Shown piece after piece: positions 1-64,000 of a stretch of 64,000 nucleotides of DNA. The position numbers and the translations under genes are program-made. The stretch covers positions 5,097,001-5,161,000 of the forward strand of contig NZ_CP147020.1 of NCBI RefSeq assembly GCF_037126435.1, in the 5' to 3' direction. Position 1 is the first letter of the stretch; each line of letters begins with the position of its first letter. The notes beneath the pieces were generated by a model. That model searched no databases and was not told the DNA's origin. It worked only from the letters and a program-made list of their open reading frames with translations. The DNA is from Bernardetia sp. ABR2-2B (GTDB lineage Bacteria; Bacteroidota; Bacteroidia; Cytophagales; Bernardetiaceae).

Positions 1-1
1 A

Positions 2-352
2 GCAATGGCAAGAATGCAAACTTATATGCAAAAACTTCACTTCGCAGGGCAGAATGAAAATTGGAAACTAGCAGAGTTCTACACACACGAATTGGAAGAA
101 ACAATGGAAGACATCATTGACCATAACGTTGTAGATGAAGGTCAAGAAATTAGTAGTTTAGTCAAAAAAATGACTTTTCCTAATATAGAAAAACTAGAAA
201 AAAATATTGTATCAGAAGATAAAGCTTCTTTTGTAGAGGGCTATCAATTGCTCTTGCGTTCTTGTAATAATTGCCACGTAGTTAGTAAACACGAATTTAT
301 TAAAATCACAACGCCACAAAACGAAGGTTTTATTAATCAAGATTTTAGATAG
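2..352 (+). CDS. cytochrome c-like protein, 5' end outside window
   Basis: The reading frame is open to the left edge, so the ATG at position 5 is probably internal and the N-terminus (with any signal peptide) is missing. The visible 115 residues are mostly helical and end with one C-type haem motif, CNNCH, about 28 residues before the stop. A single late CxxCH after a helical bundle recalls small periplasmic cytochromes (cytochrome c'-like), but I cannot name the family. The nearby di-haem peroxidase at 702-1703 makes a periplasmic redox role plausible. Confidence 0.6.
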   Translation, partial: AMARMQTYMQKLHFAGQNENWKLAEFYTHELEETMEDIIDHNVVDEGQEISSLVKKMTFPNIEKLEKNIVSEDKASFVEGYQLLLRSCNNCHVVSKHEFIKITTPQNEGFINQDFR

Positions 353-413
353 AATAAAATGAGGTTAGTCTATTTCTATATTGTATAAAAGTTAAAACAA
401 AAGGCTATTTCAA

Positions 414-707
414 ATGAAAAATGAAAAGTATATTCCTATCGATTGTGGCTTCTATGATAATTTAGAAGCCTTTGCTACGACTCAAAAAATAGTAGAAATA
501 AATTATTTAGATAAAGAGCATAGCAAAACAATCAGACAAAAAATTAAGGTCAAAGATTTAGAAACCAAAAATGGAGAAGAGTTTATGATTTTTGAAAGCT
601 TTGAAAGTTCTGATAAAGAAAAGCAGACTATCAAAATTCGTTTGGATAGATTAGTTACTATTGATGGAATAGAAGTTCCTAAAAATGGAGATTCTTGTGC
701 CTTATAA
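414..707 (+). CDS. Rof-like (Rho-binding antiterminator) family protein
   Basis: This 97-residue soluble protein opens with a Y-x-PIDC-x2-YDNLE segment at residues 6-18, which is the recognisable head of the Rof/YaeO family, small Sm-like beta-barrel proteins that bind Rho and inhibit termination. A beta-rich centre with alternating charges and a closing RLDRLVTI strand fit this fold. Length is close to E. coli Rof (about 85 residues). It follows the cytochrome gene by 61 bp and its 3' end overlaps the convergent peroxidase gene by 6 bp. Rho binding is inferred from the motif only. Confidence 0.65.
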   Translation: MKNEKYIPIDCGFYDNLEAFATTQKIVEINYLDKEHSKTIRQKIKVKDLETKNGEEFMIFESFESSDKEKQTIKIRLDRLVTIDGIEVPKNGDSCAL

Positions 708-1703
708 ACAATCCAAAAATTCTAATAAGCTTCGTTTTTCTTCATTAGATAGATTGTTTCCTTCCAAAAAATAATTCAAATTATCAATGCTTCCATCGTG
801 TAGGTATGGAAAAGTTTTGGAAATATGACGAAGTGTAGGTGTTTTGAACTTCAAATAATCATTTGGATTTTGAGTAATTCGCTGCCTTCCTAGTTCGTTT
901 TTATCAATGCTATGTTTTATAGAATTTGTCTCTTTTCTTGTTGTGCTATCTAAATGAAAAAAATGAAATTTATAATCTGAAAAAAGAGGTGCAGTATGAC
1001 AAGAATTACAATGAATCTCAAATAGTTTTTGTCCTTTTACTTCTGACTTTGAAAAAGTAGTTTTATTTTGCTGAACACTATCCCATTGTGTCATAAAGTG
1101 AAATTCAGAATTAGGATGAGAAGGAGAAATAATTGTTCGCTGATATTGCGCCAAAGCTCTAAAAATAAGTGCATTAGTAATTGTATCATTTCCAAAAGCA
1201 TTTTTGAATAAAGCAGGATATTTTCTGTCTTTTTGTAATAGAAAAGGTAATTTTTTCAAATCCATTGCCATTTCATCTGGATGATTAAGTGGAGCAGCAG
1301 GAAGGGATTCAAGGTTTTTTATTCCTCCATCCAAAAAAAGCCCATTTTCAGCATAAGCTACATTGATGAGTGTTGGTGTATTTCGGTTTAGTTTTTTGCC
1401 TGTTGCTCCTAGATTACTTCTATCTAAATTATCAGTAAAGTAAAGTTTTGGATTATGACAAGTAGCACACGAAATAGTATTGTTTTTAGATAGTTTTGTG
1501 TCAAAGAAAAGCATTTTTCCTAAAATAACTCCTTCTTTTGTAGTTGGGTTATGAGAAGGTTCTTTAGGTGGAGAAGGCATATAGGAAGGCAAGATAAAAC
1601 TATATTTTTCATTAGTTTTGTCTTTTGTTTTACAGGAAATAAATAATAGTATAGAAATAATAAAGAAAGACCAACTAGCAAAATTATGTCGTATTCGGTT
1701 CAT
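702..1703 (-). CDS. di-haem cytochrome c peroxidase / MauG-family lipoprotein
   Basis: The 333-residue product starts with a hydrophobic signal ending in ISC at about residue 24, a lipoprotein-type cleavage site, so it is probably periplasm-facing and membrane anchored. Two haem c motifs are present: CATCH near residue 80 and CNSCH near residue 233, spaced as in bacterial di-haem peroxidases, with a family-typical N-x-NTPTLINVAY segment between them. The family reduces H2O2 or performs MauG-like oxidations. Its 5' end overlaps the first 18 bp of the divergent gene at 1686, which is unusual. Family assignment is strong; substrate is unknown. Confidence 0.88.
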   Translation of the reverse strand: MNRIRHNFASWSFFIISILLFISCKTKDKTNEKYSFILPSYMPSPPKEPSHNPTTKEGVILGKMLFFDTKLSKNNTISCATCHNPKLYFTDNLDRSNLGATGKKLNRNTPTLINVAYAENGLFLDGGIKNLESLPAAPLNHPDEMAMDLKKLPFLLQKDRKYPALFKNAFGNDTITNALIFRALAQYQRTIISPSHPNSEFHFMTQWDSVQQNKTTFSKSEVKGQKLFEIHCNSCHTAPLFSDYKFHFFHLDSTTRKETNSIKHSIDKNELGRQRITQNPNDYLKFKTPTLRHISKTFPYLHDGSIDNLNYFLEGNNLSNEEKRSLLEFLDCL

Positions 1704-2507
1704 ACATTAAATATAGAAAATCATTCTCACATAATAGGCAGACAAGACGGAGTTACTGGAGATAGCATAAAAGCAAATGATGAAATTGTTTTTTGTGCTG
1801 CTTGTCAGTCCGTTTTTTTGAAAGATAGTTGGAGTTATATGAATAATGAGCATTGTGAACAGTCTGAAACACTTGATTTTGTTCCTTCGCCTATTCCAAA
1901 ACTCGTTATTCGTAAGGGAGATAAGTCAAACGATAAATTAATATACGAGGTTAAAGATGAGTTTAGGTATGAAGTTCATAGGGTTTTAGATATTCTTTTA
2001 GAGCTTAAAGCAAAGTATTTATCTATTTCACTTTCTCTTTTGTTAATCGCTTTATTATGGTATTTTGTTCCAAAAGAATACGGTATTTTTGGACAGGATG
2101 GTGCGCTGATACTTATATTTTCATCGGTAATTCTATTTCTAGGATATATATTTAGAAATTCATCAGAAAACAATAGAACTATAAAGGAATTTAGCGAATT
2201 AAAAATCTTAGAAACAGGAATTATAATAAATGATAAATTTTACTATTACAATCAAATAGAAACTATTCGTTCAAACAAAAAGAAAAACACTCATGAATTA
2301 ATTATAAAATTAAAAGATAGAAGAAAAATTATCAAAAATCTTCCTGTCAGAAATTACGAACGAACCAAGCCTTTTTACATTGCTCTTGCTTGGGCTGCAC
2401 AGTTTATAGAGCTTAATTTTTACACTGATAATCAGAGAGAGCATGGACTTTTAAAAAGTATAGAACAGAATTATGCAGGTAAAATTTGGGTAGCTGATAA
2501 TCTGTAA
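1686..2507 (+). CDS. RING-like Cys/His head, two-TM, unknown family (paralogue 1)
   Basis: I do not recognise a named family. The 273-residue protein has three parts. Residues 1-65 carry a conserved HxHIIGR, then TGD-x-IK-x-ND and a C37-x2-C40 ... W49 ... H56-C57 set that looks like a RING-like or treble-clef zinc site. Residues about 110-155 form two hydrophobic helices. Residues 165-273 are a beta-rich domain ending in a conserved LAWAAQF-x4-FYT segment, possibly PH-like. Two full-length paralogues lie at 3638-4474 and 60623-61456. The start is supported because the first residues MSY and HTLN recur in paralogue 2, even though it overlaps the divergent peroxidase gene. Confidence 0.75.
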   Translation: MSYSVHTLNIENHSHIIGRQDGVTGDSIKANDEIVFCAACQSVFLKDSWSYMNNEHCEQSETLDFVPSPIPKLVIRKGDKSNDKLIYEVKDEFRYEVHRVLDILLELKAKYLSISLSLLLIALLWYFVPKEYGIFGQDGALILIFSSVILFLGYIFRNSSENNRTIKEFSELKILETGIIINDKFYYYNQIETIRSNKKKNTHELIIKLKDRRKIIKNLPVRNYERTKPFYIALAWAAQFIELNFYTDNQREHGLLKSIEQNYAGKIWVADNL

Positions 2508-2522
2508 ACCTAAAAACAAAAA

Positions 2523-2555
2523 AAAGCAACTTCAAAAAAGTTGCTTTCATTTTAT
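2523..2555. terminator. bidirectional rho-independent terminator
   Basis: A 10-bp stem, AAAGCAACTT with AAGTTGCTTT and a 5-nt loop, lies between the convergent genes ending at 2507 and 2580. A-rich and T-rich flanks allow termination in both directions. Confidence 0.75.
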
Positions 2556-2579
2556 AAATGATATTTTAAATAATTACTT

Positions 2580-2996
2580 TTAAGTGGCTAATCTTTTTGA
2601 TACTCTGCAGATATTAGCCGAACCACTTCTTTCATACTGTATTTCGTCCATTATTTTTTTGACAAGAATAAGTCCGATTCCTCCTCCTCTTTTTTCTGCT
2701 ATAATCTCTTTCATATCAGGTTCTTTATAGGAAAGCAAATCAAAACTTGGTGCACTCTCATCTTTTATCTCAAAAACAAACTGATTATCTTTTCTACTTA
2801 CACTTACTTCTATATCTTCCTTCGGATTACATTTATGAGAATGAATAATCAGATTGGCACAGAGTTCATCTACTGCCAAAACCATCAGATTTATATCTAT
2901 CGGCGAAATTGAGTGTTGCTTGAGAGCTCCTTCCACAAAGTTACGAACTCTGCTAAGGTTATTTTTCAAACAAGAAATTCGAATGCTATGAATCAT
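2580..2996 (-). CDS. RsbW/SpoIIAB-type anti-sigma serine kinase (HATPase_c_2)
   Basis: The 138 residues match a stand-alone GHKL ATPase of the anti-sigma-factor kinase type. The N box is DELCANLIIH near residues 48-57, the G1 box is EIKDESAP near 96-103, and the G2 box is RGGGIGLILVKKIMD near 121-135. There is no dimerisation or sensor domain. Such proteins phosphorylate a STAS antagonist and bind a sigma factor or another output. The STAS gene lies 71 bp upstream on the same strand, so the two are probably co-transcribed as a partner-switch pair. No sigma factor gene is adjacent. Confidence 0.87.
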   Translation of the reverse strand: MIHSIRISCLKNNLSRVRNFVEGALKQHSISPIDINLMVLAVDELCANLIIHSHKCNPKEDIEVSVSRKDNQFVFEIKDESAPSFDLLSYKEPDMKEIIAEKRGGGIGLILVKKIMDEIQYERSGSANICRVSKRLAT

Positions 2997-3067
2997 TTAT
3001 TATTTATTGCTTTATACTCATAATTAGTTAGTGTATTATGAGCAATTTTGTTAGTTTTTATAGCCGT

Positions 3068-3403
3068 TTATTTGGCTCTACTTTTAGCTTCATCTTTTGT
3101 TGTTGTAATTGGAATTATTTCATCTAAACCTAAGATTCTAAAAACTTTTAGCACTTTATCATTCATACCATATAAAATCAAACTAATATTTCTAGCTTCA
3201 CATTCTTGCAAATGAGAAGTAAAAACACCAATTCCGGGGGACGAGATATAATCCAAACGATTACAATCTACCAAAATTGGGTTACGGTTCTCTCCAATGG
3301 CTTTAGTAAGCACTTTATCTAGCTTTATAGAAGAAGAGGCATCTAAATCTCCATCAATGCTGATAATATAATTTTTTTCCTCTTCAGTATATTTGACTTC
3401 CAT
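3068..3403 (-). CDS. STAS-domain anti-sigma factor antagonist (RsbV/SpoIIAA type)
   Basis: The 111-residue protein is a single STAS domain: an initial beta strand with IDGDLDASSS near residues 16-25, then VDCNRLDYISSPGIGVF near 45-61. The phosphorylatable serine of this family is expected at S54 or S55. The usual D-S-S-G is changed to I-S-S-P-G, an atypical insertion of Pro. It probably forms a partner-switch module with the kinase at 2580-2996 and is a possible substrate of the SpoIIE-type phosphatases at 37452-39455 or 61541-64000. Confidence 0.85.
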   Translation of the reverse strand: MEVKYTEEEKNYIISIDGDLDASSSIKLDKVLTKAIGENRNPILVDCNRLDYISSPGIGVFTSHLQECEARNISLILYGMNDKVLKVFRILGLDEIIPITTTKDEAKSRAK

Positions 3404-3637
3404 TTTATCTTACGAAAAATAATTGCAATAGGTTTGCTACAAGTAATAAATAATAACAAATAAGAATATAATTAAAGCAAAAACTGGTAGATTTGTTTCA
3501 AATTATCTCACAGCTTCATTAACTAGCTTCTTATATCCACTTATTTGAATTGACAAATTTACTATTCTTAGTGAGAGTTTTCAAGTTTTTTTGAAAAAAT
3601 AAATAGCTAACATAATTTACTTCATTATATTTCTCTT

Positions 3638-4474
3638 ATGTCTTATCATTCTCATACATTAAATTCTGTATCACATACTCACATTATTGGACGAACCGAC
3701 CCAATTACAGGCGATACCATAAAAGAAAATGATAGTATTGTTTTTTGTTTGGTTTGCCAGTCTTGTTTCTTAGAGGAAAGCTGGAATTATATGAATAATA
3801 GGCATTGTGAGCAAATTCAAACTTTGAACTTTGTTCCTCTACCACCTCCTCAACTTATTGCTAAGAAAAAAGAACAAAAGCTGATTGCAGAATTGAAAGA
3901 TTCAATGATTAATCCACTTCCAGCTCTTATTCTACCTTTTGTCTTTGGTTTTATTAGTTATTATATAGCTGAATCTGACAAAAGTGGTGCAGTTCTCATA
4001 GGTACTACAATAGGTCTTTGTTTGGGAGTTTTTATAGGATGGCTTAGCAAAACCCAAGTAATCAAAGAATTTACAGGACACAAAAGCACAAGTTTTAGTA
4101 TTTATGAAAGTTATATGGAAATAGAGAATGTAAAATTTTATTGGAATGAAATAGAACAAATAAATTTTAAAAGAACTATGCTTGTAGAATTTGATGATAG
4201 ATATGGAACTAAAAAAGCATCTTCTCATTATCCTTCATTAGAAATTTACTTAAACAATGGAGAGTTTTTAGAAAGAGAACTTCCCACTACAAACTATCCT
4301 AAAATAAAACCTTTTTTATTTGGTCTTGCGTGGGCATCACAATTTACTAGCATTTTTTTTTATACTGAACACGAAAAAGAGTATGGGTTAGTCCAAAGTT
4401 TTGATAGAAATTATAAAGGAACTATAAAAATTGGAGTCCCAACACAATTAGCATATAACCCAGAAGAAAATTAG
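3638..4474 (+). CDS. RING-like Cys/His head, two-TM, unknown family (paralogue 2)
   Basis: This is the second 270-280-residue member of the family at 1686-2507. H13-x-H15, I17-G-R, TGD at 24-26, C37-x2-C40, W49, Y51-M-N and H56-C57 fall at identical positions. An extra Cys at position 43 is not shared. Two hydrophobic segments lie at about 93-131 and the C-terminal domain keeps LAWASQF and FYT. Membrane topology predicts the metal-site head and the tail on the same side. It is separated from paralogue 1 by the kinase and STAS pair on the other strand, so a functional link to that switch is possible but unproven. Confidence 0.75.
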   Translation: MSYHSHTLNSVSHTHIIGRTDPITGDTIKENDSIVFCLVCQSCFLEESWNYMNNRHCEQIQTLNFVPLPPPQLIAKKKEQKLIAELKDSMINPLPALILPFVFGFISYYIAESDKSGAVLIGTTIGLCLGVFIGWLSKTQVIKEFTGHKSTSFSIYESYMEIENVKFYWNEIEQINFKRTMLVEFDDRYGTKKASSHYPSLEIYLNNGEFLERELPTTNYPKIKPFLFGLAWASQFTSIFFYTEHEKEYGLVQSFDRNYKGTIKIGVPTQLAYNPEEN

Positions 4475-4493
4475 AAATTGAGGGAATTATTTT

Positions 4494-4521
4494 ACTTCTG
4501 ACTTCTAAAATCTAACTTCTA
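4494..4521 (+). repeat. degenerate 7-bp tandem repeat after stop codon (ACTTCTA type)
   Basis: Four consecutive 7-mers ACTTCTG, ACTTCTA, AAATCTA, ACTTCTA begin 19 bp after the stop of the gene at 3638-4474. The period of seven places TGA or TAA in successive frames. Confidence 0.7.
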
Positions 4522-4532
4522 AATTTATTTTA

Positions 4533-4564
4533 TTTGGAATTAATCTAAATAAGATTTACATTTG
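4533..4564 (+). promoter_or_regulatory. Bacteroidota-type promoter for the small Cys-rich gene
   Basis: TTTG at 4533-4536 and TACATTTG at 4557-4564 are separated by 20 nt, matching the Bacteroidota -33/-7 pattern (TTG, about 20 nt, TAnnTTTG). The predicted transcript would start near 4571, about 50 nt before the ATG at 4620. Confidence 0.6.
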
Positions 4565-4619
4565 TAAAACATTACAAAACACTTCAAATCAACTCTTTAC
4601 AAGACCTCTATAAAACACT

Positions 4620-4799
4620 ATGCAAACTACCTTTCCTGCATTTCCTTCGATTATTGGTTCTGAATCAAATTCTTTTTCTACTAATTCAAGCAATGAAGAC
4701 GAATCGTTTTGTCAAGCATTTTCTTGTTGTAAGAAAGACAAATGTTGTAAAAAGTATAAGAAAAAAGGCAGACATTGTAAAAAATGCCCAAAAATATAA
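4620..4799 (+). CDS. small Cys-rich basic protein, 59 residues
   Basis: An ATG at 4620 opens a 59-codon frame ending TAA at 4799. The N-terminal 30 residues are Ser/Asn/Phe rich and acidic. The C-terminal 29 residues contain seven Cys: C31, C36-C37, C42-C43, C53 and C56, in a Lys-rich context (CCKKYKKKG, then CKKCP). I recall similar short proteins ending in CKxCPK from Bacteroidota, but no function is known to me. Metal binding is plausible from the Cys pattern. A good promoter lies at 4533-4564. A longer frame in another register at 4654-4836 looks like a shadow. Confidence 0.6.
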   Translation: MQTTFPAFPSIIGSESNSFSTNSSNEDESFCQAFSCCKKDKCCKKYKKKGRHCKKCPKI

Positions 4800-4864
4800 T
4801 TCTAATATAATTTTCAGTATAATTTTGAGATTATGAAAAAAAATACGATTGCTCTTATAAAATA

Positions 4865-4896
4865 TTGGTATTTTACGAATAGAAAGTTTAAATTTG
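4865..4896 (+). promoter_or_regulatory. Bacteroidota-type promoter for infC
   Basis: TTG at 4865-4867 and TAAATTTG at 4889-4896 are spaced 21 nt apart, matching the -33/-7 consensus. This predicts an infC leader of roughly 215 nt. Within the leader, TGCCA and TGGCA near 4927-4942 could form a short hairpin; otherwise I see no clear structure between 4900 and 5107. Confidence 0.5.
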
Positions 4897-5107
4897 CATA
4901 CTTAGTAAAAAGTATATAGTTTTAGTGCCAAGATAGAATGGCAATTCACAAAACTTTTTTTTTATCTATGAGTTAAATAATAAAGAAGTTAAATTTTGAG
5001 GTTAAATCAGTAGTTGAATATTATTGATTATTCATTTACAATTTATCACTTATAATTCAACAGTCTTTAAAAAGGCTCATTTTTTATATTCAAATTATTC
5101 ATTAAAT

Positions 5108-5114
5108 AAGGAGG
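5108..5114 (+). promoter_or_regulatory. perfect Shine-Dalgarno sequence that sets the infC start
   Basis: AAGGAGG ends 5 nt before an in-frame ATC at 5120. A seven-base Shine-Dalgarno is exceptional here: the other genes examined have none. It decides the infC start in favour of ATC over the upstream ATG at 5024. Confidence 0.75.
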
Positions 5115-5119
5115 TTACA

Positions 5120-5884
5120 ATCGCAAAAACATATAGAAGAGGTGGCAGACGACCTATCAGAAGAGAGGAAGACCCTCATCGTATAAATCGTCGTATCAGA
5201 GCAAAAGAAATTCGCATCGTAGGTGATGATGTCGAAAACGGAATTTATTCTACTGCTGATGCTTTAGAAATTGCTCAAAAATTGGGGCTTGATTTAGTAG
5301 AAATTGCTCCCAACGGTACACCACCTGTTTGTAAAATTATCGATTATTCGAAATTCAAATACGAACAGAAAAAGAAACAAAAAGAACTAAAAGCCAATGC
5401 TCATAAAGTAGTGGTTAAAGAAATTCGTTTTGGTCCTAATACCAACGAACACGATTTAGACTTCAAAACAAAACACGCCCAAAAGTTTCTTGAAGAAGGA
5501 AATAAAGTAAAAGCATACGTTCAATTTGCAGGGCGAACAATTGTCTTTAAAGATAGAGGAAGAGAAATTTTAGATCGTTTTGCAGAAGCAGTAGAAGAAT
5601 ACGGAAAGCCAGAAGGTTATCCGAAAATGGAAGGTAAACGTATGATTATTATGTTTACTCCAAAAAATATTCCTAAGCCTAAGAAAAAATCAGATTCTAA
5701 TAAAAGTAGTAAGTCAAAATCAGATAAACCTACTGGAAAAAGTAAGGATACTGAAAGCAAAAAAACTGATGCAAAGGGAACAGAGAATAAAGACTCTAAA
5801 AAAGAAGAAAAAGCTTCTGTAAAAAAAGCCCCAACAGCCAAAAAAGCTTCTCCCAAAAAGAAAAGTAATGAGGAAGAAGAATAA
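5120..5884 (+). CDS. infC: translation initiation factor IF-3, probable ATC start
   Basis: The product carries both IF-3 domains: an N-terminal part with [21 protein letters not shown] and [21 protein letters not shown], and a C-terminal part with [23 protein letters not shown] and [12 protein letters not shown] Lys/Ser/Glu-rich low-complexity tail of about 70 residues follows. Opening the frame at ATG 5024 would add 32 non-conserved residues, so I place the start at ATC 5120, right after AAGGAGG. In E. coli and others infC uses a rare codon of the AUU type and autoregulates through it; the same logic is inferred here. rpmI and rplT follow downstream, the standard order. Confidence 0.93.
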
Positions 5885-5927
5885 ATAGAAACTGACAAAT
5901 TTGTCATTTAAAGCTATTTAAGATTAG

Positions 5928-5963
5928 AAAAAGTAGTTAAATTAATTTTTAACTGCTTTTTTT
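5928..5963 (+). terminator. terminator after infC
   Basis: AAAAAGTAGTTAAA and TTTAACTGCTTTTT form a 14-bp stem with one G-U type pair, closed by a short AT loop and followed by a run of T. It lies 44 bp after the infC stop. A perfect GACAAATTTGTC palindrome at 5893-5904 precedes it. Confidence 0.65.
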
Positions 5964-5995
5964 ATGGAATAAATACGGAAAAGAGTGCAAAATAA

Positions 5996-6027
5996 TTTAG
6001 AAAGTAGCCTAAAAAATACTACCTTTG
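5996..6027 (+). promoter_or_regulatory. promoter for rpmI (and possibly rplT)
   Basis: TACCTTTG at 6020-6027 is an exact TAnnTTTG box. TTTA(G) at 5996-6000 is a weak -33 element at 20-nt spacing. With the terminator just upstream, this suggests rpmI is transcribed separately from infC, with a leader of about 130 nt. Confidence 0.5.
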
Positions 6028-6164
6028 TAGGCTCAAATGGAATACCTTGTTATAGAATTAACTAAATTAATATGATTGTCAAGGATTATTTTATTTTATT
6101 TTTTATAAAAATTATTTCATTTGATTTAAGTTGCTTTTTTTTAATTCAATAAAACAGTGCAATT

Positions 6165-6365
6165 ATGCCTAAGATGAAAACCAACTCAGGCGCAAAAAAA
6201 CGTTTTAAACTTACTGGTAGTGGAAAAATAAAGCGTAAACACGCATTTATGAACCACATTCTTACCAAAAAGTCTCACAAACGTAAGAAGCGTCTTGCTC
6301 AATTTGCTATCGTTCATTCAACTGACGAAAAGCGTATCAAAAAATTGCTTATCAACATGAAGTAA
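6165..6365 (+). CDS. rpmI: 50S ribosomal protein bL35
   Basis: The 66-residue, strongly basic product begins [20 protein letters not shown] and continues with the family signature [14 protein letters not shown]. This is the usual length for bL35. It is the middle gene of the conserved infC-rpmI-rplT order, but the spacing on both sides is unusually wide: 280 bp from infC and 381 bp to rplT. The start ATG is unambiguous and has no Shine-Dalgarno. Confidence 0.97.
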
Positions 6366-6374
6366 TAAGTATCA

Positions 6375-6392
6375 ATTACGAATTACGAATTA
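6375..6392 (+). repeat. 7-bp tandem repeat after rpmI stop (ATTACGA type)
   Basis: ATTACGA, ATTACGA and ATTA follow each other 9 bp after the rpmI stop codon. Confidence 0.7.
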
Positions 6393-6580
6393 GTTCTCTG
6401 AACTGAATATTTCATAATTCTGAAACTGATATTTATTTAATTTATATTTCAAGCAAATTGTTTTTTAACTTTCTATGACTAGACCTAACTAAGTTGTAGA
6501 ATAGGAAAACATCGCATACAAATCGTGTATGTATCTTTTTTAATTTAGGTTTCTTTTACCAGAGAATAGGCTCTTTTGAA

Positions 6581-6613
6581 GAATTACGAATTATGGATTG
6601 CGAATTACGAATG
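6581..6613 (+). repeat. 7-bp tandem repeat in rplT leader (GAATTAC type)
   Basis: GAATTAC, GAATTAT, GGATTGC, GAATTAC, GAATG run with an exact period of seven. The unit is a rotation of that at 6375-6392. Confidence 0.7.
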
Positions 6614-6746
6614 AAAAATACTTCATTTGTAAAATGTAATTTAGAGGTATTTATCTTACCAAATTCTGATTATTTTCTACTAAAAAAGTATAAATAGAAA
6701 AAAAATATTTTTCTTTTATCGCCAACTCTCAAAAATTGTTATAATT

Positions 6747-7091
6747 ATGCCTCGTTCGGTAAACCATGTAGCTTCCCGTGCTCGTCGTAAGCGAGTAATG
6801 CAACACGCCAAAGGATTCTTTGGTCGTCGTAAAAATGTTTGGACAGTAGCAAAAAATGCTGTCGAAAAGAGTTTTGAATATGCCTATATAGGTCGTAAAC
6901 TCAAAAAACGTGATTTCCGTAGTATCTGGATTCAACGTATCAATGCAGGCGCACGTCAGCATGGAATGTCTTATTCTCAATTTATGGGCAAAATCCACAA
7001 AGCAGGAATTACATTAAATCGTAAAGTTCTTGCTGATTTGGCTATGAATCATCCTGAAGCATTTAAGTCGATTGTAGAAAAAGTAAAATAG
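6747..7091 (+). CDS. rplT: 50S ribosomal protein bL20
   Basis: The 114-residue product starts [19 protein letters not shown] and contains the signature [25 protein letters not shown] and HGMSYSQFM, all diagnostic of bL20, a 23S rRNA binding and early assembly protein. Length is normal. In other bacteria bL20 represses the rpmI-rplT message; the unusual 381-bp spacer before this gene may hold such a site. A clear terminator follows at 7139-7184. Confidence 0.98.
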
Positions 7092-7138
7092 ATATTATCT
7101 ATTTTGTAAGACTATAATTTCTTATATAAGTTAAAAAA

Positions 7139-7184
7139 AATCCTCTTTTCTACGATTTACTTCCAATGAAAAGAGGATTTTTGT
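7139..7184 (+). terminator. rho-independent terminator after rplT
   Basis: AATCCTCTTTTC at 7139-7150 pairs perfectly with GAAAAGAGGATT at 7168-7179, followed by TTTTTG. It closes the rplT transcription unit. Confidence 0.85.
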
Positions 7185-7363
7185 TTATAAAAAAAATCTT
7201 CTAAAAGAAGAAAAAATATCAAAACTATTTTTAGTTGTCAAGAGTTTTTTTATCTTTCGTACTTACTTTAATTTTCACACAATATACAATACATTTTTAT
7301 TATTCATTTTACTTATTATAGTTATTGATTATTTTATAATTCGTAACTGATTTAAACCTTTAA

Positions 7364-8656
7364 GTGGAAATCGTTTTAACTATTTCAGGCTATTTTTCAG
7401 ACTTTTTCTCAAACCTAGATTGGGCGCAAATCAAGGTCTTATTGGTGTATCTATCTATTCCGATTTCAAGTGGAATTATTGGCTGGGCTACTAACTGGAT
7501 GGCTCTCCTTATGACTTTCTATCCTCTTGAATACGTAGGAATTAAACCATTTGGTTGGCAGGGAATTATTCCCTCAAAAGCGCAAAAAATGGCAACCAAA
7601 TCAGTAGAAATGCTGACTTCCAAACTCTTACGTATAGAAGAACGTTTTGAGCAACTTGACCCTATCATTGTTGCACGTCAGATGCAACCCGAATTAGAAA
7701 CTTTGAGTGTCAAGATTATTAATGAAGCAATGGAAGCACAAGCAGGAATAATTTGGAAAAACACTCCTATTCCTATCAAAAAGCAAATTTATGAACGTGC
7801 AAAACAAGAAATCCCAAATGCCGTAGTAGATATTATGTTAGAAGTAAATGGAGAAATTGATAAACTTCTAGACCTAAAGCGTATTGCTATCGAAACGCTA
7901 ATGGCTGACAAACAGCTTGTTAATGAAATTTTTTTACGTTGTGGAGAAAAAGAATTTAAGTTTATAGAAGTATCTGGTTTTTGGTTTGGTGGTATTTTTG
8001 GCTTGGCTCAAATGGTTCTTTCTTATAATTTCTCTTCTGGCTCTTGGTTTATTCTCCCTGGTTGTGGTTTAATTGTAGGTTATTTGACAAATGTTTTGGC
8101 TCTAAAGCTCATCTTCGAACCCTTAGAACCAATCAATATTTTAGGAATTTATAAATTTCAAGGATTATTTCTCAAAAGACAAAAAGAAGTAGCTAGAGAA
8201 TATGCAAAAGTAATTACGGAAAAAATATTACCTACTGAGGTTATGACAGAGTATTTAGTAAGAGGTCCTGCTTCGGATAAACTTGCCGTTATTATAAATA
8301 AAGAAGTTAGTAATTTGGTTGATGATGTAGTTGAGGATATAGCTGGAGCGTCTCGCCCTATTTTTACGCTTGTAGCTGGAAAACGAATGGATATTGCCAA
8401 AAATATCATAATGTTTCATTTTATGAGAGAGCTGCCTATCGTTGTCAAACAAACAGAGGAATACGCAGGAGAAGCTTTGAATATAGAAAATACACTTGCA
8501 GAGCGAATGGGTAACTTATCCTTTAAAGAGTTTGAAGGGTTTTTGCGTCCTGTTTTTCAAGAAGATGAATGGATTTTGATTTTGGTAGGGGCAATATTGG
8601 GAATGTTTGCAGGAATATTGCAGTTTGTAGTGATGTTGTATTTTGGTTTGGTCTAA
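7364..8656 (+). CDS. DUF445-family membrane protein
   Basis: The 430-residue protein starts at GTG with no better in-frame ATG. It has a hydrophobic segment at 24-50, another pair near 200-250 and one at the C-terminus near 408-428. Two internal repeats G-x-ATNWMALLMTFYPLEY (near 40-57) and GYLTNVLALKLIFEPLEP (near 243-260) are the duplicated TNxxA signature of DUF445/YheB-type proteins. The function of the family is unknown; it is an inner-membrane protein with a large cytoplasmic or periplasmic helical region between the membrane parts. It stands alone, 272 bp after rplT. Confidence 0.8.
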   Translation: MEIVLTISGYFSDFFSNLDWAQIKVLLVYLSIPISSGIIGWATNWMALLMTFYPLEYVGIKPFGWQGIIPSKAQKMATKSVEMLTSKLLRIEERFEQLDPIIVARQMQPELETLSVKIINEAMEAQAGIIWKNTPIPIKKQIYERAKQEIPNAVVDIMLEVNGEIDKLLDLKRIAIETLMADKQLVNEIFLRCGEKEFKFIEVSGFWFGGIFGLAQMVLSYNFSSGSWFILPGCGLIVGYLTNVLALKLIFEPLEPINILGIYKFQGLFLKRQKEVAREYAKVITEKILPTEVMTEYLVRGPASDKLAVIINKEVSNLVDDVVEDIAGASRPIFTLVAGKRMDIAKNIIMFHFMRELPIVVKQTEEYAGEALNIENTLAERMGNLSFKEFEGFLRPVFQEDEWILILVGAILGMFAGILQFVVMLYFGLV

Positions 8657-8931
8657 AAAGAAAGAAATTTACAATAAAATTACATACATACTATTCAAGA
8701 AAAAAGCCTTTTTTTTGCTTAATTTAGAGTTAAAATTGCGTTAATTTAAAATTAATACAAGAAAAATCAATTATTTTGAATTTTATTGCAACCTTTTTGG
8801 TGTTTTTTGGGTCATGATAATAAAGGAAACTTAATATAATTATATTTAGATTAGATTTTAAGAATACTAACTAAGCCTATAATGTTCCATTTTTGTTATT
8901 ATTTACCCACTTACCTCAAAATTGTATTCTC

Positions 8932-9309
8932 ATGAAAGCGCAAAGTATTCCATTTATCTTGATGATTTTCTTGATGCTTGGAGCAGGAATTACGGCCTGT
9001 CAAAAAATTAGCCCAAAAGAAAAAACTTCTCAAGGAAGTTTATTAGTTCGTACTGCAACTATTCAAGTATTTGATGAGAATGATGCAGAACAAGATGATA
9101 GACTATGTGGCTATAAAGTGGCGTTTTTATTAAAAGATGGAACATATATTCTTCCAACCAACTTAAATACTTTTTTGAAAGAACCTTCTCACAACCAAAT
9201 TGTAAATATTACTTATCGTTCAGAAGATAGCAAAACGATAGACTGCACAGAAGCGAAAAGTGTTTATTTAAGTCATGTTGATATTCCTTCTCTTTCAGGT
9301 TTAGAGTAA
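8932..9309 (+). CDS. hypothetical lipoprotein
   Basis: The start is placed at ATG 8932, because the in-frame TTG at 8893 would add 13 residues before a clear lipoprotein signal. The signal is hydrophobic and ends LGAGITAC, giving a lipidated Cys near residue 23. The mature part of about 100 residues has two further Cys (in DRLCGY and IDCTEA), which could form a disulfide, and no domain I recognise. Its 3' end is 8 bp from the convergent permease gene. Confidence 0.65.
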   Translation: MKAQSIPFILMIFLMLGAGITACQKISPKEKTSQGSLLVRTATIQVFDENDAEQDDRLCGYKVAFLLKDGTYILPTNLNTFLKEPSHNQIVNITYRSEDSKTIDCTEAKSVYLSHVDIPSLSGLE

Positions 9310-9317
9310 TATGTTTT

Positions 9318-10367
9318 TTAAAGACTTCTTTTTTTCAAGATAACCCAAATCACGACAGGCGCACCAATAAGCGCAGTTACAGCATTTATAGGCAATACTT
9401 TTGAAGACATAGGAAGTTGTGAAATGCTATCACACACTAAAAGTAAAATTCCTCCTACAAGAGCAACAGCAGGAATAAGAATTTGATGACGAGCCGTTTT
9501 TATCAAAATTTTGGTAAGGTGTGGTACTGCCAAACCAATAAAGCCAATAGGGCCACAAAAAGCAGTAATACTTCCAGCCAAGATACTTGTCGTAAAGATA
9601 ATTCCTAAGCGAGTTTTTTGTAAATTCAATCCCATACTTTGAGCATATCGTTCTCCTAAAAGAAGTGCATCTAAAGATTTGTGCATTGTCCAAGTTATCA
9701 AAAGTCCTAAGAAATTCAAGAAAAAAAGAAAGGGTAGCTTATCCCAAGTAACTTGTGAAAGACTGCCAAAAGTCCAAAGTAAATATGATTTTATAGCTTC
9801 TGCCTCACTAAAATATTGTAAGATACTGACAATCGCACCTGTTGCACTTCCAAACATTAAGCCTACAATCAGTAAAGCCATATTGTTCAAAATTCGAATG
9901 GAAGCTACAACAACCAATGACAAAACAAGTGCAGCTCCCAAAGTAGAAGCTATGCTAATTTGCCAAATTGAATTTCCAAAAAGACTAGATTCTGATAAAA
10001 GAATATTTAAAAAGCTATTTGTAGATAGTGAAGAAATAAAAAGCATTAAGATAGCCACTCCCAAACTAGCTCCAGAACTAATTCCTAATACAAAAGGACC
10101 AGCCAAAGGATTCCTAAAAAGCGTTTGCATTTGAAGTCCACTTACAGAAAGAGCCATTCCCACGATAAGAGCTGTCAGAGCTTTTGGTAACCTAAATTCC
10201 CAAATAATAGTAATCCAAGAAGATTTTGAAGATGTTTTTTGAAAAATAATTGTCCAAATTTCAGAAAAAGGAATGGATACAGAACCCAAGGAAAGGTTTA
10301 CTACAAATAGACAAATTAAGGTTACAAAAAGCGAAATAAAAATGAATGGGTAATTCTGTTTGTTCAA
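9318..10367 (-). CDS. FecCD-family iron/cobalamin ABC transporter permease
   Basis: The 349-residue polytopic protein has nine or ten hydrophobic helices and family signatures: EFRLPKALTALIVGMALSVSG near 48-68, MQTLFRNPLAGPFVLGISSGA near 71-91, and near the C-terminus FCGPIGFIGLAVPHLTK. These define the FecCD/BtuC/HmuU permease family, importing Fe-siderophore, haem or B12. No ATPase or binding protein gene is visible in the window, so partners must lie elsewhere. The upstream gene on the same strand, a DUF4856 lipoprotein, fits an iron-linked neighbourhood. Confidence 0.9.
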   Translation of the reverse strand: MNKQNYPFIFISLFVTLICLFVVNLSLGSVSIPFSEIWTIIFQKTSSKSSWITIIWEFRLPKALTALIVGMALSVSGLQMQTLFRNPLAGPFVLGISSGASLGVAILMLFISSLSTNSFLNILLSESSLFGNSIWQISIASTLGAALVLSLVVVASIRILNNMALLIVGLMFGSATGAIVSILQYFSEAEAIKSYLLWTFGSLSQVTWDKLPFLFFLNFLGLLITWTMHKSLDALLLGERYAQSMGLNLQKTRLGIIFTTSILAGSITAFCGPIGFIGLAVPHLTKILIKTARHQILIPAVALVGGILLLVCDSISQLPMSSKVLPINAVTALIGAPVVIWVILKKRSL

Positions 10368-10514
10368 ATTTCTAGAGATTGAAGGTTATACGTTTTGATA
10401 TCCTATTTAAAATATTTGTCATAATTTCTCTTAGTAATGACAAAATAAAGTATGATTTTAACAGTAAAGTTACAAAATTAGTTAGTGTTTCATTTTGATA
10501 AAAAACAAAGGAAA

Positions 10515-10555
10515 AAAGGCTTTCAAAACTTATAAGTTTTGAAAGCCTTTTTATT
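10515..10555 (-). terminator. terminator after the DUF4856 gene
   Basis: AAAGGCTTTCAAAACTT at 10515-10531 pairs perfectly with AAGTTTTGAAAGCCTTT at 10534-10550. With T-runs on both sides it can stop transcripts of the leftward gene ending at 10578 and insulate the permease gene. Confidence 0.85.
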
Positions 10556-10577
10556 AGATTAAACTATGATTTATAGC

Positions 10578-11702
10578 TTATCTTCCTTGTTCGTTTACCC
10601 AATTATACTCAAAATCAATAATATCTTGTTCAGTAAAGTTATAAACTTCTTTTAATTTATCGATAGCTAATTGAAGCTTTGGCAATTGATTAAAAGAATC
10701 TGTAATGAAAACATAAGAGGTAACATTTCCGTTTGCAGGGGCATTCATATATTCCAAAATTTGGTCAATATCTGCATCACTTATTGCTTTATCATTTTCA
10801 GCAATGCCTTTCCAGCCATGTACAAACCCAACAGCCTCACTATACGAATGCAAAGCAGAAGCTCTATCTGCATCAGTGACATCTGCTCCATTCAGTTTTG
10901 AAATTGTTCCTAAAAGGTAATTTATAACAGTTGCCATGTTTGATTTTTCCCAATTATAACGAAAATCTGAAAGTGCTTTATCACGGTCTTGGTTATAATC
11001 TTGTCCTTTTTCGATGGCTGCTTTTGCTGTAATCAGATTTGTTTTGATAGCTGTATAAAGACCATTACCATCGTTTTTGTCTCTACGAGCTGCATATTTT
11101 GCTGCAAAAACATCTTTATTTTGCTCGGCTGCATCACTATTTTGAAAAGAAGGATGCGCCCCAAAAATAGCTACTAATTTGTCTATATCAGCAGCAGTAA
11201 TATTGTCTGCCTTGATAACAGTAAGGGCATGATTATAAAGCGCAGCACCAAAAAGACCTTTTTCTACTACCTGCTCCAATTCCAAACCATTCTCATCAAA
11301 TAAATAACCTCCATATACACCTCCATCTCCAATAGGTGCAGTAATTGGGTTGAAAGTTCCACCACTTGCTTTTGCTAGTTCGGGCAACCAGTTTACAACC
11401 TTATCAGAATAATAAGCTGTCGTGATGTCTTTTAAAGATGGATTTCCTTGAGTGAAAGCAGTCAAAAGTTCGGCTTCACTTACTCGTGCGCCAGTTCTTC
11501 CTACTTGCATTTGAGAAACTAACTCTGAAAGATTTGTGCGTACAGCTAACTCCGTACTGGCATTGCTTTCATAAGCTGCACTTTCATAAGTGGTTGGAAC
11601 TTCTAGAATTGGGAAGGTTACATCTGTTGTTTCCTCCTCACAAGAAAAGAAAGAAAAAGAAAGAGCTAAAAGAAAAAATGAGTTTTTCCAATTGAATTTC
11701 AT
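10578..11702 (-). CDS. DUF4856 lipoprotein
   Basis: The 374-residue product has a signal ending FFSC (Cys near residue 21), then VPTTYES, and a helical imelysin-like body with WLPELAKASGGTFNPITAPIGDGG and SEAVGFVHGWKGIA. This matches the Bacteroidota DUF4856 family as I remember it, often found beside imelysin-type and iron-uptake genes; the biochemical role is unknown. The start ATG at 11702 and the promoter at 11767-11798 are clear. An IS4-family element is inserted just beyond that promoter. Confidence 0.82.
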   Translation of the reverse strand: MKFNWKNSFFLLALSFSFFSCEEETTDVTFPILEVPTTYESAAYESNASTELAVRTNLSELVSQMQVGRTGARVSEAELLTAFTQGNPSLKDITTAYYSDKVVNWLPELAKASGGTFNPITAPIGDGGVYGGYLFDENGLELEQVVEKGLFGAALYNHALTVIKADNITAADIDKLVAIFGAHPSFQNSDAAEQNKDVFAAKYAARRDKNDGNGLYTAIKTNLITAKAAIEKGQDYNQDRDKALSDFRYNWEKSNMATVINYLLGTISKLNGADVTDADRASALHSYSEAVGFVHGWKGIAENDKAISDADIDQILEYMNAPANGNVTSYVFITDSFNQLPKLQLAIDKLKEVYNFTEQDIIDFEYNWVNEQGR

Positions 11703-11766
11703 AATACTACTAGTTTTGTTTTAGAATTTTTGTTAAGTTTATTTAGACTAATTTTAAATAACGGTT

Positions 11767-11798
11767 CAAAAGTACGCTACTATTTTCAAAATTGCAAG
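11767..11798 (-). promoter_or_regulatory. promoter for the DUF4856 gene
   Basis: Read leftward, CTTG (11798-11795) and TACTTTTG (11774-11767) are spaced 20 nt apart, a good -33/-7 pair. The IS left end at 11817 lies only 18 bp upstream of the -33 box, so the promoter core is intact. Confidence 0.6.
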
Positions 11799-11817
11799 TA
11801 GAAATCTAATTTTTTTC

Positions 11818-12906
11818 TTACTCCATTGACAAAACTTTAATTTTTTGATCAAATTTAGTTTCACTAGTCATTGGATTATTGAGTATTTTTTTAATTTCTA
11901 TTAATCCATATCTGAAAAAAGAGTATTCATTATATCCATTTGAACAGACTCTTATTTTTGTTTTTTTATGTTTCCATTCTCCTACTTTGTAACACCAAAC
12001 AAAGGCAATGGAACACAAAGCAATTAATTTAGCTATTTTATTTGGTTCTGTTAATTTTGTATTTTCTAAGTTAAAACCTTGTGATTTTAGTGCTTTAAAC
12101 AACGTTTCGATTTCCCAACGTTGTTTATAAATTTCAAAAATATTATCCAATAAAACAGGTGATGCTAAATAAATATATCCTTTTTGTGTTCGACTTACAG
12201 ATAAATATACCTCTGCTTCATTGACTACAAATGTTCCATCTAGTTGATAGGTTTCTGAAATCGAAAGCCCTCTACACCATGCTACAATAGACTTTGTTTT
12301 CCCTTTTCTAGTAGCTTTAAAGTTAGATTTTATACGCATTACAAAATCAAATTTTTTTGTAGCTAAATAGAAAAACCATTTTTTACCTATAAACTCTCTA
12401 TCTGCTACAAGAGCAGTAATAGATAAATTAGGAAATTGATTTAAGAAATCTTCTATCAAATCAATTCGTTGTTGAGTAGCTGAATTTCCTGTCCTCGAAA
12501 GTACAGACCAACAAAGAGGAATAGATACCCCTTTATGAGCTGCTGAGAGAAGCAAAATATTAATATGCTCTTTTCCAACTTTCCAATTCGTTCTATCCAA
12601 ACACAGTACGATATTTTCCCATTGTTCAATGCCTTCTAAGGAAATAATCAAATTAGTAATTGCTTGAAAATCAAGCTCATAATAATTTAAAAAGCGTTCT
12701 ATACGACGTAAAGAAGAACTGTATTCTACATTCCTTTCAAACGCAGTTGCAATTTGAATTAAACCTCCTAGACCTACCTTTATAACAGCTATTACAAAAA
12801 GACCTATAAATTGAACTCGGGCTAAATGAAACCCTTTTAAATGAGAAGATAAAACACTAACTAATTTTGTAACTTTACCACTAGAAGCATACTTTGCTTT
12901 CGCCAT
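11818..12906 (-). CDS. IS4-family DDE transposase
   Basis: The 362-residue protein has the RNase H-like DDE core of IS4-family transposases. D1 lies in LDRTNWKVG near residue 103, D2 in VADREFIG near 168, and E in YKQRWEIETLFKALK near 264-278, which matches the IS4 signature Y-x2-R-x3-E-x6-K exactly. The N-terminal 80 residues form the helical DNA-binding part. No frameshift or internal stop is present. The start codon lies inside a hairpin (12902-12942), and the stop codon lies inside the left terminal repeat. Confidence 0.95.
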   Translation of the reverse strand: MAKAKYASSGKVTKLVSVLSSHLKGFHLARVQFIGLFVIAVIKVGLGGLIQIATAFERNVEYSSSLRRIERFLNYYELDFQAITNLIISLEGIEQWENIVLCLDRTNWKVGKEHINILLLSAAHKGVSIPLCWSVLSRTGNSATQQRIDLIEDFLNQFPNLSITALVADREFIGKKWFFYLATKKFDFVMRIKSNFKATRKGKTKSIVAWCRGLSISETYQLDGTFVVNEAEVYLSVSRTQKGYIYLASPVLLDNIFEIYKQRWEIETLFKALKSQGFNLENTKLTEPNKIAKLIALCSIAFVWCYKVGEWKHKKTKIRVCSNGYNEYSFFRYGLIEIKKILNNPMTSETKFDQKIKVLSME

Positions 12907-12950
12907 AATTGAGAAAAATTTTGTGAGAAACTCAATTATGGCTTTTTTTT
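12902..12950. promoter_or_regulatory. hairpin over the transposase start codon, terminator-like
   Basis: GCCATAATTGAG at 12902-12913 pairs perfectly with CTCAATTATGGC at 12931-12942 around a 17-nt loop; eight T follow. In the transposase mRNA the ATG (12906-12904) sits in the stem. In the other direction the structure reads as an intrinsic terminator. Hairpins of this type protect IS elements from expression by read-through transcripts. Confidence 0.7.
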
Positions 12951-13148
12951 ATCTAAATTTAAAATCTTTTGTCAGAGGACTGAGAATTTTTTTATAAACG
13001 TCTCCTTATTAAGATATGAAAAATTAGAATATCATTTTTTTGCTTTCTGAATTTTATGTAGTTTTAGTGTTTACAATTTTTTTGTACTCATTATTTTATT
13101 TAACTACAAAGAAATTAGCATAGATTCAAAACGACTTATCCATAAAGA

Positions 13149-14012
13149 ATGCGCCTAAACTTAGACAAGTTTTCAGAACTCCAACAACGCATCATTACAG
13201 GAATTTTGGGAGCAATCACAATTCTGACAGCAATTATGTGGAGCGAATGGACTTATTTTTCGCTTTTTTTCTTCATTAGTATGTTTGCCCTTTGGGAGTT
13301 TTATAAACTTTTAGGCTTAGACGGAAATTCTCCTTTGCGTATGTTCGGTACGTTTAATGGTCTGTTTCTGTTCACTTTATCCTTTTTGATCGAACGCTTT
13401 GCACTCAATTCCAATTACTATATTCTTTTATTGGTCAGTCTTTCGGGAGCTTATTTTATCAAACTTTATAAGAAAGGCGAAACAAAGCCTTTTCATAATA
13501 TTGCTTTTACTTTTCTAGGAATTATTTATGTTGCTCTGCCTTTTGCTCTTTTGAATATTGCCGTTTTTAAAGACCAGAAATATTATTACGAAATTATTTT
13601 GGGTTCTCTTTTTATCCTTTGGGCAAATGATACAGGAGCTTATTTTTCTGGTAAAAACTTTGGAAAGCGTAAACTTTTTGTCCGTATTTCTCCTAAAAAA
13701 ACATGGGAGGGAAGCATAGGAGGAGGTATTTTGGCTCTGATTGTCGGTACTACTTGGGGATATTTCTTTCAAGAAACTTTATTTTTATGGCAATGGATAG
13801 GAATTTCGCTTATCATTATTGTAGCAGGAACGTATGGCGACCTTGTCGAATCTCTTTTCAAGAGAAGTATGAGTATAAAAGATTCAGGTTCTGTCTTACC
13901 AGGACATGGTGGTTTTTTAGACCGTTTTGACGGACTTTTAATAGCAGCTCCTTTTATTGTTGCTTTTTTGAGAGTAGTTCCAATTATTATTGAAGCATTT
14001 TTAGGAAAGTAA
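13149..14012 (+). CDS. cdsA: phosphatidate cytidylyltransferase
   Basis: CdsA converts phosphatidate and CTP to CDP-diacylglycerol in the inner membrane. The 287-residue protein has about seven to eight hydrophobic helices, the SPKKTWEGSIGGG segment near residues 182-194 and the closing signature KDSGSVLPGHGGFLDRFDGL near 241-260, including the catalytic Asp residues. Length is normal. It is followed 79 bp later by a thioesterase gene on the same strand; both serve lipid metabolism. Confidence 0.95.
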   Translation: MRLNLDKFSELQQRIITGILGAITILTAIMWSEWTYFSLFFFISMFALWEFYKLLGLDGNSPLRMFGTFNGLFLFTLSFLIERFALNSNYYILLLVSLSGAYFIKLYKKGETKPFHNIAFTFLGIIYVALPFALLNIAVFKDQKYYYEIILGSLFILWANDTGAYFSGKNFGKRKLFVRISPKKTWEGSIGGGILALIVGTTWGYFFQETLFLWQWIGISLIIIVAGTYGDLVESLFKRSMSIKDSGSVLPGHGGFLDRFDGLLIAAPFIVAFLRVVPIIIEAFLGK

Positions 14013-14091
14013 TTATTTGATAAATAGTTGTTTTTTTTAGTGAAGTAAGACTAACAAACACATAACTTTAGAATTCAAAAACAAGATACAC

Positions 14092-14646
14092 ATGAACACT
14101 TTCAAACACATTAAAGAATCTAAAGTAACGATTACACAGCTTATGTTACCTTCGCATTCTAACTTTAGTGGCAAAATTCATGGAGGGCATATTTTAAATC
14201 TAATGGATCAGATTGCTTTTGCTTGTGCCTCCAAACATTCAGGAAATTATTGTGTAACAGCTTCTGTAAATAAAGTTGATTTTCTGAATCCTATTGAAGT
14301 GGGAGAACTAGTTACTCTGAAAGCTTCTATTAATTTTACTGGCAGAACTTCTATGGTGGTTGGGCTTCGAATAACTTCTGAAAATGTCATTACTGGTGTT
14401 ACTAAACATTGTAATTCTTCTTATTTTACAATGGTTGCAAAAGACCAAGATGGAAAAAGTACGCCTGTTCCTGGTATTATTCTGACTACAAAAGAAGAAA
14501 TTAGACGTTTTGCCAGAAGTATTACAAGACAACAAGAAGGTACAAACAGAACATCAAGGTTTAATGATAAAATTTTTAAAGTAGAAGATTATTTACATCT
14601 TTTTGAAAACAGTAATTCTAAGATTGAATTAGAAGAGAAAGAATAA
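14092..14646 (+). CDS. acyl-CoA thioesterase, hotdog fold
   Basis: The 184-residue protein has one hotdog domain with the family motif HGGHILNLMDQIAFACASKH near residues 31-50, followed by VDFLNPIEVGELVTL and a strand with TGRTSMVVGLRI. This is the YciA/BACH-type acyl-CoA hydrolase pattern, in which the Asp in LMDQ is catalytic. A C-terminal extension of about 40 charged residues follows. The product is cytosolic and probably hydrolyses medium or long acyl-CoA. cdsA is the upstream neighbour. Confidence 0.88.
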   Translation: MNTFKHIKESKVTITQLMLPSHSNFSGKIHGGHILNLMDQIAFACASKHSGNYCVTASVNKVDFLNPIEVGELVTLKASINFTGRTSMVVGLRITSENVITGVTKHCNSSYFTMVAKDQDGKSTPVPGIILTTKEEIRRFARSITRQQEGTNRTSRFNDKIFKVEDYLHLFENSNSKIELEEKE

Positions 14647-14769
14647 GAACATTATTAATGATAACTATGACTATTAATTGCAATATAAATTAGTCTCATA
14701 GAACATACCATTTGTAGTCAGAAGTTTGAATGATTATTGTACCTTTTAATCAGTAAAATCTAAAATCTT

Positions 14770-15414
14770 ATGCCACAAAATCCTCCATCAAATAGACTCT
14801 CATCACTTGTAGGATTTATTTTACTGTTTGGAATTATTGGTTTTACCGTTTACATAAATACTGTGGGCAAAAAAAAGGAAATAAAAGTAATTCCAGAAAA
14901 ATACTTAACTCATTTTGATAGTATAGATGTAGTTAATCTTTGGAAGCTAGAAAAATTTCAAACGGGTTATCCTAACTTAAAAATAAGTGATGTTGGTTCT
15001 TCAACTGATATAGAAATTACTAAAATAATAAATGAATATACCACAAAAGAGTCTGCACCTAATTATGGAACTCTCCTATTTATAAATGGAAAAAACATTG
15101 AAGGAACTACAAATAAAAAATTTATTGATTTTTTTGCTACTTCTACTGATAAATATAGTTTTGAATTGAACAATGTAGGGAATTTATTTCTACAATATCA
15201 AATTAATTCTATTACAAGTGAGCCAGAGAACGGTAATTTTACATGTATAGAGTTTAAGAATGATGTTCAACTATTTTTGATAAAAGAAAATATAGAGATA
15301 AAAAGTCATTATTATAGAAGTTTATTGAGAGAATCAGAATATATAAATGATAGTACAGCATTGTTTTTACCTTCTAATTTCGTAGAAAATAATACAAAAT
15401 CAACCATTGAATAA
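14770..15414 (+). CDS. hypothetical membrane-anchored protein, tandem paralogue A
   Basis: I recognise no family. The 214 residues start with a basic stretch and one transmembrane helix near 13-30 (LVGFILLFGIIGFTVYIN), then a soluble, probably periplasmic domain. Motifs shared with the next gene are the L-W-KLxxLQT-type segment near 57-66, YGTL near 98, a VGNxFLxY-like strand, and the closing LIKENI-x-I ... YYxxxLxxxEYxNDST near 175-203. The next gene overlaps its 3' end by 8 bp, which suggests tandem duplication and translational coupling. Confidence 0.7.
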   Translation: MPQNPPSNRLSSLVGFILLFGIIGFTVYINTVGKKKEIKVIPEKYLTHFDSIDVVNLWKLEKFQTGYPNLKISDVGSSTDIEITKIINEYTTKESAPNYGTLLFINGKNIEGTTNKKFIDFFATSTDKYSFELNNVGNLFLQYQINSITSEPENGNFTCIEFKNDVQLFLIKENIEIKSHYYRSLLRESEYINDSTALFLPSNFVENNTKSTIE

Positions 15415-16102
15415 ACTACCATCACTTATAGGGTTTCTTTTACTGATTGGAATTATAGGTTTTACTGTCTATATAAATTTCTTTGCTCAAGAACCTATTG
15501 AGAAGGAAGCTATAAAAAGCCACGAAGCTGTAGAAATAGAACAACCTCAATACAGAGTTTTAGATTCAACTGATTTGGCTGCGCTTTGGAAACTAAAAAA
15601 TCTGCAAACAGATTCTATACGTTTAAGTATTGATAAAACAAGAACTAATATTCAAATTAATGAACTAAGAGCAAGTTCAGACTACATTCTTTTAAAAGAG
15701 TCTGGTGTGTATGATGAGCTTAATGATTCTGTAAAAGAACTAATTCAGAAAAATTATTTTGAAGAGACAAAAATGGGTTATTATGGAACATTAAGTTTTA
15801 AAAACTCTCAAGATAAAAAGCAGGAAAATATATTCGAAGATTTTTATATGAAAGATACAAGGATTATTCCTGTAAAATCCCTCAAATTACGAGACGTAGG
15901 AAATATGTTTCTAGAATATGGAATTAAATCTATACAAACAAAGCCACAAATAGGAGATTTTACTATCATTTATTTAAGAGATGGTAGAGAAATTTTTTTA
16001 ATAAAAGAAAATATAACCATTAATGGGGATTATTATAAAGAAAGATTAGAAAGTGCAGAATATCTAAATGATAGCACAAGAGTCGTTTTACCTATACTCT
16101 AA
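15407..16102 (+). CDS. hypothetical membrane-anchored protein, tandem paralogue B
   Basis: The frame has no ATG near its beginning; TTG at 15407 gives MNKLPSLIGFLLLIGIIGF, closely matching the first helix of paralogue A, so I accept TTG. Start and upstream stop overlap by 8 bp. The 231-residue product repeats the paralogue A plan: N-terminal helix, a LAALWKLKNLQTD segment, YYGTLSF, LRDVGNMFLEYGIKSI and LIKENITING with a NDST tail. Function is unknown. Confidence 0.7.
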   Translation: MNKLPSLIGFLLLIGIIGFTVYINFFAQEPIEKEAIKSHEAVEIEQPQYRVLDSTDLAALWKLKNLQTDSIRLSIDKTRTNIQINELRASSDYILLKESGVYDELNDSVKELIQKNYFEETKMGYYGTLSFKNSQDKKQENIFEDFYMKDTRIIPVKSLKLRDVGNMFLEYGIKSIQTKPQIGDFTIIYLRDGREIFLIKENITINGDYYKERLESAEYLNDSTRVVLPIL

Positions 16103-16112
16103 TAGTGTTTTA

Positions 16113-17225
16113 TTATTTCCCCAATTCCATTACACGTCTAGCAATATCCTTTGCAGCATCAGGACGAGCAAAATTTTTAATATTATTCTTTAGTTTTTCT
16201 TGTTGATTTTCATCATTTAGAACATAAATAAGCGTTGGAATAAGTCTTTCGTCTGCTTCATTATCCTTTATAAGCATTGCAGCCTCTTCTTTGGCAAGTG
16301 CCATTGCATTTTTGGTTTGATGGTCTTCGGCTACATTGGGCGAAGGAATCAGAATAGCAGGTTTTTCAGCTAAAGTAAGTTCAGAAATCGTCAAAGCACC
16401 AGCACGACCAATCACAACATCAGCACACTGATAAGCCTTTTTCATATCATAAATAAAATCACTTACAAAAAGATTAGAATGATTTAAGAGATTTTTGGCA
16501 GCTAACTGTTTTTTGATAGCATCAATATAAAATTTCCCAGTTTGCCAAATAAGTTGAAAGTTGCTTTCCAATATTGTATCAATACCATTTAAGACAGACT
16601 CATTGATGACTTTTGCACCACCACTTCCACCCATTACCAAAATGGTTTTTTTTCCTTTTATAAGATTAAAATAATCAAAATCAGTTTGTGTTGGATTGGG
16701 TAAACTTTTTAAATCCGAACGAACAGGGTTTCCAGTAAACTGTATTTTTTTTGTTGGAAAATAATTATCCATATCTGGATAAGCCACACAAATCGCATCT
16801 ACTTGGCGAGAGAGAATTTTGTTTGTAATTCCTGCGTGTCCGTTTTGTTCTTGAATGAGTGTTGGAATATTCATAGCAGAAGCCACTTGCAAAACTGCAC
16901 CACTTGCATAACCACCTGTTCCTACGACTACATTAGGTTTAAATTCTTTAATTACATTTCGTGCTTGACTCAAGCTTCCAAACAAACGAACAGGAAATTT
17001 TAAGTTCTCTAAAATATTTTTTGGCGAAAAGCTACGCTGCAAACCACGAATAGGCAGACCAATGACACGATAACCTGCCTTGGGTACTTTTTCCATTTCC
17101 ATTTTTCCTTCTGCTCCAACAAACAGAATTTCTGTATTCGGATTGATTTCCTTCAAGGCATCAGCAATAGCAATTCCAGGATAAATATGTCCACCTGTTC
17201 CACCTCCACTTATAATTACTCGCAC
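16113..17225 (-). CDS. murG: UDP-GlcNAc--lipid I N-acetylglucosaminyltransferase
   Basis: MurG converts lipid I to lipid II on the inner face of the inner membrane. The 370-residue GT-B protein has the N-terminal GGGTGGHIYPGIAIADAL near residues 7-24, GTGGYASG near 103-110, the glycine-rich GGSGGAKVINE near 195-205 and the sugar-nucleotide site with ELTLAEKPAILIPSPN near 280-295. Length is normal. It stands alone here, away from mur/fts genes. A long spacer without visible genes lies upstream. Confidence 0.97.
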   Translation of the reverse strand: MRVIISGGGTGGHIYPGIAIADALKEINPNTEILFVGAEGKMEMEKVPKAGYRVIGLPIRGLQRSFSPKNILENLKFPVRLFGSLSQARNVIKEFKPNVVVGTGGYASGAVLQVASAMNIPTLIQEQNGHAGITNKILSRQVDAICVAYPDMDNYFPTKKIQFTGNPVRSDLKSLPNPTQTDFDYFNLIKGKKTILVMGGSGGAKVINESVLNGIDTILESNFQLIWQTGKFYIDAIKKQLAAKNLLNHSNLFVSDFIYDMKKAYQCADVVIGRAGALTISELTLAEKPAILIPSPNVAEDHQTKNAMALAKEEAAMLIKDNEADERLIPTLIYVLNDENQQEKLKNNIKNFARPDAAKDIARRVMELGK

Positions 17226-17711
17226 GATAGTTTGATTTTTAGATTGAATAGTATATTTTGTATTTTTTCTTTGGCTATCATTTTGTAAAAATACGAACTC
17301 TAATTGAATCTAACTATTTTTAAAATTGATTATTATTTTACTCTACAATATTTTTGTGTTTTGCTAGTTTAGAAGGTAAAACAAAATTCGTTTTTCTTTG
17401 ATTATCTTTGTATAAGTAAATGAGTAGAATTAAGTATAACTAAAAATACTGTAACTTATTGGTAAATGATTTATATGATTTTTAAGATAAAATGAAGATA
17501 CATGCAATTTCAAATATAATTTATTATTTTATTATATGATTTTGTATTATCCTGTAATTATCATAGTAATCATAAAACCGATAGCTCGGCGAAGCCAAAT
17601 CACTCGCTAATCAGTCATTACTTATATTTAATTTTGTACAGTTACTTAAATTAAAAAAATACTTGTTATTGGTACTACTAAATCAATAATGAAATAAAAA
17701 CCTTAACTTCT
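17226..17711. other. 486-bp spacer between divergent genes
   Basis: No gene is supported. The only clear signal is an exact TAnnTTTG box (TAATTTTG, 17629-17636) that could serve the lipoprotein gene at 17712; its -33 element is not clear. A GC-richer patch at 17578-17612 with GCTCGGCGAAGCC resembles the AGCGAAGCG core of the dispersed palindromes, but I cannot fold it convincingly. Confidence 0.35.
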
Positions 17712-18413
17712 ATGAAAAGATTAAATCGTGTCTCATTTATCATCTTAATAGCTTTATTTTTAAGCAATGTATTTTTCTCTTGTAATAATAAAAAGACAGG
17801 AGAAGGAGAAGAAAATATAGAAACTATTTCAGAAGAAAATCAAGAAGCAGCAGAAGAGGAAGCTCTTTGGGAAAAAGCAACCGAAAATATGGCTGATACT
17901 GACACACTTGCACTGCCTGACAAACTCACTATGCTCAATGATAGTGTTGCCATAAGTTGGAACAGGCTCTTGTCAGCCGAGCGTGAAAAAGACGATATGT
18001 TGCAGAAATTTGTACGTGAAGCTCGTTATGTAGAAGGGTTCAATGGAAAGGAACTAATAGACCAATTAGAGGTAGAAAGAAAAGCTCTTTTGAAATTGCG
18101 TTATGATGAAAAGACAATGCAGAGCGCAAAAACAATGGATGCCTATGATAAAAAACTAGCTCAAATTCAGAAACTTGTAAAACAAATAAAGGAAAATAAC
18201 CCTGAACTTGAGCGTTATCCAATTCCATATTCTGTTATTACTTATTTTTCAAATTCAGATAACACAGATTTTCTTTTACGTAAGAGTTATACGGATTATG
18301 CAAATCAACTCAATGAACTTTTGATGGTTAAAAAAGATGAAATTCCTACTTTGGGAGAGCAATTTGTAAAGATAAAATCAGCTCCTAAGTTTGAATACGG
18401 TGATTTGAATTAA
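17712..18413 (+). CDS. hypothetical coiled-coil lipoprotein
   Basis: The signal ends NVFFSC with Cys at residue 24. The mature 210 residues begin with a very acidic linker (EEN, EEEALWE) and continue with long amphipathic helices (EREKDDMLQKF, KKLAQIQKLVKQIKEN). No domain is recognised. It faces the same way as the DUF3108 gene 151 bp downstream, so the two may share envelope functions, but each may have its own promoter. Confidence 0.7.
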   Translation: MKRLNRVSFIILIALFLSNVFFSCNNKKTGEGEENIETISEENQEAAEEEALWEKATENMADTDTLALPDKLTMLNDSVAISWNRLLSAEREKDDMLQKFVREARYVEGFNGKELIDQLEVERKALLKLRYDEKTMQSAKTMDAYDKKLAQIQKLVKQIKENNPELERYPIPYSVITYFSNSDNTDFLLRKSYTDYANQLNELLMVKKDEIPTLGEQFVKIKSAPKFEYGDLN

Positions 18414-18564
18414 ATTTCCACCTGTTTATTTCAATCTTAATTTAGGAATAGTTATTGCAATTTTACTAGATAAATTAGACTCAAAAGAGGGTTTTTACTC
18501 TTCAACCTGTCTTTTTAAAGTAATATCAGAGACCTATTCCTAAACTACTTATCACTATTCTATT

Positions 18565-19416
18565 ATGAAAAAAATACATACATCTTTACTTTTGAATAAA
18601 TTAAAAAACTCGCCTTTACGAATTTTTGTCATTTTGGCAGTTTCTTTAGGGTTTCTTACTTTTTCGACTTCTGCATTTATGACCTATCAAAACGGAAATA
18701 GAGTAGCTATGCTTTCTGATGTTACTTTCAAAAAAGGAGAAAAAATTTCTTATTTAGTGCATTATGGTTTTATCAATGCTGGGGAAGCTGTCGTAAAGGT
18801 AGATGATAATTTTCATAATATAGATGGAAATAGTTGTTATAAAGTAGAGGTAGAAGGCAAGTCAGTTGGCGTTTTTGGATGGACAACCAATATAGATGAT
18901 AAATGGAGTTCGTATATAGACAGACAGAAACACATTCCACGCAAATTCCATAGAAAAATAAAGGAAAATAAGTATAGAAAAGAAGAAACGGTTATGTTTG
19001 ACCATAGTGGAAAACAAGCAAGTGTAAAGTATAAGAAAAGAAATGATAAGAATTGGAAAAGAAAAGAATATCCCATTCCCACAAATGTACAGGATATGAT
19101 TAGTGGCTATTACTTTTTGCGTAGAGTAGATTATGAAAAGCTAACTAAAAACGAAATTATCCGAATGGATGCCTTCTTTGAAGATTCAGTGTATGATTTT
19201 AAGGTGCGTTATATCGGAAAGGAAATTATCAAAACTAAAATAGGTAAAAAAGAAACTTTTGTAATGAGTCCAATAATGCCAGAAAACGGACTTTTTAGTG
19301 GAAAAGAATCTATCAAAATTTGGATGTCTGCCGATGAAGATAGAATCCCTCTCAAAATTAGAGCTAATATGTTCATTGGTGGCATTGAGGTAGATGTAAC
19401 TGAATATGAAAAGTAA
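18565..19416 (+). CDS. DUF3108 domain protein
   Basis: The 283-residue protein has an N-terminal signal or anchor near residues 20-38, followed by the DUF3108 pattern: F-x-KGEKISYLVHYGFINAGEA near 51-70, a beta-rich barrel, DMISGYYFLRRVDY near 178-191 and IKIWMSADEDRIPLKIRAN near 251-269. Such proteins are periplasmic or outer-membrane associated beta proteins of unknown role. A bidirectional terminator follows at 19451-19475. Confidence 0.83.
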   Translation: MKKIHTSLLLNKLKNSPLRIFVILAVSLGFLTFSTSAFMTYQNGNRVAMLSDVTFKKGEKISYLVHYGFINAGEAVVKVDDNFHNIDGNSCYKVEVEGKSVGVFGWTTNIDDKWSSYIDRQKHIPRKFHRKIKENKYRKEETVMFDHSGKQASVKYKKRNDKNWKRKEYPIPTNVQDMISGYYFLRRVDYEKLTKNEIIRMDAFFEDSVYDFKVRYIGKEIIKTKIGKKETFVMSPIMPENGLFSGKESIKIWMSADEDRIPLKIRANMFIGGIEVDVTEYEK

Positions 19417-19450
19417 AATAAGATTTCAGAGTCTGATTTTTACACATTTT

Positions 19451-19475
19451 ACCCACAATTTTAATTGTGGGTTTT
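19451..19475. terminator. bidirectional terminator
   Basis: ACCCACAATT and AATTGTGGGT form a 10-bp stem with a 2-nt gap and a following TTTT, between the convergent genes ending at 19416 and 19498. Confidence 0.7.
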
Positions 19476-19497
19476 ATTATATTCAAATTTAACGTTT

Positions 19498-20301
19498 TTA
19501 TTGTACTCTAAACTCTTTAAGTAAACGAGCATGAGGAGATTTTGAGATAATCCACTCTATAGACTTTCCTTTATCAAAACTATTTTTTCCGATAAATCTT
19601 TTTATTTTTCTAAGTTTGACAAAGCTGTCATTTTCACTTGCCACAATCACAATTTTTTTCTCATAGTTTTTAGAAATTTGTTTCCAATCTTTTTCATAAA
19701 TCTCAAAACTGCGATATGCAAACCAAGCAGAAGCAAGAGAGTTTATTCCATGGTAAATCTGATAACGAATAAGTTTTTGTGCATTTTTTGGAAAAATTAA
19801 AGAAGAAATAGAAATAATAATCTCTTTAAAGAAAGTGGAAGAAACTACTTTTTTGAGTGTTTTCTTTCCTAATGTAGTTTGTGTACCGAATCTATACCAA
19901 GGGCTAATGGCTAACGTTTCGGGAGCAATCAAGATAATCTTGTTTATACAAATAGAACTAAGTTGTGAAAAGTTAGAAATAAGTTGTAAGGCTGGACGAA
20001 CACCCAATGAAAAGCCAATGACATTAATGGATACTTCTCCATTCATTTTTTCTAAAATGTCTTGCATCAACAAAAGCCAGTTTTTGAGTGTTGTTTCTCT
20101 CTGATTTGAAATGTTATCTTGTCTTTTTTCATGATAAAATAAACCAAAACTATAAACTATAAAACCATTTTGATTTGCAAAGTGTTTAAATGCTTCCGTG
20201 CTTTGTCCAATCCCATGAAAAGCAAACCAAATTTTAGGTATTGTTTTATCTCCTAGTTTTTTATTTTTACTTTCAAAAATTTCATATTCTAATTTATACA
20301 C
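19498..20301 (-). CDS. alpha/beta hydrolase-fold protein
   Basis: The start is GTG at 20301; no in-frame ATG lies near. The 267 residues contain FAFHGIGQSTEAF-like oxyanion segment near 27-40 and the nucleophile elbow GFSLG near 96-100, both typical of alpha/beta hydrolases. The catalytic acid may be in SENDSF near 220 and the His in SPHARLL near 258. Substrate is unknown. There is no signal peptide, so it is probably cytosolic. Confidence 0.78.
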   Translation of the reverse strand: MYKLEYEIFESKNKKLGDKTIPKIWFAFHGIGQSTEAFKHFANQNGFIVYSFGLFYHEKRQDNISNQRETTLKNWLLLMQDILEKMNGEVSINVIGFSLGVRPALQLISNFSQLSSICINKIILIAPETLAISPWYRFGTQTTLGKKTLKKVVSSTFFKEIIISISSLIFPKNAQKLIRYQIYHGINSLASAWFAYRSFEIYEKDWKQISKNYEKKIVIVASENDSFVKLRKIKRFIGKNSFDKGKSIEWIISKSPHARLLKEFRVQ

Positions 20302-20405
20302 ATTATTCCAAATAAAATTTCTTAATTAAACTAACAACTAGATTTATATTTTGTTTCTTGAGTAGTAAAACAGTATTTTGAAATAAAAACATCAAAAAAT
20401 ATTTT

Positions 20406-21764
20406 ATGAACAAAAATATACGTCTATCTTCAGAAGAAAAAGTAGTTCTTCTTTTATCTTTTTTTCGTTTCCATTCTTTGGTTATTCTTTTGTTTTTGGG
20501 TTGCTTTGTTTTTTCCCTAAGTTCGTGCAACTCCTCCAAGACTGTTCAGAGGGATAAATATAATGGTTTTAGCTTCAAAAGAGCAAATAAAAAATCTCTA
20601 ACATTAAAATTCAACTTAGTAAATAATTTAATAATCATTCCTGTAAGAATAAATAATTCGGATACACTTCACTTTATTTTAGATAGTGGCGTACAAAGTA
20701 TGTTGATTACAGAGTTAGGAGTAGGAGATAAATTACAGATAAATTATGTACAAGAAATTGAGCTTTCTGGGCTTGGTTCTGGTGAAAAACTTACGGCTTA
20801 TGCCTCTCCTGATAATAACCTTAATATTTCGGGTATTATAGGTCATCATCAAGATTTGATTATCTTGAAAGAAGATATTTTTCATTTATCTGATCGTTTT
20901 GGTATGCGTATTCATGGCATTATGGGATACAATATTTTTGCAGATTTTATAGTGAAGGTAAATTATGAAAATAAAACAATCACATTCTACAATAAGAAAA
21001 GGTATGAGTACAAACCTCACAAAAAAGATGTCATTATTCCTATAGAAATAGTTGATTTAAAACCATATATTTGGGCGAATCTACAACAACATTCAATCGC
21101 CAATTCCACTCAAGAAGATACTACAACAGTTCCTGTTAAGTTACTTATCGATACAGGGGGAGGACACGCCATTTGGATAGATATATCTTCTGATGACAGA
21201 TTAAAAATTCCTAAAAAAAATAAAGCAGCATATCTTGGAAAAGGAATGAGAGGAGACATAAAAGGGTATCTAGGACGCTCCTCAAAGCTATATTTGAAGG
21301 GATTAGAATTAGAGGGAGTAACGACAGCTTTTCCAGATTCTACTTCTATATCGATGGTAAGAGGGCAAGGAGGTAGAAATGGTAGTTTGGGTTCAGAGAT
21401 TTTAAGGCGTTTTTATATTACTTTTGATTACTCAAGAAATAGAATGATTTTACGACCTAATCGAAAGTTTCGTGAACGTTTTAACTATAATATGGCTGGA
21501 ATAGAAATATCAACACCAGCCCCAGGTTCATCTATTTATTTTATTTCTAATATAGAAGAAAACTCTCCTGTTTCTGATTTGGACGTACAGGTAGATGACC
21601 AAATAATGAGTATTAACGGAGAAAACATAAGTAAATTTACTATCAATGATATTTATGAACTCTTTAGAAGTACAGAAGGACGTAAAATCGAACTTGTATT
21701 AAGACGAGGAGGAGATGCGCTTAATGAATGGAGAGTAAAATTTAGATTAGAAAACCCTATTTAA
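20406..21764 (+). CDS. lipoprotein with duplicated retropepsin-like aspartyl protease lobes and PDZ
   Basis: A long N-terminal signal ends FSLSSC with Cys near residue 41. Two pepsin-like lobes follow: FILDSGVQSML near 88-98 with IMGYNIF near 168, and LLIDTGGGHAIWI near 246-258 with GSLGSEIL near 325. Each lobe has one catalytic Asp in DSG or DTG. A PDZ domain covers about 365-450 (IEENSPVSDLDVQVDDQIMS). Bacteroidota encode many such aspartyl protease-PDZ proteins; substrates are unknown. The divergent hydrolase gene starts 104 bp upstream. Confidence 0.85.
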   Translation: MNKNIRLSSEEKVVLLLSFFRFHSLVILLFLGCFVFSLSSCNSSKTVQRDKYNGFSFKRANKKSLTLKFNLVNNLIIIPVRINNSDTLHFILDSGVQSMLITELGVGDKLQINYVQEIELSGLGSGEKLTAYASPDNNLNISGIIGHHQDLIILKEDIFHLSDRFGMRIHGIMGYNIFADFIVKVNYENKTITFYNKKRYEYKPHKKDVIIPIEIVDLKPYIWANLQQHSIANSTQEDTTTVPVKLLIDTGGGHAIWIDISSDDRLKIPKKNKAAYLGKGMRGDIKGYLGRSSKLYLKGLELEGVTTAFPDSTSISMVRGQGGRNGSLGSEILRRFYITFDYSRNRMILRPNRKFRERFNYNMAGIEISTPAPGSSIYFISNIEENSPVSDLDVQVDDQIMSINGENISKFTINDIYELFRSTEGRKIELVLRRGGDALNEWRVKFRLENPI

Positions 21765-21780
21765 AGAACAAAAAAATATT

Positions 21781-21788
21781 TACCTTTG
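21781..21788 (+). promoter_or_regulatory. -7 promoter box
   Basis: TACCTTTG matches TAnnTTTG exactly, 60 bp before the ATG at 21848. No clear -33 element is seen. Confidence 0.4.
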
Positions 21789-21847
21789 TAGTTATACAAA
21801 ATCACAATACGATTTTTTTAAAAATTACCTATTCAATACGTTTTTCT

Positions 21848-22378
21848 ATGGATTACGGCTCTTTGCTCAAAGATCTTTTAATTATTACGCTGCCAGCAGG
21901 CGCAGTTTTGTACGGCATGTTTTTGGTCGTCAAATCATTTATCGGACGAGAGATGAATCAATCTTTACTTCAACTCAAATCTAAAAATAGTGAAATTGCA
22001 CTTCCCATTCGCTTACAAGCCTATGAAAGAATGGCTATTTTTTTAGAGCGAAATTCTGTCAATAATTTAATTCCCCGTCTTACAGATGGAGGACAGTCTG
22101 CTGTTGAACTGCATCAAGTTTTACTATTTACAATTCGTGAAGAGTTTAATCATAATGTAGCACAACAGATTTATATTAGCCAACCAGCTTGGGAATATAT
22201 TAAAAGTGCAGTAGAGGAATTTATTTCTATTATAAATCAAGCTAACCGAGAGCTTCCAGAAGGAGCAACAGGGTTTGACCTTTCAAGACGAATTTTTGAG
22301 CTACAAGGAGAAAAAGAAATTTCTCAAAATGAAGCTTCTCTTCAATTTATGAAAGAAGAAATTCAGCAATATTTTTAA
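21848..22378 (+). CDS. conserved Bacteroidota protein, membrane-anchored
   Basis: The 176-residue protein starts with one hydrophobic helix near residues 8-28, then a mainly helical cytosolic domain with LPIRLQAYERMAIFLERN near 51-68, LRF-like REEFNHNVAQQIYIS near 96-110 and AWEYIKSAVEEF near 113-124. I recall closely similar proteins throughout Bacteroidota but know no function. It is flanked by a -7 box upstream and a hairpin terminator downstream, so it is probably monocistronic. Confidence 0.7.
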   Translation: MDYGSLLKDLLIITLPAGAVLYGMFLVVKSFIGREMNQSLLQLKSKNSEIALPIRLQAYERMAIFLERNSVNNLIPRLTDGGQSAVELHQVLLFTIREEFNHNVAQQIYISQPAWEYIKSAVEEFISIINQANRELPEGATGFDLSRRIFELQGEKEISQNEASLQFMKEEIQQYF

Positions 22379-22427
22379 GAAAAAAAGATTTACAAGTTTG
22401 TAGAGTCAAACTACAATCACCTTTGAT

Positions 22428-22470
22428 AAATGACATTTTCTATTTTGAGAGAATGTCATTTTTTTTGCTC
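22428..22470 (+). terminator. terminator
   Basis: AAATGACATT at 22428-22437 pairs with AATGTCATTT at 22452-22461, followed by a run of T. Confidence 0.7.
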
Positions 22471-22520
22471 TATCGTAAATAACATATAAAAGTAATATTT
22501 ATTTTTATGTGTTATTTTAT

Positions 22521-22528
22521 TACTTTTG
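22521..22528 (+). promoter_or_regulatory. -7 promoter box
   Basis: TACTTTTG matches TAnnTTTG, about 85 bp before the ATG at 22613. The -33 region is AT-rich without a clear TTG. Confidence 0.35.
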
Positions 22529-22612
22529 TAAAGTTTTAAAAAAAGCACAAACATTATATGATTACATTGTTATTTACTGAATCCAAATTTGGATTATACT
22601 CATTAAGCAAAA

Positions 22613-23464
22613 ATGCACCAGAATCTTATTGAATTAGAGTCTACTTGTTCTACTGGTTATTCAAAACAAATAATCTTTAAAAGACACAATATGATTGACC
22701 AAGAAAGGTCATCAATTATCTTCTTAAATGGATTACTATATGACCAAAATAGATGGATTGAAACTTGCCAACACCTTTTTGAACTTTCATACAACTTACT
22801 TACTTTTGACTTTTATGGGCAAGGAAGGACAGTAGAAAGTAATAAAATACCTACACAACCTATTTCATTAGATAATCAAGTAGAAGATTTATATCAGTTG
22901 ATAGTACAAGAGGTGGGAGATAAAGCTGTTATATTAGTTGGATTATCTTATGGAGGGGCAGTAGCTCAAAGGTTTGGCATGAAATATCCAAATTTAATAG
23001 AAAAAATACTATTAATTGCGCCTTATATACAACCCATAAACCAGCTAGAATCTATTGTAGAACAACAATCTTATTTGACAAATTTATTTGTTCCTTTCCT
23101 ATCTTTCTCAGAGTGTTTTGATTTTCATCTCAAAAATCTTATGGGAGTGGAAGTCTTTAAAGATAAATTAGAAAAGGGAAATTTAGACAATATTCAACTT
23201 CATAGTGAAGGAACTTTTCGTTTAGCACAAGGAATAAAACATCTTCATATAAATCCTATTGAACTTGAAAAACTACCAAAGAACTCAGTAAGTCTCTTAA
23301 TACCAAAATATGATGAATATACTTCAGTATTAGATTACCTTGCTTTTTGGAATAATATACCTTCAAGGGTCAAAAGTAATGTTGAAATATTACCTACAAT
23401 GCATAGAGTTCCTGGTGCAGAACCAAAAGCTTTGGCTGACTGGATTAAAAAAGAAGTAGTATAA
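22613..23464 (+). CDS. alpha/beta hydrolase
   Basis: The 283-residue cytosolic protein shows a typical alpha/beta hydrolase order: IIFLNGLLYDQNRW near residues 35-48, LLTFDFYGQGRT near 63-74 and the nucleophile elbow VGLSYGGAVAQRFG near 109-122 (Ser in GLSYGG). LIPKYDEYT near 226 could supply the acid and MHRVPG near 264 the His. It resembles BioH/MhpC-like esterases, but the substrate is not predictable. A terminator at 23479-23525 follows. Confidence 0.85.
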   Translation: MHQNLIELESTCSTGYSKQIIFKRHNMIDQERSSIIFLNGLLYDQNRWIETCQHLFELSYNLLTFDFYGQGRTVESNKIPTQPISLDNQVEDLYQLIVQEVGDKAVILVGLSYGGAVAQRFGMKYPNLIEKILLIAPYIQPINQLESIVEQQSYLTNLFVPFLSFSECFDFHLKNLMGVEVFKDKLEKGNLDNIQLHSEGTFRLAQGIKHLHINPIELEKLPKNSVSLLIPKYDEYTSVLDYLAFWNNIPSRVKSNVEILPTMHRVPGAEPKALADWIKKEVV

Positions 23465-23478
23465 TTCCTAATAAAATT

Positions 23479-23525
23479 AATCCTTATATTTTGAATTAAA
23501 ATTTGAATTGTAAGGATTTTTATTA
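23479..23525 (+). terminator. terminator
   Basis: AATCCTTA at 23479-23486 pairs with TAAGGATT at 23511-23518 around an AT-rich 24-nt loop, followed by TTTATT. Confidence 0.5.
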
Positions 23526-23549
23526 TCTGATTAATACTTAATTAAGTAA

Positions 23550-24620
23550 ATGAAACGATTTAAACTCAACAAAAAGAAAATTCTAAAATATGCAGGAATT
23601 TGTTTTCTGCTGTGTGCTATTTTAGCAATTTGGCAAAGAGAACTTATCGCTTACGGGTTTTTGCAGCTTAACGGACAGTTAGAGGTTATGAATAATGCTC
23701 GTTCGTTTGAAGAACTCAAAAAAGATAAAAACTTTCCAGATTCTCTAAAAGCAAAAATCAAAATTATTGAAGAAGCTCGTCAGTTTGGAATGGAAAAGCT
23801 AGGAATGAAACCTTCTCAGAACTACACCAAAATCTATGACCAAAAAGGGAAAGATATTTTGTGGAATGTTTCGGCTTCTTATCCCTATAAGTTAGAGGCA
23901 TATGAATGGAAATTTCCGATAGTAGGAAAGTTTTCTTACAAAGGCTATTTTGATTTAGAAAAAGCAAAAAAAGAAAGAGATAGGTTGAAAAATGAAGGCG
24001 AGGAAGGAATTAAATTTGACACAAATATTCGTTCTGTTTCTGCTTGGTCGACACTTGGTTGGTTTGAAGATGTTTTGCTTTCTAATAACTTAAAAAGAAG
24101 TGAAGGCGATTTGGTAGAACTAATTTTGCACGAACTCACACACGCTACGCTTTATGTAAAAGACAGCGTAAATTTTAATGAAAACCTAGCTAATTTTGTA
24201 GGAGAAGAAGGTGCAAAACTTTTTTTAGAGGAAAAATATGGAAAAAAATCTAAAGAATTAAATGAGTATATTTTTTTGCTTCAAGACTCTAAAAGGTATA
24301 GGAGTTTCATGCTTTTGGCTTCTACTTCTTTAGATTCGGTATATGAATATAGTTCTAATAATAGTTTTTCAGAAGAAAAAACAGAGAAAATGAAACAGCA
24401 GCATTTTAATCTGATTAAATCAAAAATAGATACGGTTTCATTTTCTAATAAAAACTGGGCAAAACGTTTTCAAGAGCGAGAACTAAACAACACCAATTTT
24501 ATGAGTGTCAGAAGATATAATTCAAGTCAAGATACATTGAAAAATATTTTTGAAGAAAGATTTAATCAAGATTTGAAAGCATTCTTGAAGTATTTTAGTG
24601 AAAAGTATCCTTCCTTATAA
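23550..24620 (+). CDS. putative zinc aminopeptidase (COG4324 type)
   Basis: The 356 residues have an N-terminal membrane anchor near 12-30 and a family-typical N-terminal half with LGMKPSQNYTKIYD and the WNVSASYPYKLEAYEW segment. The metal site is HELTHATLYV near 195-204, an HExxH motif, with the third ligand probably Glu in FNENLANFVG near 210-219. This fits the predicted aminopeptidase family COG4324. It should act at the periplasmic face. The start ATG follows the previous terminator by 25 bp. Confidence 0.85.
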   Translation: MKRFKLNKKKILKYAGICFLLCAILAIWQRELIAYGFLQLNGQLEVMNNARSFEELKKDKNFPDSLKAKIKIIEEARQFGMEKLGMKPSQNYTKIYDQKGKDILWNVSASYPYKLEAYEWKFPIVGKFSYKGYFDLEKAKKERDRLKNEGEEGIKFDTNIRSVSAWSTLGWFEDVLLSNNLKRSEGDLVELILHELTHATLYVKDSVNFNENLANFVGEEGAKLFLEEKYGKKSKELNEYIFLLQDSKRYRSFMLLASTSLDSVYEYSSNNSFSEEKTEKMKQQHFNLIKSKIDTVSFSNKNWAKRFQERELNNTNFMSVRRYNSSQDTLKNIFEERFNQDLKAFLKYFSEKYPSL

Positions 24621-24635
24621 GCTTTATTTCAAATT

Positions 24636-25121
24636 CTATTTCTTCGAATTATTTATTTTTATATCAGCTTTTATTTCTTCAAAAATAATTTCTTTTTCTG
24701 TCTTTTTAATTGTTACAGCGTGTAAAGGATAAGTAAGAGCCATTGTAAGCATTGCCCCTTTTTCTGGATTTATTTCTTTATAGAAAACAGTTATTTTATC
24801 ATTTGCCTCTATTATTTTTTCGATTTCTATATCAAAACCTCCTGTGTTTTTCATTCCAGACATTACCATCAAAAGCGTATTTGTTTTCAAATCTACTTCC
24901 AAGAGTTCTTTTGGCATATCATTACCATTTGCTATTTCAAAGCCTTTTAAGTCAGTTTGAGCTTGTACTATTTTTGTTCCTTTTGTTTCGCTCCCAAAAG
25001 TCATTGTTTTCAAAACTGTTTCGAAAGGAATGGATTTGTTTTCTTGTTTGTCCTTACTAGATTTACAAGATAAAAAAGTTGAACATAAAATTGAGAAAAC
25101 AAACAAAGAGATAAATTTCAT
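24636..25121 (-). CDS. PrcB-type C-terminal domain lipoprotein
   Basis: The signal ends TFLSC (Cys near residue 19). The rest carries the PrcB C-terminal pattern: LLMVMSGMKNTGGFDIEIEKI near 84-104 and then FYKEINPEKGAMLTMALTYPLHAVTI near 113-138. In Treponema, PrcB is part of the dentilisin protease complex; here it is likely a small periplasmic domain of unknown partner. It is convergent with the aminopeptidase gene (15 bp apart) and follows the heptose kinase gene on the same strand. Confidence 0.75.
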   Translation of the reverse strand: MKFISLFVFSILCSTFLSCKSSKDKQENKSIPFETVLKTMTFGSETKGTKIVQAQTDLKGFEIANGNDMPKELLEVDLKTNTLLMVMSGMKNTGGFDIEIEKIIEANDKITVFYKEINPEKGAMLTMALTYPLHAVTIKKTEKEIIFEEIKADIKINNSKK

Positions 25122-25160
25122 AAAGAGTTATTGGTTATAAATTAAATAGGAGTAAAAAGA

Positions 25161-26165
25161 TTAAAAAATAATTTTCTTTTTGGCTTCTTGCTTGAAAAGT
25201 GATTTATCTATCGGAACAACTCCTAACGATTCACAAACCAAACCACCACCCAAATTAGCCAACTGAGCTACTGTCTTTAGTGGCAATTTTAGAGCCATAC
25301 AAAGTCCTGTAATACTCACAACCGTATCACCAGCACCCGAAACATCAGATATTTCTCGTTTATGAGCTGCTATTTTATGACTTTGAGACGAGTCAGCAAT
25401 ATAAACACCATATTCAGAAAGAGTAATCAAGACTGATTTGAGCTGCATCTTTTGAGCAAGTTCTTTGACGGCAAGAGCAATTTCACTTTCATTTAATTTG
25501 CTCAAATCTGTATTTTTTACATCAATATTTTTTCCTAATCCTTCTTGAAGTTCTTTCAAATTAGGTTTAAAAAGTGTGGCGTTTTTATAGTGCCAAAAGT
25601 TTCTTTTCTTTGGGTCAATGACAGTAGGAATATCTTTTTGATTAGCAAAATCAATGAGTTCTGAAATTACTTTTTCTGTCAGAACGCCCTTATCATAATC
25701 TTCAAAAATAATTACATCAGCTTTGAGAGCGAGTTCTTTTACTTTATTAATCAATTCTTCACTTTCTTGTTCTGAAATAGGTTTTGTAGTCTCTGAATCT
25801 ATACGAAGAAGATGCTGTGAACCTGCCAAAATACGGTGTTTGATAGTAGTAGGACGGTCTTTGCTATGAATAATTCCACCTACATCAATGTTTTGTTCTC
25901 TAAATATTTCAATAAGATTTTCACTTTCTTTATCGTTTCCAACTACCGAACACATAATTGTTTTTGCTCCTAAAGATTTGAGGTTCAAAGCAACGTTTGC
26001 AGCTCCTCCAAGTCGGCTTTCTCTATCTTGCAGATTAACGATAGGAACAGGAGCTTCTGGCGAAATGCGTTCGACCTTCCCCCATAAATACGAATCTATC
26101 ATTACATCTCCAATAACCAGAGCTGTAAGGGTATTAAAATTTTCAAAAATGGAATCCAATGACAT
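25161..26165 (-). CDS. rfaE1: D-glycero-beta-D-manno-heptose-7-phosphate kinase (PfkB family)
   Basis: This 334-residue PfkB-family kinase has VIGDVMIDSYLWGKVERISPEAPVPI-type N-terminus, GGAANVALNLKSLGA near 53-67 and the ATP/catalytic site DVSGAGDTVVS near 274-284 (catalytic Asp in GAGD). The set is diagnostic of RfaE1/HldE kinase domain, which makes heptose-1,7-bisphosphate for lipopolysaccharide core. The adenylyltransferase domain of HldE is absent, so a separate enzyme must complete the pathway. Confidence 0.9.
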   Translation of the reverse strand: MSLDSIFENFNTLTALVIGDVMIDSYLWGKVERISPEAPVPIVNLQDRESRLGGAANVALNLKSLGAKTIMCSVVGNDKESENLIEIFREQNIDVGGIIHSKDRPTTIKHRILAGSQHLLRIDSETTKPISEQESEELINKVKELALKADVIIFEDYDKGVLTEKVISELIDFANQKDIPTVIDPKKRNFWHYKNATLFKPNLKELQEGLGKNIDVKNTDLSKLNESEIALAVKELAQKMQLKSVLITLSEYGVYIADSSQSHKIAAHKREISDVSGAGDTVVSITGLCMALKLPLKTVAQLANLGGGLVCESLGVVPIDKSLFKQEAKKKIIF

Positions 26166-26210
26166 GTGGCAATAAATAATTAAATTTCTTTACTGTTTTG
26201 AGTTTTTGTG

Positions 26211-26245
26211 GTTGTTGGTGTCGCTTTTACTAAAACACCAACAAC
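26211..26245. repeat. dispersed palindrome, GTTGTTGGTGT family
   Basis: GTTGTTGGTGT and ACACCAACAAC are perfect 11-bp arms around a 13-bp loop, 46 bp upstream of the heptose kinase gene start. The loop CGCTTTTACTAAA is the reverse complement type of the TTTAGCGAAGCG loop at 45768-45801, so the two copies are in opposite orientation. Confidence 0.75.
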
Positions 26246-26454
26246 GGCATTTTTCTTTTCGAATCAAACTGATTTGGCAAAGGTCGTAATTATTCAAGTA
26301 AATTAATAAAGAATTAGTTAGATAAAAATAATAAATTTGTATTTCGCTTCAATTTTATAGCTATTTTTTTGCTGTTATGCTTTCAAGCCTTCTCAAAAAA
26401 ACGTATATTTCATTATTGTCTAAATGAGCTACTCACTTTCATTATTTTATTGAT

Positions 26455-28242
26455 TTGCCAGATTCTTCTATTCATATTGATTATTTTGAGGCATTAGCCA
26501 AACTCACTCGTAGCCAAAAAGCCGAATTAAAAGATTTTTCGGAAGCTGTAGAGGAAGTAATTCATACAGCTATTAGCACATTGAAGGTAGCTAGTATAAA
26601 TTTGTGGCTAGTAGATAGAGAGAAAAATCAAATAAAGTGTGTTGCAAATTCACAAGAAGATAAAATAAAAGTCTCTAATAGTGATTTGGATAATGAAAAA
26701 ATGCCTATTTACTTTCAAACGATGGAAGAAGGCGAACTCATCGCTTCAGATAATGTCTATCAAGATAAACGTGTGGAAGAGCTAGTGGAAGTTTATTTTA
26801 AGCCAAATTTAATTACTTCAATTATTGATATGCCTATTCATATTGAAGGAGAACTAAAGGCAGTTTTGTGTTGCAATCATATTGGAGAGGCACGTGAATG
26901 GCAGATTAGAGAACAACAATTTGTGTTGGCTATTGGAAATATTATTGCGCTTCTTTTAGAAATTTGGGAACACAAACAAACCGAAAAGCGTCTTATACAT
27001 AATGATAACCTACTTAGAGGAATTAATTCTTGTATCTTTCAACTTTTTACTACTCTTGATTTTCAAGAAGGATTAGACACAGCAGTTTCTACGATTGGAA
27101 AAGCAACTAAAACAGACCGAGTATTTATTTTTCAGAATTTTTTAGATGATACAAAAGAGGAGTGTTGTAAAATTATTCACGAATGGACAAGCCAACCTGA
27201 GTATAAACAGATTCATAAAAGCGAGTGGAAGAACGTAAACTATAGAGTTACAGGATTAGAAGATTGGAGAAATCAATTGGAAGCTGGAAAGGGAATTAAA
27301 AATATGAAGACAAGTCTTGCCCAAGTAGATAAATATTTCTTATGGAGCAATCATGCTAAATCTACACTTGTTGTTCCTATTTTTGTCCATGAAAAAGAGT
27401 TTTGGGGATTTATAGGATTAGAAGACTGTGAAGGAAAACATATTTGGACACTCACAGAAGAAAGTTTTATTTTTAACCTTGCCATTACCATTGGAGGAAT
27501 ACTGACTACTCAACACGTTGAAAAACTACTAAAAGAAAAGAATGAACAACTCAAAAAGACAAATGATGAGTTAGACCAATTTGTATATAGTGTCTCGCAT
27601 GACTTACGTGCGCCTCTTACTTCTGTGATGGGAATTTTGCAGATACTCAAAACAGACATCGCTAATTTTGATAATGTACAGATGTATCTTCAACTTATTT
27701 CGAAAAGTGTTACACGTTTGGATAATTATATTCGTGAAGTATTGAGTATCTCTAGGAATAGCCGTACAATAATAGCTAATGAAAATATTGATTTTGAAGA
27801 GCTTATAGAAGAAATAAAACAAGACTTAACTTATTTAGAAGAATTCAAACAAGTTGAAGTCAAACTAGATTTAAAATTAGAAAAGAAAAATTTATTTTTT
27901 AAAAGTGATAGAATACGTATAAAAGCTATTTTTGATAATCTTATTTCTAATGCAATTCGTTATCATAATCCTTACCGAGAAGATAGTTTCGTTGAAGTAT
28001 TGATTGAGATAGATAACAAAAAAGCAGAAATTACAATTCAAGACAATGGATTAGGGATTAGCAAAGTTCATATCGAACACATCTTTGATATGTTTTATAG
28101 AGCCAATGACCAAAAAATGGGTTCTGGCTTGGGACTTTATATTGTAAAAGAAACCGTTTTGAAACTCAAAGGCACGATAGAAATAGATTCTACTCCCAAT
28201 GAAGGAACGACATTTAGTATTATGCTGCCTAATAGAAAATGA
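26455..28242 (+). CDS. cytosolic dual-GAF sensor histidine kinase
   Basis: The frame begins at TTG 26455 (ATT 26449 is the only other nearby option; the upstream in-frame stop is at 26425). The 595 residues hold a first GAF domain near 10-175, a second near 195-355, a short coiled coil, then HisKA with VSHDLRAPLTSVMG near 379-392 (phospho-acceptor His) and a HATPase with N box ISNAIRYH, DNGLGISKVH and GSGLGLYIVKE. There is no membrane segment or receiver domain, so the partner response regulator is elsewhere. Confidence 0.88.
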   Translation: MPDSSIHIDYFEALAKLTRSQKAELKDFSEAVEEVIHTAISTLKVASINLWLVDREKNQIKCVANSQEDKIKVSNSDLDNEKMPIYFQTMEEGELIASDNVYQDKRVEELVEVYFKPNLITSIIDMPIHIEGELKAVLCCNHIGEAREWQIREQQFVLAIGNIIALLLEIWEHKQTEKRLIHNDNLLRGINSCIFQLFTTLDFQEGLDTAVSTIGKATKTDRVFIFQNFLDDTKEECCKIIHEWTSQPEYKQIHKSEWKNVNYRVTGLEDWRNQLEAGKGIKNMKTSLAQVDKYFLWSNHAKSTLVVPIFVHEKEFWGFIGLEDCEGKHIWTLTEESFIFNLAITIGGILTTQHVEKLLKEKNEQLKKTNDELDQFVYSVSHDLRAPLTSVMGILQILKTDIANFDNVQMYLQLISKSVTRLDNYIREVLSISRNSRTIIANENIDFEELIEEIKQDLTYLEEFKQVEVKLDLKLEKKNLFFKSDRIRIKAIFDNLISNAIRYHNPYREDSFVEVLIEIDNKKAEITIQDNGLGISKVHIEHIFDMFYRANDQKMGSGLGLYIVKETVLKLKGTIEIDSTPNEGTTFSIMLPNRK

Positions 28243-28273
28243 TTTTATTAACTTATAAAACTTCGTTTCTTTC

Positions 28274-28306
28274 AACCGTCAACGAGACTTCGCCGTCGTT
28301 GAGGAT
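28274..28306 (+). repeat. dispersed palindrome, AACCGTC-GAGGAT type
   Basis: The unit runs from AACCGTC to GAGGAT with internal TCAACGA and TCGTTGA arms. A copy in opposite orientation lies at 31006-31039 and a half site (TCAACGAGGAT) at 37396-37406. It lies between the convergent 3' ends of the histidine kinase and the STAND gene. Confidence 0.65.
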
Positions 28307-28360
28307 AAAAGCCATGCGTTTTATATTTTCTTAGTTTTTCGTAGGGTTGGTAAGTGTTTT

Positions 28361-30754
28361 TTATTGGAGTTGTTTTAATAGTTTGCTGCTGTCTTCAAAT
28401 TGTCTTGCAAAAGTAGGGTAGTTAGGAAAGTCTTTAGCTAATTCTTTAAATAATCTAACTGATTCTTTTATGTGTGATTTGGACTTCTCATTTTGATTTA
28501 TTTTTCTGTAAGTAGAAAATAGCTTTACATGTGAACAAGCCAAGCCACTTTTTAAATCTATATTCATAGAATAATCACTATAAAGTTTTTCATATGATTC
28601 AACTTGCTTTCTATAAAAATATAATGCTTTTGTGAAATCTTGTGTTTGGTTTCCTATCTCAAAATGAATATTTCCTAAAAACTGATAAGATATTGCGAGA
28701 CTTATTTTTAAATTAATATCATTAGGAAACTGCTTACAATAAGTTTCTTCCAAATTATTATTTTCCTTGAAAAATTTTAATGCTTCACTTAAATTACCTA
28801 ATTTTTGATGTGTTTCTCCAAGTTTTGAGTAGGATATAGCTAATCCATGCATGAAAATAATATCGTTAGGAAACATATTGCAACAGTTTTTTTCTAAATG
28901 ATGGTATTTCTCATAAAAATGTAATGCCATTTTAAAATTACCCAAACTTTGATATACTTCTCCCAATCTAGAATAAGAAACTGCTAAGCTATTATTACAC
29001 TCTTTCAGAAAGGGAAAATCTATAAATAATATTTCTATCATATTGTTATATATCATGAAGCACTGTAATGCTTTATTAGGTTCTCCTAATTCTTGATATA
29101 TTTCTCCTAGCTTAGAGCAAGATATAGCTATTCCACTTGTTACATCAGGATTATTAGTATATTTTTTATCAAGGTTATGATATATAAAGTAAGCCTTTGA
29201 ATACATTTGTTCAGCTTCATATATGTATCCTGTTTTTACATAAAAACTACCCAGTCTATTACATAGTATTCCTTTAGCCTCGCTATCTTCTACATATTTT
29301 ATAATTGACTGTGCATATTTTTTGTACTGTAAAGCATCTCTATAGTTTTCTTTGTGATAATTATAATTATCTCTCCAGTCGAATAGTCCATTTAAACTAA
29401 TCATCATCTTCTCATAATCCTCATCTAATCTATCTTCATTCTTATACCTAACAATTTCAGCCAAAAGCGCATGTATTTCAAATGCTTTTCCATCTTTATT
29501 GATTAATCCTCTTTCATTAAGCCCAGTAGAAAGTTCTTGCCAATGGTCTTCATCTTCGCCTAATAGAGTCTTCCAAGTTTGTTTTGTAATAGGTAGATTT
29601 GGCAAAACACTATATACATTGAGTAATTTTAGTTCTTCTTCTGTTAGATTTTCTAAAGGAAATAATTGAAGCAAATACTCAAAAATATCTTTTATTTTTT
29701 CTTGGCTGTGTGTAGTGGTAAGATTTGTTTTTTCATCAATATTCAATCCTTTTTCGGCTAGTTTTTGATTGGTTTCTTCAAAAGTCCAGTCTTTTCTTTT
29801 TATATTTTTGGCTACTAATTCTATTGCTAAAGGGTGCAGAGCCAAACGATTTACAAGGCGTTGAATTTGTGCTTTTTCTTCTTTACTTAAATTTTCAATA
29901 GTTTTTCCATAATAAACACAAAAAATAGCGATAGCATCTTCTGGCGTAGCTTGTTGCAGTTCGAAAGAATACATAAAATCAATTTTCTGACGAGAAGTAG
30001 TCAGTATTTCCCAATCTGATTGTATCAAATCTTTGAGTAAATGTGAGTTTTCAGAAGCATCATCAATGAGTAAAAGTTTTTTTCCTTCTAAATTAGAAAG
30101 TGCATTTTTGATAATATCAAAGATAATTTCATTGCGATTTGGTGTTTGATACGGAATAGAATTGACTTTTTCTGCAATTTCTAAATTATCTAAAAGCGTA
30201 TAATTATTAAATGTATCATAAACATTTGATTTGCCTTCCAAAAATAAAGCAAAATCATATTCTTTATAGTTTTCTAAGAAAAAGGCTTTTGAAAGTGCCG
30301 ATTTTCCTATTCCACCAATTCCATTGATACTTGTTAGCGAAATATTTTTTTGAGTAGAAATTTGTTCTTTCAGTTCTGCTAATTCTTTTTTACGTCCTTC
30401 AAATGCTTCGTTGTAAGGTAGTTTTGTTAGAACAGAATTTATTTTTTTCTCTCTTTCTATTTGATTAATAATGATGTTTATATTAACTCTCGTTTTATCA
30501 AATTTTTGCCATTCAAATTCGTTCAAATCTAATGGTAAAGAGTCTAAAATTTTATTTAATTCTTCATTATTTATTTCACTTTGTTGTTCTGGGGGAAGGT
30601 TTCTTAAAGTTTCCACTTGATTTTCAAGTTCTTTTATTCGCTGTTCTAAATCAAATTCTAAGGGAGGATAAGAAACATAGGCTTTTTTAAGACGATAAAA
30701 ACTAAGTCTTTTGATAAGTTGGTCAAGAAGTGGATTTATTTTTTCAGCTTTCAT
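28361..30754 (-). CDS. NB-ARC-type STAND ATPase with TPR repeats
   Basis: The 797-residue protein has an N-terminal part of about 115 residues (charged, helical, possible effector or adaptor), then an NB-ARC ATPase: EGRKKELAELKEQI near 119-132, P-loop GIGGIGKS near 145-152, Walker B LLLIDDA near 227-233, sensor ILTTSR near 250-255 and ALHPLAIEL near 310, a GLPL-like motif. A winged-helix region near 370-450 precedes about seven TPR repeats (near 490-790) with recurring SYSKLGE-x-x-x-x-LG. STAND proteins act as signal- or invader-triggered switches. No known effector domain is recognised. Inverted palindromic repeats flank the gene. Confidence 0.82.
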   Translation of the reverse strand: MKAEKINPLLDQLIKRLSFYRLKKAYVSYPPLEFDLEQRIKELENQVETLRNLPPEQQSEINNEELNKILDSLPLDLNEFEWQKFDKTRVNINIIINQIEREKKINSVLTKLPYNEAFEGRKKELAELKEQISTQKNISLTSINGIGGIGKSALSKAFFLENYKEYDFALFLEGKSNVYDTFNNYTLLDNLEIAEKVNSIPYQTPNRNEIIFDIIKNALSNLEGKKLLLIDDASENSHLLKDLIQSDWEILTTSRQKIDFMYSFELQQATPEDAIAIFCVYYGKTIENLSKEEKAQIQRLVNRLALHPLAIELVAKNIKRKDWTFEETNQKLAEKGLNIDEKTNLTTTHSQEKIKDIFEYLLQLFPLENLTEEELKLLNVYSVLPNLPITKQTWKTLLGEDEDHWQELSTGLNERGLINKDGKAFEIHALLAEIVRYKNEDRLDEDYEKMMISLNGLFDWRDNYNYHKENYRDALQYKKYAQSIIKYVEDSEAKGILCNRLGSFYVKTGYIYEAEQMYSKAYFIYHNLDKKYTNNPDVTSGIAISCSKLGEIYQELGEPNKALQCFMIYNNMIEILFIDFPFLKECNNSLAVSYSRLGEVYQSLGNFKMALHFYEKYHHLEKNCCNMFPNDIIFMHGLAISYSKLGETHQKLGNLSEALKFFKENNNLEETYCKQFPNDINLKISLAISYQFLGNIHFEIGNQTQDFTKALYFYRKQVESYEKLYSDYSMNIDLKSGLACSHVKLFSTYRKINQNEKSKSHIKESVRLFKELAKDFPNYPTFARQFEDSSKLLKQLQ

Positions 30755-30800
30755 AGGAGGTAAGTTGTGAGTTTTTATAATTGTTATTCAAATAAAAACT

Positions 30801-30841
30801 TTGTCAGTAGTTGTTTTGATAATCCAAAATAACTCTGACAA
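30801..30841. repeat. inverted repeat upstream of STAND gene
   Basis: TTGTCAGTAGTT (30801-30812) pairs with AACTCTGACAA (30831-30841) with one bulge. It shares the TGACAG/CTGTCA core with the palindrome at 30864-30913. Confidence 0.5.
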
Positions 30842-30863
30842 TAGTTTGGTATAGAAAGGTTTA

Positions 30864-30913
30864 TTTTTTCAACTATTGACAGCCTTTTGAAAGGACTGTC
30901 AAAGTTGAAAAAA
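30864..30913. repeat. 50-bp palindrome upstream of STAND gene
   Basis: Nested arms TTTTTTCAAC (30864-30873), TTGACAG and CCTTT pair with AAAGG, CTGTCAA and GTTGAAAAAA (30904-30913). It could be an operator or a transcription-blocking hairpin in the STAND gene upstream region. Confidence 0.5.
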
Positions 30914-31005
30914 TGCTACAACTTGTTTGATTGCATCGATTTTCATTTCTTTTATAAAAGTGTCTCGAAACAAGATACAAATAAAAATAAAAAGAGGAGC
31001 ATTCA

Positions 31006-31039
31006 ATCCTCGTTGACGGCAACGACTCAACGACGGTTA
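31006..31039 (-). repeat. dispersed palindrome, AACCGTC-GAGGAT type
   Basis: Read leftward from 31039 it goes AACCGTC, GTTGAG, GCCGTC, AACGAGGAT, the same skeleton as 28274-28306 in opposite orientation. The two copies bracket the STAND gene. Confidence 0.65.
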
Positions 31040-31232
31040 GTAAATAAGTTGCTTTCTAAAACATTCCAATTAATCAAACTATTTCAATTCTCAATCTTTC
31101 TTTGTATTTTTGTTAATTAATTTAAACTCAAAATGTAGCAAACACTTTCCAAGGTGTTGATGAATAAATTATAAATTAAAATAATAAGGACTTCTAAGCC
31201 ATAAAAGGGAATAATCTATATAAGAAAACCGT

Positions 31233-33029
31233 ATGAAAAACATCAGAAATTTTTGCATCATTGCACACATTGACCACGGAAAAAGTACGCTTGCCGACCG
31301 TCTTCTCCAAACCACCAATACTATTACCGAACGCCAAATGCAGGCGCAAGTTTTGGACGATATGGATTTGGAACGTGAGCGTGGAATTACGATAAAAAGC
31401 CACGCTATTCAGATGAATTATATAGACCCTGAAACGAAAGAAGAATATATTTTAAATTTGATTGATACTCCCGGTCATGTAGATTTTTCGTATGAGGTTT
31501 CTCGTTCGATTGCTGCTTGTGAAGGTGCTTTATTGATTGTAGATGCAGCACAAGGCATTGAAGCACAGACAATTTCGAATCTTTATTTAGCTTTGGGAAA
31601 TGATTTGACGATTATTCCTGTGATGAATAAAATTGATTTACCAAGCGCACAGCCCGAAGTAGTGGCAGATGAAATTATGAATTTGATTGATTGTGAGCGT
31701 GAAGACGTTATTTCTGCTTCGGCAAAAGAAGGAATAGGCATTGCAGAAATCTTAGATGCGATTGTGAAAAAAATTCCTGCACCAGTTGGAAATCCTGATG
31801 AAGAACTTCAAGCACTTATTTTTGATTCTGAGTACAATACGTACAGAGGAATTGAGGTAATTTTTAGAGTGATGAACGGTACTATCAAAAAAGGCGATAA
31901 AGTAAAATTTATGGCAACAGGAAGAGAATATGAAGCCGATGAAATTGGTATTTTGGGATTAGAACAAAAGCCACAAAAAGAAATAAAAGCTGGAAATGTA
32001 GGGTATCTTATTTCTGGAATCAAACAAGCCAAAGAGGTAAAAGTAGGAGATACAATTACCCACGTAGAAAAGCCTTGTAAGAAAATGATTGAAGGTTTTG
32101 AGAATGTAAAACCAATGGTTTTTGCAGGAATCTACCCAGTAGAAACGACTGATTTTGAGGAGCTTCGTGCATCTATGGAGAAACTTCAACTCAACGATTC
32201 AGCTCTTATCTGGGAACCTGAAACGTCAGCAGCCTTAGGTTTTGGTTTCCGTTGTGGATTCTTAGGAATGCTTCACATGGAAATCGTACAAGAGCGTTTG
32301 GAAAGAGAGTTTGATATGACTGTTATTATGACTGTTCCTTCAGTTCGTTTTCAAGTTACTACCAAAAAAGAGGGTGTTTATAATGTCAGTGCACCATCTG
32401 AAATGCCAGACCCTGGATTTTTGGAGAAAGTAGAAGAGCCTTTTATCAGAGCTTCCATTATCACAAAGTCGGATTATATTGGTCAGGTTATCAAAATCTG
32501 TATGGATAATCGTGGTATTTTGCTTAATCAAACCTATCTGACACCTGAGCGTGTAGAAATGATTTTTGAGATGCCACTTGCAGAGATTGTATTTGATTTT
32601 TATGATAGATTAAAGACAGTTTCTCGTGGCTACGCTTCTTTTGATTATGAATTGATTGGTCTTCGTCAGTCAAATATGGTCAAGCTAGATGTAATGCTCA
32701 ATGGAGAACCTGTTGATGCCCTCTCTGCCATTGTACACAGAGATAAAGCCTACGAGTGGGGAAAACGTCTGTGTGAAAACTTGAAAGAACTTTTACCTCG
32801 TCAGCAGTTTGAGATTGCTATTCAAGCAGCTATTGGAGCAAAAGTGATTGCTAGAGAAACTATTTCAGCACTTCGTAAAAATGTAATTGCAAAATGTTAT
32901 GGTGGAGATATTTCTCGTAAACGTAAACTACTAGAAAAGCAGAAAAAAGGTAAAAAACGTATGCGTCAGATTGGTTCTGTAGAAGTTCCTCAAGAAGCAT
33001 TTATGGCTGTTTTGAAGATTAATAACTAA
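31233..33029 (+). CDS. lepA: elongation factor 4 (LepA)
   Basis: The 598-residue GTPase has all translational GTPase motifs: G1 AHIDHGKST near residues 10-18, G2 RGITIKS near 49-55, G3 DTPGHVDF near 77-84 and G4 NKID near 131. The LepA-specific C-terminal domain ends with [23 protein letters not shown]-type sequence. LepA acts on stalled ribosomes and in assembly. The length is typical. It is probably monocistronic, with a heptamer repeat directly after the stop and a terminator at 33087-33126. Confidence 0.98.
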
Positions 33030-33036
33030 AATTTAC

Positions 33037-33072
33037 AGTTACCAGTAACTAGTAGAATAGTTACCAGTTAAT
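33037..33072 (+). repeat. 7-bp tandem repeat after lepA stop (CAGTTAC type)
   Basis: Units CAGTTAC, CAGTAAC, TAGTAGAA (8 nt), TAGTTAC and CAGTTAA begin 7 bp after the lepA stop codon. Confidence 0.75.
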
Positions 33073-33086
33073 TTCAATTTTAGTAC

Positions 33087-33126
33087 AAAAAAAGCAATTT
33101 CAATAAAATGAAATTGCTTTTTTTAT
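33087..33126. terminator. bidirectional terminator after lepA
   Basis: AAAGCAATTTC (33091-33101) pairs perfectly with GAAATTGCTTT (33110-33120), with A and T runs on either side, between the convergent genes ending at 33029 and 33160. Confidence 0.8.
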
Positions 33127-33159
33127 GCTTACTTGAAATTTACGGATTGAGCTAAAATA

Positions 33160-33804
33160 TTAATTCATAGCAGCTTTAAAAATATCTACTACAATTGGCT
33201 TTAATCCACTTCTAAAAAACTCAACGGCTACTACCATTACGATAAGTCCCATTAATCGCATCAAAATTTTATTTCCTGTTTCTCCTAACATCTTTGATAT
33301 TTTGGAAGAAGCCCAAAGCGTAAAGAAAGTAATTAAGCAAATAATAAACATTACTCCTATCAAAACAATTTTTTTATCGATAGTTCCTGCATCTTGCATC
33401 ATGACAATAGAATTTGTAATTGCTCCAGGACCACAAATCATTGGAATCGCTAATGGAGTAATAGAAATATCAGTAACGTAGCTCTTAACTGATTCCTTTG
33501 CTATTTTAGTACGAATGAGACGTGCTTGAAGCATATCATAACCCATCATAAAGAATATAATTCCTCCTACTATACGAAAAGCATCTGCCGAAATTCCGAA
33601 AAACTCAAAGAGTAATTGTCCTGAAAAAGCAAAGGCAATCATTGTAAAAAAAGCAGTAACAAGTGCTTTTCTTGCCGTAGCCGTACGGTCTGCATCACTA
33701 AGGTCTGCTGTCATTGTCATAAAGACAGGCATTACTCCTAAAGGATTAATGATGGTAAAGTAAGTCGTAAAACAAACTAATCCAAATTTTATTAATTCGT
33801 CCAT
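33160..33804 (-). CDS. MarC-family integral membrane protein
   Basis: The 214-residue protein has six hydrophobic helices and MarC (UPF0056) signatures: TIINPLGVMPVFMTMTADLS near 17-36, FGISADAFRIVGGIIFFMMGYDML near 69-92 and TPLAIPMICGPGAI near 116-129. MarC proteins are inner-membrane proteins of unclear transport role. The start ATG is clear and a -7 box lies at 33878-33885. Confidence 0.93.
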   Translation of the reverse strand: MDELIKFGLVCFTTYFTIINPLGVMPVFMTMTADLSDADRTATARKALVTAFFTMIAFAFSGQLLFEFFGISADAFRIVGGIIFFMMGYDMLQARLIRTKIAKESVKSYVTDISITPLAIPMICGPGAITNSIVMMQDAGTIDKKIVLIGVMFIICLITFFTLWASSKISKMLGETGNKILMRLMGLIVMVVAVEFFRSGLKPIVVDIFKAAMN

Positions 33805-34201
33805 TTTTAATTTATTTCTAAGTTATTTTTTGAATAAAAAAGAGGGTTTTTTGTTTGTGTCTCTTTTTTTAAGGCTGCAAAAGTACGAATAACAAATGAG
33901 AATAAGAACGATTTAATAAAAACTTATTTTTAAATAAAAAAACGAGTTCTTGAGTTTATACTTTATTAGGGCTAAATATTTTTAATAAAAAGCTAAAAGG
34001 GTATTTGTTTTCTAAATTATATATATTAAATTGTGGATAGCTTATAATAAAATATCGCTTTAAGTCGCATTAACTATTTCTGTAATCATAGCGATTCTCT
34101 TTTTCGAACTCTATAAAGGATTAGGTACGGTAAGCGAAGCGAATAGTCTTTTTATTCGTTGAAATTATTATTTAATTAATTCTCCTATATTTCGGCAGAA
34201 T
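33805..34201. other. 397-bp spacer between divergent marC-type and siaB-type genes
   Basis: No gene is supported. It contains the marC-side -7 box (33878-33885) and, in the leader of that gene, a weak hairpin of AAAAAAGAG with CTCTTTTTT. A GC-richer patch GTACGGTAAGCGAAGCG near 34125-34142 resembles fragments of the dispersed palindrome family. Confidence 0.35.
33878..33885 (-). promoter_or_regulatory. -7 promoter box for MarC-family gene
   Basis: CAAAAGTA on the + strand reads TACTTTTG leftward, an exact TAnnTTTG box 74 bp before the start codon. The -33 element is not clear. Confidence 0.45.
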
Positions 34202-34789
34202 ATGCACGACGATTTTCAGATTACTAAATATTACAACGAATTTAATAAAAATGGTGTTACTGCTATTTTTCAAGGTGCTTTGTCGCAGTCTGTTTTGTCA
34301 GAAATAGCAGAAAATTTAAAAGAAAAGATTGCAGACAGGGAAACTATAAAAAGCAAAATCTTTGCTATTTTTATAGAACTTGCTCAAAATATTTATCACC
34401 ATTCAGCAGATAAAAAACACTTCCATACTTCTGATTCTCATATTGGAGTTGGGATAGTAGCTATTCGTGAGCTATCTGGTTGTTATTCTTTAAGTGCTGG
34501 AAACATGGTAGAAAAACACCAAAGAGAAGCCCTAGAAGAACGCTGTGATTATATCAATGGATTAGATAAAAAACATCTAACAGAATATTATAGGCAGGAA
34601 CGAAAAAATGCAAAAGGAAAAACCAGTACAGGCGCACACGTTGGTCTGATAGACATGGTAAGGCGTTCTGGAAATCCCTTAGAGATAAATTTTGAAACTA
34701 TTTCAGAAAAGTTAAGTTTTTTTTCTATCACAGTAACTGTAGATAAAGACTGGCAACCAATAAATACAGAAAAAAATACTAAACTATAA
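34202..34789 (+). CDS. SiaB-family protein kinase
   Basis: The 195-residue protein matches the SiaB/DUF6272 GHKL-like kinase family: FAIFIELAQNIYHHSAD near 55-71 is the N-box region, SDSHIGVGIVAIRE near 78-91, and GAHVGLIDMVRRSG near 141-154. In Pseudomonas SiaB phosphorylates SiaC. The next gene 74 bp downstream encodes a SiaC-type protein, and a HAMP-SpoIIE phosphatase like SiaA lies at 37452-39455 on the other strand. The motif set and the neighbour make the call strong. Confidence 0.85.
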   Translation: MHDDFQITKYYNEFNKNGVTAIFQGALSQSVLSEIAENLKEKIADRETIKSKIFAIFIELAQNIYHHSADKKHFHTSDSHIGVGIVAIRELSGCYSLSAGNMVEKHQREALEERCDYINGLDKKHLTEYYRQERKNAKGKTSTGAHVGLIDMVRRSGNPLEINFETISEKLSFFSITVTVDKDWQPINTEKNTKL

Positions 34790-34863
34790 AATAAATTGAT
34801 AGTGAAATTATTTTGAAATAATAACCTAGAAAGCATTAGCTATCAGAATCATAGCAGATAATT

Positions 34864-35256
34864 ATGGAAAACTTTTTTTTTAAAGGTCAAAAATTTACTC
34901 CCACCATTGATTTTAATGGAGAAACAGGAGTTTTGAGTATAGAAGGGCAATCATACCCTGAACACGCAGAAGAAATATTTGCACCTGTTTTTGAATGGTT
35001 AGATAGGTTTCTAGAAACCCCTAATAGAACTATTTTACTTAACTTTCAACTTTCTTATTTCAATACAGCAACCTCAAGGCGTTTTCAAGACCTTTTAGAA
35101 AGTCTAGAAATATATGAAAAAGAAAAAGGTGGAAATGTAACCATAAACTGGCATTATAGAGAAGATGACTATGATATGTTAGAAAATGGAGAAGATTATA
35201 TTGAGTCTATTGATTTGAATATCAATTTAGTTTCGGTAAAGCATTCAGACAAATAA
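34864..35256 (+). CDS. SiaC-family regulatory phosphoprotein (DUF1987)
   Basis: The 130-residue protein is one DUF1987 domain: TPTIDFNGETGVLSIEGQSYPE near residues 12-33, then FQLSYFNTATSRRFQDLL near 61-78 and NWHYREDDYDMLENGEDY near 114-121 region. Thr68 in the FNTATS motif falls at the position phosphorylated in Pseudomonas SiaC (T68). SiaC in its unphosphorylated state binds and activates the diguanylate cyclase SiaD; no such cyclase is visible here, so the output target is open. Confidence 0.88.
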   Translation: MENFFFKGQKFTPTIDFNGETGVLSIEGQSYPEHAEEIFAPVFEWLDRFLETPNRTILLNFQLSYFNTATSRRFQDLLESLEIYEKEKGGNVTINWHYREDDYDMLENGEDYIESIDLNINLVSVKHSDK

Positions 35257-35332
35257 AAAAAGATATTTAAAAATCTCTACCACTATTTTAAGGCGTAATA
35301 TATTCTAATTTTATAAACTCTTACGACTGAAA

Positions 35333-35770
35333 ATGATATTTACTTTAATTGCCTCTTCATTTGGTGGAGATATTCCCATTGATTTATTTATAGAATTATT
35401 ACTTCCTCTTTATATCGGGGGAATTTTTTTATTTTATCTAATTCGTGGAATATGTTTGTGGGGAGTTTTTAAAAAAGCAGACAAAACCCCTTGGGTTGCC
35501 CTAATCCCTATTGTTAATTTTATTGTTTTATTGGAAATTACAGAAAAACCCAAGACTTGGATAATTGGTTTATTTTTTCCCATCATCAATTATGTTTTGT
35601 ATTTTGTTGTGTACATAGAACTTGCCAAAAAATTTGATAAAAGTGCTTGGTTTGGTGTTGGAATGGTTCTCTTACCTTTTATTTTCCTTCCTCTAATTGC
35701 CTTTGGAGATGCTAGGTTTAAAGGTAAAAAAGAGATTTTTTATGATGATGATATTTTAGATAGAGGATAA
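35333..35770 (+). CDS. DUF5684-type membrane protein
   Basis: The 145-residue protein has four hydrophobic segments and the family-like pattern FKKADKTPWVALIPIVNFIVLLEIT near 51-75 and FFPIINYVLYF near 86-96, ending ARFKGKKE. I recognise it as DUF5684-like, a small inner-membrane family of unknown role. It is probably co-transcribed with siaC-type and nuoN genes (gaps 76 and 31 bp). Confidence 0.72.
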   Translation: MIFTLIASSFGGDIPIDLFIELLLPLYIGGIFLFYLIRGICLWGVFKKADKTPWVALIPIVNFIVLLEITEKPKTWIIGLFFPIINYVLYFVVYIELAKKFDKSAWFGVGMVLLPFIFLPLIAFGDARFKGKKEIFYDDDILDRG

Positions 35771-35801
35771 TTTTTTACTGTTTTTCTTCTACCTTTGCTA
35801 A

Positions 35802-37364
35802 ATGAACGAACAAACTTTTTATTTTTTTTCTTGGCAAGATATAAACTTTCTCAAATCAGAATTACTTTTGGTAGTGGCTTGGTTGGCTGCTTTTTGTGGA
35901 CTTCTTTTACCTAAAAAAATATCTTCTTTTACTGTTCCTTTTATTTGTATTTCGGTTCTTTTGGGAAATATTAGTTTTCTTATTTTGTCTTTAGATGAAA
36001 TAAAACAACCGACCAATACAACTACCTTTTTTTGGAATGATTTATTTTATCAAAATAGATTTACTCATTATCTCAAAATTCTGATTTCAGCTTCAGCTCT
36101 TTTTAGTGTTTGGATTCAGTATTTCAACAAAAAATCAAATCAAAAGGCTATTTCAGAATGGTTTGTCATTCTTTTGGGAGGAGTTTTGAGCGCACAATTT
36201 TTACTTATTTCTGCTAATTTATTTGGAGTTTATGTGAGCTTAGAAATGCTTTCTATTTGTGGTTATTTATTGGTTGCTTTTTATGATAAGAATTTAATCA
36301 ATGACAAATCTAATTTTAAAAAAGGAAAACTGATTGCTTCTTCCTTCAATTATCTTGTTTTTGGTGCTGTTAGTTCAGCTTGTTTGCTTTACGGTTTTTC
36401 TTGGTGGTATGGAATCAGTGATTCATTTTCTATTCCTATTATTTTTCATACTAGTTTTAATATTTCTGATATTTTTCTCAATGCTTCTTCAACAGAATCA
36501 AATCAAATTACTTTTCTGATTGGTTTTCTTCTAATAGGAATTGGTTTTTTATTCAAACTAGCTGCTGTTCCTCTTCATTTTTGGATAAGTGAAGTTTATA
36601 AGAATGCTTCCTCTGGAACTATTTTTTTCTTGGCTACTATTCCAAAAATTGCAGTAACAGGAGTTTTATTTTTTATTTTAAATCATTTAGTTGCTATTCC
36701 TTCAAACCTTCAAGAAATTATCTTTTCTAGTTTTTCTATTTTGGGAGTTTTGTCGGCTCTTTTTGGAAGTTTTCTAGCTATTCAACAGACTAATTTCAAA
36801 CGTTTTTTTGCTTACTCTGGAGTTTCTCAAATAGGATTCTTAATTCTACTTTTGGTTTATAATTTTCAAAATAACGCCGTTTCTACTAATGGGGTTCTAA
36901 TTTTTTGGATTTTCTATATTCTATCAAATGCTATTATTTGGAAATTCTGTGCAAAATTAGAAGAAAATAATATTGATTTATCAATTAAAAACTTAAAGAA
37001 TCTTCCTCTTCTTCCAAAAATAACTCTTTCTCTTGCTTCACTTTCTTTGGCTGGTTTTCCTCCTTTGGGTGGTTTTTTGGTAAAAATGATTGTGCTTTTT
37101 GTGGCTTTTCAGAATTATCAAAGTCATTCTAATTCTATTTATCTCTTTTCTCTTATTGGAATAGGAATAGCAACTTTAATAGGCTTCTTTTATTATCTCA
37201 AAATTCCTTATTTTTTGTTTATTAGCTCGTCGGTGGGGACACCGACAACGGTACGAGAAAAAGATTTTGAGGTAAATACAATTTCTAATCTTACACTTTT
37301 CTTTTCTGTTGTATTAATTTTAATAAATATAGTTTTGGCTATTTATGCAATTCGTTTTTTGTAA
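35802..37364 (+). CDS. nuoN: NADH-quinone oxidoreductase subunit N-like, with in-frame palindromic insert
   Basis: The 520-residue protein has about 14 membrane helices and the proton-channel signature of NuoN/MrpD proteins: LYVSLEMLSICGYLLVAFY-like near 145-165, Lys in FKLAAVPLHFWISEVYKNAS near 248-267 and FKRFFAYSGVSQIGF near 330-345. NuoN is the usual last gene of a nuo operon, but no other nuo gene is here. At 37226-37257 (residues about 475-485, VGTPTTVRE) a GC-rich palindrome is inserted in frame, between predicted helices. Confidence 0.85.
   Translation: MNEQTFYFFSWQDINFLKSELLLVVAWLAAFCGLLLPKKISSFTVPFICISVLLGNISFLILSLDEIKQPTNTTTFFWNDLFYQNRFTHYLKILISASALFSVWIQYFNKKSNQKAISEWFVILLGGVLSAQFLLISANLFGVYVSLEMLSICGYLLVAFYDKNLINDKSNFKKGKLIASSFNYLVFGAVSSACLLYGFSWWYGISDSFSIPIIFHTSFNISDIFLNASSTESNQITFLIGFLLIGIGFLFKLAAVPLHFWISEVYKNASSGTIFFLATIPKIAVTGVLFFILNHLVAIPSNLQEIIFSSFSILGVLSALFGSFLAIQQTNFKRFFAYSGVSQIGFLILLLVYNFQNNAVSTNGVLIFWIFYILSNAIIWKFCAKLEENNIDLSIKNLKNLPLLPKITLSLASLSLAGFPPLGGFLVKMIVLFVAFQNYQSHSNSIYLFSLIGIGIATLIGFFYYLKIPYFLFISSSVGTPTTVREKDFEVNTISNLTLFFSVVLILINIVLAIYAIRFL
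37226..37257. repeat. palindromic repeat in frame inside nuoN
   Basis: CTCGT, GTCGGTG ... CACCGAC, ACGAG form nested arms. The complement reads CCGTTGTCGGTGTC, matching the GTTGTTGGTGT family at 26211, 45768 and 54884. It stands out as GC-rich in a very AT-rich gene. Confidence 0.65.
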
Positions 37365-37451
37365 AATCAATCGTTTTGAGCTTCAAGTGAAATCATCAAC
37401 GAGGATTTTCATTCCCCATTTTCTAATATCTAAATCCCAATCCCCCCAAAA

Positions 37452-39455
37452 CTACACTTCAAACCCAATCACCAGCACATCATCAATTTGTTTTTCACTT
37501 CCTTTCCATTCGATAAAATTTCGTTCTACTTCGTGTTGGAGTTCGAAAATATGAAAGGCTTTTAATTTTTCTATAAATAACTGAAAACGTCTTTTAGAAT
37601 ATTTTTTGCTGTGTTTTCCTCCAAATTGGTCTAAATATCCATCTGTCAGTAAATAAAAGCGAGTTCCTTTTTGTGGTTGTATTGTCTGTGCTGTAAAGTC
37701 TCTTTCTATCTGTCTAGCTACTCCTCCTACATGATGACGATCACCTTTTATCTGATTTACTTTTCCATCTGGAGTAACAAAGAGCAATGAGTTTTTTGCA
37801 CCTGAATACTGAATTTCGTTTGTTTGCTTATCCAAAACACACAAAGAAATATCCATTCCATCACGGTTTTCTGTTTCCTCTTGTTTTAGAGTTTGTACGA
37901 TTCCGTTATGTAATTCATTCAAAATCAAATTACTTTCCGTAATTCCTCTCCAAATTACGATTTGAGTAAGCAAGTCATTTCCAATGACAGACATAAATGC
38001 CCCTGGAACTCCGTGTCCAGTACAATCAACAGCAGCAATAATAATTTTGTCGTCTTTTTCAGCAAAGAAATAAAAATCACCACTTACAATATCTCTAGGG
38101 TTGAAATAAACAAATGACTTGGGTAAAATATCTTCTAAAAAATTTTGGCTAGGAAGCATTGCTTTCTGAATGCGTTTTGCATAATTGATACTTGCCGTAA
38201 TATTTTTATTCTGAAGCTGAATTTTTTCTTGTTGTTTCTCTAAATATTCATTTTGTGCATAAATAGATTGATTTTTGGATTCTACTAAATCACGTTGCGC
38301 CAAAATTTCTTCTGTCTGTTGTTCTAATTCAGATTTTTGTGCCTGTAACTCTTCATTTTGCTGAAATACTTCTGCCGTTCGTTCCAAAATCCTACTTACA
38401 AGTAAGTTTACATCTCTAGAAAGTCTTCCTATTTCATCTTTATGACGTATCGGAATTGGTTTCCATTCTGCCGAAAAATCATTTTCAATTACTGTATGAA
38501 TTGCTTCCGAAATTCGTTTTATAGGTGTTCCTAGTTTTCGTATCATCCATAAGCCTAAAATGAGATTTAAAAGAATACTTGCTCCTACCACCCACATCAA
38601 CTTTGTTCTACTTCTATTCCTAAAATCGTCGCTATCTTTTTGCACCTCTCTGTTTATATCTTCAATCGCTACTTCTATTTGATTAGACAATTGATTAAGC
38701 TTTCCCTTTAAACCTAGCCTACTTCTATATCCTATTTTTCTCTCCGTTCCTGCCAATCTTCGCCACAAGGTTTCATATTTATTAGCAAGTTCTTTCCATT
38801 CAGTACGTTTTTGAGTTCGTAGAGCTATATTTCTGTATTCTTTTTGTGTAAACTCATCAATATGATTTTGAAACTCAATCAAAAGTGCATTTACATTTTC
38901 TATTTGAGATTCTTCTTTATATAAAAGAAAACGCTGTTCTGCTTCTCTGATTTTATAAAGGTAAAGTTTATTTAAAGGTGTTTTGAGAAGAGAATCTAAA
39001 TGTTCACTCATTTTGCCTTCATATCCTTGATTTTTGAATCCTCTCTGATAAATTTTGGTAACCAAATCGTCAAAAGTAGCCTCATATTTTATGACAGAAC
39101 GCCTAAGTGTATCGATGCGATGACGCAAATGAACGGAAGGAATAAGAGGATGAGTGCGAAGGTCTAATAAATCACTTCTTAGTTTTGAAGTCAGTTTTTG
39201 GTGTTGCAATACATAATAACTATCGCCTGTTTCATAAAAATCTAAATTGAGAGCTTCTGAACTAAAAAAATCTCGTTCTAGCTTATCGGTCTGACGAATA
39301 TCCAAATCAACTTGAGAAAGTGTGGCTGTCAGTTTTTCTATTCGTTGCATTTGCCCATCATACCAAAGAAGCATTGCTGCTAGTGTAGTAGTAGCGAATA
39401 GAAATACCAAGAAAGATAAAAATAACTTAGATTTTATGGAGAAAAGGAACTTCAC
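37452..39455 (-). CDS. SiaA-like HAMP-SpoIIE (PP2C) sensor phosphatase
   Basis: The 667-residue protein has a helix near 9-29, an extracytoplasmic helical sensor region of about 250 residues, a second helix near 286-305, a HAMP domain near 306-360 with GTPIKRISEAIH and DEIGRLSRDVN, a long coiled coil near 365-430, and a SpoIIE-type PP2C domain to the end: YFNPRDIVSGDFYFF, DCTGHGVPGAFMSVIG, RDGMDISLC and YLLTDGYLDQFGG. The architecture equals Pseudomonas SiaA. It is convergent with the siaB-siaC-type operon, so it is a strong candidate phosphatase for that SiaC. Confidence 0.88.
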   Translation of the reverse strand: MKFLFSIKSKLFLSFLVFLFATTTLAAMLLWYDGQMQRIEKLTATLSQVDLDIRQTDKLERDFFSSEALNLDFYETGDSYYVLQHQKLTSKLRSDLLDLRTHPLIPSVHLRHRIDTLRRSVIKYEATFDDLVTKIYQRGFKNQGYEGKMSEHLDSLLKTPLNKLYLYKIREAEQRFLLYKEESQIENVNALLIEFQNHIDEFTQKEYRNIALRTQKRTEWKELANKYETLWRRLAGTERKIGYRSRLGLKGKLNQLSNQIEVAIEDINREVQKDSDDFRNRSRTKLMWVVGASILLNLILGLWMIRKLGTPIKRISEAIHTVIENDFSAEWKPIPIRHKDEIGRLSRDVNLLVSRILERTAEVFQQNEELQAQKSELEQQTEEILAQRDLVESKNQSIYAQNEYLEKQQEKIQLQNKNITASINYAKRIQKAMLPSQNFLEDILPKSFVYFNPRDIVSGDFYFFAEKDDKIIIAAVDCTGHGVPGAFMSVIGNDLLTQIVIWRGITESNLILNELHNGIVQTLKQEETENRDGMDISLCVLDKQTNEIQYSGAKNSLLFVTPDGKVNQIKGDRHHVGGVARQIERDFTAQTIQPQKGTRFYLLTDGYLDQFGGKHSKKYSKRRFQLFIEKLKAFHIFELQHEVERNFIEWKGSEKQIDDVLVIGFEV

Positions 39456-39638
39456 AGGGATAGGGTGAGCGTTAGTTTTAGAATAGTAGGATTGATTTTA
39501 TCATTAACTTTAACTTAAAAATACGCATTAAAAAGCTTTAGCGCAAATTTGCAAAAACAAAGAGAGATTAATCTGTTCATCAACATTAATTAAAACGCTC
39601 ACACTATCAAATAAATTATAAAACCCTGAAATAACTTT

Positions 39639-40739
39639 CTATGTATATTTTACATAATTTTCCCATTTTGCAATAACTTCTACTATGTCTTTTGGTAATT
39701 CAGATTCAAACTGAATCCATTCTTTCGTGGTTGGGTGTTCCAATCCTAAAGATTTTGCATGAAGTGCTTGACGTGGCAAAATAGAAAAACAGTTTTCGAC
39801 AAAAGCCTTATATTTTGAAAATACAGAGCCTTGCAAAATTTTCTTTCCTCCATACATAGAATCGCCAAAAAGTGGATGTCCGAGGTGTTTCATATGCGCT
39901 CTAATTTGGTGTGTTCGTCCTGTTTCAAGATTGCACTGTACCAAAGTAACATAACGCAAACGCTTAACGACTTTGTAATGCGTAACAGCATGTTTTCCAC
40001 GTTCGCCATCAGGCAAGACAGACATTACACGACGGTCGTTCTTTCCTCTTGCGATATGCCCTTTTATTGTTCCTTTGTCTTCTTTTACTTCGCCCCAAAC
40101 TAAAGCCAAATACGTACGCTCAATAGTATGATGAAAAAATTGCTTTCCTATAAAATCCCTTGCTTCTGGCGTTTTAGGAACTACCAAAATTCCTGTTGTA
40201 TCTTTATCAATTCTGTGAGATAGACCTAGAAATTGCTCTCCATTTTGTTGCATATGATAAGCTACTGCGTTGGCAAGTGTGCCTGTCCAGTTGTCTGTTG
40301 CTGGGTGCGAAACCATTCCTGCAGGTTTGAAAACAATCATTAAGTCCTTATCTTCATAAACTACTTCTAACGGAATATTTTCAGGCTCAACAGCTTTCAA
40401 ATCACGCACAGGGTCAGGCAAACGAACCGTAATTACATCATGAGGTAATACTTTATAACTTGGTTTTACTTGTTTTTCATTTACTTTTACATAACCTTCC
40501 TTTATCGCTGTTTGCAAACGGTTGCGAGTAACTTTAGGCAAACGCTCCATTAAGTATTTATCGATACGCAATAGTAATTGTTTTCCATCTACTTTTATAC
40601 GATAATGTTCATAAAGATTTTCTTCATCTTCATCATCAAAAGGCTCATCTAAGGGTTCAGCTATCTCAATTTCTGAATTTTCAATCTGTTTAGTATTTTC
40701 AATTTCCTTAGTGGTATTTTTTTCTTCTTCCGTATTCAT
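39639..40739 (-). CDS. rluD: RluA-family pseudouridine synthase (RluD type)
   Basis: The product of 366 residues begins with a very acidic 45-residue extension (EEENL-, DEEENLYEHY-like), then an S4 RNA-binding domain near 50-110 (LPKVTRNRLQTAIKEGYVKVNEKQVK) and the catalytic domain with HRIDKDTTGILVVPKTPEA near 178-196, where the Asp after HRI is catalytic. ETGRTHQIRAHMKHLGHPLFGD near 271-292 confirms the RluA family. RluD-type enzymes modify helix 69 of 23S rRNA. The symbol is the best guess; RluC-like specificity is not excluded. Confidence 0.88.
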   Translation of the reverse strand: MNTEEEKNTTKEIENTKQIENSEIEIAEPLDEPFDDEDEENLYEHYRIKVDGKQLLLRIDKYLMERLPKVTRNRLQTAIKEGYVKVNEKQVKPSYKVLPHDVITVRLPDPVRDLKAVEPENIPLEVVYEDKDLMIVFKPAGMVSHPATDNWTGTLANAVAYHMQQNGEQFLGLSHRIDKDTTGILVVPKTPEARDFIGKQFFHHTIERTYLALVWGEVKEDKGTIKGHIARGKNDRRVMSVLPDGERGKHAVTHYKVVKRLRYVTLVQCNLETGRTHQIRAHMKHLGHPLFGDSMYGGKKILQGSVFSKYKAFVENCFSILPRQALHAKSLGLEHPTTKEWIQFESELPKDIVEVIAKWENYVKYT

Positions 40740-40856
40740 TTTATTATTTTGATTATTTATTCAATGGATATACAAAAGTAGTGAAAATACTTTTAGTTGA
40801 TTGATAGAAAGTTATAGTTTTCACAATTCAAAGTAAATTTCATTAGATGCTTTTTA

Positions 40857-41636
40857 CTACACTCTTTCAATAAGTTGAATAGTGATATTGTCTTTTCCCC
40901 CTGCTTGAAGAGCATATTCCATCATTCTTTCTACTTTTTCTTCTAAAGCAAGTGTCTCATTTTCAAGAAAATTTTTGATTTCTACGTCATTCAATTCATT
41001 TGAAAGTCCGTCAGAACAAAGCAAAAATACATCTCCTACTCTAATATTTTGTAAAACTCTTCCCAAATTAGTAATATCTGGTTGAGCATCATCAGAACCC
41101 AAAGCACGGTCTATTAAATTTCTTTTTGGATGATAAAAGGATTCTGCTTCTGTAATGATGCCTTCATCTATTAGATTTTGGACGAATGAATGGTCTTTTG
41201 TCAATCTAATAAGTTCATTGTTTCTAAACATATACAAACGACTATCGCCCACATGAGCGCAAAAAGTAGCGTCTGGATGAAATAAAATGGCTACACAAGT
41301 TGTTCCCATTCCTTTCAAAAGTGGATTCTTTTCAGCTTCGTAAGCAATGGCAGCATGAGCAGAAGCAAAAGATTGGTCTAGGGCATCATTGAGTTTTGCT
41401 AAATCAAAACGCTTTGAAGACATATGTTCTCCTATTTTTTCTAAAGCAAGTGTAGAAGCTCGTTCGCCTCCTAAATGCCCTCCCATTCCATCACAGACAA
41501 CACACAAAAGACCATTTGGAGTTTCGAAGATAGCACAGGCATCTTCATTATGTTTACGGACTTTTCCTGTGTGTGTTTGTTCGCTATAAACAAAATGAGC
41601 AAACTGCGAAGTAGATGTTGGAGTAGAAAGTGGCAT
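40857..41636 (-). CDS. PP2C-family Ser/Thr protein phosphatase
   Basis: The 259-residue cytosolic protein contains all PP2C motifs: VRKHNEDACAIF near 22-33, VVCDGMGGHLGGERAS near 47-62, FCAHVGDSRLYMFRN near 124-138, LLCSDGLSN near 213-221 and GGKDNITIQLI near 246-256. It is of the Stp1/PrpC type that reverses Hanks-kinase phosphorylation. No Hanks kinase is in the window. It is divergently transcribed from the nSTAND gene at 41981, and precedes the rluD-type gene on the same strand by 117 bp. Confidence 0.93.
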   Translation of the reverse strand: MPLSTPTSTSQFAHFVYSEQTHTGKVRKHNEDACAIFETPNGLLCVVCDGMGGHLGGERASTLALEKIGEHMSSKRFDLAKLNDALDQSFASAHAAIAYEAEKNPLLKGMGTTCVAILFHPDATFCAHVGDSRLYMFRNNELIRLTKDHSFVQNLIDEGIITEAESFYHPKRNLIDRALGSDDAQPDITNLGRVLQNIRVGDVFLLCSDGLSNELNDVEIKNFLENETLALEEKVERMMEYALQAGGKDNITIQLIERV

Positions 41637-41980
41637 AAAACCAAGAAGGTAAAATTATTTGTGTGTATTTTGTGTTTTAACAAATATAATTTGTTTTAGA
41701 TAGAAAATACTATTAAGATTAGGAAATGTTAGGCTTGCAGCATTTTTTATTTATTTTTAATTATGATGAATCAGTTATTTTTCAATTCAAAAAACCAAAA
41801 ACGGTTTTATTTCGTTCCTTAAAGAAAGAGTAAACAAACAAAGAATATAATAACGGAGTAGAAATAGGTATTTTTATCAAAAAACCGTACTTTTATTTTT
41901 TATCTAAAAACTACACCAATAGCAAAAAAAAGTTCTCTATAATTATCCTACAAATTAATCAATAGCCTTTTACCAAAATT
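41637..41980. other. 344-bp spacer between divergent PP2C and nSTAND genes
   Basis: No gene is supported. Leftward TATATTTG at 41688-41681 is a -7 box for the PP2C gene (45 bp from its start). Near 41799-41815 AAACC and GGTTT form a weak hairpin. A convincing rightward promoter was not found. Confidence 0.35.
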
Positions 41981-43930
41981 ATGACAAGTAGTCCATTTAA
42001 AGTATTGGAAGCGTATGGACGCAAAGACAAAGAAATTTTTTTTGGTAGAGATGCCGAGATTCAATTACTATTCAAAAAAACAACAGAAAGTAATTTAGTC
42101 TTGGTTTATGGTGCGTCTGGAACTGGAAAGACGAGTTTGGTACATTGTGGTTTGCCTATTTGCTTTTCTTCTGATGATTGGTTGCCTCTTCATGTGCGTA
42201 GAAAAGACCATATCGGAACAGCACTTTTGGAGGAAACAAATAAATATCTTCAACGAAAACTCAAGCCACACACGCCTTTGCACCTTGCTATTAAGGCGTT
42301 GCACATGACATTTTTTCGTCCTATTTATGTAATCATTGACCAGTTTGAAGAGTTATATATTTCAGGAAGTAGAGAAGAGCAGAACCAATTTTATGATTTT
42401 GTACAGACTGTTTTGTCTAGTGAATATAATTGTAAGGTTATTTTGGTTATGCGTGAGGAGTATTTGGCTGATTTGTCAGAATTCGAACAGCGTGTTCCAC
42501 AGCTTTTTGATTATAGAGTTCGTGTAGAAAAAATGCGTCGAACCAATGCAAAAGAAGTCATTTTGAAATCAGCAGAAGCATTCAATATTAAAGTAGAATA
42601 TCCAGAACAAACGGCTGATTTGATTGTCTCTCAAGTGGCAGAAGAACGCAGTTTGATAGAACTTACTTATCTTCAAATTTATTTAGACCGTCTTTATGAA
42701 CTTGCAAAAAGCAAACAAGGTGTTTTGGCTGGTTACACAAATGCTGTAAATGATAGCTGGGCAGAGCGAGTTACTTTCAATCCAGAGCTTGTAAAAGAAC
42801 TCAGTACAATAGGTGATGTTTTGGGAGAGTATTTGGAAGAACAAGTGAAAAAAGTTCAAAACCGTTTGCCAAAAACAGAAGAAAGACAGGTTTGGACAAT
42901 CTTAAATCTTTTGGTTACAGAAGACGGAACTCGTGTTTCGATGGATTTGCATGAAGCTACAAATTTGATGTATTCGCACGGAGCAAGTAAAGAAAATATC
43001 AAATTTTGTTTGGAAGAACTAAGTAAAGTTCGAATTGTGCATCTTTCCGAACAGCGTGTTGAGTTGGCGCATGATAGCCTTGCCTTAAAAATTGTAGAAA
43101 GACTAACAACAGAAGAAAAAAATCTCTCCAAAGCAAAAGAGATTCTACAAACAGGATTAAAAAGCTATCAAAATACAGGAGAAGTCTTAACTAAGAATAG
43201 TCTTTCTCTTATAGAGCCTCATTTAGATACATTGCAACTTACAGATGATGAACAAATATTAATTGCAAAAAGTAAACGAAGAGCAAAAGCAAACAGAATT
43301 ATAAAGACTATTTCAATAGCTATTGTCATGTTTATGCTCGGAATTTTATCTGCTTGGGCATTGCGTGAACGCAGTATTGCTATTGATAGAAAAGATGAAA
43401 TAGAAATGAAAAATGAGCAAATGCAACTGCAGCTCAATAACTTGATGCGAGTTAGTAAACAGTTAGATGACCAATTAGGAAAACTAGTAGAAAAAGAAAA
43501 AATTCTAGAAGAGGTTTTGAAGCTAGATAAAAGCACCTACCGAGTTATTGAAAACAAAAATAAAGAAATCAATCAGTTAGGTGTTACAGTAGATGCACTC
43601 AAAGAACGTATTGACACAAAAAATCAGTTACAGGAACAGATAGAACGAAAAGCAAAGGCAAACGAACTTTTGACAGAAGCATTATTGAAGGCAGAATATA
43701 ACCCTAATTATTCTATTCGTTTGGCAGACAATGCAAACAAAATTTATCCTAGTAAGAACGCCCAAACTACCATTGAGAATATTTATAGAGAGCATTTTAT
43801 GAGGAATTATCCAACAAACAGAAATATTTCTATTTATGAAAATGCACAAAATCTATTGAAAAGTAATCAGATTCCTAAAATAACCATGACACAGAAAGAT
43901 GATTTAGGAATTACACAATTTGAAAAGTAA
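41981..43930 (+). CDS. nSTAND-type ATPase with membrane helix and coiled coil
   Basis: The 649-residue protein starts SPFKVLEAYGRKDKEIFFGRD, the typical entry to nSTAND1-like ATPases. P-loop GASGTGKT is near 44-51 and Walker B YVIIDQFEELY near 115-125. A winged-helix-like region ends with ELAHDSLALKIVERL near 360-375, as in WD40-STAND proteins. Unlike those, no WD40 follows: there is a membrane helix near 445-462, a long coiled coil near 470-570 and a 75-residue C-terminal part. The membrane anchor suggests an inner-membrane signalling ATPase. The divergent neighbour is a PP2C phosphatase. Confidence 0.82.
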   Translation: MTSSPFKVLEAYGRKDKEIFFGRDAEIQLLFKKTTESNLVLVYGASGTGKTSLVHCGLPICFSSDDWLPLHVRRKDHIGTALLEETNKYLQRKLKPHTPLHLAIKALHMTFFRPIYVIIDQFEELYISGSREEQNQFYDFVQTVLSSEYNCKVILVMREEYLADLSEFEQRVPQLFDYRVRVEKMRRTNAKEVILKSAEAFNIKVEYPEQTADLIVSQVAEERSLIELTYLQIYLDRLYELAKSKQGVLAGYTNAVNDSWAERVTFNPELVKELSTIGDVLGEYLEEQVKKVQNRLPKTEERQVWTILNLLVTEDGTRVSMDLHEATNLMYSHGASKENIKFCLEELSKVRIVHLSEQRVELAHDSLALKIVERLTTEEKNLSKAKEILQTGLKSYQNTGEVLTKNSLSLIEPHLDTLQLTDDEQILIAKSKRRAKANRIIKTISIAIVMFMLGILSAWALRERSIAIDRKDEIEMKNEQMQLQLNNLMRVSKQLDDQLGKLVEKEKILEEVLKLDKSTYRVIENKNKEINQLGVTVDALKERIDTKNQLQEQIERKAKANELLTEALLKAEYNPNYSIRLADNANKIYPSKNAQTTIENIYREHFMRNYPTNRNISIYENAQNLLKSNQIPKITMTQKDDLGITQFEK

Positions 43931-43943
43931 AATACTATGTATT

Positions 43944-44271
43944 AAACCCTAAGGTTAAGGTGTTTAGAATTTCAAAATTCCTTCGTTCAATTTTCTAAAA
44001 AAACGTATTAAGAATAAATTGTATTTTAGCTGCGTAGCTGCAAAATATTTGTAGAAAAAAATAAACAAACCAAGATTTTAAGCTGCGTGGCTGCGTAATA
44101 TGGCTGTTTTTGTTCAAAATGGGTTAAACTTAGGTATTACGCAGCTACGCAGCTTTATGAAAATTAAAATCCTATTCTACAAACATCACACAGCTACGCA
44201 GCTAAATGACTAAAAACTGTACGAAAAAACAACTAAATTCTAAACACCCTACCCTAAGGTTCTTAGGGTTT
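43944..44271. repeat. 328-bp triple-nested foldback element
   Basis: Three levels of inverted arms are visible. Outer: AAACCCTAAG (43944-43953) and GTGTTTAGAATTT (43960-43972) with AAATTCTAAACAC (44235-44247) and CTTAGGGTTT (44262-44271). Middle: TTTAGCTGCGTAGCTG (44025-44040) and TTTGTAGAA (44048-44056) with TTCTACAAA (44175-44183) and CAGCTACGCAGCTAAA (44191-44206). Inner: 21-bp arms at 44080-44100 and 44135-44155 with one mismatch. No gene lies inside. It fills the spacer between the convergent nSTAND and NosL-type genes. Confidence 0.85.
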
Positions 44272-44292
44272 CGAAAAATGTAATATCAATAT

Positions 44293-44784
44293 TTACTTCA
44301 ACTCCGAAACAACCACATCTTTATTAATCTCTTCAAAAGAATAGATTTTCTTACCTTTGTGTTCTTGCATAAAACTTTCAGCATCTTCTTTTTTAGAAAA
44401 AGGAACAAAATCCTTTCCCATCGGACTTGTCTTATCGCTTCCTGTCACATAAAAAGCAGAAGTTCCATCTATTTTTTGAGTAGTGTAGTAATCTGTAACT
44501 TCCATTTTTTCAATAGCATTAGCTACATTATTTGATGAATCTGCTAAATGAATCATCATGCAACGAGGCGCACAAAAAGCTAAATTTTCAGAATTTGCTT
44601 TTAGCATAACCTGCCAGTTTGGAAAGTCATTAGTAGGCATTCCACAGTTTTGGCAGTCTGTCCATTCATATTTTTGCTCTGTTGATTCTGTATTTTCTTC
44701 TTGCTTTGTGCTAGTTGTACAAGAGTAAAAAAACAGACTTACACCAATGAAAACAAAAAAAGTTAGCTTCAAAGATTTGAACAT
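44293..44784 (-). CDS. NosL-family lipoprotein
   Basis: The signal ends FFYSC with Cys near residue 22. The NosL pattern follows: WTDCQNCGMPTNDFPNW near residues 41-57 (CxxCGM), FCAPRCMMIHLADS near 74-87 (second Cys-Met copper-ligand type region), then DYYTTQKIDGTSAFYVTGSDKTSPMG and a C-terminal FSKKEDAESFMQEH. NosL proteins deliver Cu(I), for example to nitrous oxide reductase; no nos gene is seen here. It lies 19 bp after the methyltransferase-like gene on the same strand, so they are probably co-transcribed. Confidence 0.87.
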   Translation of the reverse strand: MFKSLKLTFFVFIGVSLFFYSCTTSTKQEENTESTEQKYEWTDCQNCGMPTNDFPNWQVMLKANSENLAFCAPRCMMIHLADSSNNVANAIEKMEVTDYYTTQKIDGTSAFYVTGSDKTSPMGKDFVPFSKKEDAESFMQEHKGKKIYSFEEINKDVVVSELK

Positions 44785-44803
44785 TTTTTTCTAAATTTAT
44801 AGT

Positions 44804-45490
44804 TTATTTTCTTCCAATAAGAATACAATAATTTTCTGGTTTTTCGACACGAAATTGCAAAATATTTTGTGATTCTAAATAATCACGAATCAGTCTTTGA
44901 TTAAAACTTTCTGAAAAAGTAAGAATGATAAAACGCTTTGTGATACGAGTAAGTTCAGGTAAAGCTTCTAAAAGTTCCTTTTCAGTTTCGAAACCATCTG
45001 TACTTGTAACGACATCAAACTGATTACTAGGATAACCCTGAAGTTTTGGAAAAGGAAGGTTTTCCTTTGTAGAAAGTGTGGTAAAGCCTCCTCTATGTAG
45101 ATTCTTGATTCTATCAACTTGTTTTTCGTCCATAGAAAGCGCAATTGTTGGCAAATAATGAAACTCATCAACTAATTGCCAAATAAAATCAGTTTGTTTT
45201 TTTTCTAAATTAAGAACTTGGTCAGGCTGAACCCCACGCAAGACTCCAAAAAGTTTTTCTAAATAAGGAGCAGGAGTTTCTTTTTTTAAAAAATCTAATT
45301 CTAATTTTTTTTCTTCTCCTAATTTAACTAATTCTTGAGTTTCTTCATGAATTAAATCTTCTAAAGGTTTTTTGAAATAAGTCTGAGTAGCTGAAGGAGT
45401 GCCAAGTTTTCCACGAACAAAAGCAGCTGTCAGTTGAAGATAATAGGAAGAAGGAACTTGGTCTGGAGTTGATGAAAACGGATTTTCCAC
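44804..45490 (-). CDS. methyltransferase-fold-like protein of unknown function
   Basis: The start is GTG at 45490. The 228 residues have a helical N-terminal half and a C-terminal half that follows the order of a class I methyltransferase: VLNLEKKQTDF (where a DxGxG loop is expected, but no Gly), a TIALSMDEKQ strand, LPFPKLQ, FDVVTSTDG and FIILTFSES. The missing glycine loop suggests it does not bind S-adenosylmethionine in the normal way. It is possibly a catalytically inactive relative. It is coupled to the NosL-type gene. Confidence 0.6.
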   Translation of the reverse strand: MENPFSSTPDQVPSSYYLQLTAAFVRGKLGTPSATQTYFKKPLEDLIHEETQELVKLGEEKKLELDFLKKETPAPYLEKLFGVLRGVQPDQVLNLEKKQTDFIWQLVDEFHYLPTIALSMDEKQVDRIKNLHRGGFTTLSTKENLPFPKLQGYPSNQFDVVTSTDGFETEKELLEALPELTRITKRFIILTFSESFNQRLIRDYLESQNILQFRVEKPENYCILIGRK

Positions 45491-45934
45491 GTAATACTAT
45501 TGTTATATAATTAATTCTAAAGGATAGGCAATGTTAAGAAGTAGATTCTCTTTCTCCTTTTATTATTCATTTAGAGTAAAGTTACATTTTATAGAATTAC
45601 TTTTATAATTTTGAGACAAATTATTCTTACTTTACTCAATTCAAATATACTTTCTTTTTGTAAGTTGTCCTAATAAAAAATATCTAAGCATAGTAATATT
45701 TGGATACAAAAATCACTTACGGATACCATAAACTTTATATTTTTGATTCTTCAAATAAATTACTACTGTTGTTGGTGTTTTAGCGAAGCGACACTAACAA
45801 CTCATAAATACAATTTATTTTTTAATAAAACTTTTTATTGAAAAATAGAGTTAGATAAAGCCTACAAAATTTTGTTTTTACATCAAACAACTACTAAATC
45901 TGTATCTTTTATGAAAATATAGATTTAAAAAATT
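45491..45934. other. 444-bp spacer between divergent genes
   Basis: No gene is supported. A leftward TATATTTG box lies at 45649-45642, about 150 bp before the GTG at 45490. The dispersed palindrome 45768-45801 lies in the middle. For the helicase gene only a weak TATCTTTT box near 45903 is seen. Confidence 0.35.
45768..45801. repeat. dispersed palindrome, GTTGTTGGTGT family
   Basis: GTTGTTGGTGT (45768-45778) and ACACTAACAAC (45791-45801) pair with one mismatch around TTTAGCGAAGCG. Confidence 0.75.
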
Positions 45935-47899
45935 ATGAAAAACACAGAACAACAACTTACGCATCTTCAAGAACTTTTACGCATCGAAAAAAGAGAAGAT
46001 GCAGCTCAATATCAACTCAAAATAGTACAAGCACCACTTGCCAAACGTCGAAAAGATGGTTTGTGTTGGTTTCCTGTTGGAATAAATGATGAATTTGTAG
46101 GAATAGGAGGAAGATGGAATATTGATATTGAAAGGACTAATGATAAAGGGCAACCTCATCAGCTTAATGTGGGAAGTATAGTTACTGTTTTTGAACAGAA
46201 AAATGGGCTAGAGGGTGAAAAAACAAATGGAGTAGTCAGTAAGGTAGAGAATAATAGAATGCGTATTGCGCTCAATAACGAAGAACTTCCAGACTTCTTG
46301 GAAAAGCAAAGTAACAGTATTGGTGTTTATTTGGCTTTCGATGATTCTACTTATCGTGAAATGAATTACACAATAGATAGAGTAAAAGACGCTAAAAATG
46401 ATAGGTTATCAGAGTTTAGAGAAATTTTTTTAGGAGAAAGAACCCCTATCATTAATGAAAAAACACAAATAGACAAGAATGAATATGCGCTTCAAGGTTT
46501 AAACGATTCACAAAAAAAGGCTGTTCAGAAAATATTACAAGCTGAAGATGTAGCCATTATACACGGTCCTCCTGGTACGGGAAAAACAACTACTTTAGTG
46601 GCTGCAATTATTGAAACGCTAAAGACAGAAAGACAAGTTTTGGTTTGCGCTCCAAGTAATACGGCTGTTGATTGGCTAACCGAAAAACTGAATACGAAAG
46701 AAGTAAGAGTAACGAGGTTAGGACATCCTGCACGAGTGAGCGATGCACTAGAACACATCACTTTAGATGGCAAAATAGAAGAACACCCAGATTATAAATA
46801 CTACAAAAAACTACTAAAACAGTCTGAACAGATGCGAAAAAAAGCATTAAAGTTCAAACGAAATTTTGGAAAACAAGAGCGTAATGAACGCCAAAGTATG
46901 CTTCGTGATGCAAAACGATTGAAACAGGATGCTCTCAAATTAGAAGAATATATTTCAAAACACATCTTAGAGAACTCACAAGTCCTTACTTGTACCTTGG
47001 CAGGTTCGGCAGGATATAATCTCAAACATCGTACGTTTTCCACACTTTTTATTGATGAGGCTGCACAGGCTTTAGAAGGAGCAACTTGGATTCCGATTTT
47101 GAAAGCGAATCGTGTTGTTATGGCAGGAGACCATCAACAATTACCACCTACTATAAAATCTTTTGAAGCAGCAAAATCAGGTTTAGAAAATACGCTTTTT
47201 GAGAAAATAATTAAAAAACACCCAGATTCGGCTCAAATGTTAAGCATTCAGTACCGTATGAATGAGCAAATTATGGAATTTTCAAATCAAAAATTTTATA
47301 AAGGAAATCTAAAGGCTTTTGAAACTAATAAAAACCATATTCTTTATGAAAATCTTGCGCCAGTAGAGTTTGTAGATACAGCAGGATGTGGTTTTTCAGA
47401 GATGCAAAATGAAGAAACATTGAGCCGTTATAATCCAGAGGAAGCAAAATTAGTAGTTTCTCATTTAGAAAGACTTTTTGAAGAAATTTTATTAAAAATA
47501 GAAAACAAAGAAATAGAAAGCCCAAAAGAATTTATCGATAATTTTTCGGTGGGAGTTCTTTCTACTTACAAAGCTCAAGTTTATTTGTTGCGTGATTTGA
47601 TTCGTGAAAATGAACTTCTGACTAATTATTCCAACCAAATTACGATTCATACTGTCGATGGTTTTCAAGGACAAGAGCGTGAAGTGATGTATATTTCTTT
47701 AGTTCGTTCGAATGAAAAAGGCGAAATAGGTTTCTTGAAAGATTTGCGTAGATTCAATGTCGCTATTACACGAGCGAAAAAAAGGTTAGTTGTTTTTGGA
47801 GATTCTGCTACTTTGGGTTCTGATGAGTTTTATAAAGACTTTTTAGATTATGCAGAATCCATTGAAGCCTATAAAAGTGCTTGGGAATATATGGTCTAA
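45935..47899 (+). CDS. Upf1-like SF1 helicase / AAA_11-AAA_12 protein
   Basis: The 654-residue protein has an N-terminal beta-barrel-like region, then motif I HGPPGTGKTTTLVAAI near 209-224, motif Ia CAPSNTAVDWL near 239-249, motif II FIDEAAQALE near 371-380, motif III GDHQQLPP near 393-400, motif V TVDGFQGQEREV near 570-581 and motif VI RRFNVAITRAKKRL near 606-619. The inserted helical region between 280 and 360 fits the IGHMBP2/Upf1 class. It is a soluble 5'-3' nucleic acid helicase; bacterial roles are poorly known. Confidence 0.92.
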   Translation: MKNTEQQLTHLQELLRIEKREDAAQYQLKIVQAPLAKRRKDGLCWFPVGINDEFVGIGGRWNIDIERTNDKGQPHQLNVGSIVTVFEQKNGLEGEKTNGVVSKVENNRMRIALNNEELPDFLEKQSNSIGVYLAFDDSTYREMNYTIDRVKDAKNDRLSEFREIFLGERTPIINEKTQIDKNEYALQGLNDSQKKAVQKILQAEDVAIIHGPPGTGKTTTLVAAIIETLKTERQVLVCAPSNTAVDWLTEKLNTKEVRVTRLGHPARVSDALEHITLDGKIEEHPDYKYYKKLLKQSEQMRKKALKFKRNFGKQERNERQSMLRDAKRLKQDALKLEEYISKHILENSQVLTCTLAGSAGYNLKHRTFSTLFIDEAAQALEGATWIPILKANRVVMAGDHQQLPPTIKSFEAAKSGLENTLFEKIIKKHPDSAQMLSIQYRMNEQIMEFSNQKFYKGNLKAFETNKNHILYENLAPVEFVDTAGCGFSEMQNEETLSRYNPEEAKLVVSHLERLFEEILLKIENKEIESPKEFIDNFSVGVLSTYKAQVYLLRDLIRENELLTNYSNQITIHTVDGFQGQEREVMYISLVRSNEKGEIGFLKDLRRFNVAITRAKKRLVVFGDSATLGSDEFYKDFLDYAESIEAYKSAWEYMV

Positions 47900-47903
47900 C
47901 TTA

Positions 47904-48062
47904 GAGCTTGTTTAAATTTTTATTTTACTAGTGAAAATGAGAAAATTTTTGACTTATCAAGGCATTTTTGAGGAGAATAGTGAGCTATTTAACGAAAAAA
48001 TAACACAGATATAGGCTGAAATTTACCATTTGTAGCTCAAAGAAATAATTTTAAACAAGCTC
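47904..48062. mobile_element. 159-bp MITE-like element with 13-bp inverted ends
   Basis: GAGCTTGTTTAAA (47904-47916) and TTTAAACAAGCTC (48050-48062) are perfect inverted ends. Both are flanked by TTA (47901-47903 and 48063-48065), a possible 3-bp target duplication. No gene lies inside. The right TTA is the stop codon of the haemoglobin gene on the other strand. Confidence 0.75.
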
Positions 48063-48455
48063 TTATTTCAAATCATTTTTCTTTCCATTCATATATTCTA
48101 ATTTTGATTGAAATGTATAGGCAATAATTGATGCTCTTTGTTTGGCTTCTTCAGCTTTATTTCCTTCAAAAAATTCATCAACTGTCTCAACGAATAAATT
48201 AAGCCAGTTTTCAAAGTGAGTTTTATCAATAGGAAGAGGAATATGTTTTTCAAAAGGATTTCCTTTATAACCTCCTTCTCCAAACAAAATTCCATTCCAA
48301 AAACGATACATTATAGGCAAATGAGACGACCAATCAACAGCAGCAAAATCATTAAAAATAGGCGACAAGATTAGATTTTGATTCACTTTATCATAAAAAG
48401 TATCGACAAGTAGTTTTATATTTTCTTCGTTCTGAATGTCATTTTTGGGTTTCAT
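48063..48455 (-). CDS. group III truncated haemoglobin
   Basis: The 130-residue protein has the 2/2 globin core of group III: FYDKVNQNLILSPIFND near 19-35 (B helix region with Tyr20), WSSHLPIMYRFWNGILFGEGGYKGNPF near 42-68 and HIPLPIDKTHFENWLNLFVETVDEFFEG near 71-98, in which His in KTHF is the expected proximal haem ligand. Roles in oxygen, NO or peroxide chemistry are known for the family. The stop codon coincides with the target duplication of the element at 47904-48062. Confidence 0.92.
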   Translation of the reverse strand: MKPKNDIQNEENIKLLVDTFYDKVNQNLILSPIFNDFAAVDWSSHLPIMYRFWNGILFGEGGYKGNPFEKHIPLPIDKTHFENWLNLFVETVDEFFEGNKAEEAKQRASIIAYTFQSKLEYMNGKKNDLK

Positions 48456-48607
48456 AAATCTTTGATTGAATTTGAGTGTTTTGATTCTGCCATTTGTGGT
48501 GTTTTGGGAAAAAAAATCTCAAGTTCTTTATAGAACAAATACACTTGAGATATACCAAAAAATTGAGATTAGAAAAAAGTAGCTATATTTTTTCATAAAA
48601 TTAATAG

Positions 48608-48615
48608 TATCTTTG
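48608..48615 (+). promoter_or_regulatory. -7 promoter box for DEAD-box helicase gene
   Basis: TATCTTTG matches TAnnTTTG exactly, about 97 bp before the start used here. The -33 element is not clear. Confidence 0.4.
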
Positions 48616-48711
48616 TATCTAAACTACGAAATGAGGTTTAACAAACATACTATTTTTATTTTGAAATTGTTTGTTTGTGATATATAAATGCTCATTTCAC
48701 AATCCATTTAT

Positions 48712-50103
48712 ATGTCAGATAAAAAAACAAACGATACAAAAAACAGTACGACCAAATCTTTTGCAGATTTAGGTCTTTCAGAACAGCTTCTTAAAGCCGT
48801 AAAAAAAGTAGGTTATACTTCACCTTCTCCTATTCAAGAAAAAGTAATTCCTTTTGTCTTAGATAAAAAAGATGTTTTGGCTTCGGCACAAACAGGAACA
48901 GGAAAAACGGCAGGCTTTACTTTGCCAATGCTTCAACTTCTTACACAAGATGTAAAACAGCGTTCGAAAATTCGTAGAAGAACTTTGCGTTGTCTTATCC
49001 TTACTCCTACTCGTGAACTGGCTGCACAGGTTTTTGAAAATGTAAAAGAATATAGCGAATTTTTAGATATTCGAAGTGCAGTTATTTTTGGTGGAGTCAA
49101 TCAAAATCCACAAATAAGAACGCTAAAAAATGGCGTAGATGTCTTGGTAGCAACTCCTGGTCGTCTGTTAGATTTGGAGGGACAAAAAGCTCTTTCTCTT
49201 GCCGATGTAGAGATTTTGGTATTAGATGAAGCCGACAGAATGCTAGATATGGGATTTTTGCATGATATAAAACGTGTCATCAAACTTGTACCTACCAAAA
49301 GACAAAATCTGCTTTTTTCGGCTACTTTTTCAAAAGAAATAAAATCACTTGCTGGAAAAATACTGAATAATCACGTTACCGTAGAAGCAACTCCAGAAAA
49401 CACAACCGTAGAAAAAATTAATCAGACGGTTTATAGTGTAAATAAAACACGAAAGTCAGATTTGATTATAAAATTGATTGATGAAGGAAACTGGGAGCAA
49501 GTTTTGGTTTTTACTCGTACAAAGCACGGAGCAAATCGTTTGAGCGACCGAATGACAAAAAGAGGTATTCAAGCTGCTGCCATTCATGGAAACAAAACTC
49601 AAAATGCTCGTACAAAAGCATTGAAAGGTTTTAAAGAGGGTTCTATTCGTGTTTTGGTAGCGACAGATATTGCAGCAAGAGGATTAGATATTCCACTTCT
49701 GCCATATGTAATTAATTATGAGCTACCGAATGTTCCAGAAGATTATGTACACAGAATTGGTCGTACAGGTCGTGCAGGTGCAGGTGGAGATGCTATTTCT
49801 TTAGTTTCTCATGATGAAGTAGAATTTGTAGAAAATATTGAAAAGCTACTCAATGAAAAAATAGATAAAAAAATAGTTGAAGGTTTTGAGCCTACTGCTC
49901 CTTCAAAAGAAGATATCGAAGAAGCAGAATTAGCAGCACGACAAAGAAGTGGACGAGGAGGTTTCAATAGAAATAGAAGTAGAAATCGCACTTCAGATTC
50001 TAGAGGAAAATCTAATTCTGTAAATCTAGGTAAACCAAAATCTAAGACAAAAGGACGAAGAAGCAATAATCCGAAATTTGGAGGAAAAGGGAGAGGAAAG
50101 TAA
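48712..50103 (+). CDS. DEAD-box ATP-dependent RNA helicase
   Basis: ATG 48712 is preferred over ATG 48688, which adds nine non-typical residues; both are possible. All helicase motifs are present: Q motif with [46 protein letters not shown], then [12 protein letters not shown] and [10 protein letters not shown]. The C-terminal 60 residues are Arg/Gly/Ser/Asn-rich and end [10 protein letters not shown], a low-complexity RNA-binding tail. It is of the RhlE type common in Bacteroidota, likely in ribosome assembly or cold adaptation. A 7-bp tandem repeat follows the stop codon by 2 bp. Confidence 0.94.
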
Positions 50104-50105
50104 AT

Positions 50106-50140
50106 CAGTTAGCAGTTACCAGTAAGTAGTAACCAGTTAA
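50106..50140 (+). repeat. 7-bp tandem repeat after DEAD-box gene stop (CAGTTAC type)
   Basis: Five exact 7-mers: CAGTTAG, CAGTTAC, CAGTAAG, TAGTAAC, CAGTTAA. It begins 2 bp after the stop codon. Confidence 0.8.
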
Positions 50141-50162
50141 ATACATTTAGTTTTGTTTGTAG

Positions 50163-50188
50163 GGACAAGGTACGCCTTGTCCTTTTTT
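50163..50188 (+). terminator. terminator after DEAD-box gene
   Basis: GGACAAGG (50163-50170) and CCTTGTCC (50175-50182) form a perfect 8-bp GC-richer stem with a 4-nt loop, followed by six T. Confidence 0.75.
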
Positions 50189-50195
50189 ATGTCTT

Positions 50196-50473
50196 TTATT
50201 CTGGTACAATTAATAACTCCTCTCCTTCTATTGGTTTTTCATCATGATTTATTGGAATAGCGCTGTACCAAAAAATGTTTTTACTCTCTCTATCTCAAAC
50301 TTTTTTTCAGAACCAAAATGAATAATTCGACCTCTTACTTTCCACTTTTTATTCGTTTGTTCTGATAACAATACTGTATCTTTAGTTAAACCATTTTCTT
50401 GATGCTGCAATTCAAGATAAATCCCTCTTCCTGTTATATTAAGGCTATGAATAACCATTAATTCGTTCTGCAT
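50196..50473 (-). pseudogene. PilZ-size hypothetical protein with frameshift
   Basis: From ATG 50473 a frame reads 74 residues to a stop at 50249 (MQNELMVIHSLNITGRGIYL, then WKVRGRIIHFG). Its last ten codons do not look coding. A second frame from about 50296 continues sensibly (NIFWYSAIP, INHDEKPIEGEELLIVPE) to a stop at 50196. The switch lies at a GA-rich run (50284-50296), a likely slippage or small deletion site; loss of one GATA would do. The joined product would be about 91 residues. A mutation or a sequencing error is equally possible. Function unknown. Confidence 0.55.
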
Positions 50474-50493
50474 TAGTTCGAAGTTAAATGTAT

Positions 50494-50514
50494 TTCACTA
50501 TTTACTGGTAACTG
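50494..50514 (-). repeat. 7-bp tandem repeat after hybrid kinase stop (CAGTTAC type)
   Basis: Read leftward: CAGTTAC, CAGTAAA, TAGTGAA, starting 1 bp after the stop codon of the gene at 50516-52594. Orientation relative to its gene equals that of the blocks after lepA and the DEAD-box gene. Confidence 0.7.
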
Positions 50515-50515
50515 A

Positions 50516-52594
50516 TTATTTCCTCTCCATTTTTATCTGTAAAATTGCTTCTTCAATGCTTTTGTGAATAGCTTGTATTCTATCTGTTACTTCATTTATC
50601 TGACTTCCTTGTGAAAGCATTCTTCTAAGTTGATTTATCTGAACTTCTAACTCTTTTACTTCCAAAAGGCGAAGTGTTGCACGTATTTTATGATGAACTA
50701 AGGCAAGTTGAGTTTCGTAATCAGACAAATGAGTTGATTCTAAGATACGATTAAATTCTACCAAATCAGTTTCACTAAGCTCTAAGAGTTCGGTATAAAA
50801 TTCCTTGTCTGCTCCAGCTAGGTTTTTAAAATAAGAATAATTCAGACTACCTTTTTTATCATTTTCTTGTGGAACTTGTTTTTGAAGTTGTGTATAACTG
50901 TGTTGTGCAATCTTTTGATACAACTCATTGGGATTAAATGGCTTACTCAAAAAATCATTCATTCCTACTTGTACAATGCGTTCTCTTTCATTGAGCAAAG
51001 TTGAAGCTGTAAGGGCAATAATAGGTGTAAATTTGTTTGACTCCTTTTCCAAAAATCTAATTTGACGAGCAGACTCATATCCATCCATAACTGGCATTTG
51101 TAAGTCCATCAAAACAACATCAAAATTGTTTTCCTTGAATAAATCTACTGCAATTTGTCCATTTTCAGCTATTTGATATTTAGCCCCCCAATTATTCAAA
51201 AATTTCTTTACCAATATTTGATTGACTTTATTATCTTCTACAATCAAAACATTTACTCCTTTTAAGTTCTTGATATTTGTTGCATCAGGAAGGTTAGTTG
51301 AAATAGCCTGTACCTTTCCAATCTTGAAACCAAGCTGAAAACTGAAAGTAGAACCTACCATCATCGTACTCATTACATTAATTCTTCCTCCTTGAAGCTC
51401 AACTAGTTGTTTCGTAATGGCAAGTCCTAGACCTGTTCCTCCATACTTACGAGAAGTATCTTCTTCTGCTTGTGAAAAATCATCAAAAATAGAATTAATT
51501 TTTTCAGGTGAAATTCCAATTCCTGTATCTGAAACAGCAAATAGTAATTCTACTTTCTCTGTCTTGTGGTGTAGAAGACGAACCGTAATTGTAACTGTTC
51601 CCTCTTCTGTAAATTTTATAGCATTTCCGATAAGGTTATTCAAAATTTGGGAAAGACGTGTCGAATCTCCAAGTAATGATTTAGGAATTGCTTTATCAAT
51701 ATTGCTGCGAAGAAGAATGTTTTTTTCATCTGCACGAGCTTTAAAGATTTCTACTGTATTCTGAATCAGAGTAGGTAGGTCAAATTCAGCTTGTTCGAAA
51801 GCCATTTTTCCAGCTTCCATTTTCGAAATATCCAAAACACTATTAATAAGTGAGAGTAGATTTTGGGCAGAAAACTCTAGAATTTCTATATTTTCAGCCA
51901 TTTCTCCTTCCAAATTATCATTTTTGAGTAAATGTGTCATTCCGATAATAGCATTCAAAGGAGTCCTTATTTCATGGCTCATTGTCGATAAAAACTGTTC
52001 CTTTGTTTTTGTAGCTGCTTCTGCCTGTTCTTTTGCTCTTTTTAAATCTTCATTAGTTGCCATCAATTCAGAAGTACGTTCTTTTACTTTACTTTCCAAA
52101 TCTTCATTTACACTTTTAAGAGCATTTACTAATTGCCTATTTTCTGTACGCAAAGAATACGTTTCCAATGCTTTGTCAATAGTCAAAAGCATTTCATCTT
52201 TATTCCACGGCTTTACTAAATATCTGAAAATTCCACATTTGTTTATAGCTCTCATAATATCTTCTGTATCGCTATATGCTGTCAAGATAATACGAACTGT
52301 ATTTGGAAAGTTTTCTGCTACTCGCTCCAAAAATTCTACTCCTGTCATTTCTGGCATTTTTTGGTCAGAAATAACAAGTTGAATATCATTGCTTTCTAAA
52401 ACTTCTAAACCTTCCTTTCCAGAAATAGCTGTAAAAATAGTATAATGTCTTCTAAATGAGCTTTTAAAAATGCGCAAATTACTCTCCTCATCATCTACAT
52501 ACAAAATAGAAGATGTTTTTTTTGTTTTAGTTTGTATTGCTGTATCAGAAATAGAGGCTACTGAATTTGTTATATTATTTATGGAATCAGGCAT
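50516..52594 (-). CDS. hybrid histidine kinase REC-HisKA-HATPase-REC-HPt-like
   Basis: The 692-residue soluble protein starts with a receiver domain (YVDDEESNLRIF near 32-43, phospho-Asp in VISDQKMPE near 73-81, TAYSD), a coiled coil near 150-195, HisKA with STMSHEIRTPLNAIIG near 203-218, HATPase with NLIGNAIKFTEEG, SDTGIGI and GGTGLGLAI, a second receiver near 450-565 (LIVEDNKVNQ, VLMDLQMPVMDG) and a C-terminal helical domain with VHHKIRATLRLLEV near 640-653, probably an HPt-like domain. It has no membrane segment. Input probably comes through the first receiver. Confidence 0.92.
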   Translation of the reverse strand: MPDSINNITNSVASISDTAIQTKTKKTSSILYVDDEESNLRIFKSSFRRHYTIFTAISGKEGLEVLESNDIQLVISDQKMPEMTGVEFLERVAENFPNTVRIILTAYSDTEDIMRAINKCGIFRYLVKPWNKDEMLLTIDKALETYSLRTENRQLVNALKSVNEDLESKVKERTSELMATNEDLKRAKEQAEAATKTKEQFLSTMSHEIRTPLNAIIGMTHLLKNDNLEGEMAENIEILEFSAQNLLSLINSVLDISKMEAGKMAFEQAEFDLPTLIQNTVEIFKARADEKNILLRSNIDKAIPKSLLGDSTRLSQILNNLIGNAIKFTEEGTVTITVRLLHHKTEKVELLFAVSDTGIGISPEKINSIFDDFSQAEEDTSRKYGGTGLGLAITKQLVELQGGRINVMSTMMVGSTFSFQLGFKIGKVQAISTNLPDATNIKNLKGVNVLIVEDNKVNQILVKKFLNNWGAKYQIAENGQIAVDLFKENNFDVVLMDLQMPVMDGYESARQIRFLEKESNKFTPIIALTASTLLNERERIVQVGMNDFLSKPFNPNELYQKIAQHSYTQLQKQVPQENDKKGSLNYSYFKNLAGADKEFYTELLELSETDLVEFNRILESTHLSDYETQLALVHHKIRATLRLLEVKELEVQINQLRRMLSQGSQINEVTDRIQAIHKSIEEAILQIKMERK

Positions 52595-52678
52595 TTTATA
52601 ATAATTTCTTTTACTATTTTTTTTATGATATTCCTTTAAGGTAATAATTTATAAAACTATTTTCTAATTTATTAAAAA

Positions 52679-53215
52679 TTAACTAAATATATTCATTTTT
52701 TCGGTACAATGCCAAAGAATTATACCCAAACTTACTGAAACATTCAATGAGTGTTTCGTTCCAAACTGTGGAATCTCTAAAGCAGCATCACAATTTTGTA
52801 ATACTTCTGCATCTACTCCAAAGGCTTCATTACCAAAAACAAAAGCATATTTTTCTTCTTTTTTAGGCAAAAATGTATTCAACTTTTGGCTTTCAGTTGT
52901 TTGTTCTATCGCAAAAATAGAATAATCTTGTTTTTTAAAAGCATCAATGGCCTCATTTGTTGTCTCAAAATATTCCCATTCTACTGATTCTGTTGCTCCT
53001 AACGCTGTTTTTTGTATCTCTCGGTGAGGTGGTTTGGCAGTAATTCCACAAAGAGCAATTTTTTCAATAGAAAAAGCATCCGAAGTTCGGAAAGCTGCAC
53101 CTACATTGTGTGCGCTTCTAACATTATCTAAAATAATAACGATAGGCTGCTTTTTTTGTTCTTTAAATTCTTCTATTCCAATTCTATTAAGATTCTCTAA
53201 AGAAAGTTGTTTCAT
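52679..53215 (-). CDS. SpoU/TrmH-family RNA 2'-O-methyltransferase
   Basis: The 178-residue SPOUT enzyme has motif 1 IVIILDNVRSAHNVGAAFRTSDAF near 25-48, motif 2 FVFGNEAFGVDAEVL near 123-137 and motif 3 LEIPQFGTKHSLNVSVSLGIILW near 146-168, including the conserved N and knot region. There is no L30e-like N-terminal domain, so it is the short TrmH/TrmL-like form. RNA substrate (tRNA or rRNA) is not predictable. It is divergent from rtcB. Confidence 0.92.
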   Translation of the reverse strand: MKQLSLENLNRIGIEEFKEQKKQPIVIILDNVRSAHNVGAAFRTSDAFSIEKIALCGITAKPPHREIQKTALGATESVEWEYFETTNEAIDAFKKQDYSIFAIEQTTESQKLNTFLPKKEEKYAFVFGNEAFGVDAEVLQNCDAALEIPQFGTKHSLNVSVSLGIILWHCTEKMNIFS

Positions 53216-53331
53216 AAATGATTTTTGATATAATTTAAATCCTTTTTATTAATTACAAATTTACGAAAAACATTTTTCCTTTAAAATGAACTAATTTAAT
53301 CTTTCTATTTGTTGGTAGCTTTAAAGAATAA

Positions 53332-54786
<1,455 letters not shown>

Positions 54787-54810
54787 TTTTTGATTATTCT
54801 TGAAGTCAAA

Positions 54811-54949
54811 GAAGCTGTTTAAGAATACTCATTTTTCCTTAGAACTGGGTTGCAAACCCAGTTCTAAGGAAAATAATGCTGCCTTTGTTTGTGTTTTAGC
54901 GAAGTAACACCAACAAACATACCTATAAAATCCATTCTTAAACAACTTC
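54811..54949. mobile_element. 139-bp MITE-like foldback element with two inner palindromes
   Basis: Outer arms GAAGCTGTTTAAGAAT (54811-54826) and ATTCTTAAACAACTTC (54934-54949) differ at one position. They enclose a hairpin with about 20-bp arms (54832-54875, AGAACTGGGTT with AACCCAGTTCT) and the dispersed palindrome at 54884-54917. The outer arms resemble the ends of the element at 47904-48062. Confidence 0.7.
54884..54917. repeat. dispersed palindrome, GTTGTTGGTGT family (diverged)
   Basis: TTTGTTTGTGT and ACACCAACAAA surround TTTAGCGAAGTA; loop and arms match the copy at 45768-45801 with few changes. Confidence 0.65.
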
Positions 54950-54971
54950 AAAATTCTCTTACTATAAAAAA

Positions 54972-55865
54972 ATGAATAAATTTAAAATTATCTCACTTTT
55001 CATCATTGTTTTTATAAGCTGTAAAGCCAAAATAGAAAATACCAAAATGCAATTATTAAACGAAAAAGCTCCGAATAATATACCTTTTGAGTTTAGGCAA
55101 GATATAATTCCCCAAAATATGCTTATTCATAAGGGAGTATTTAGCCCTGATTTAGAAGAATATTATTATACTATTTCTGATACAAATTTTGAACAATTTG
55201 ACGTCTATGTAATTGAAAAAAGTAATGGTATTTGGTCTGAATCTAAAGAAGCGTTTTTCAATAGTAAATACAATGAACACGGAATGAGTTTTTCACCAAA
55301 TGGAAAGACAATTTATTTTAGTTCAACAAGACCAGTTTATGGTGATGGAATAAGTTCAACTTGGCATATTTGGAAATCAAATAAAACTGATGGAAAATGG
55401 AGCAAACCTATTCTTGTAGATATTCCAAATTTGAGAAATAAATTAATTTCTCATCCCACCATTACTAATTCTGGAACACTCTATTTTCATTCTAGTAATT
55501 TAGATTATAGTGAAATGGATATTTACAAATCAAAAAATGTGAATGGCAAGTTTCAAGATGCAGAAAAAATATTGATTACAGTAGATTCACCAAGGGGAAA
55601 ATGTACACCTTATATTTCTCCTAATGAAGATTATATTATTTTTGCTGTTATTGGAAAGCAACTTGATTTGGTAATAAGTTTTAATGATGGAAATGGAGGG
55701 TGGAAAAATACAAGAAAACTAAGCGATAAAATAAATAATTTTGGGCAAGGAAATCCATATGTAACACCTGATAACAAATTTCTTTTTTATACAACAGGAG
55801 AGCATCAAAAACAAAATTGGAAAGTAAAATGGGTTAATATAGAATCTGAAATAAAAAACAAGTAA
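54972..55865 (+). CDS. TolB/PD40-type beta-propeller lipoprotein
   Basis: The signal ends VFISC with Cys near residue 17. The 297-residue protein then shows repeated propeller blades with the pattern S-P-nG-x-x-IYFSS: MSFSPNGKTIYFSSTRP near 100-116, ISHPTITNSGTLYFHSSN near 157-174, CTPYISPNEDYIIFAV near 212-227 and PYVTPDNKFLFYTTG near 261-275. These are WD40-like PD40 repeats as in TolB. It is probably an envelope protein of unknown ligand. A strong terminator follows. Confidence 0.82.
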   Translation: MNKFKIISLFIIVFISCKAKIENTKMQLLNEKAPNNIPFEFRQDIIPQNMLIHKGVFSPDLEEYYYTISDTNFEQFDVYVIEKSNGIWSESKEAFFNSKYNEHGMSFSPNGKTIYFSSTRPVYGDGISSTWHIWKSNKTDGKWSKPILVDIPNLRNKLISHPTITNSGTLYFHSSNLDYSEMDIYKSKNVNGKFQDAEKILITVDSPRGKCTPYISPNEDYIIFAVIGKQLDLVISFNDGNGGWKNTRKLSDKINNFGQGNPYVTPDNKFLFYTTGEHQKQNWKVKWVNIESEIKNK

Positions 55866-55878
55866 CTTCTGACTTGTT
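55865..55878 (+). repeat. short 7-bp repeat at stop codon (ACTTCTA type)
   Basis: Two units, ACTTCTG and ACTTGTT, begin within the stop codon of the propeller gene. The first unit equals the first unit at 4494. Confidence 0.4.
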
Positions 55879-55926
55879 TAGTGAACAATTTTTAGCATAC
55901 AAACCTAATAAATGCTACTCACTTGT

Positions 55927-55971
55927 AATAACCTTTGAATTATATGATAATAATTCAAAGGTTATTTTTTT
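55927..55971 (+). terminator. strong rho-independent terminator
   Basis: A perfect 16-bp stem, AATAACCTTTGAATTA (55927-55942) with TAATTCAAAGGTTATT (55951-55966), an 8-nt loop and a T-run. Confidence 0.9.
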
Positions 55972-56062
55972 GCTATATACTTTTAAACCCTTTTTTTAGC
56001 TGTTTGCTAATTTTATTGTAAAAACTTTGCTCTTATCTCTTTTAGTATTGCATTTAGTTTGC

Positions 56063-56070
56063 TACTTTTG
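56063..56070 (+). promoter_or_regulatory. -7 promoter box for lytic transglycosylase gene
   Basis: TACTTTTG matches TAnnTTTG, 86 bp before the ATG at 56156. The -33 region is T-rich without a clear TTG. Confidence 0.4.
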
Positions 56071-56155
56071 GAAAAGTGATTTTGAATAAAACGCAAAAAC
56101 GAGTTTATTTTCTACACTATCAACTTATTTTCTCTGTATTTCTATTTCTTCTTCT

Positions 56156-57190
56156 ATGAGCAACCGTCTAAAAACTGGTTTACTTCTACTTGCTATTGCT
56201 TTCTTATTGGGTTATATTCTAATAGAAAAAGCTACAGATATATTAAAAAGTGAAATCAAAACTTTGCCCGAAGGTTATCATAACGTACTTGTTCGTGTGC
56301 CTACGAGCTTTGAGTTTTGTGGTGAAACAGTTCCTTTGTATGATGAAGAAGTAAAAGAAAATTTTGATAAAGAGTTGTATATCAATGTCTTTCGTCATTC
56401 TTCTACGAGTTTGATTATCAAGCGTTCTGAGAAATTCTTTCCAATTATTGAGAGAATTTTGAGAGAAGAGGGTATTCCTGACGACATGAAATATATTGCT
56501 GTCATTGAAAGTGGGCTTGAAAATGTTCGTTCTTTTGCTGGTGCAGATGGCTACTGGCAATTTATGGAAGAAACGGCAAAAGAATTTGATTTAGAAATTT
56601 CTAAAGAAGTAGATGAACGTTTTCATATCGAAAAAGCAACACGTGCAGCTTGTAAATACCTAAAACGTTCATACAAAAAATTTGAAAACTGGACGCTTGT
56701 TGCAGCTTCTTATAATCGTGGAATGGGAGGAATGAATGCAGCATTGCGTAATCAAAATGCTATTTCTTATTATGATGTAGCACTAAATGCTGAAACAGCT
56801 CGTTATATTTATCGTGCTTTAGCCTTTAAAGAAATTATGCAGAATCCTGAAAAATACGGTTTTGTTATTCCTAAAGAGTTACGTTATCCACCTGTAAAAT
56901 ATCGAAAAATACCGATTGATACTACTGTAAGTGATATTTCTGCACTTGCTGTTCAATATGGAATGAGTTATAAGACACTCAAATATCATAATCCTTGGCT
57001 TTTAATGAATCAGCTTACTTTTGATAAAAAAGATATAAAAAATAAAAAGGTATATACCTTACTTGTTCCTCAAAATCCACCTATGCCTCACTCAAATGTT
57101 TTGGCACAAGAATCTTTAAACATGCAAAAAATGCTAGATTCTATTCTTCGTGAAGAAGATACTGTGATTGATATTCAAGATGTAAAGTAA
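56156..57190 (+). CDS. membrane-bound lytic murein transglycosylase (MltD/SLT type)
   Basis: The 344-residue protein has an N-terminal membrane helix near 7-23 and an SLT domain near 100-215: YIAVIESGLENVRSFAGADGYWQFM near 112-136 with the catalytic Glu in VIESGL, VDERFHIEKATRAACKYLK near 152-170 and AASYNRGMGGMNAAL near 184-198. The C-terminal part near 260-310 (VSDISALAVQYGMSYKTLKYHNP) resembles a single degenerate LysM domain. It cleaves peptidoglycan in the periplasm. The start is clear. Confidence 0.92.
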   Translation: MSNRLKTGLLLLAIAFLLGYILIEKATDILKSEIKTLPEGYHNVLVRVPTSFEFCGETVPLYDEEVKENFDKELYINVFRHSSTSLIIKRSEKFFPIIERILREEGIPDDMKYIAVIESGLENVRSFAGADGYWQFMEETAKEFDLEISKEVDERFHIEKATRAACKYLKRSYKKFENWTLVAASYNRGMGGMNAALRNQNAISYYDVALNAETARYIYRALAFKEIMQNPEKYGFVIPKELRYPPVKYRKIPIDTTVSDISALAVQYGMSYKTLKYHNPWLLMNQLTFDKKDIKNKKVYTLLVPQNPPMPHSNVLAQESLNMQKMLDSILREEDTVIDIQDVK

Positions 57191-57206
57191 ATTAAACTAG
57201 TTGAGA

Positions 57207-57367
57207 GTGTTGCAGAAAATATATTTAATACAAGGCTATCATGGTTTGTTAGAGGTAATTCAGACATCCTGCCTGAACACAAAAAAACAGTCTTTATTTG
57301 TCTTGGTCAGTTTGGAAGACTGACATACAAAAACAACCGTGATAACGTTTTATACTTTCTACAACAC
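57207..57367. repeat. 161-bp foldback element
   Basis: Outer arms GTGTTGCAGAAAATATA (57207-57223) and TATACTTTCTACAACAC (57351-57367) pair with two mismatches; second arms TATCATGGTTTG (57237-57248) and CAACCGTGATA (57334-57344) continue the stem. Inside are two small palindromes, TTCAG/CTGAA near 57260 and GTCAGT/ACTGAC near 57307-57324. It fills the spacer between convergent genes and carries no gene. Confidence 0.7.
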
Positions 57368-57386
57368 AATTATTTTTTATAAAAAC

Positions 57387-58844
57387 TTAAAATATCTTAC
57401 CTGCATTTAGTATTCCATTTGGGTCAAATACTTGTTTGATTTCTCTCATCAACCTTAGATTTACTTCGCCCAATGCAATAGACATATAAGGGCGTTTGGC
57501 AATTCCAATTCCGTGTTCGCCTGAAAGCATTCCACCTAATCGTACTACTTCTTTAAAAATTTCTCCAATTCCTTCTACTACTTTTGTATTCCAATCAGCA
57601 TCAGAAATTTGCTCTTTCAAAACATTTACATGCAAGTTTCCATCGCCTACGTGTCCAAAACACACCGAACGAAAACCGTATTGGTCTCCTATTCTTTTTA
57701 TAGAAGTAATCAATTGAGGTAAATTACCACGAGGAACAACTACATCTTCTGCCTTTGTGAGTGAATAAGCATTTACGGCAGGCGAAATATTCTTGCGTAA
57801 TCTCCAAAGCTCTTCCTTTAAAGCCTCCGAATCAGCAAACAAAATTTCTCCTATTTTATAACCATTTTCTAAGGTTTCGACAATTTTTTCTGCATCAGTC
57901 ATCATTGATTCTTCATTATTTCCATCTAATTCAATGATTAAATGTGCTTGAATATTATCTGGTAAATCAATAGTTGATTTTTGATTCATCTTATCCTCCA
58001 AATAAAACATCGTTCTTTCGATGGCTTCCCTTTCCATAAATTCCATCCCAGAAGGTGTAATTCCTGCAATATAAATGGCTGAAATAGCTCTACATGCTTC
58101 TTCATTGCTTTCAAAAGGAACAAGCAGAGCAATATTTTTGTGAGGATAAGGACGGAGTTTGAAAACGATTTTGGTTACAATTCCTAATGTCCCTTCGCTG
58201 CCTGTAATTAGTTGAGTAAGGTTATAACCCGTAGAATTTTTGAGTACGTTTGCTCCTGTCCAAATAATTTCTCCTGTTGGCAGAACAACTTCCAAATTCA
58301 GAACATAATCACGAGTAACTCCATACTTTACAGCCTTAGGACCTCCTGAGTTATGCGAAACATTGCCACCAATAAAACAGCTTCCTTTACTGGCTGGGTC
58401 GGGTGGATAAAAAAGATTTTTTTCTTTGACAGCATCTTGGAAAACTTCAGTTATTACACCTGTTTCGACAGTTGCTTGAAGGTTTAAAGTATCAATTTCG
58501 ATAATTTCATTGAAACGTTCCATCGAAATCACTACACCGTTATTGGTTGGTAAAGCTCCACCACTCAAACTTGTCCCACCACCACGAGGTGTAACAGGCA
58601 AAACGTGTTGATTACAAATTTTCATAATCTGACTAATTTCTTGTGCTGTTCTAGGCTTCAAGACAACATCGGGCAGAAAAGAATAATCTTCAGTATGGTC
58701 ACGAGAATATGTGTCTCTGTTTTTATCATCCGTAAAAATATATTGTTTACCTACAATCTTCTCGAATTGATTTAGTATTTGAGGTGTGAGTTTGCCAAAA
58801 TTACTTGTATTCGTTTTTTGATTTACCAAAGTATCTGAAGACAT
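57387..58844 (-). CDS. FAD-linked oxidase, GlcD / D-lactate dehydrogenase type
   Basis: The 485-residue flavoprotein has the FAD_binding_4 domain with PVTPRGGGTSLSGGALPTNNG near 78-98, ETGVITE, DPASKGSCFIGGNVSHNSGGPKAVKYG near 149-175 and GSEGTLGIVTKIVFKLRP near 216-233. The C-terminal FAD_oxidase_C domain has CFGHVGDGNLHVNVL near 393-407 and MLSGEHGIGIAKRPYM near 439-454. This fits GlcD or a D-2-hydroxyacid dehydrogenase. GlcE and GlcF partners are not seen here. The start ATG 58844 is clear. Confidence 0.93.
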   Translation of the reverse strand: MSSDTLVNQKTNTSNFGKLTPQILNQFEKIVGKQYIFTDDKNRDTYSRDHTEDYSFLPDVVLKPRTAQEISQIMKICNQHVLPVTPRGGGTSLSGGALPTNNGVVISMERFNEIIEIDTLNLQATVETGVITEVFQDAVKEKNLFYPPDPASKGSCFIGGNVSHNSGGPKAVKYGVTRDYVLNLEVVLPTGEIIWTGANVLKNSTGYNLTQLITGSEGTLGIVTKIVFKLRPYPHKNIALLVPFESNEEACRAISAIYIAGITPSGMEFMEREAIERTMFYLEDKMNQKSTIDLPDNIQAHLIIELDGNNEESMMTDAEKIVETLENGYKIGEILFADSEALKEELWRLRKNISPAVNAYSLTKAEDVVVPRGNLPQLITSIKRIGDQYGFRSVCFGHVGDGNLHVNVLKEQISDADWNTKVVEGIGEIFKEVVRLGGMLSGEHGIGIAKRPYMSIALGEVNLRLMREIKQVFDPNGILNAGKIF

Positions 58845-59131
58845 ATATAGTGAAATTAAATGTTTTTTTTGAGATTTAATTATAGCAAAAATACGATTTT
58901 TTTGTTTTTTGTCTATTCTTTAATCTAATTTATGGTTATTTAATCGGTATGCAGAACAAATTGTGTAATAAAAGCCACTTTTTTTTACTGTATTGGTATT
59001 GTTGTTGCATTTTTATTTGAAAATTTGAATCAAAATATGCACATTTGCATGTTTGTTTTTCGAAAGTAAAGAACCAATTTTTAATTTCATCGTTCTTACT
59101 AAAAAAACCACATTAAAAAAGCTAACTTTCT

Positions 59132-59941
59132 ATGAATCAATCTACTTACAAATCTATAAATACCTCACAAGCAACTCCATCAAAAGTGATTGCTCTTCCT
59201 AGACCAACTCTACAAGCTGTTCTGATGAATTACCTTTCAATATTGCTTTCCTTAAATCTAAAGGAGCAAGGCGTAAGAAATAGTAAGAAAATATTTTTAC
59301 TATTATCTTTAGTAGCTGTTTTCTTCATTTTAGGAGTTTCAACGGCTTTTGCCCAAGACGATTTTGTAGAAGATCCAATGGGAAATTCAGCTATTTGGCA
59401 GAAATTAACTGAAAATCCAACAGACTCTACGCTTTGGGAAAATTACTATGGCAAATCTTGGAGTGCAATGAACAAAAAAGAAGCTAGTAAAGTAAATAGT
59501 TGGAAACAGGAACTGATGCTTCGTAAATTAGCTAGTAATGATGCCGTTATTGGTTTTGTAATTACTGATGAAATTGATGAAGGTTTTTTTATTGATGAGG
59601 CTGCATTTAGAGAATTTGAAGCGCAGATTCAGACAGCTAAAGCAAGTGGACAGGCAGCAACAATTACATTTAAAGATGTGCAGGGTTTGGAGGCTATTAT
59701 TATGCCTGAATGGGAAGGAATGGCAGATTTGAAACAAAATATTGCAGAAAATTTTGTCATTTTGGAAGATATGTACAAGGATATTTTCTCTGAACAAGGT
59801 ATTGAATTTCAAAACTATGATGCAGTACATCCAGATGGGAAATATAATCAGATAAAATGGATTGAGGAGTTAGATGGAAAGCTTCGCAAGGCAAAAGAAA
59901 AGCAACTTTCTGAACTCAAGAAAAAATATAATATGAATTAA
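59132..59941 (+). CDS. hypothetical secreted protein with long pre-signal region
   Basis: From ATG 59132 the product is 269 residues, but a signal peptide (FLLLSLVAVFFILGVSTAFA, then QDDF) begins only near residue 54. ATG 59225 (residue 32) would give a more usual N-terminus. The mature part of about 195 residues is acidic and helical, with SWSAMNKKEASKVNSWKQ near 110-127 and a closing KLRKAKEKQLSELKKKYN helix. I recognise no domain. It should be periplasmic or exported. Confidence 0.65.
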   Translation: MNQSTYKSINTSQATPSKVIALPRPTLQAVLMNYLSILLSLNLKEQGVRNSKKIFLLLSLVAVFFILGVSTAFAQDDFVEDPMGNSAIWQKLTENPTDSTLWENYYGKSWSAMNKKEASKVNSWKQELMLRKLASNDAVIGFVITDEIDEGFFIDEAAFREFEAQIQTAKASGQAATITFKDVQGLEAIIMPEWEGMADLKQNIAENFVILEDMYKDIFSEQGIEFQNYDAVHPDGKYNQIKWIEELDGKLRKAKEKQLSELKKKYNMN

Positions 59942-60104
59942 AATTAATCTTCAAATAAACACATTCATATAAATCGATATACATTTTATTAAACTTATTC
60001 TTATTTTTTTTGTTACCTTAAAAGGTGAGTACTCTTTCTTATAACTTTTTTATATAAAAGTATAATTTTTACGGAAAGAAATTTTTAGCTTACTTCTTAT
60101 TTCT

Positions 60105-60617
60105 ATGGAATCATTGTTTTCTCAAAACTTGATTTCTACATTTTTTCAACTTGATTTATATATTATGCAATTATCAGAACAACAGAATAATGGTACTGTC
60201 TTAAATGACATTGAGCAAGTAGCTAATACAGACTATTATACTATTTCTTATTCGTATTCAAAAAATCGTTTTTATCTTACAATTAGAGGTTTTTGGAAAA
60301 ATCCTGATGTAATTTCTAATTACGTAAATGATTGGAGGAAAGCAATGCTTTTGGCAATTCCTAATTTTACATTACTTACAGATGCTACAAATGCAGAAAC
60401 ATATCCACCTTCTGTAATGACTGTTCATAATGAAGCTCAACAAGTGGTAATAGATGCAGGACTTATGCAGGTAGCTGAAGTTCTTCCAAAAAGTGCATTT
60501 TTAAAATTTCAAGCTGAGTTATTGAGTGAGAATAGTCAAATGCCTTGCTCAAAATTTAATAACATTGAATTAGCAGAAGAGTGGCTAGATAGTTTGAGAA
60601 AAGAAAATATAGTTTAA
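60105..60617 (+). CDS. hypothetical protein, possibly SpoIIAA/STAS-like
   Basis: The 170-residue frame may really start at ATG 60165 (MQLSEQQ), since the first 20 residues look random. The core runs YSYSKNRFYLTIRGFWKNPD, VNDWRKAMLLAIPNFTLLTDATN and VIDAGLMQVAEVLPKSAFLKFQ, an order of strand, helix, strand, helix that fits a SpoIIAA/STAS-like fold. No phospho-Ser motif is recognised. It is convergent with RING-like paralogue 3, only 5 bp apart. Confidence 0.6.
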   Translation: MESLFSQNLISTFFQLDLYIMQLSEQQNNGTVLNDIEQVANTDYYTISYSYSKNRFYLTIRGFWKNPDVISNYVNDWRKAMLLAIPNFTLLTDATNAETYPPSVMTVHNEAQQVVIDAGLMQVAEVLPKSAFLKFQAELLSENSQMPCSKFNNIELAEEWLDSLRKENIV

Positions 60618-60622
60618 TTCTA

Positions 60623-61456
60623 TTAAAAGAGATATTTATTTGGAACTTTTAGAATATTTATTTTCCCTCCGTATTCATTTTTTAGATTTTTGAGAATGTT
60701 TTTTTCTTTCGTATTTTTCGTATAAAAATTTAATTGGACGAACGGAGCAGAGTGAGCTAAAGCAAATAAAAAGTTTTCAGTTTCTATAATTGATTTGTTG
60801 GGAAGTTTGTGTCGAATGGCTAGTTTATTTTTTCTGATAATATACAAACTGTTATCAGAAGGAGTTTTTGAATTATTTATTAAGCTTTTATTTTTGAGAT
60901 GATTAGTTTCAAAGGTTTTTACATATTCTATCGCATCAATTTCTTGAAAAGAATAAAAATACTCTCCTTTTAGCTCAATTCCTTTTTCAGTAATTTTTAC
61001 TTTTTTGATATTGACACCAAATGTTTCTCTAAAAGTAGTTGTTTTGGCTAGAAAACCGAATAAAATTGATAAAGTTAGAGCAGAAAAAGTAGTAATATAG
61101 AAAGCTGTTTCTTTGAATAATTTAGGAAAAAGCACAAGAAGAACTGAGGCTGAAATAGTTGTAAGTATAACTTGTAAGGTTTCGCTAGAAGAATAATCAG
61201 AAAATTCGAAATTAAATTTCTCTCTTTTTTTAGCAAAAAATGAACTAGCTTGTCTAGGAATAAAATCAAGTGTTTCAGACTGGTTACAATGTTTCAGATT
61301 CATGTACTCCCAACTTTCTTTCAAAAAAACTGACTGACAAGCAGCACAAAAAACAATTTCATCATTTGCTTTTATATTATCTCCAGTTACTCCATCTTTT
61401 CTTCCTATAACATGAGAATGATGTTGAGTATCTAATTTATGTATATTGATATTCAT
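60623..61456 (-). CDS. RING-like Cys/His head, two-TM, unknown family (paralogue 3)
   Basis: The 277-residue protein repeats the head of the 1686-2507 product nearly exactly: H13-x-H15, IGRKDGVTGD, IKANDEIVFC37AAC40QSVFL, W49-x-YMN and H56-C57. Two hydrophobic segments lie near 98-150. The tail keeps LNFYT but has LAHSAPF in place of LAWAAQF. It is closer to paralogue 1 than to paralogue 2 in the head. It stands next to a propeller-GAF-SpoIIE sensor phosphatase, as the other two flank a kinase/STAS pair. Confidence 0.75.
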   Translation of the reverse strand: MNINIHKLDTQHHSHVIGRKDGVTGDNIKANDEIVFCAACQSVFLKESWEYMNLKHCNQSETLDFIPRQASSFFAKKREKFNFEFSDYSSSETLQVILTTISASVLLVLFPKLFKETAFYITTFSALTLSILFGFLAKTTTFRETFGVNIKKVKITEKGIELKGEYFYSFQEIDAIEYVKTFETNHLKNKSLINNSKTPSDNSLYIIRKNKLAIRHKLPNKSIIETENFLFALAHSAPFVQLNFYTKNTKEKNILKNLKNEYGGKINILKVPNKYLF

Positions 61457-61540
61457 TTTTATTCTGTTGTTGGGTACTTGTGAGTTTCTACAAATAACTA
61501 TATAGTCAGAAAAGATGTGTCTTTTCTCTACTTTGAAAAA

Positions 61541-64000
61541 TTATCCTATTTTAAAGCCCAAAACAAGTACATCATCCACTTGGTCTTCTTCTTTTTTCCA
61601 GTCAAGAAAATAGTTTTCTAGTTTTTCTTTTTGTTTTGTGTCTTCCAAATCAGCTATTTCTACGAAGAGTTTTTTCATTTTTTTCTTCATAAGTTTTCTG
61701 CCTTTTTTTCCTCCAAATTGGTCTTGGTAGCCATCTGTACATAAGAAAAAAGTAGTAGGTTGGTCTATTTGTAGTGTATGTGTTTCGTAAACCCTATCAT
61801 TTTCATTTCTATTCCACCTTCCTCCAATAGGAGATTTTGCACCTGATATTTGCTTTAGTTTCTCATCTTGAACATAATACATTGGGTTTTTTGCTCCTGC
61901 AAATGCCATTGTTTTGGTATCGTGGTCATAGACACAGAGTGCCATATCCATTCCGTCTTGATTTTGCGTTTCTGATTGGCGTAAAGTCAATGAAACTTGC
62001 CCATGAAGATAAGATAAAATAAGCGCAGGGTCAGTTACTTTCTTTCCAAGAACGACATGGTTAAGCATATCACTTCCAATCATAGACATACACGCCCCTG
62101 GAACGCCATGTCCTGTACAATCCACAGCAGCAATAAATGTCTTACCTTTCATGTGTGTGAACCAATAAAAATCTCCACTCACAACATCACGAGGAAGCCA
62201 AAGAACAAAGGCTTCATCAAAAGAGTTTTTGATTTCGTTTATGGGTGGTAACATCGCACGTTGAATACGACTTGCATAATTTATACTTGATGTAATATTT
62301 TTGTTCTGAGCATTGATTGCCTTACTCTGCTCTGCAATCTGTTGATATGATTTTGCATTTACGAGCGCAATTGCTGCATAAACAGCGACATTTCGGATAA
62401 TATGTAGATGATTTTTATTATAACTACGTTTCTCAAAACTTTGAACTGTCAGAACACCTATTGTATCTTCTTTATAAATAATGGGTACATAAATAAGCGA
62501 TTCTGGTATTTCGCCTTCTATGATTTCTATTTCGTGATTTGGAATGTAATTATTGTATTCTAACTCCAAATCATCAACCTTAAACTCAGCATTTTCATTG
62601 AAACAATAAGAAGGTAAATTATCCTCACTTAAAGATGTATGATGAAAAGGTAATGTTTCTCCTTTTTCTTTTGCATTAATAAAATCAAGTCTATTTTCTT
62701 CTTTATTGTGAATACCAATACTAAAAACAGAGGCATCTAAGAGTTCGTTTATAGATTCATAAACCATTTCAATAATCATTTCTACAGACAAATGAGAGGT
62801 AATTTGCTTTCCTACATCACTCAAAAGGTTTACATTTTTGTAAGCTGTTTGTACTAACTTCTGTTGTTCTTCTAAGCGTTCGTTTTGTTGTAAAATTTCT
62901 TCATTTTGTTGGTTTACTTCTTCATTTTTTTCCTTTAGCTGTGAAGTTCTTTGGTTTACTAAATTTTCCAATTGTTTACTCCGTAGCTCTATTGTCTTGA
63001 TTCTGTGTCTATAAAAACCTACTGAAGCTCCTAGTACAATCAGCCCACAAAGTGAAATAAACCACCAACTTCTCCAAAAAGGAGGCGACACACTTATTTT
63101 CAATGTTTTTTCTTCCCCCTCAATATTATCACTATTGATTACTTTTACTCTGAATGTATAATTTCCTGCTGGCAAATTGGTATAAGTAGCTTGTCTGATA
63201 GATTTGGTTTTGTTCCATTCCTTATCAAAACCTTCTAGTTTGTAGAGATAAGTATCATATTCAGGTTTATTGAAGTTGGGAGAGACAAACTCTAGAGTAA
63301 TTATTTTATCTTCGTAAGTAAGTTTGAGCTTTTCAAGGTTGTTGAGTGCTTTTGGCAATAGTACCCTTTCTTCTTTTTCTTGATTTACTTTTATTGCTTC
63401 TCCAAAAACTTTAAGTTTTGTCAAGATTACTTTACGGCTTTCTGTATTGGCTTTAATATTCTTAGGGTAAAAAGAGTTTAGTCCTTCTATACCTCCAAAA
63501 AACATTTCTCCATCTGCTGCTTTATAAAATGCTCCTGTATTAAACTCCAAACTTTGTAACCCATCTCTAGTATCATAGACAATTATTCGTCTGTCGTCAG
63601 GAATATCTTGGCTGTTTTTGTCATTTAGAAATTTGAAAAGACCTCTATTTGTACTAAACCAAAGGTTGTCCTCTTCATCTGCCAAAATTCCATAAATTGC
63701 ATAATTGGCTAGTTCATTTCTCTCCCCCCAATGCTCAAAAGTTTCGGTTTCTTTATTCATTTTATTAAGACCATTGGTTGTGCCTATCCATAAATTTCCT
63801 TTTGAGTCTTCTGTCATAGAATGAACTGTATTGCTACTGATAGAGGTAGTATCTTTTATATCAGAAGTATAAAAAACAAAATCTGTAGGTTGATTTTCTA
63901 TGTTTTTTACTACTTTAACAACTCCTTTATTGGTACTGAGCCAAAGTGTATTTTCAGCATCTTCATAAATATGCCAAATTTCAGTATCTTCTAAATATAC
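61541..64000 (-). CDS. two-component-regulator propeller, Y_Y_Y, GAF, SpoIIE sensor phosphatase, N-terminus outside window
   Basis: The frame is open to the right edge of the window, so the beginning of the propeller is missing. Visible repeats with NLWIGTTNGL, NLWFSTNRGL and TLWLSTNKGV are propeller blades. A Y_Y_Y domain follows (YKLEGFDKEWN, TNLPAGNYTFRVK), a membrane helix near WWFISLCGLIVLGASVGF, a coiled coil, a GAF domain and a SpoIIE PP2C domain with WLPRDVVSGDFYWF, DCTGHGVPGACMSMIG and FLCTDGYQDQFGG. It is a membrane sensor that should dephosphorylate a STAS or SiaC type protein. Confidence 0.9.
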   Translation of the reverse strand, partial: VYLEDTEIWHIYEDAENTLWLSTNKGVVKVVKNIENQPTDFVFYTSDIKDTTSISSNTVHSMTEDSKGNLWIGTTNGLNKMNKETETFEHWGERNELANYAIYGILADEEDNLWFSTNRGLFKFLNDKNSQDIPDDRRIIVYDTRDGLQSLEFNTGAFYKAADGEMFFGGIEGLNSFYPKNIKANTESRKVILTKLKVFGEAIKVNQEKEERVLLPKALNNLEKLKLTYEDKIITLEFVSPNFNKPEYDTYLYKLEGFDKEWNKTKSIRQATYTNLPAGNYTFRVKVINSDNIEGEEKTLKISVSPPFWRSWWFISLCGLIVLGASVGFYRHRIKTIELRSKQLENLVNQRTSQLKEKNEEVNQQNEEILQQNERLEEQQKLVQTAYKNVNLLSDVGKQITSHLSVEMIIEMVYESINELLDASVFSIGIHNKEENRLDFINAKEKGETLPFHHTSLSEDNLPSYCFNENAEFKVDDLELEYNNYIPNHEIEIIEGEIPESLIYVPIIYKEDTIGVLTVQSFEKRSYNKNHLHIIRNVAVYAAIALVNAKSYQQIAEQSKAINAQNKNITSSINYASRIQRAMLPPINEIKNSFDEAFVLWLPRDVVSGDFYWFTHMKGKTFIAAVDCTGHGVPGACMSMIGSDMLNHVVLGKKVTDPALILSYLHGQVSLTLRQSETQNQDGMDMALCVYDHDTKTMAFAGAKNPMYYVQDEKLKQISGAKSPIGGRWNRNENDRVYETHTLQIDQPTTFFLCTDGYQDQFGGKKGRKLMKKKMKKLFVEIADLEDTKQKEKLENYFLDWKKEEDQVDDVLVLGFKIG

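What the first reader, a model, noticed from the sequence alone, without database searches (positions are those of the whole stretch)
50106..50140. Degenerate 7-bp tandem repeats placed directly after stop codons
Blocks of two to five 7-mers begin 0-19 bp after the stop codons of unrelated genes: 4494 (after 4474), 6375 (after rpmI), 33037 (after lepA), 50106 (after the DEAD-box gene), 50514 leftward (after the hybrid kinase) and weakly 55865. Three unit types occur (CAGTTAC, ACTTCTA, ATTACGA). Orientation relative to the gene is the same for all three CAGTTAC blocks. Because seven is not a multiple of three, units holding TAA, TAG or TGA place stops in all frames; this is a speculation about function and the ATTACGA block does not fit it well. 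Heptamer repeats (STRRs) are known from cyanobacteria; their position at gene ends here seems unusual.
Basis: seen in the sequence. Interest (0 to 1): 0.72.

Follow-up and report, generated by a model that had tools for sequence, protein, structure and literature searches.

The report
Heptamer repeats pointing away from genes
Short blocks of a repeated seven-letter DNA word sit right beside genes in this bacterium, at gene starts as often as at gene ends and nearly always pointing away from the gene; the same layout appears with several different seven-letter words and in distant bacteria, which points to one general, still unexplained process.

Summary
The heptamer blocks are real. In a 1.264-Mb sample of the genome, intergenic DNA shows a strong excess at periods 7, 14 and 21 (period 7: 96 segments against 13.8 in shuffles). 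Six unit families give 158 arrays against 1.5 by chance. The stop-codon link is half of the pattern: arrays within 15 nt of a gene read away from it at stops (56 of 58) and at starts (54 of 54). This repeats in three congeners, another family of the order and other phyla. Sense-strand stops after genes are hardly enriched. The same layout is published for G-rich heptamers and was linked to G-quadruplexes (PMC4692102); here families without G-tracts obey it, so quadruplexes cannot be its general cause. New here: arrays persist at the same gene edge across species (12 of 26 against 4 of 259), and at some hand-picked loci the unit family is swapped while place and direction stay. Best reading (0.4): arrays are ends of small insertions, often facing pairs, placed by a DNA-level process blind to gene direction. 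The machinery is unknown.

The parts
50104..50139 (+). CAGTTAC-family (A) array, five units, directly after the stop of the DEAD-box gene, reading away from it; the block of the finding
   Evidence: score 34.2, outward
50497..50518 (-). A array at the stop of the convergent hybrid kinase gene, facing the first array
   Evidence: score 18.2, outward; inverted-repeat arms found
33036..33070 (+). A array after lepA, between the stop and a terminator-like hairpin; detected as 33036-33053 (18.4) and 33059-33070 (13.4)
   Evidence: an A array at the same edge in G001, G002 and G006, not in G003, G004, G005
6374..6392 (+).
   Evidence: 20.7; downstream flank falls in a cluster of 11 of 66 B arrays
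6579..6612 (+). second B array in the same intergenic region, 134 nt from the next called gene, inward by nearest edge
   Evidence: 30.8
4494..4525 (-). D array (ACTTCTA on the plus strand), 19 nt after a stop, reading toward the gene: an exception to the rule
   Evidence: 28.1, inward
37405..37445 (-). E array (GAATTGG type) 6 nt from the stop of a minus-strand gene, outward
   Evidence: 27.9; E array at the orthologous edge in G002, below threshold in G006, and no intergenic DNA at all in G001
   Evidence: 11.7

Best explanation
The blocks belong to a general class of gene-flanking heptamer arrays. An array is typically four to five units (89 of 158 are 28-37 nt), abuts the edge of a constrained sequence and has its nA[AG]T[TG]An strand reading away from it. 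I think arrays are the ends of small intergenic insertions: one array plus filler, or two arrays facing each other. They enter short linkers between genes and fill them, so the array ends up against the ORF; polarity comes from the array being the outer end of the inserted segment, not from recognition of start or stop codons. The array then stays with that gene edge, changes by 7-nt units, and can be replaced by an array of another family. SHOWN: place, polarity, indifference to start versus stop, reach across phyla, persistence at edges, family swaps at some loci, 7-nt length changes. INFERRED: that insertion is the mechanism, that short linkers are the target, that no transcript-level function is needed. 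The enzyme is unknown.
For: Outward polarity at both kinds of edge (110 of 112), also in other genomes. Arrays nearly absent from coding DNA (2 at score 18 in about 1.05 Mb) and fewer at divergent starts (8/306 against 46/571). Facing pairs at both edges of one IGR exceed expectation (15 against 3.7; 9 of 15 of one family). At one linker own, G006, G004 and G001 have 13-18 nt while G002 (104 nt) and G005 (141 nt) carry the same 30-nt B array followed by different bodies. Other array-free orthologous IGRs are short: 0, 4, 14, 35, 47, 54, 75 nt. Family swaps often concern both facing arrays, e.g. C/C to A/A or E/E. Downstream flanks are shared by 11 of 66 B arrays.
Against: Most array IGRs of at most 500 nt analysed have a single array (58 of 86). 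No target duplication or constant core was found, and no transposase was identified. In 91 orthologous IGR pairs with own against relatives, the six with an array only in own were not longer (median difference -4.5 nt). The linker gain rests on parsimony; no tree was built, and G006 could have lost the array. Persistence at edges would also fit selection. Six or more families sharing period and polarity are unusual for one transposable element.
Confidence: 0.4

Rival explanations
1. Functional gene-boundary sites: a protein or other machinery reads a loose nARTTAn heptad at both ends of genes, and selection keeps some outward array at given edges whatever its family.
For: Arrays persist at the same edge (12 of 26 against 4 of 259), even where the neighbouring gene differs (4 of 10). 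At one IGR both edges carry arrays in 7 of 7 species with changing families. Start edges with arrays block three frames toward the start in 62% against 12%.
Against: The rule is the same at starts and stops, so it is not tied to transcript direction. Arrays are missing in four genomes of three other genera of the family (family A pattern) and at many orthologous edges (14 of 26).
Confidence: 0.25
2. Break-end extension: an enzyme adds heptamer repeats to the 3' strand of DNA ends in intergenic breaks, as telomerase does at chromosome ends; two extended ends joined give facing arrays, one extended end gives a single array.
For: Predicts outward polarity on both sides whatever the gene direction, facing pairs of one family, whole-pair family swaps, variable cores and a fixed 7-nt step for unrelated units.
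Against: Array IGRs are not enriched at synteny breaks (14 of 38 against 101 of 247, p = 0.72). No such enzyme was sought or found. Does not by itself explain why arrays lie within 15 nt of ORFs.
Confidence: 0.1
3. Ordinary slippage microsatellites: chance heptamers expanded by polymerase slippage wherever DNA is not coding.
For: Length changes of 7 nt between orthologous arrays; a few very long pure arrays (132 nt in L017); published slippage idea cited in PMC4692102 and PMC4679880.
Against: Slippage gives no polarity; arrays have a typical length (89 of 158 at 28-37 nt) and recurring composite 30-mers at unlinked loci.
Confidence: 0.1
4. Hairpin elements: arrays are arms of fold-back elements selected for RNA or DNA hairpins, and polarity is hairpin geometry.
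For: In G025 many IGRs of 74-97 nt are two facing arrays around a short loop; 28 IGRs with several arrays show complementarity (mean z 3.06).
Against: Facing arrays are not more complementary to each other than to arrays of other loci (G025 26 pairs: 19.8 against 20.6, best in 0; genus 12 pairs: 16.8 against 18.4, best in 0). Single arrays show little complementarity to the rest of their IGR (58, mean z 0.53). Swapped pairs such as A/B or D/B are of different families.
Confidence: 0.07
5. G-quadruplex function, as proposed for GGGAATC and GGGGA(T/C)T repeats.
For: Same placement rule and four-unit preference in PMC4692102.
Against: Families A, B, C, D and F have no run of three G and obey the same rule.
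Confidence: 0.03
6. Stop-codon reinforcement after genes.
For: C, E and F arrays at stop edges block 2.4-3.0 sense frames on average.
Against: Equal occurrence at starts; three frames blocked in 29% against 20% of controls; B blocks 0.62, A 1.86 frames.
Confidence: 0.02

Closest known systems
G-rich heptameric repeats GGGAATC (Xanthomonas) and GGGGA(T/C)T (Nostoc PCC 7120), Rehm et al. 2015, PMC4692102 (abstract, passages, sections on intergenic repeats and discussion read)
   Same: Heptamers, preference for four units, intergenic, within 50 bp of ORFs on the antisense strand before starts and on the sense strand after stops, under-represented between divergent ORFs, some inverted pairs.
   Different: Units here (A-D, F) lack G-tracts and cannot rest on G-quadruplexes; persistence per gene edge and family swaps were not seen in what I read of that paper, which reports that most repeats lie between the same genes in two species with length and sequence variation.
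TAACTGA direct repeats of Beggiatoaceae, cyanobacteria and Bacteroidetes, MacGregor 2015, PMC4679880 (abstract, introduction, sections on related heptamers, cyanobacteria, Bacteroidetes and roles, and passages read)
   Same: TAACTGA is family A on the other strand. In Flexibacter litoralis 12 of 14 sets lie in forward orientation before a start and one in reverse orientation right after a stop, which fits the outward rule.
   Different: Read there as translation control at starts and as one favoured unit. Here six families and stops obey the same rule. Her Microcystis sample (24 sets) looks more mixed: eight in reverse orientation relative to a start, eight between stops.
STRR heptamers of cyanobacteria (Calothrix PCC 7601), known to me from citation in PMC4692102 and from memory only
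   Same: Tandem intergenic heptamers.
   Different: I could not compare units or placement; the original paper was not seen.
REP/GTAG palindromes and MITE-like elements (PMC3733652 seen only as a search listing)
   Same: Short, dispersed, intergenic, sometimes in inverted pairs.
   Different: No constant palindrome or core was found for the arrays, and facing arrays are not matched to each other.

Membership tests
Intergenic heptamer repeats (STRR/LSSR type) | Tandem 7-nt units, in excess of chance | tested here: met
   Period 7: 96 against 13.8 in shuffles; also 14 and 21; periods 9 and 11 about two-fold only
Intergenic heptamer repeats (STRR/LSSR type) | Intergenic, dispersed over the genome | tested here: met
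   48 of 60 sampled 20-kb stretches hold at least one array; 2 arrays at score 18 in coding DNA
TAACTGA repeats (PMC4679880) | Direct repeats of TAACTGA | tested here: met
   Own genome: 160 hits to CAGTTACCAGTTACCAG at up to 3 mismatches against 4 for the reversed pattern; met for family A only
TAACTGA repeats (PMC4679880) | Mostly just upstream of start codons | tested here: not met
   Family A within 15 nt: 12 at starts and 14 at stops
G-rich heptamers (PMC4692102) | Close to ORFs, antisense before starts and sense after stops | tested here: met
   110 of 112
G-rich heptamers (PMC4692102) | Runs of G able to form G-quadruplexes | tested here: not met
   Profiles of families A-D and F hold no run of three G; E has GG
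REP/MITE mobile elements | Conserved palindromic ends or core shared between copies | tested here: not met
   Inner flanks: weak motif only; facing arms not matched; a downstream flank is shared by 11 of 66 B arrays
REP/MITE mobile elements | Insertion with target duplication into empty sites | tested here: inconclusive
   Shorter array-free sites in relatives; no duplication noticed by eye at the one close gain
REP/MITE mobile elements | Moved by a transposase in trans | not tested
   No transposase family was searched for

The most novel reading that the evidence does not exclude
Bacteria of several phyla possess a telomere-like activity that adds seven-nucleotide repeats to the 3' strand of exposed DNA ends between genes. 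Each outward array marks such a capped end, facing pairs are two capped ends that were joined, and family swaps at one edge record repeated rounds with different repeat templates.
Probability: 0.08. Interest if true: 0.95.

Novelty: new variant of a known kind. Interest (0 to 1): 0.6.

Why it matters
Heptamer repeats have been assigned family by family to different roles: translation control for TAACTGA, quadruplexes for GGGAATC. One polarity rule shared by unrelated units and by distant phyla suggests one underlying process and shows that neither role can be its general cause. The rule, the persistence at gene edges and the swapping of unit families offer concrete tests of an open question, and bear on how untranslated regions and 'regulatory' repeats are read in many genomes.

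Tried and rejected
Stop-codon function: frame counts after stops do not support it; at starts the strand facing the gene is stop-rich, so I leave a role there open. Hairpin geometry as the cause of polarity: I favoured this after G025, where one locus seemed to have matched variant units, and dropped it when facing arms proved unmatched. Single arrays with a decayed partner arm: the other edge scores 12 or more outward in 8 of 58 cases, against 11 of 996 edges of array-free IGRs, and singles show little complementarity to the rest of their IGR; this explains few. Whole genes as cassettes: 6 genes with arrays at both ends against 3.1 expected. Inner motif AATRCRAATT: 25 IGR hits, about six of them right after arrays by eye; a 16-column motif search of inner flanks gave little information. 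Synteny breakpoints: no enrichment. Rfam on the window: no match at the gathering scores. Organism: not shown. A Bernardetia-like member of Cytophagales is a guess from memory (a congener, G001, is one contig of 4,919,337 bp).

Limits. Profiles were trained on the own sample; searches use other DNA or other gene definitions. The home-made gene caller misses small genes such as ORF 6165-6365, so the 6374 array was first counted as a distant inward one. The own sample covers C1 from 1 to 3.855 Mb in pieces plus the window, 1.264 of 5.377 Mb. G002 and G006 are close (about 97% at gene ends) and both are counted. Six loci were chosen by me for their arrays. A decoy with unit profiles read backwards gave 8 outward and 1 inward at own stops.

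Full report
CHECK OF THE OBSERVATION. Five of the six reported blocks are present at the stated places with clear scores; the sixth (55865) is not significant. To judge chance I took sixty 20-kb stretches of the same chromosome plus the window (1.264 Mb of 5.377 Mb), called genes with a codon scorer (1000 genes, 83% coding) and scanned 844 intergenic regions (IGRs, 196 kb) for periodicity. Periods 7, 14 and 21 stand out (96 against 13.8, 78 against 10.0, 55 against 9.4 in dinucleotide shuffles); periods 9 and 11 show about two-fold. At a stricter threshold period 7 gives 43 against 0.8. In 1.05 Mb of coding DNA the period-7 counts are 23 and 3.

FAMILIES. They resemble nA[AG]T[TG]An. Seven-column profiles find 158 arrays at score 15 against 1.5 per shuffle, and 140 against 0 at score 18. 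By my count of the lengths, 89 of 158 are 28-37 nt long; 13 of 24 D arrays are exactly 32 nt.

THE RULE. 112 of 158 arrays lie within 15 nt of a gene edge; random placement in the same IGRs gives 57 on average, at most 74 in 500 draws. Of these 112, 110 read away from the gene: 56 of 58 at stops, 54 of 54 at starts (p = 2e-30). At 16-40 nt the counts are 15 outward and 3 inward, beyond 40 nt 17 and 11. With genes of at least 100 aa and a high coding score: 50 of 52 at stops, 50 of 50 at starts. Without the gene caller, at stops of ORFs of 150 aa or more: 54 outward, 5 inward. Arrays per edge: co-directional starts 46/571, co-directional stops 40/571, convergent stops 18/240, divergent starts 8/306 (divergent against co-directional starts p = 0.001). 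The process follows gene edges, not stops; the window happens to show strong arrays only at stop edges.

REPLICATION. In loci of three congeners arrays within 15 nt are outward in 22 of 22 and 47 of 47 (four loci lie in both sets, and G002 and G006 are close relatives). In G025, of another family of the order, family A is outward in 38 of 38 (most of the 31 loci were chosen because they hold an A match, and two overlap in part). In 80 of these 112 loci, A arrays within 15 nt are 39 outward and 3 inward in cyanobacteria and 19 and 1 elsewhere; the other families are 21 and 7 in cyanobacteria and 2 and 1 elsewhere. All 112 loci, stop edges only: A 49 and 5, other families 27 and 7. The rule is thus strong but not absolute outside the genus. 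All seven genomes of the genus have many family-A hits; four genomes of three other genera of the family have none, and hits in the order are scattered.

EVOLUTION. Where an own gene edge has an array, the orthologous edge has one in 12 of 26 cases; where it has none, in 4 of 259 (p = 3e-11). Arrays can persist where the neighbouring gene differs (4 of 10), for example after lepA. In these 12 cases the family is the same. At the six loci that I chose for closer study the picture is mixed (arrays at score 12). L008:6410-6489 has arrays at both edges in 7 of 7 species, as C/C, B/B, A/B, A/B, A/B, D/B and A/C. L034:9378-9468 is C/C in three species, A/A in one and E/E in one; G004 could be anchored on one side only, without an array, and G006 had no match. 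L037:18441-18511 is F/F in three, a weak C/C in one and one-sided in three (F, C, F). L030:12826-12910 is D in four (D/D in one), B/B in one and empty in two. L043:5936-6114 keeps A in 6 of 6 genomes found. L014:17993-18131 shows only E where arrays exist (own, G006, G002, and one-sided in G005) and none in G001, G004 or at the one side readable in G003. Unit numbers often differ by sevens.

GAINS AND EMPTY SITES. Between G002 and G006, 153 IGR pairs give 13 with arrays in both, 137 in neither and 3 in one only, one of these a clear difference. There own, G006, G004 and G001 have 13-18 nt between two conserved blocks, G002 has 104 nt with a B array, and G005 has 141 nt with the same 30-nt array and another body; G003 could not be aligned. 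This is most simply a gain, but no tree was built. Other array-free orthologous IGRs are short: 0, 4, 14, 35, 47, 54 and 75 nt. This is why I read arrays as ends of segments inserted into compact linkers. Against it, six orthologous pairs with an array only in own show no length increase overall (median -4.5 nt).

WHAT IT IS PROBABLY NOT. Sense-strand stops after genes are little enriched (29% against 20% with three frames blocked). At starts the strand reading toward the gene is stop-rich (62% against 12%), and after stops the strand facing the gene is too (44% against 19%); this follows from TAA in most units and leaves a role at starts open. A hairpin cause is weakened because facing arms are not matched within loci and 58 of 86 IGRs analysed have one array. 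Synteny breaks are not enriched (14 of 38 against 101 of 247), which weakens the break-end idea without excluding it. Rfam has no match in the window.

PRIOR WORK. Rehm et al. 2015 (PMC4692102) report the outward placement and the four-unit preference for G-rich heptamers in two Xanthomonas and Nostoc PCC 7120, show quadruplex formation in vitro, and state that a role remains to be found. MacGregor 2015 (PMC4679880) reports TAACTGA repeats, mostly before starts in one Beggiatoaceae genome, and in some cyanobacteria and five Bacteroidetes. My eight searches of the held library listed no paper that by title or abstract states the rule for AT-rich heptamers or the family swaps. Most subscription journals are missing there, so this is not proof of absence.

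VERDICT. Real, more general than reported, and a new variant of a known kind: the polarity rule is known for G-rich units and is shown here for units without G-tracts, at starts and stops alike, and across phyla for one AT-rich family. I put insertion of small segments with heptamer ends at 0.4 and boundary function at 0.25, and keep telomere-like end extension as the bold reading.

Noticed in passing
window 54811-54949: About 139-bp MITE-like element with 16-nt inverted ends (94% complementary) and an inner 19-nt perfect palindrome; its IGR shares similarity with 24 other IGRs of the sample.
   Followed up: partly
window 50159-50182: GTAG followed by a palindrome (GGACAAGG TACG CCTTGTCC) and a T-run, 20 nt inside the first array; looks like a GTAG-tagged REP or a terminator. 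The name rests on a listed title only.
   Followed up: no
window 50249-50473, minus strand: A 74-aa ORF lies between the two facing CAGTTAC arrays; no Pfam match at E 0.001.
   Followed up: no
L241 and L244, with L238-L240 and L243: The same 30-nt B array sits at the same linker in G002 and G005 with quite different sequence behind it, while four other species have 13-18 nt there.
   Followed up: partly
L317 (G004), orthologue of L043:5936: The A array before this gene fills at least the 150 nt read in G004 (score 145), a large local expansion against about five units in its relatives.
   Followed up: no
L041:6472-6525 and L041:7075-7125: Two successive gene gaps carry nearly the same A array and the same following gene start, as after a tandem gene duplication.
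   Followed up: no
own-genome IGRs, e.g. L042:8655-9161: A frequent palindrome TTGTTGGTGTCGCT...ACACCAACAA occurs in roughly 30 sampled IGRs, often inside longer repeats.
   Followed up: no
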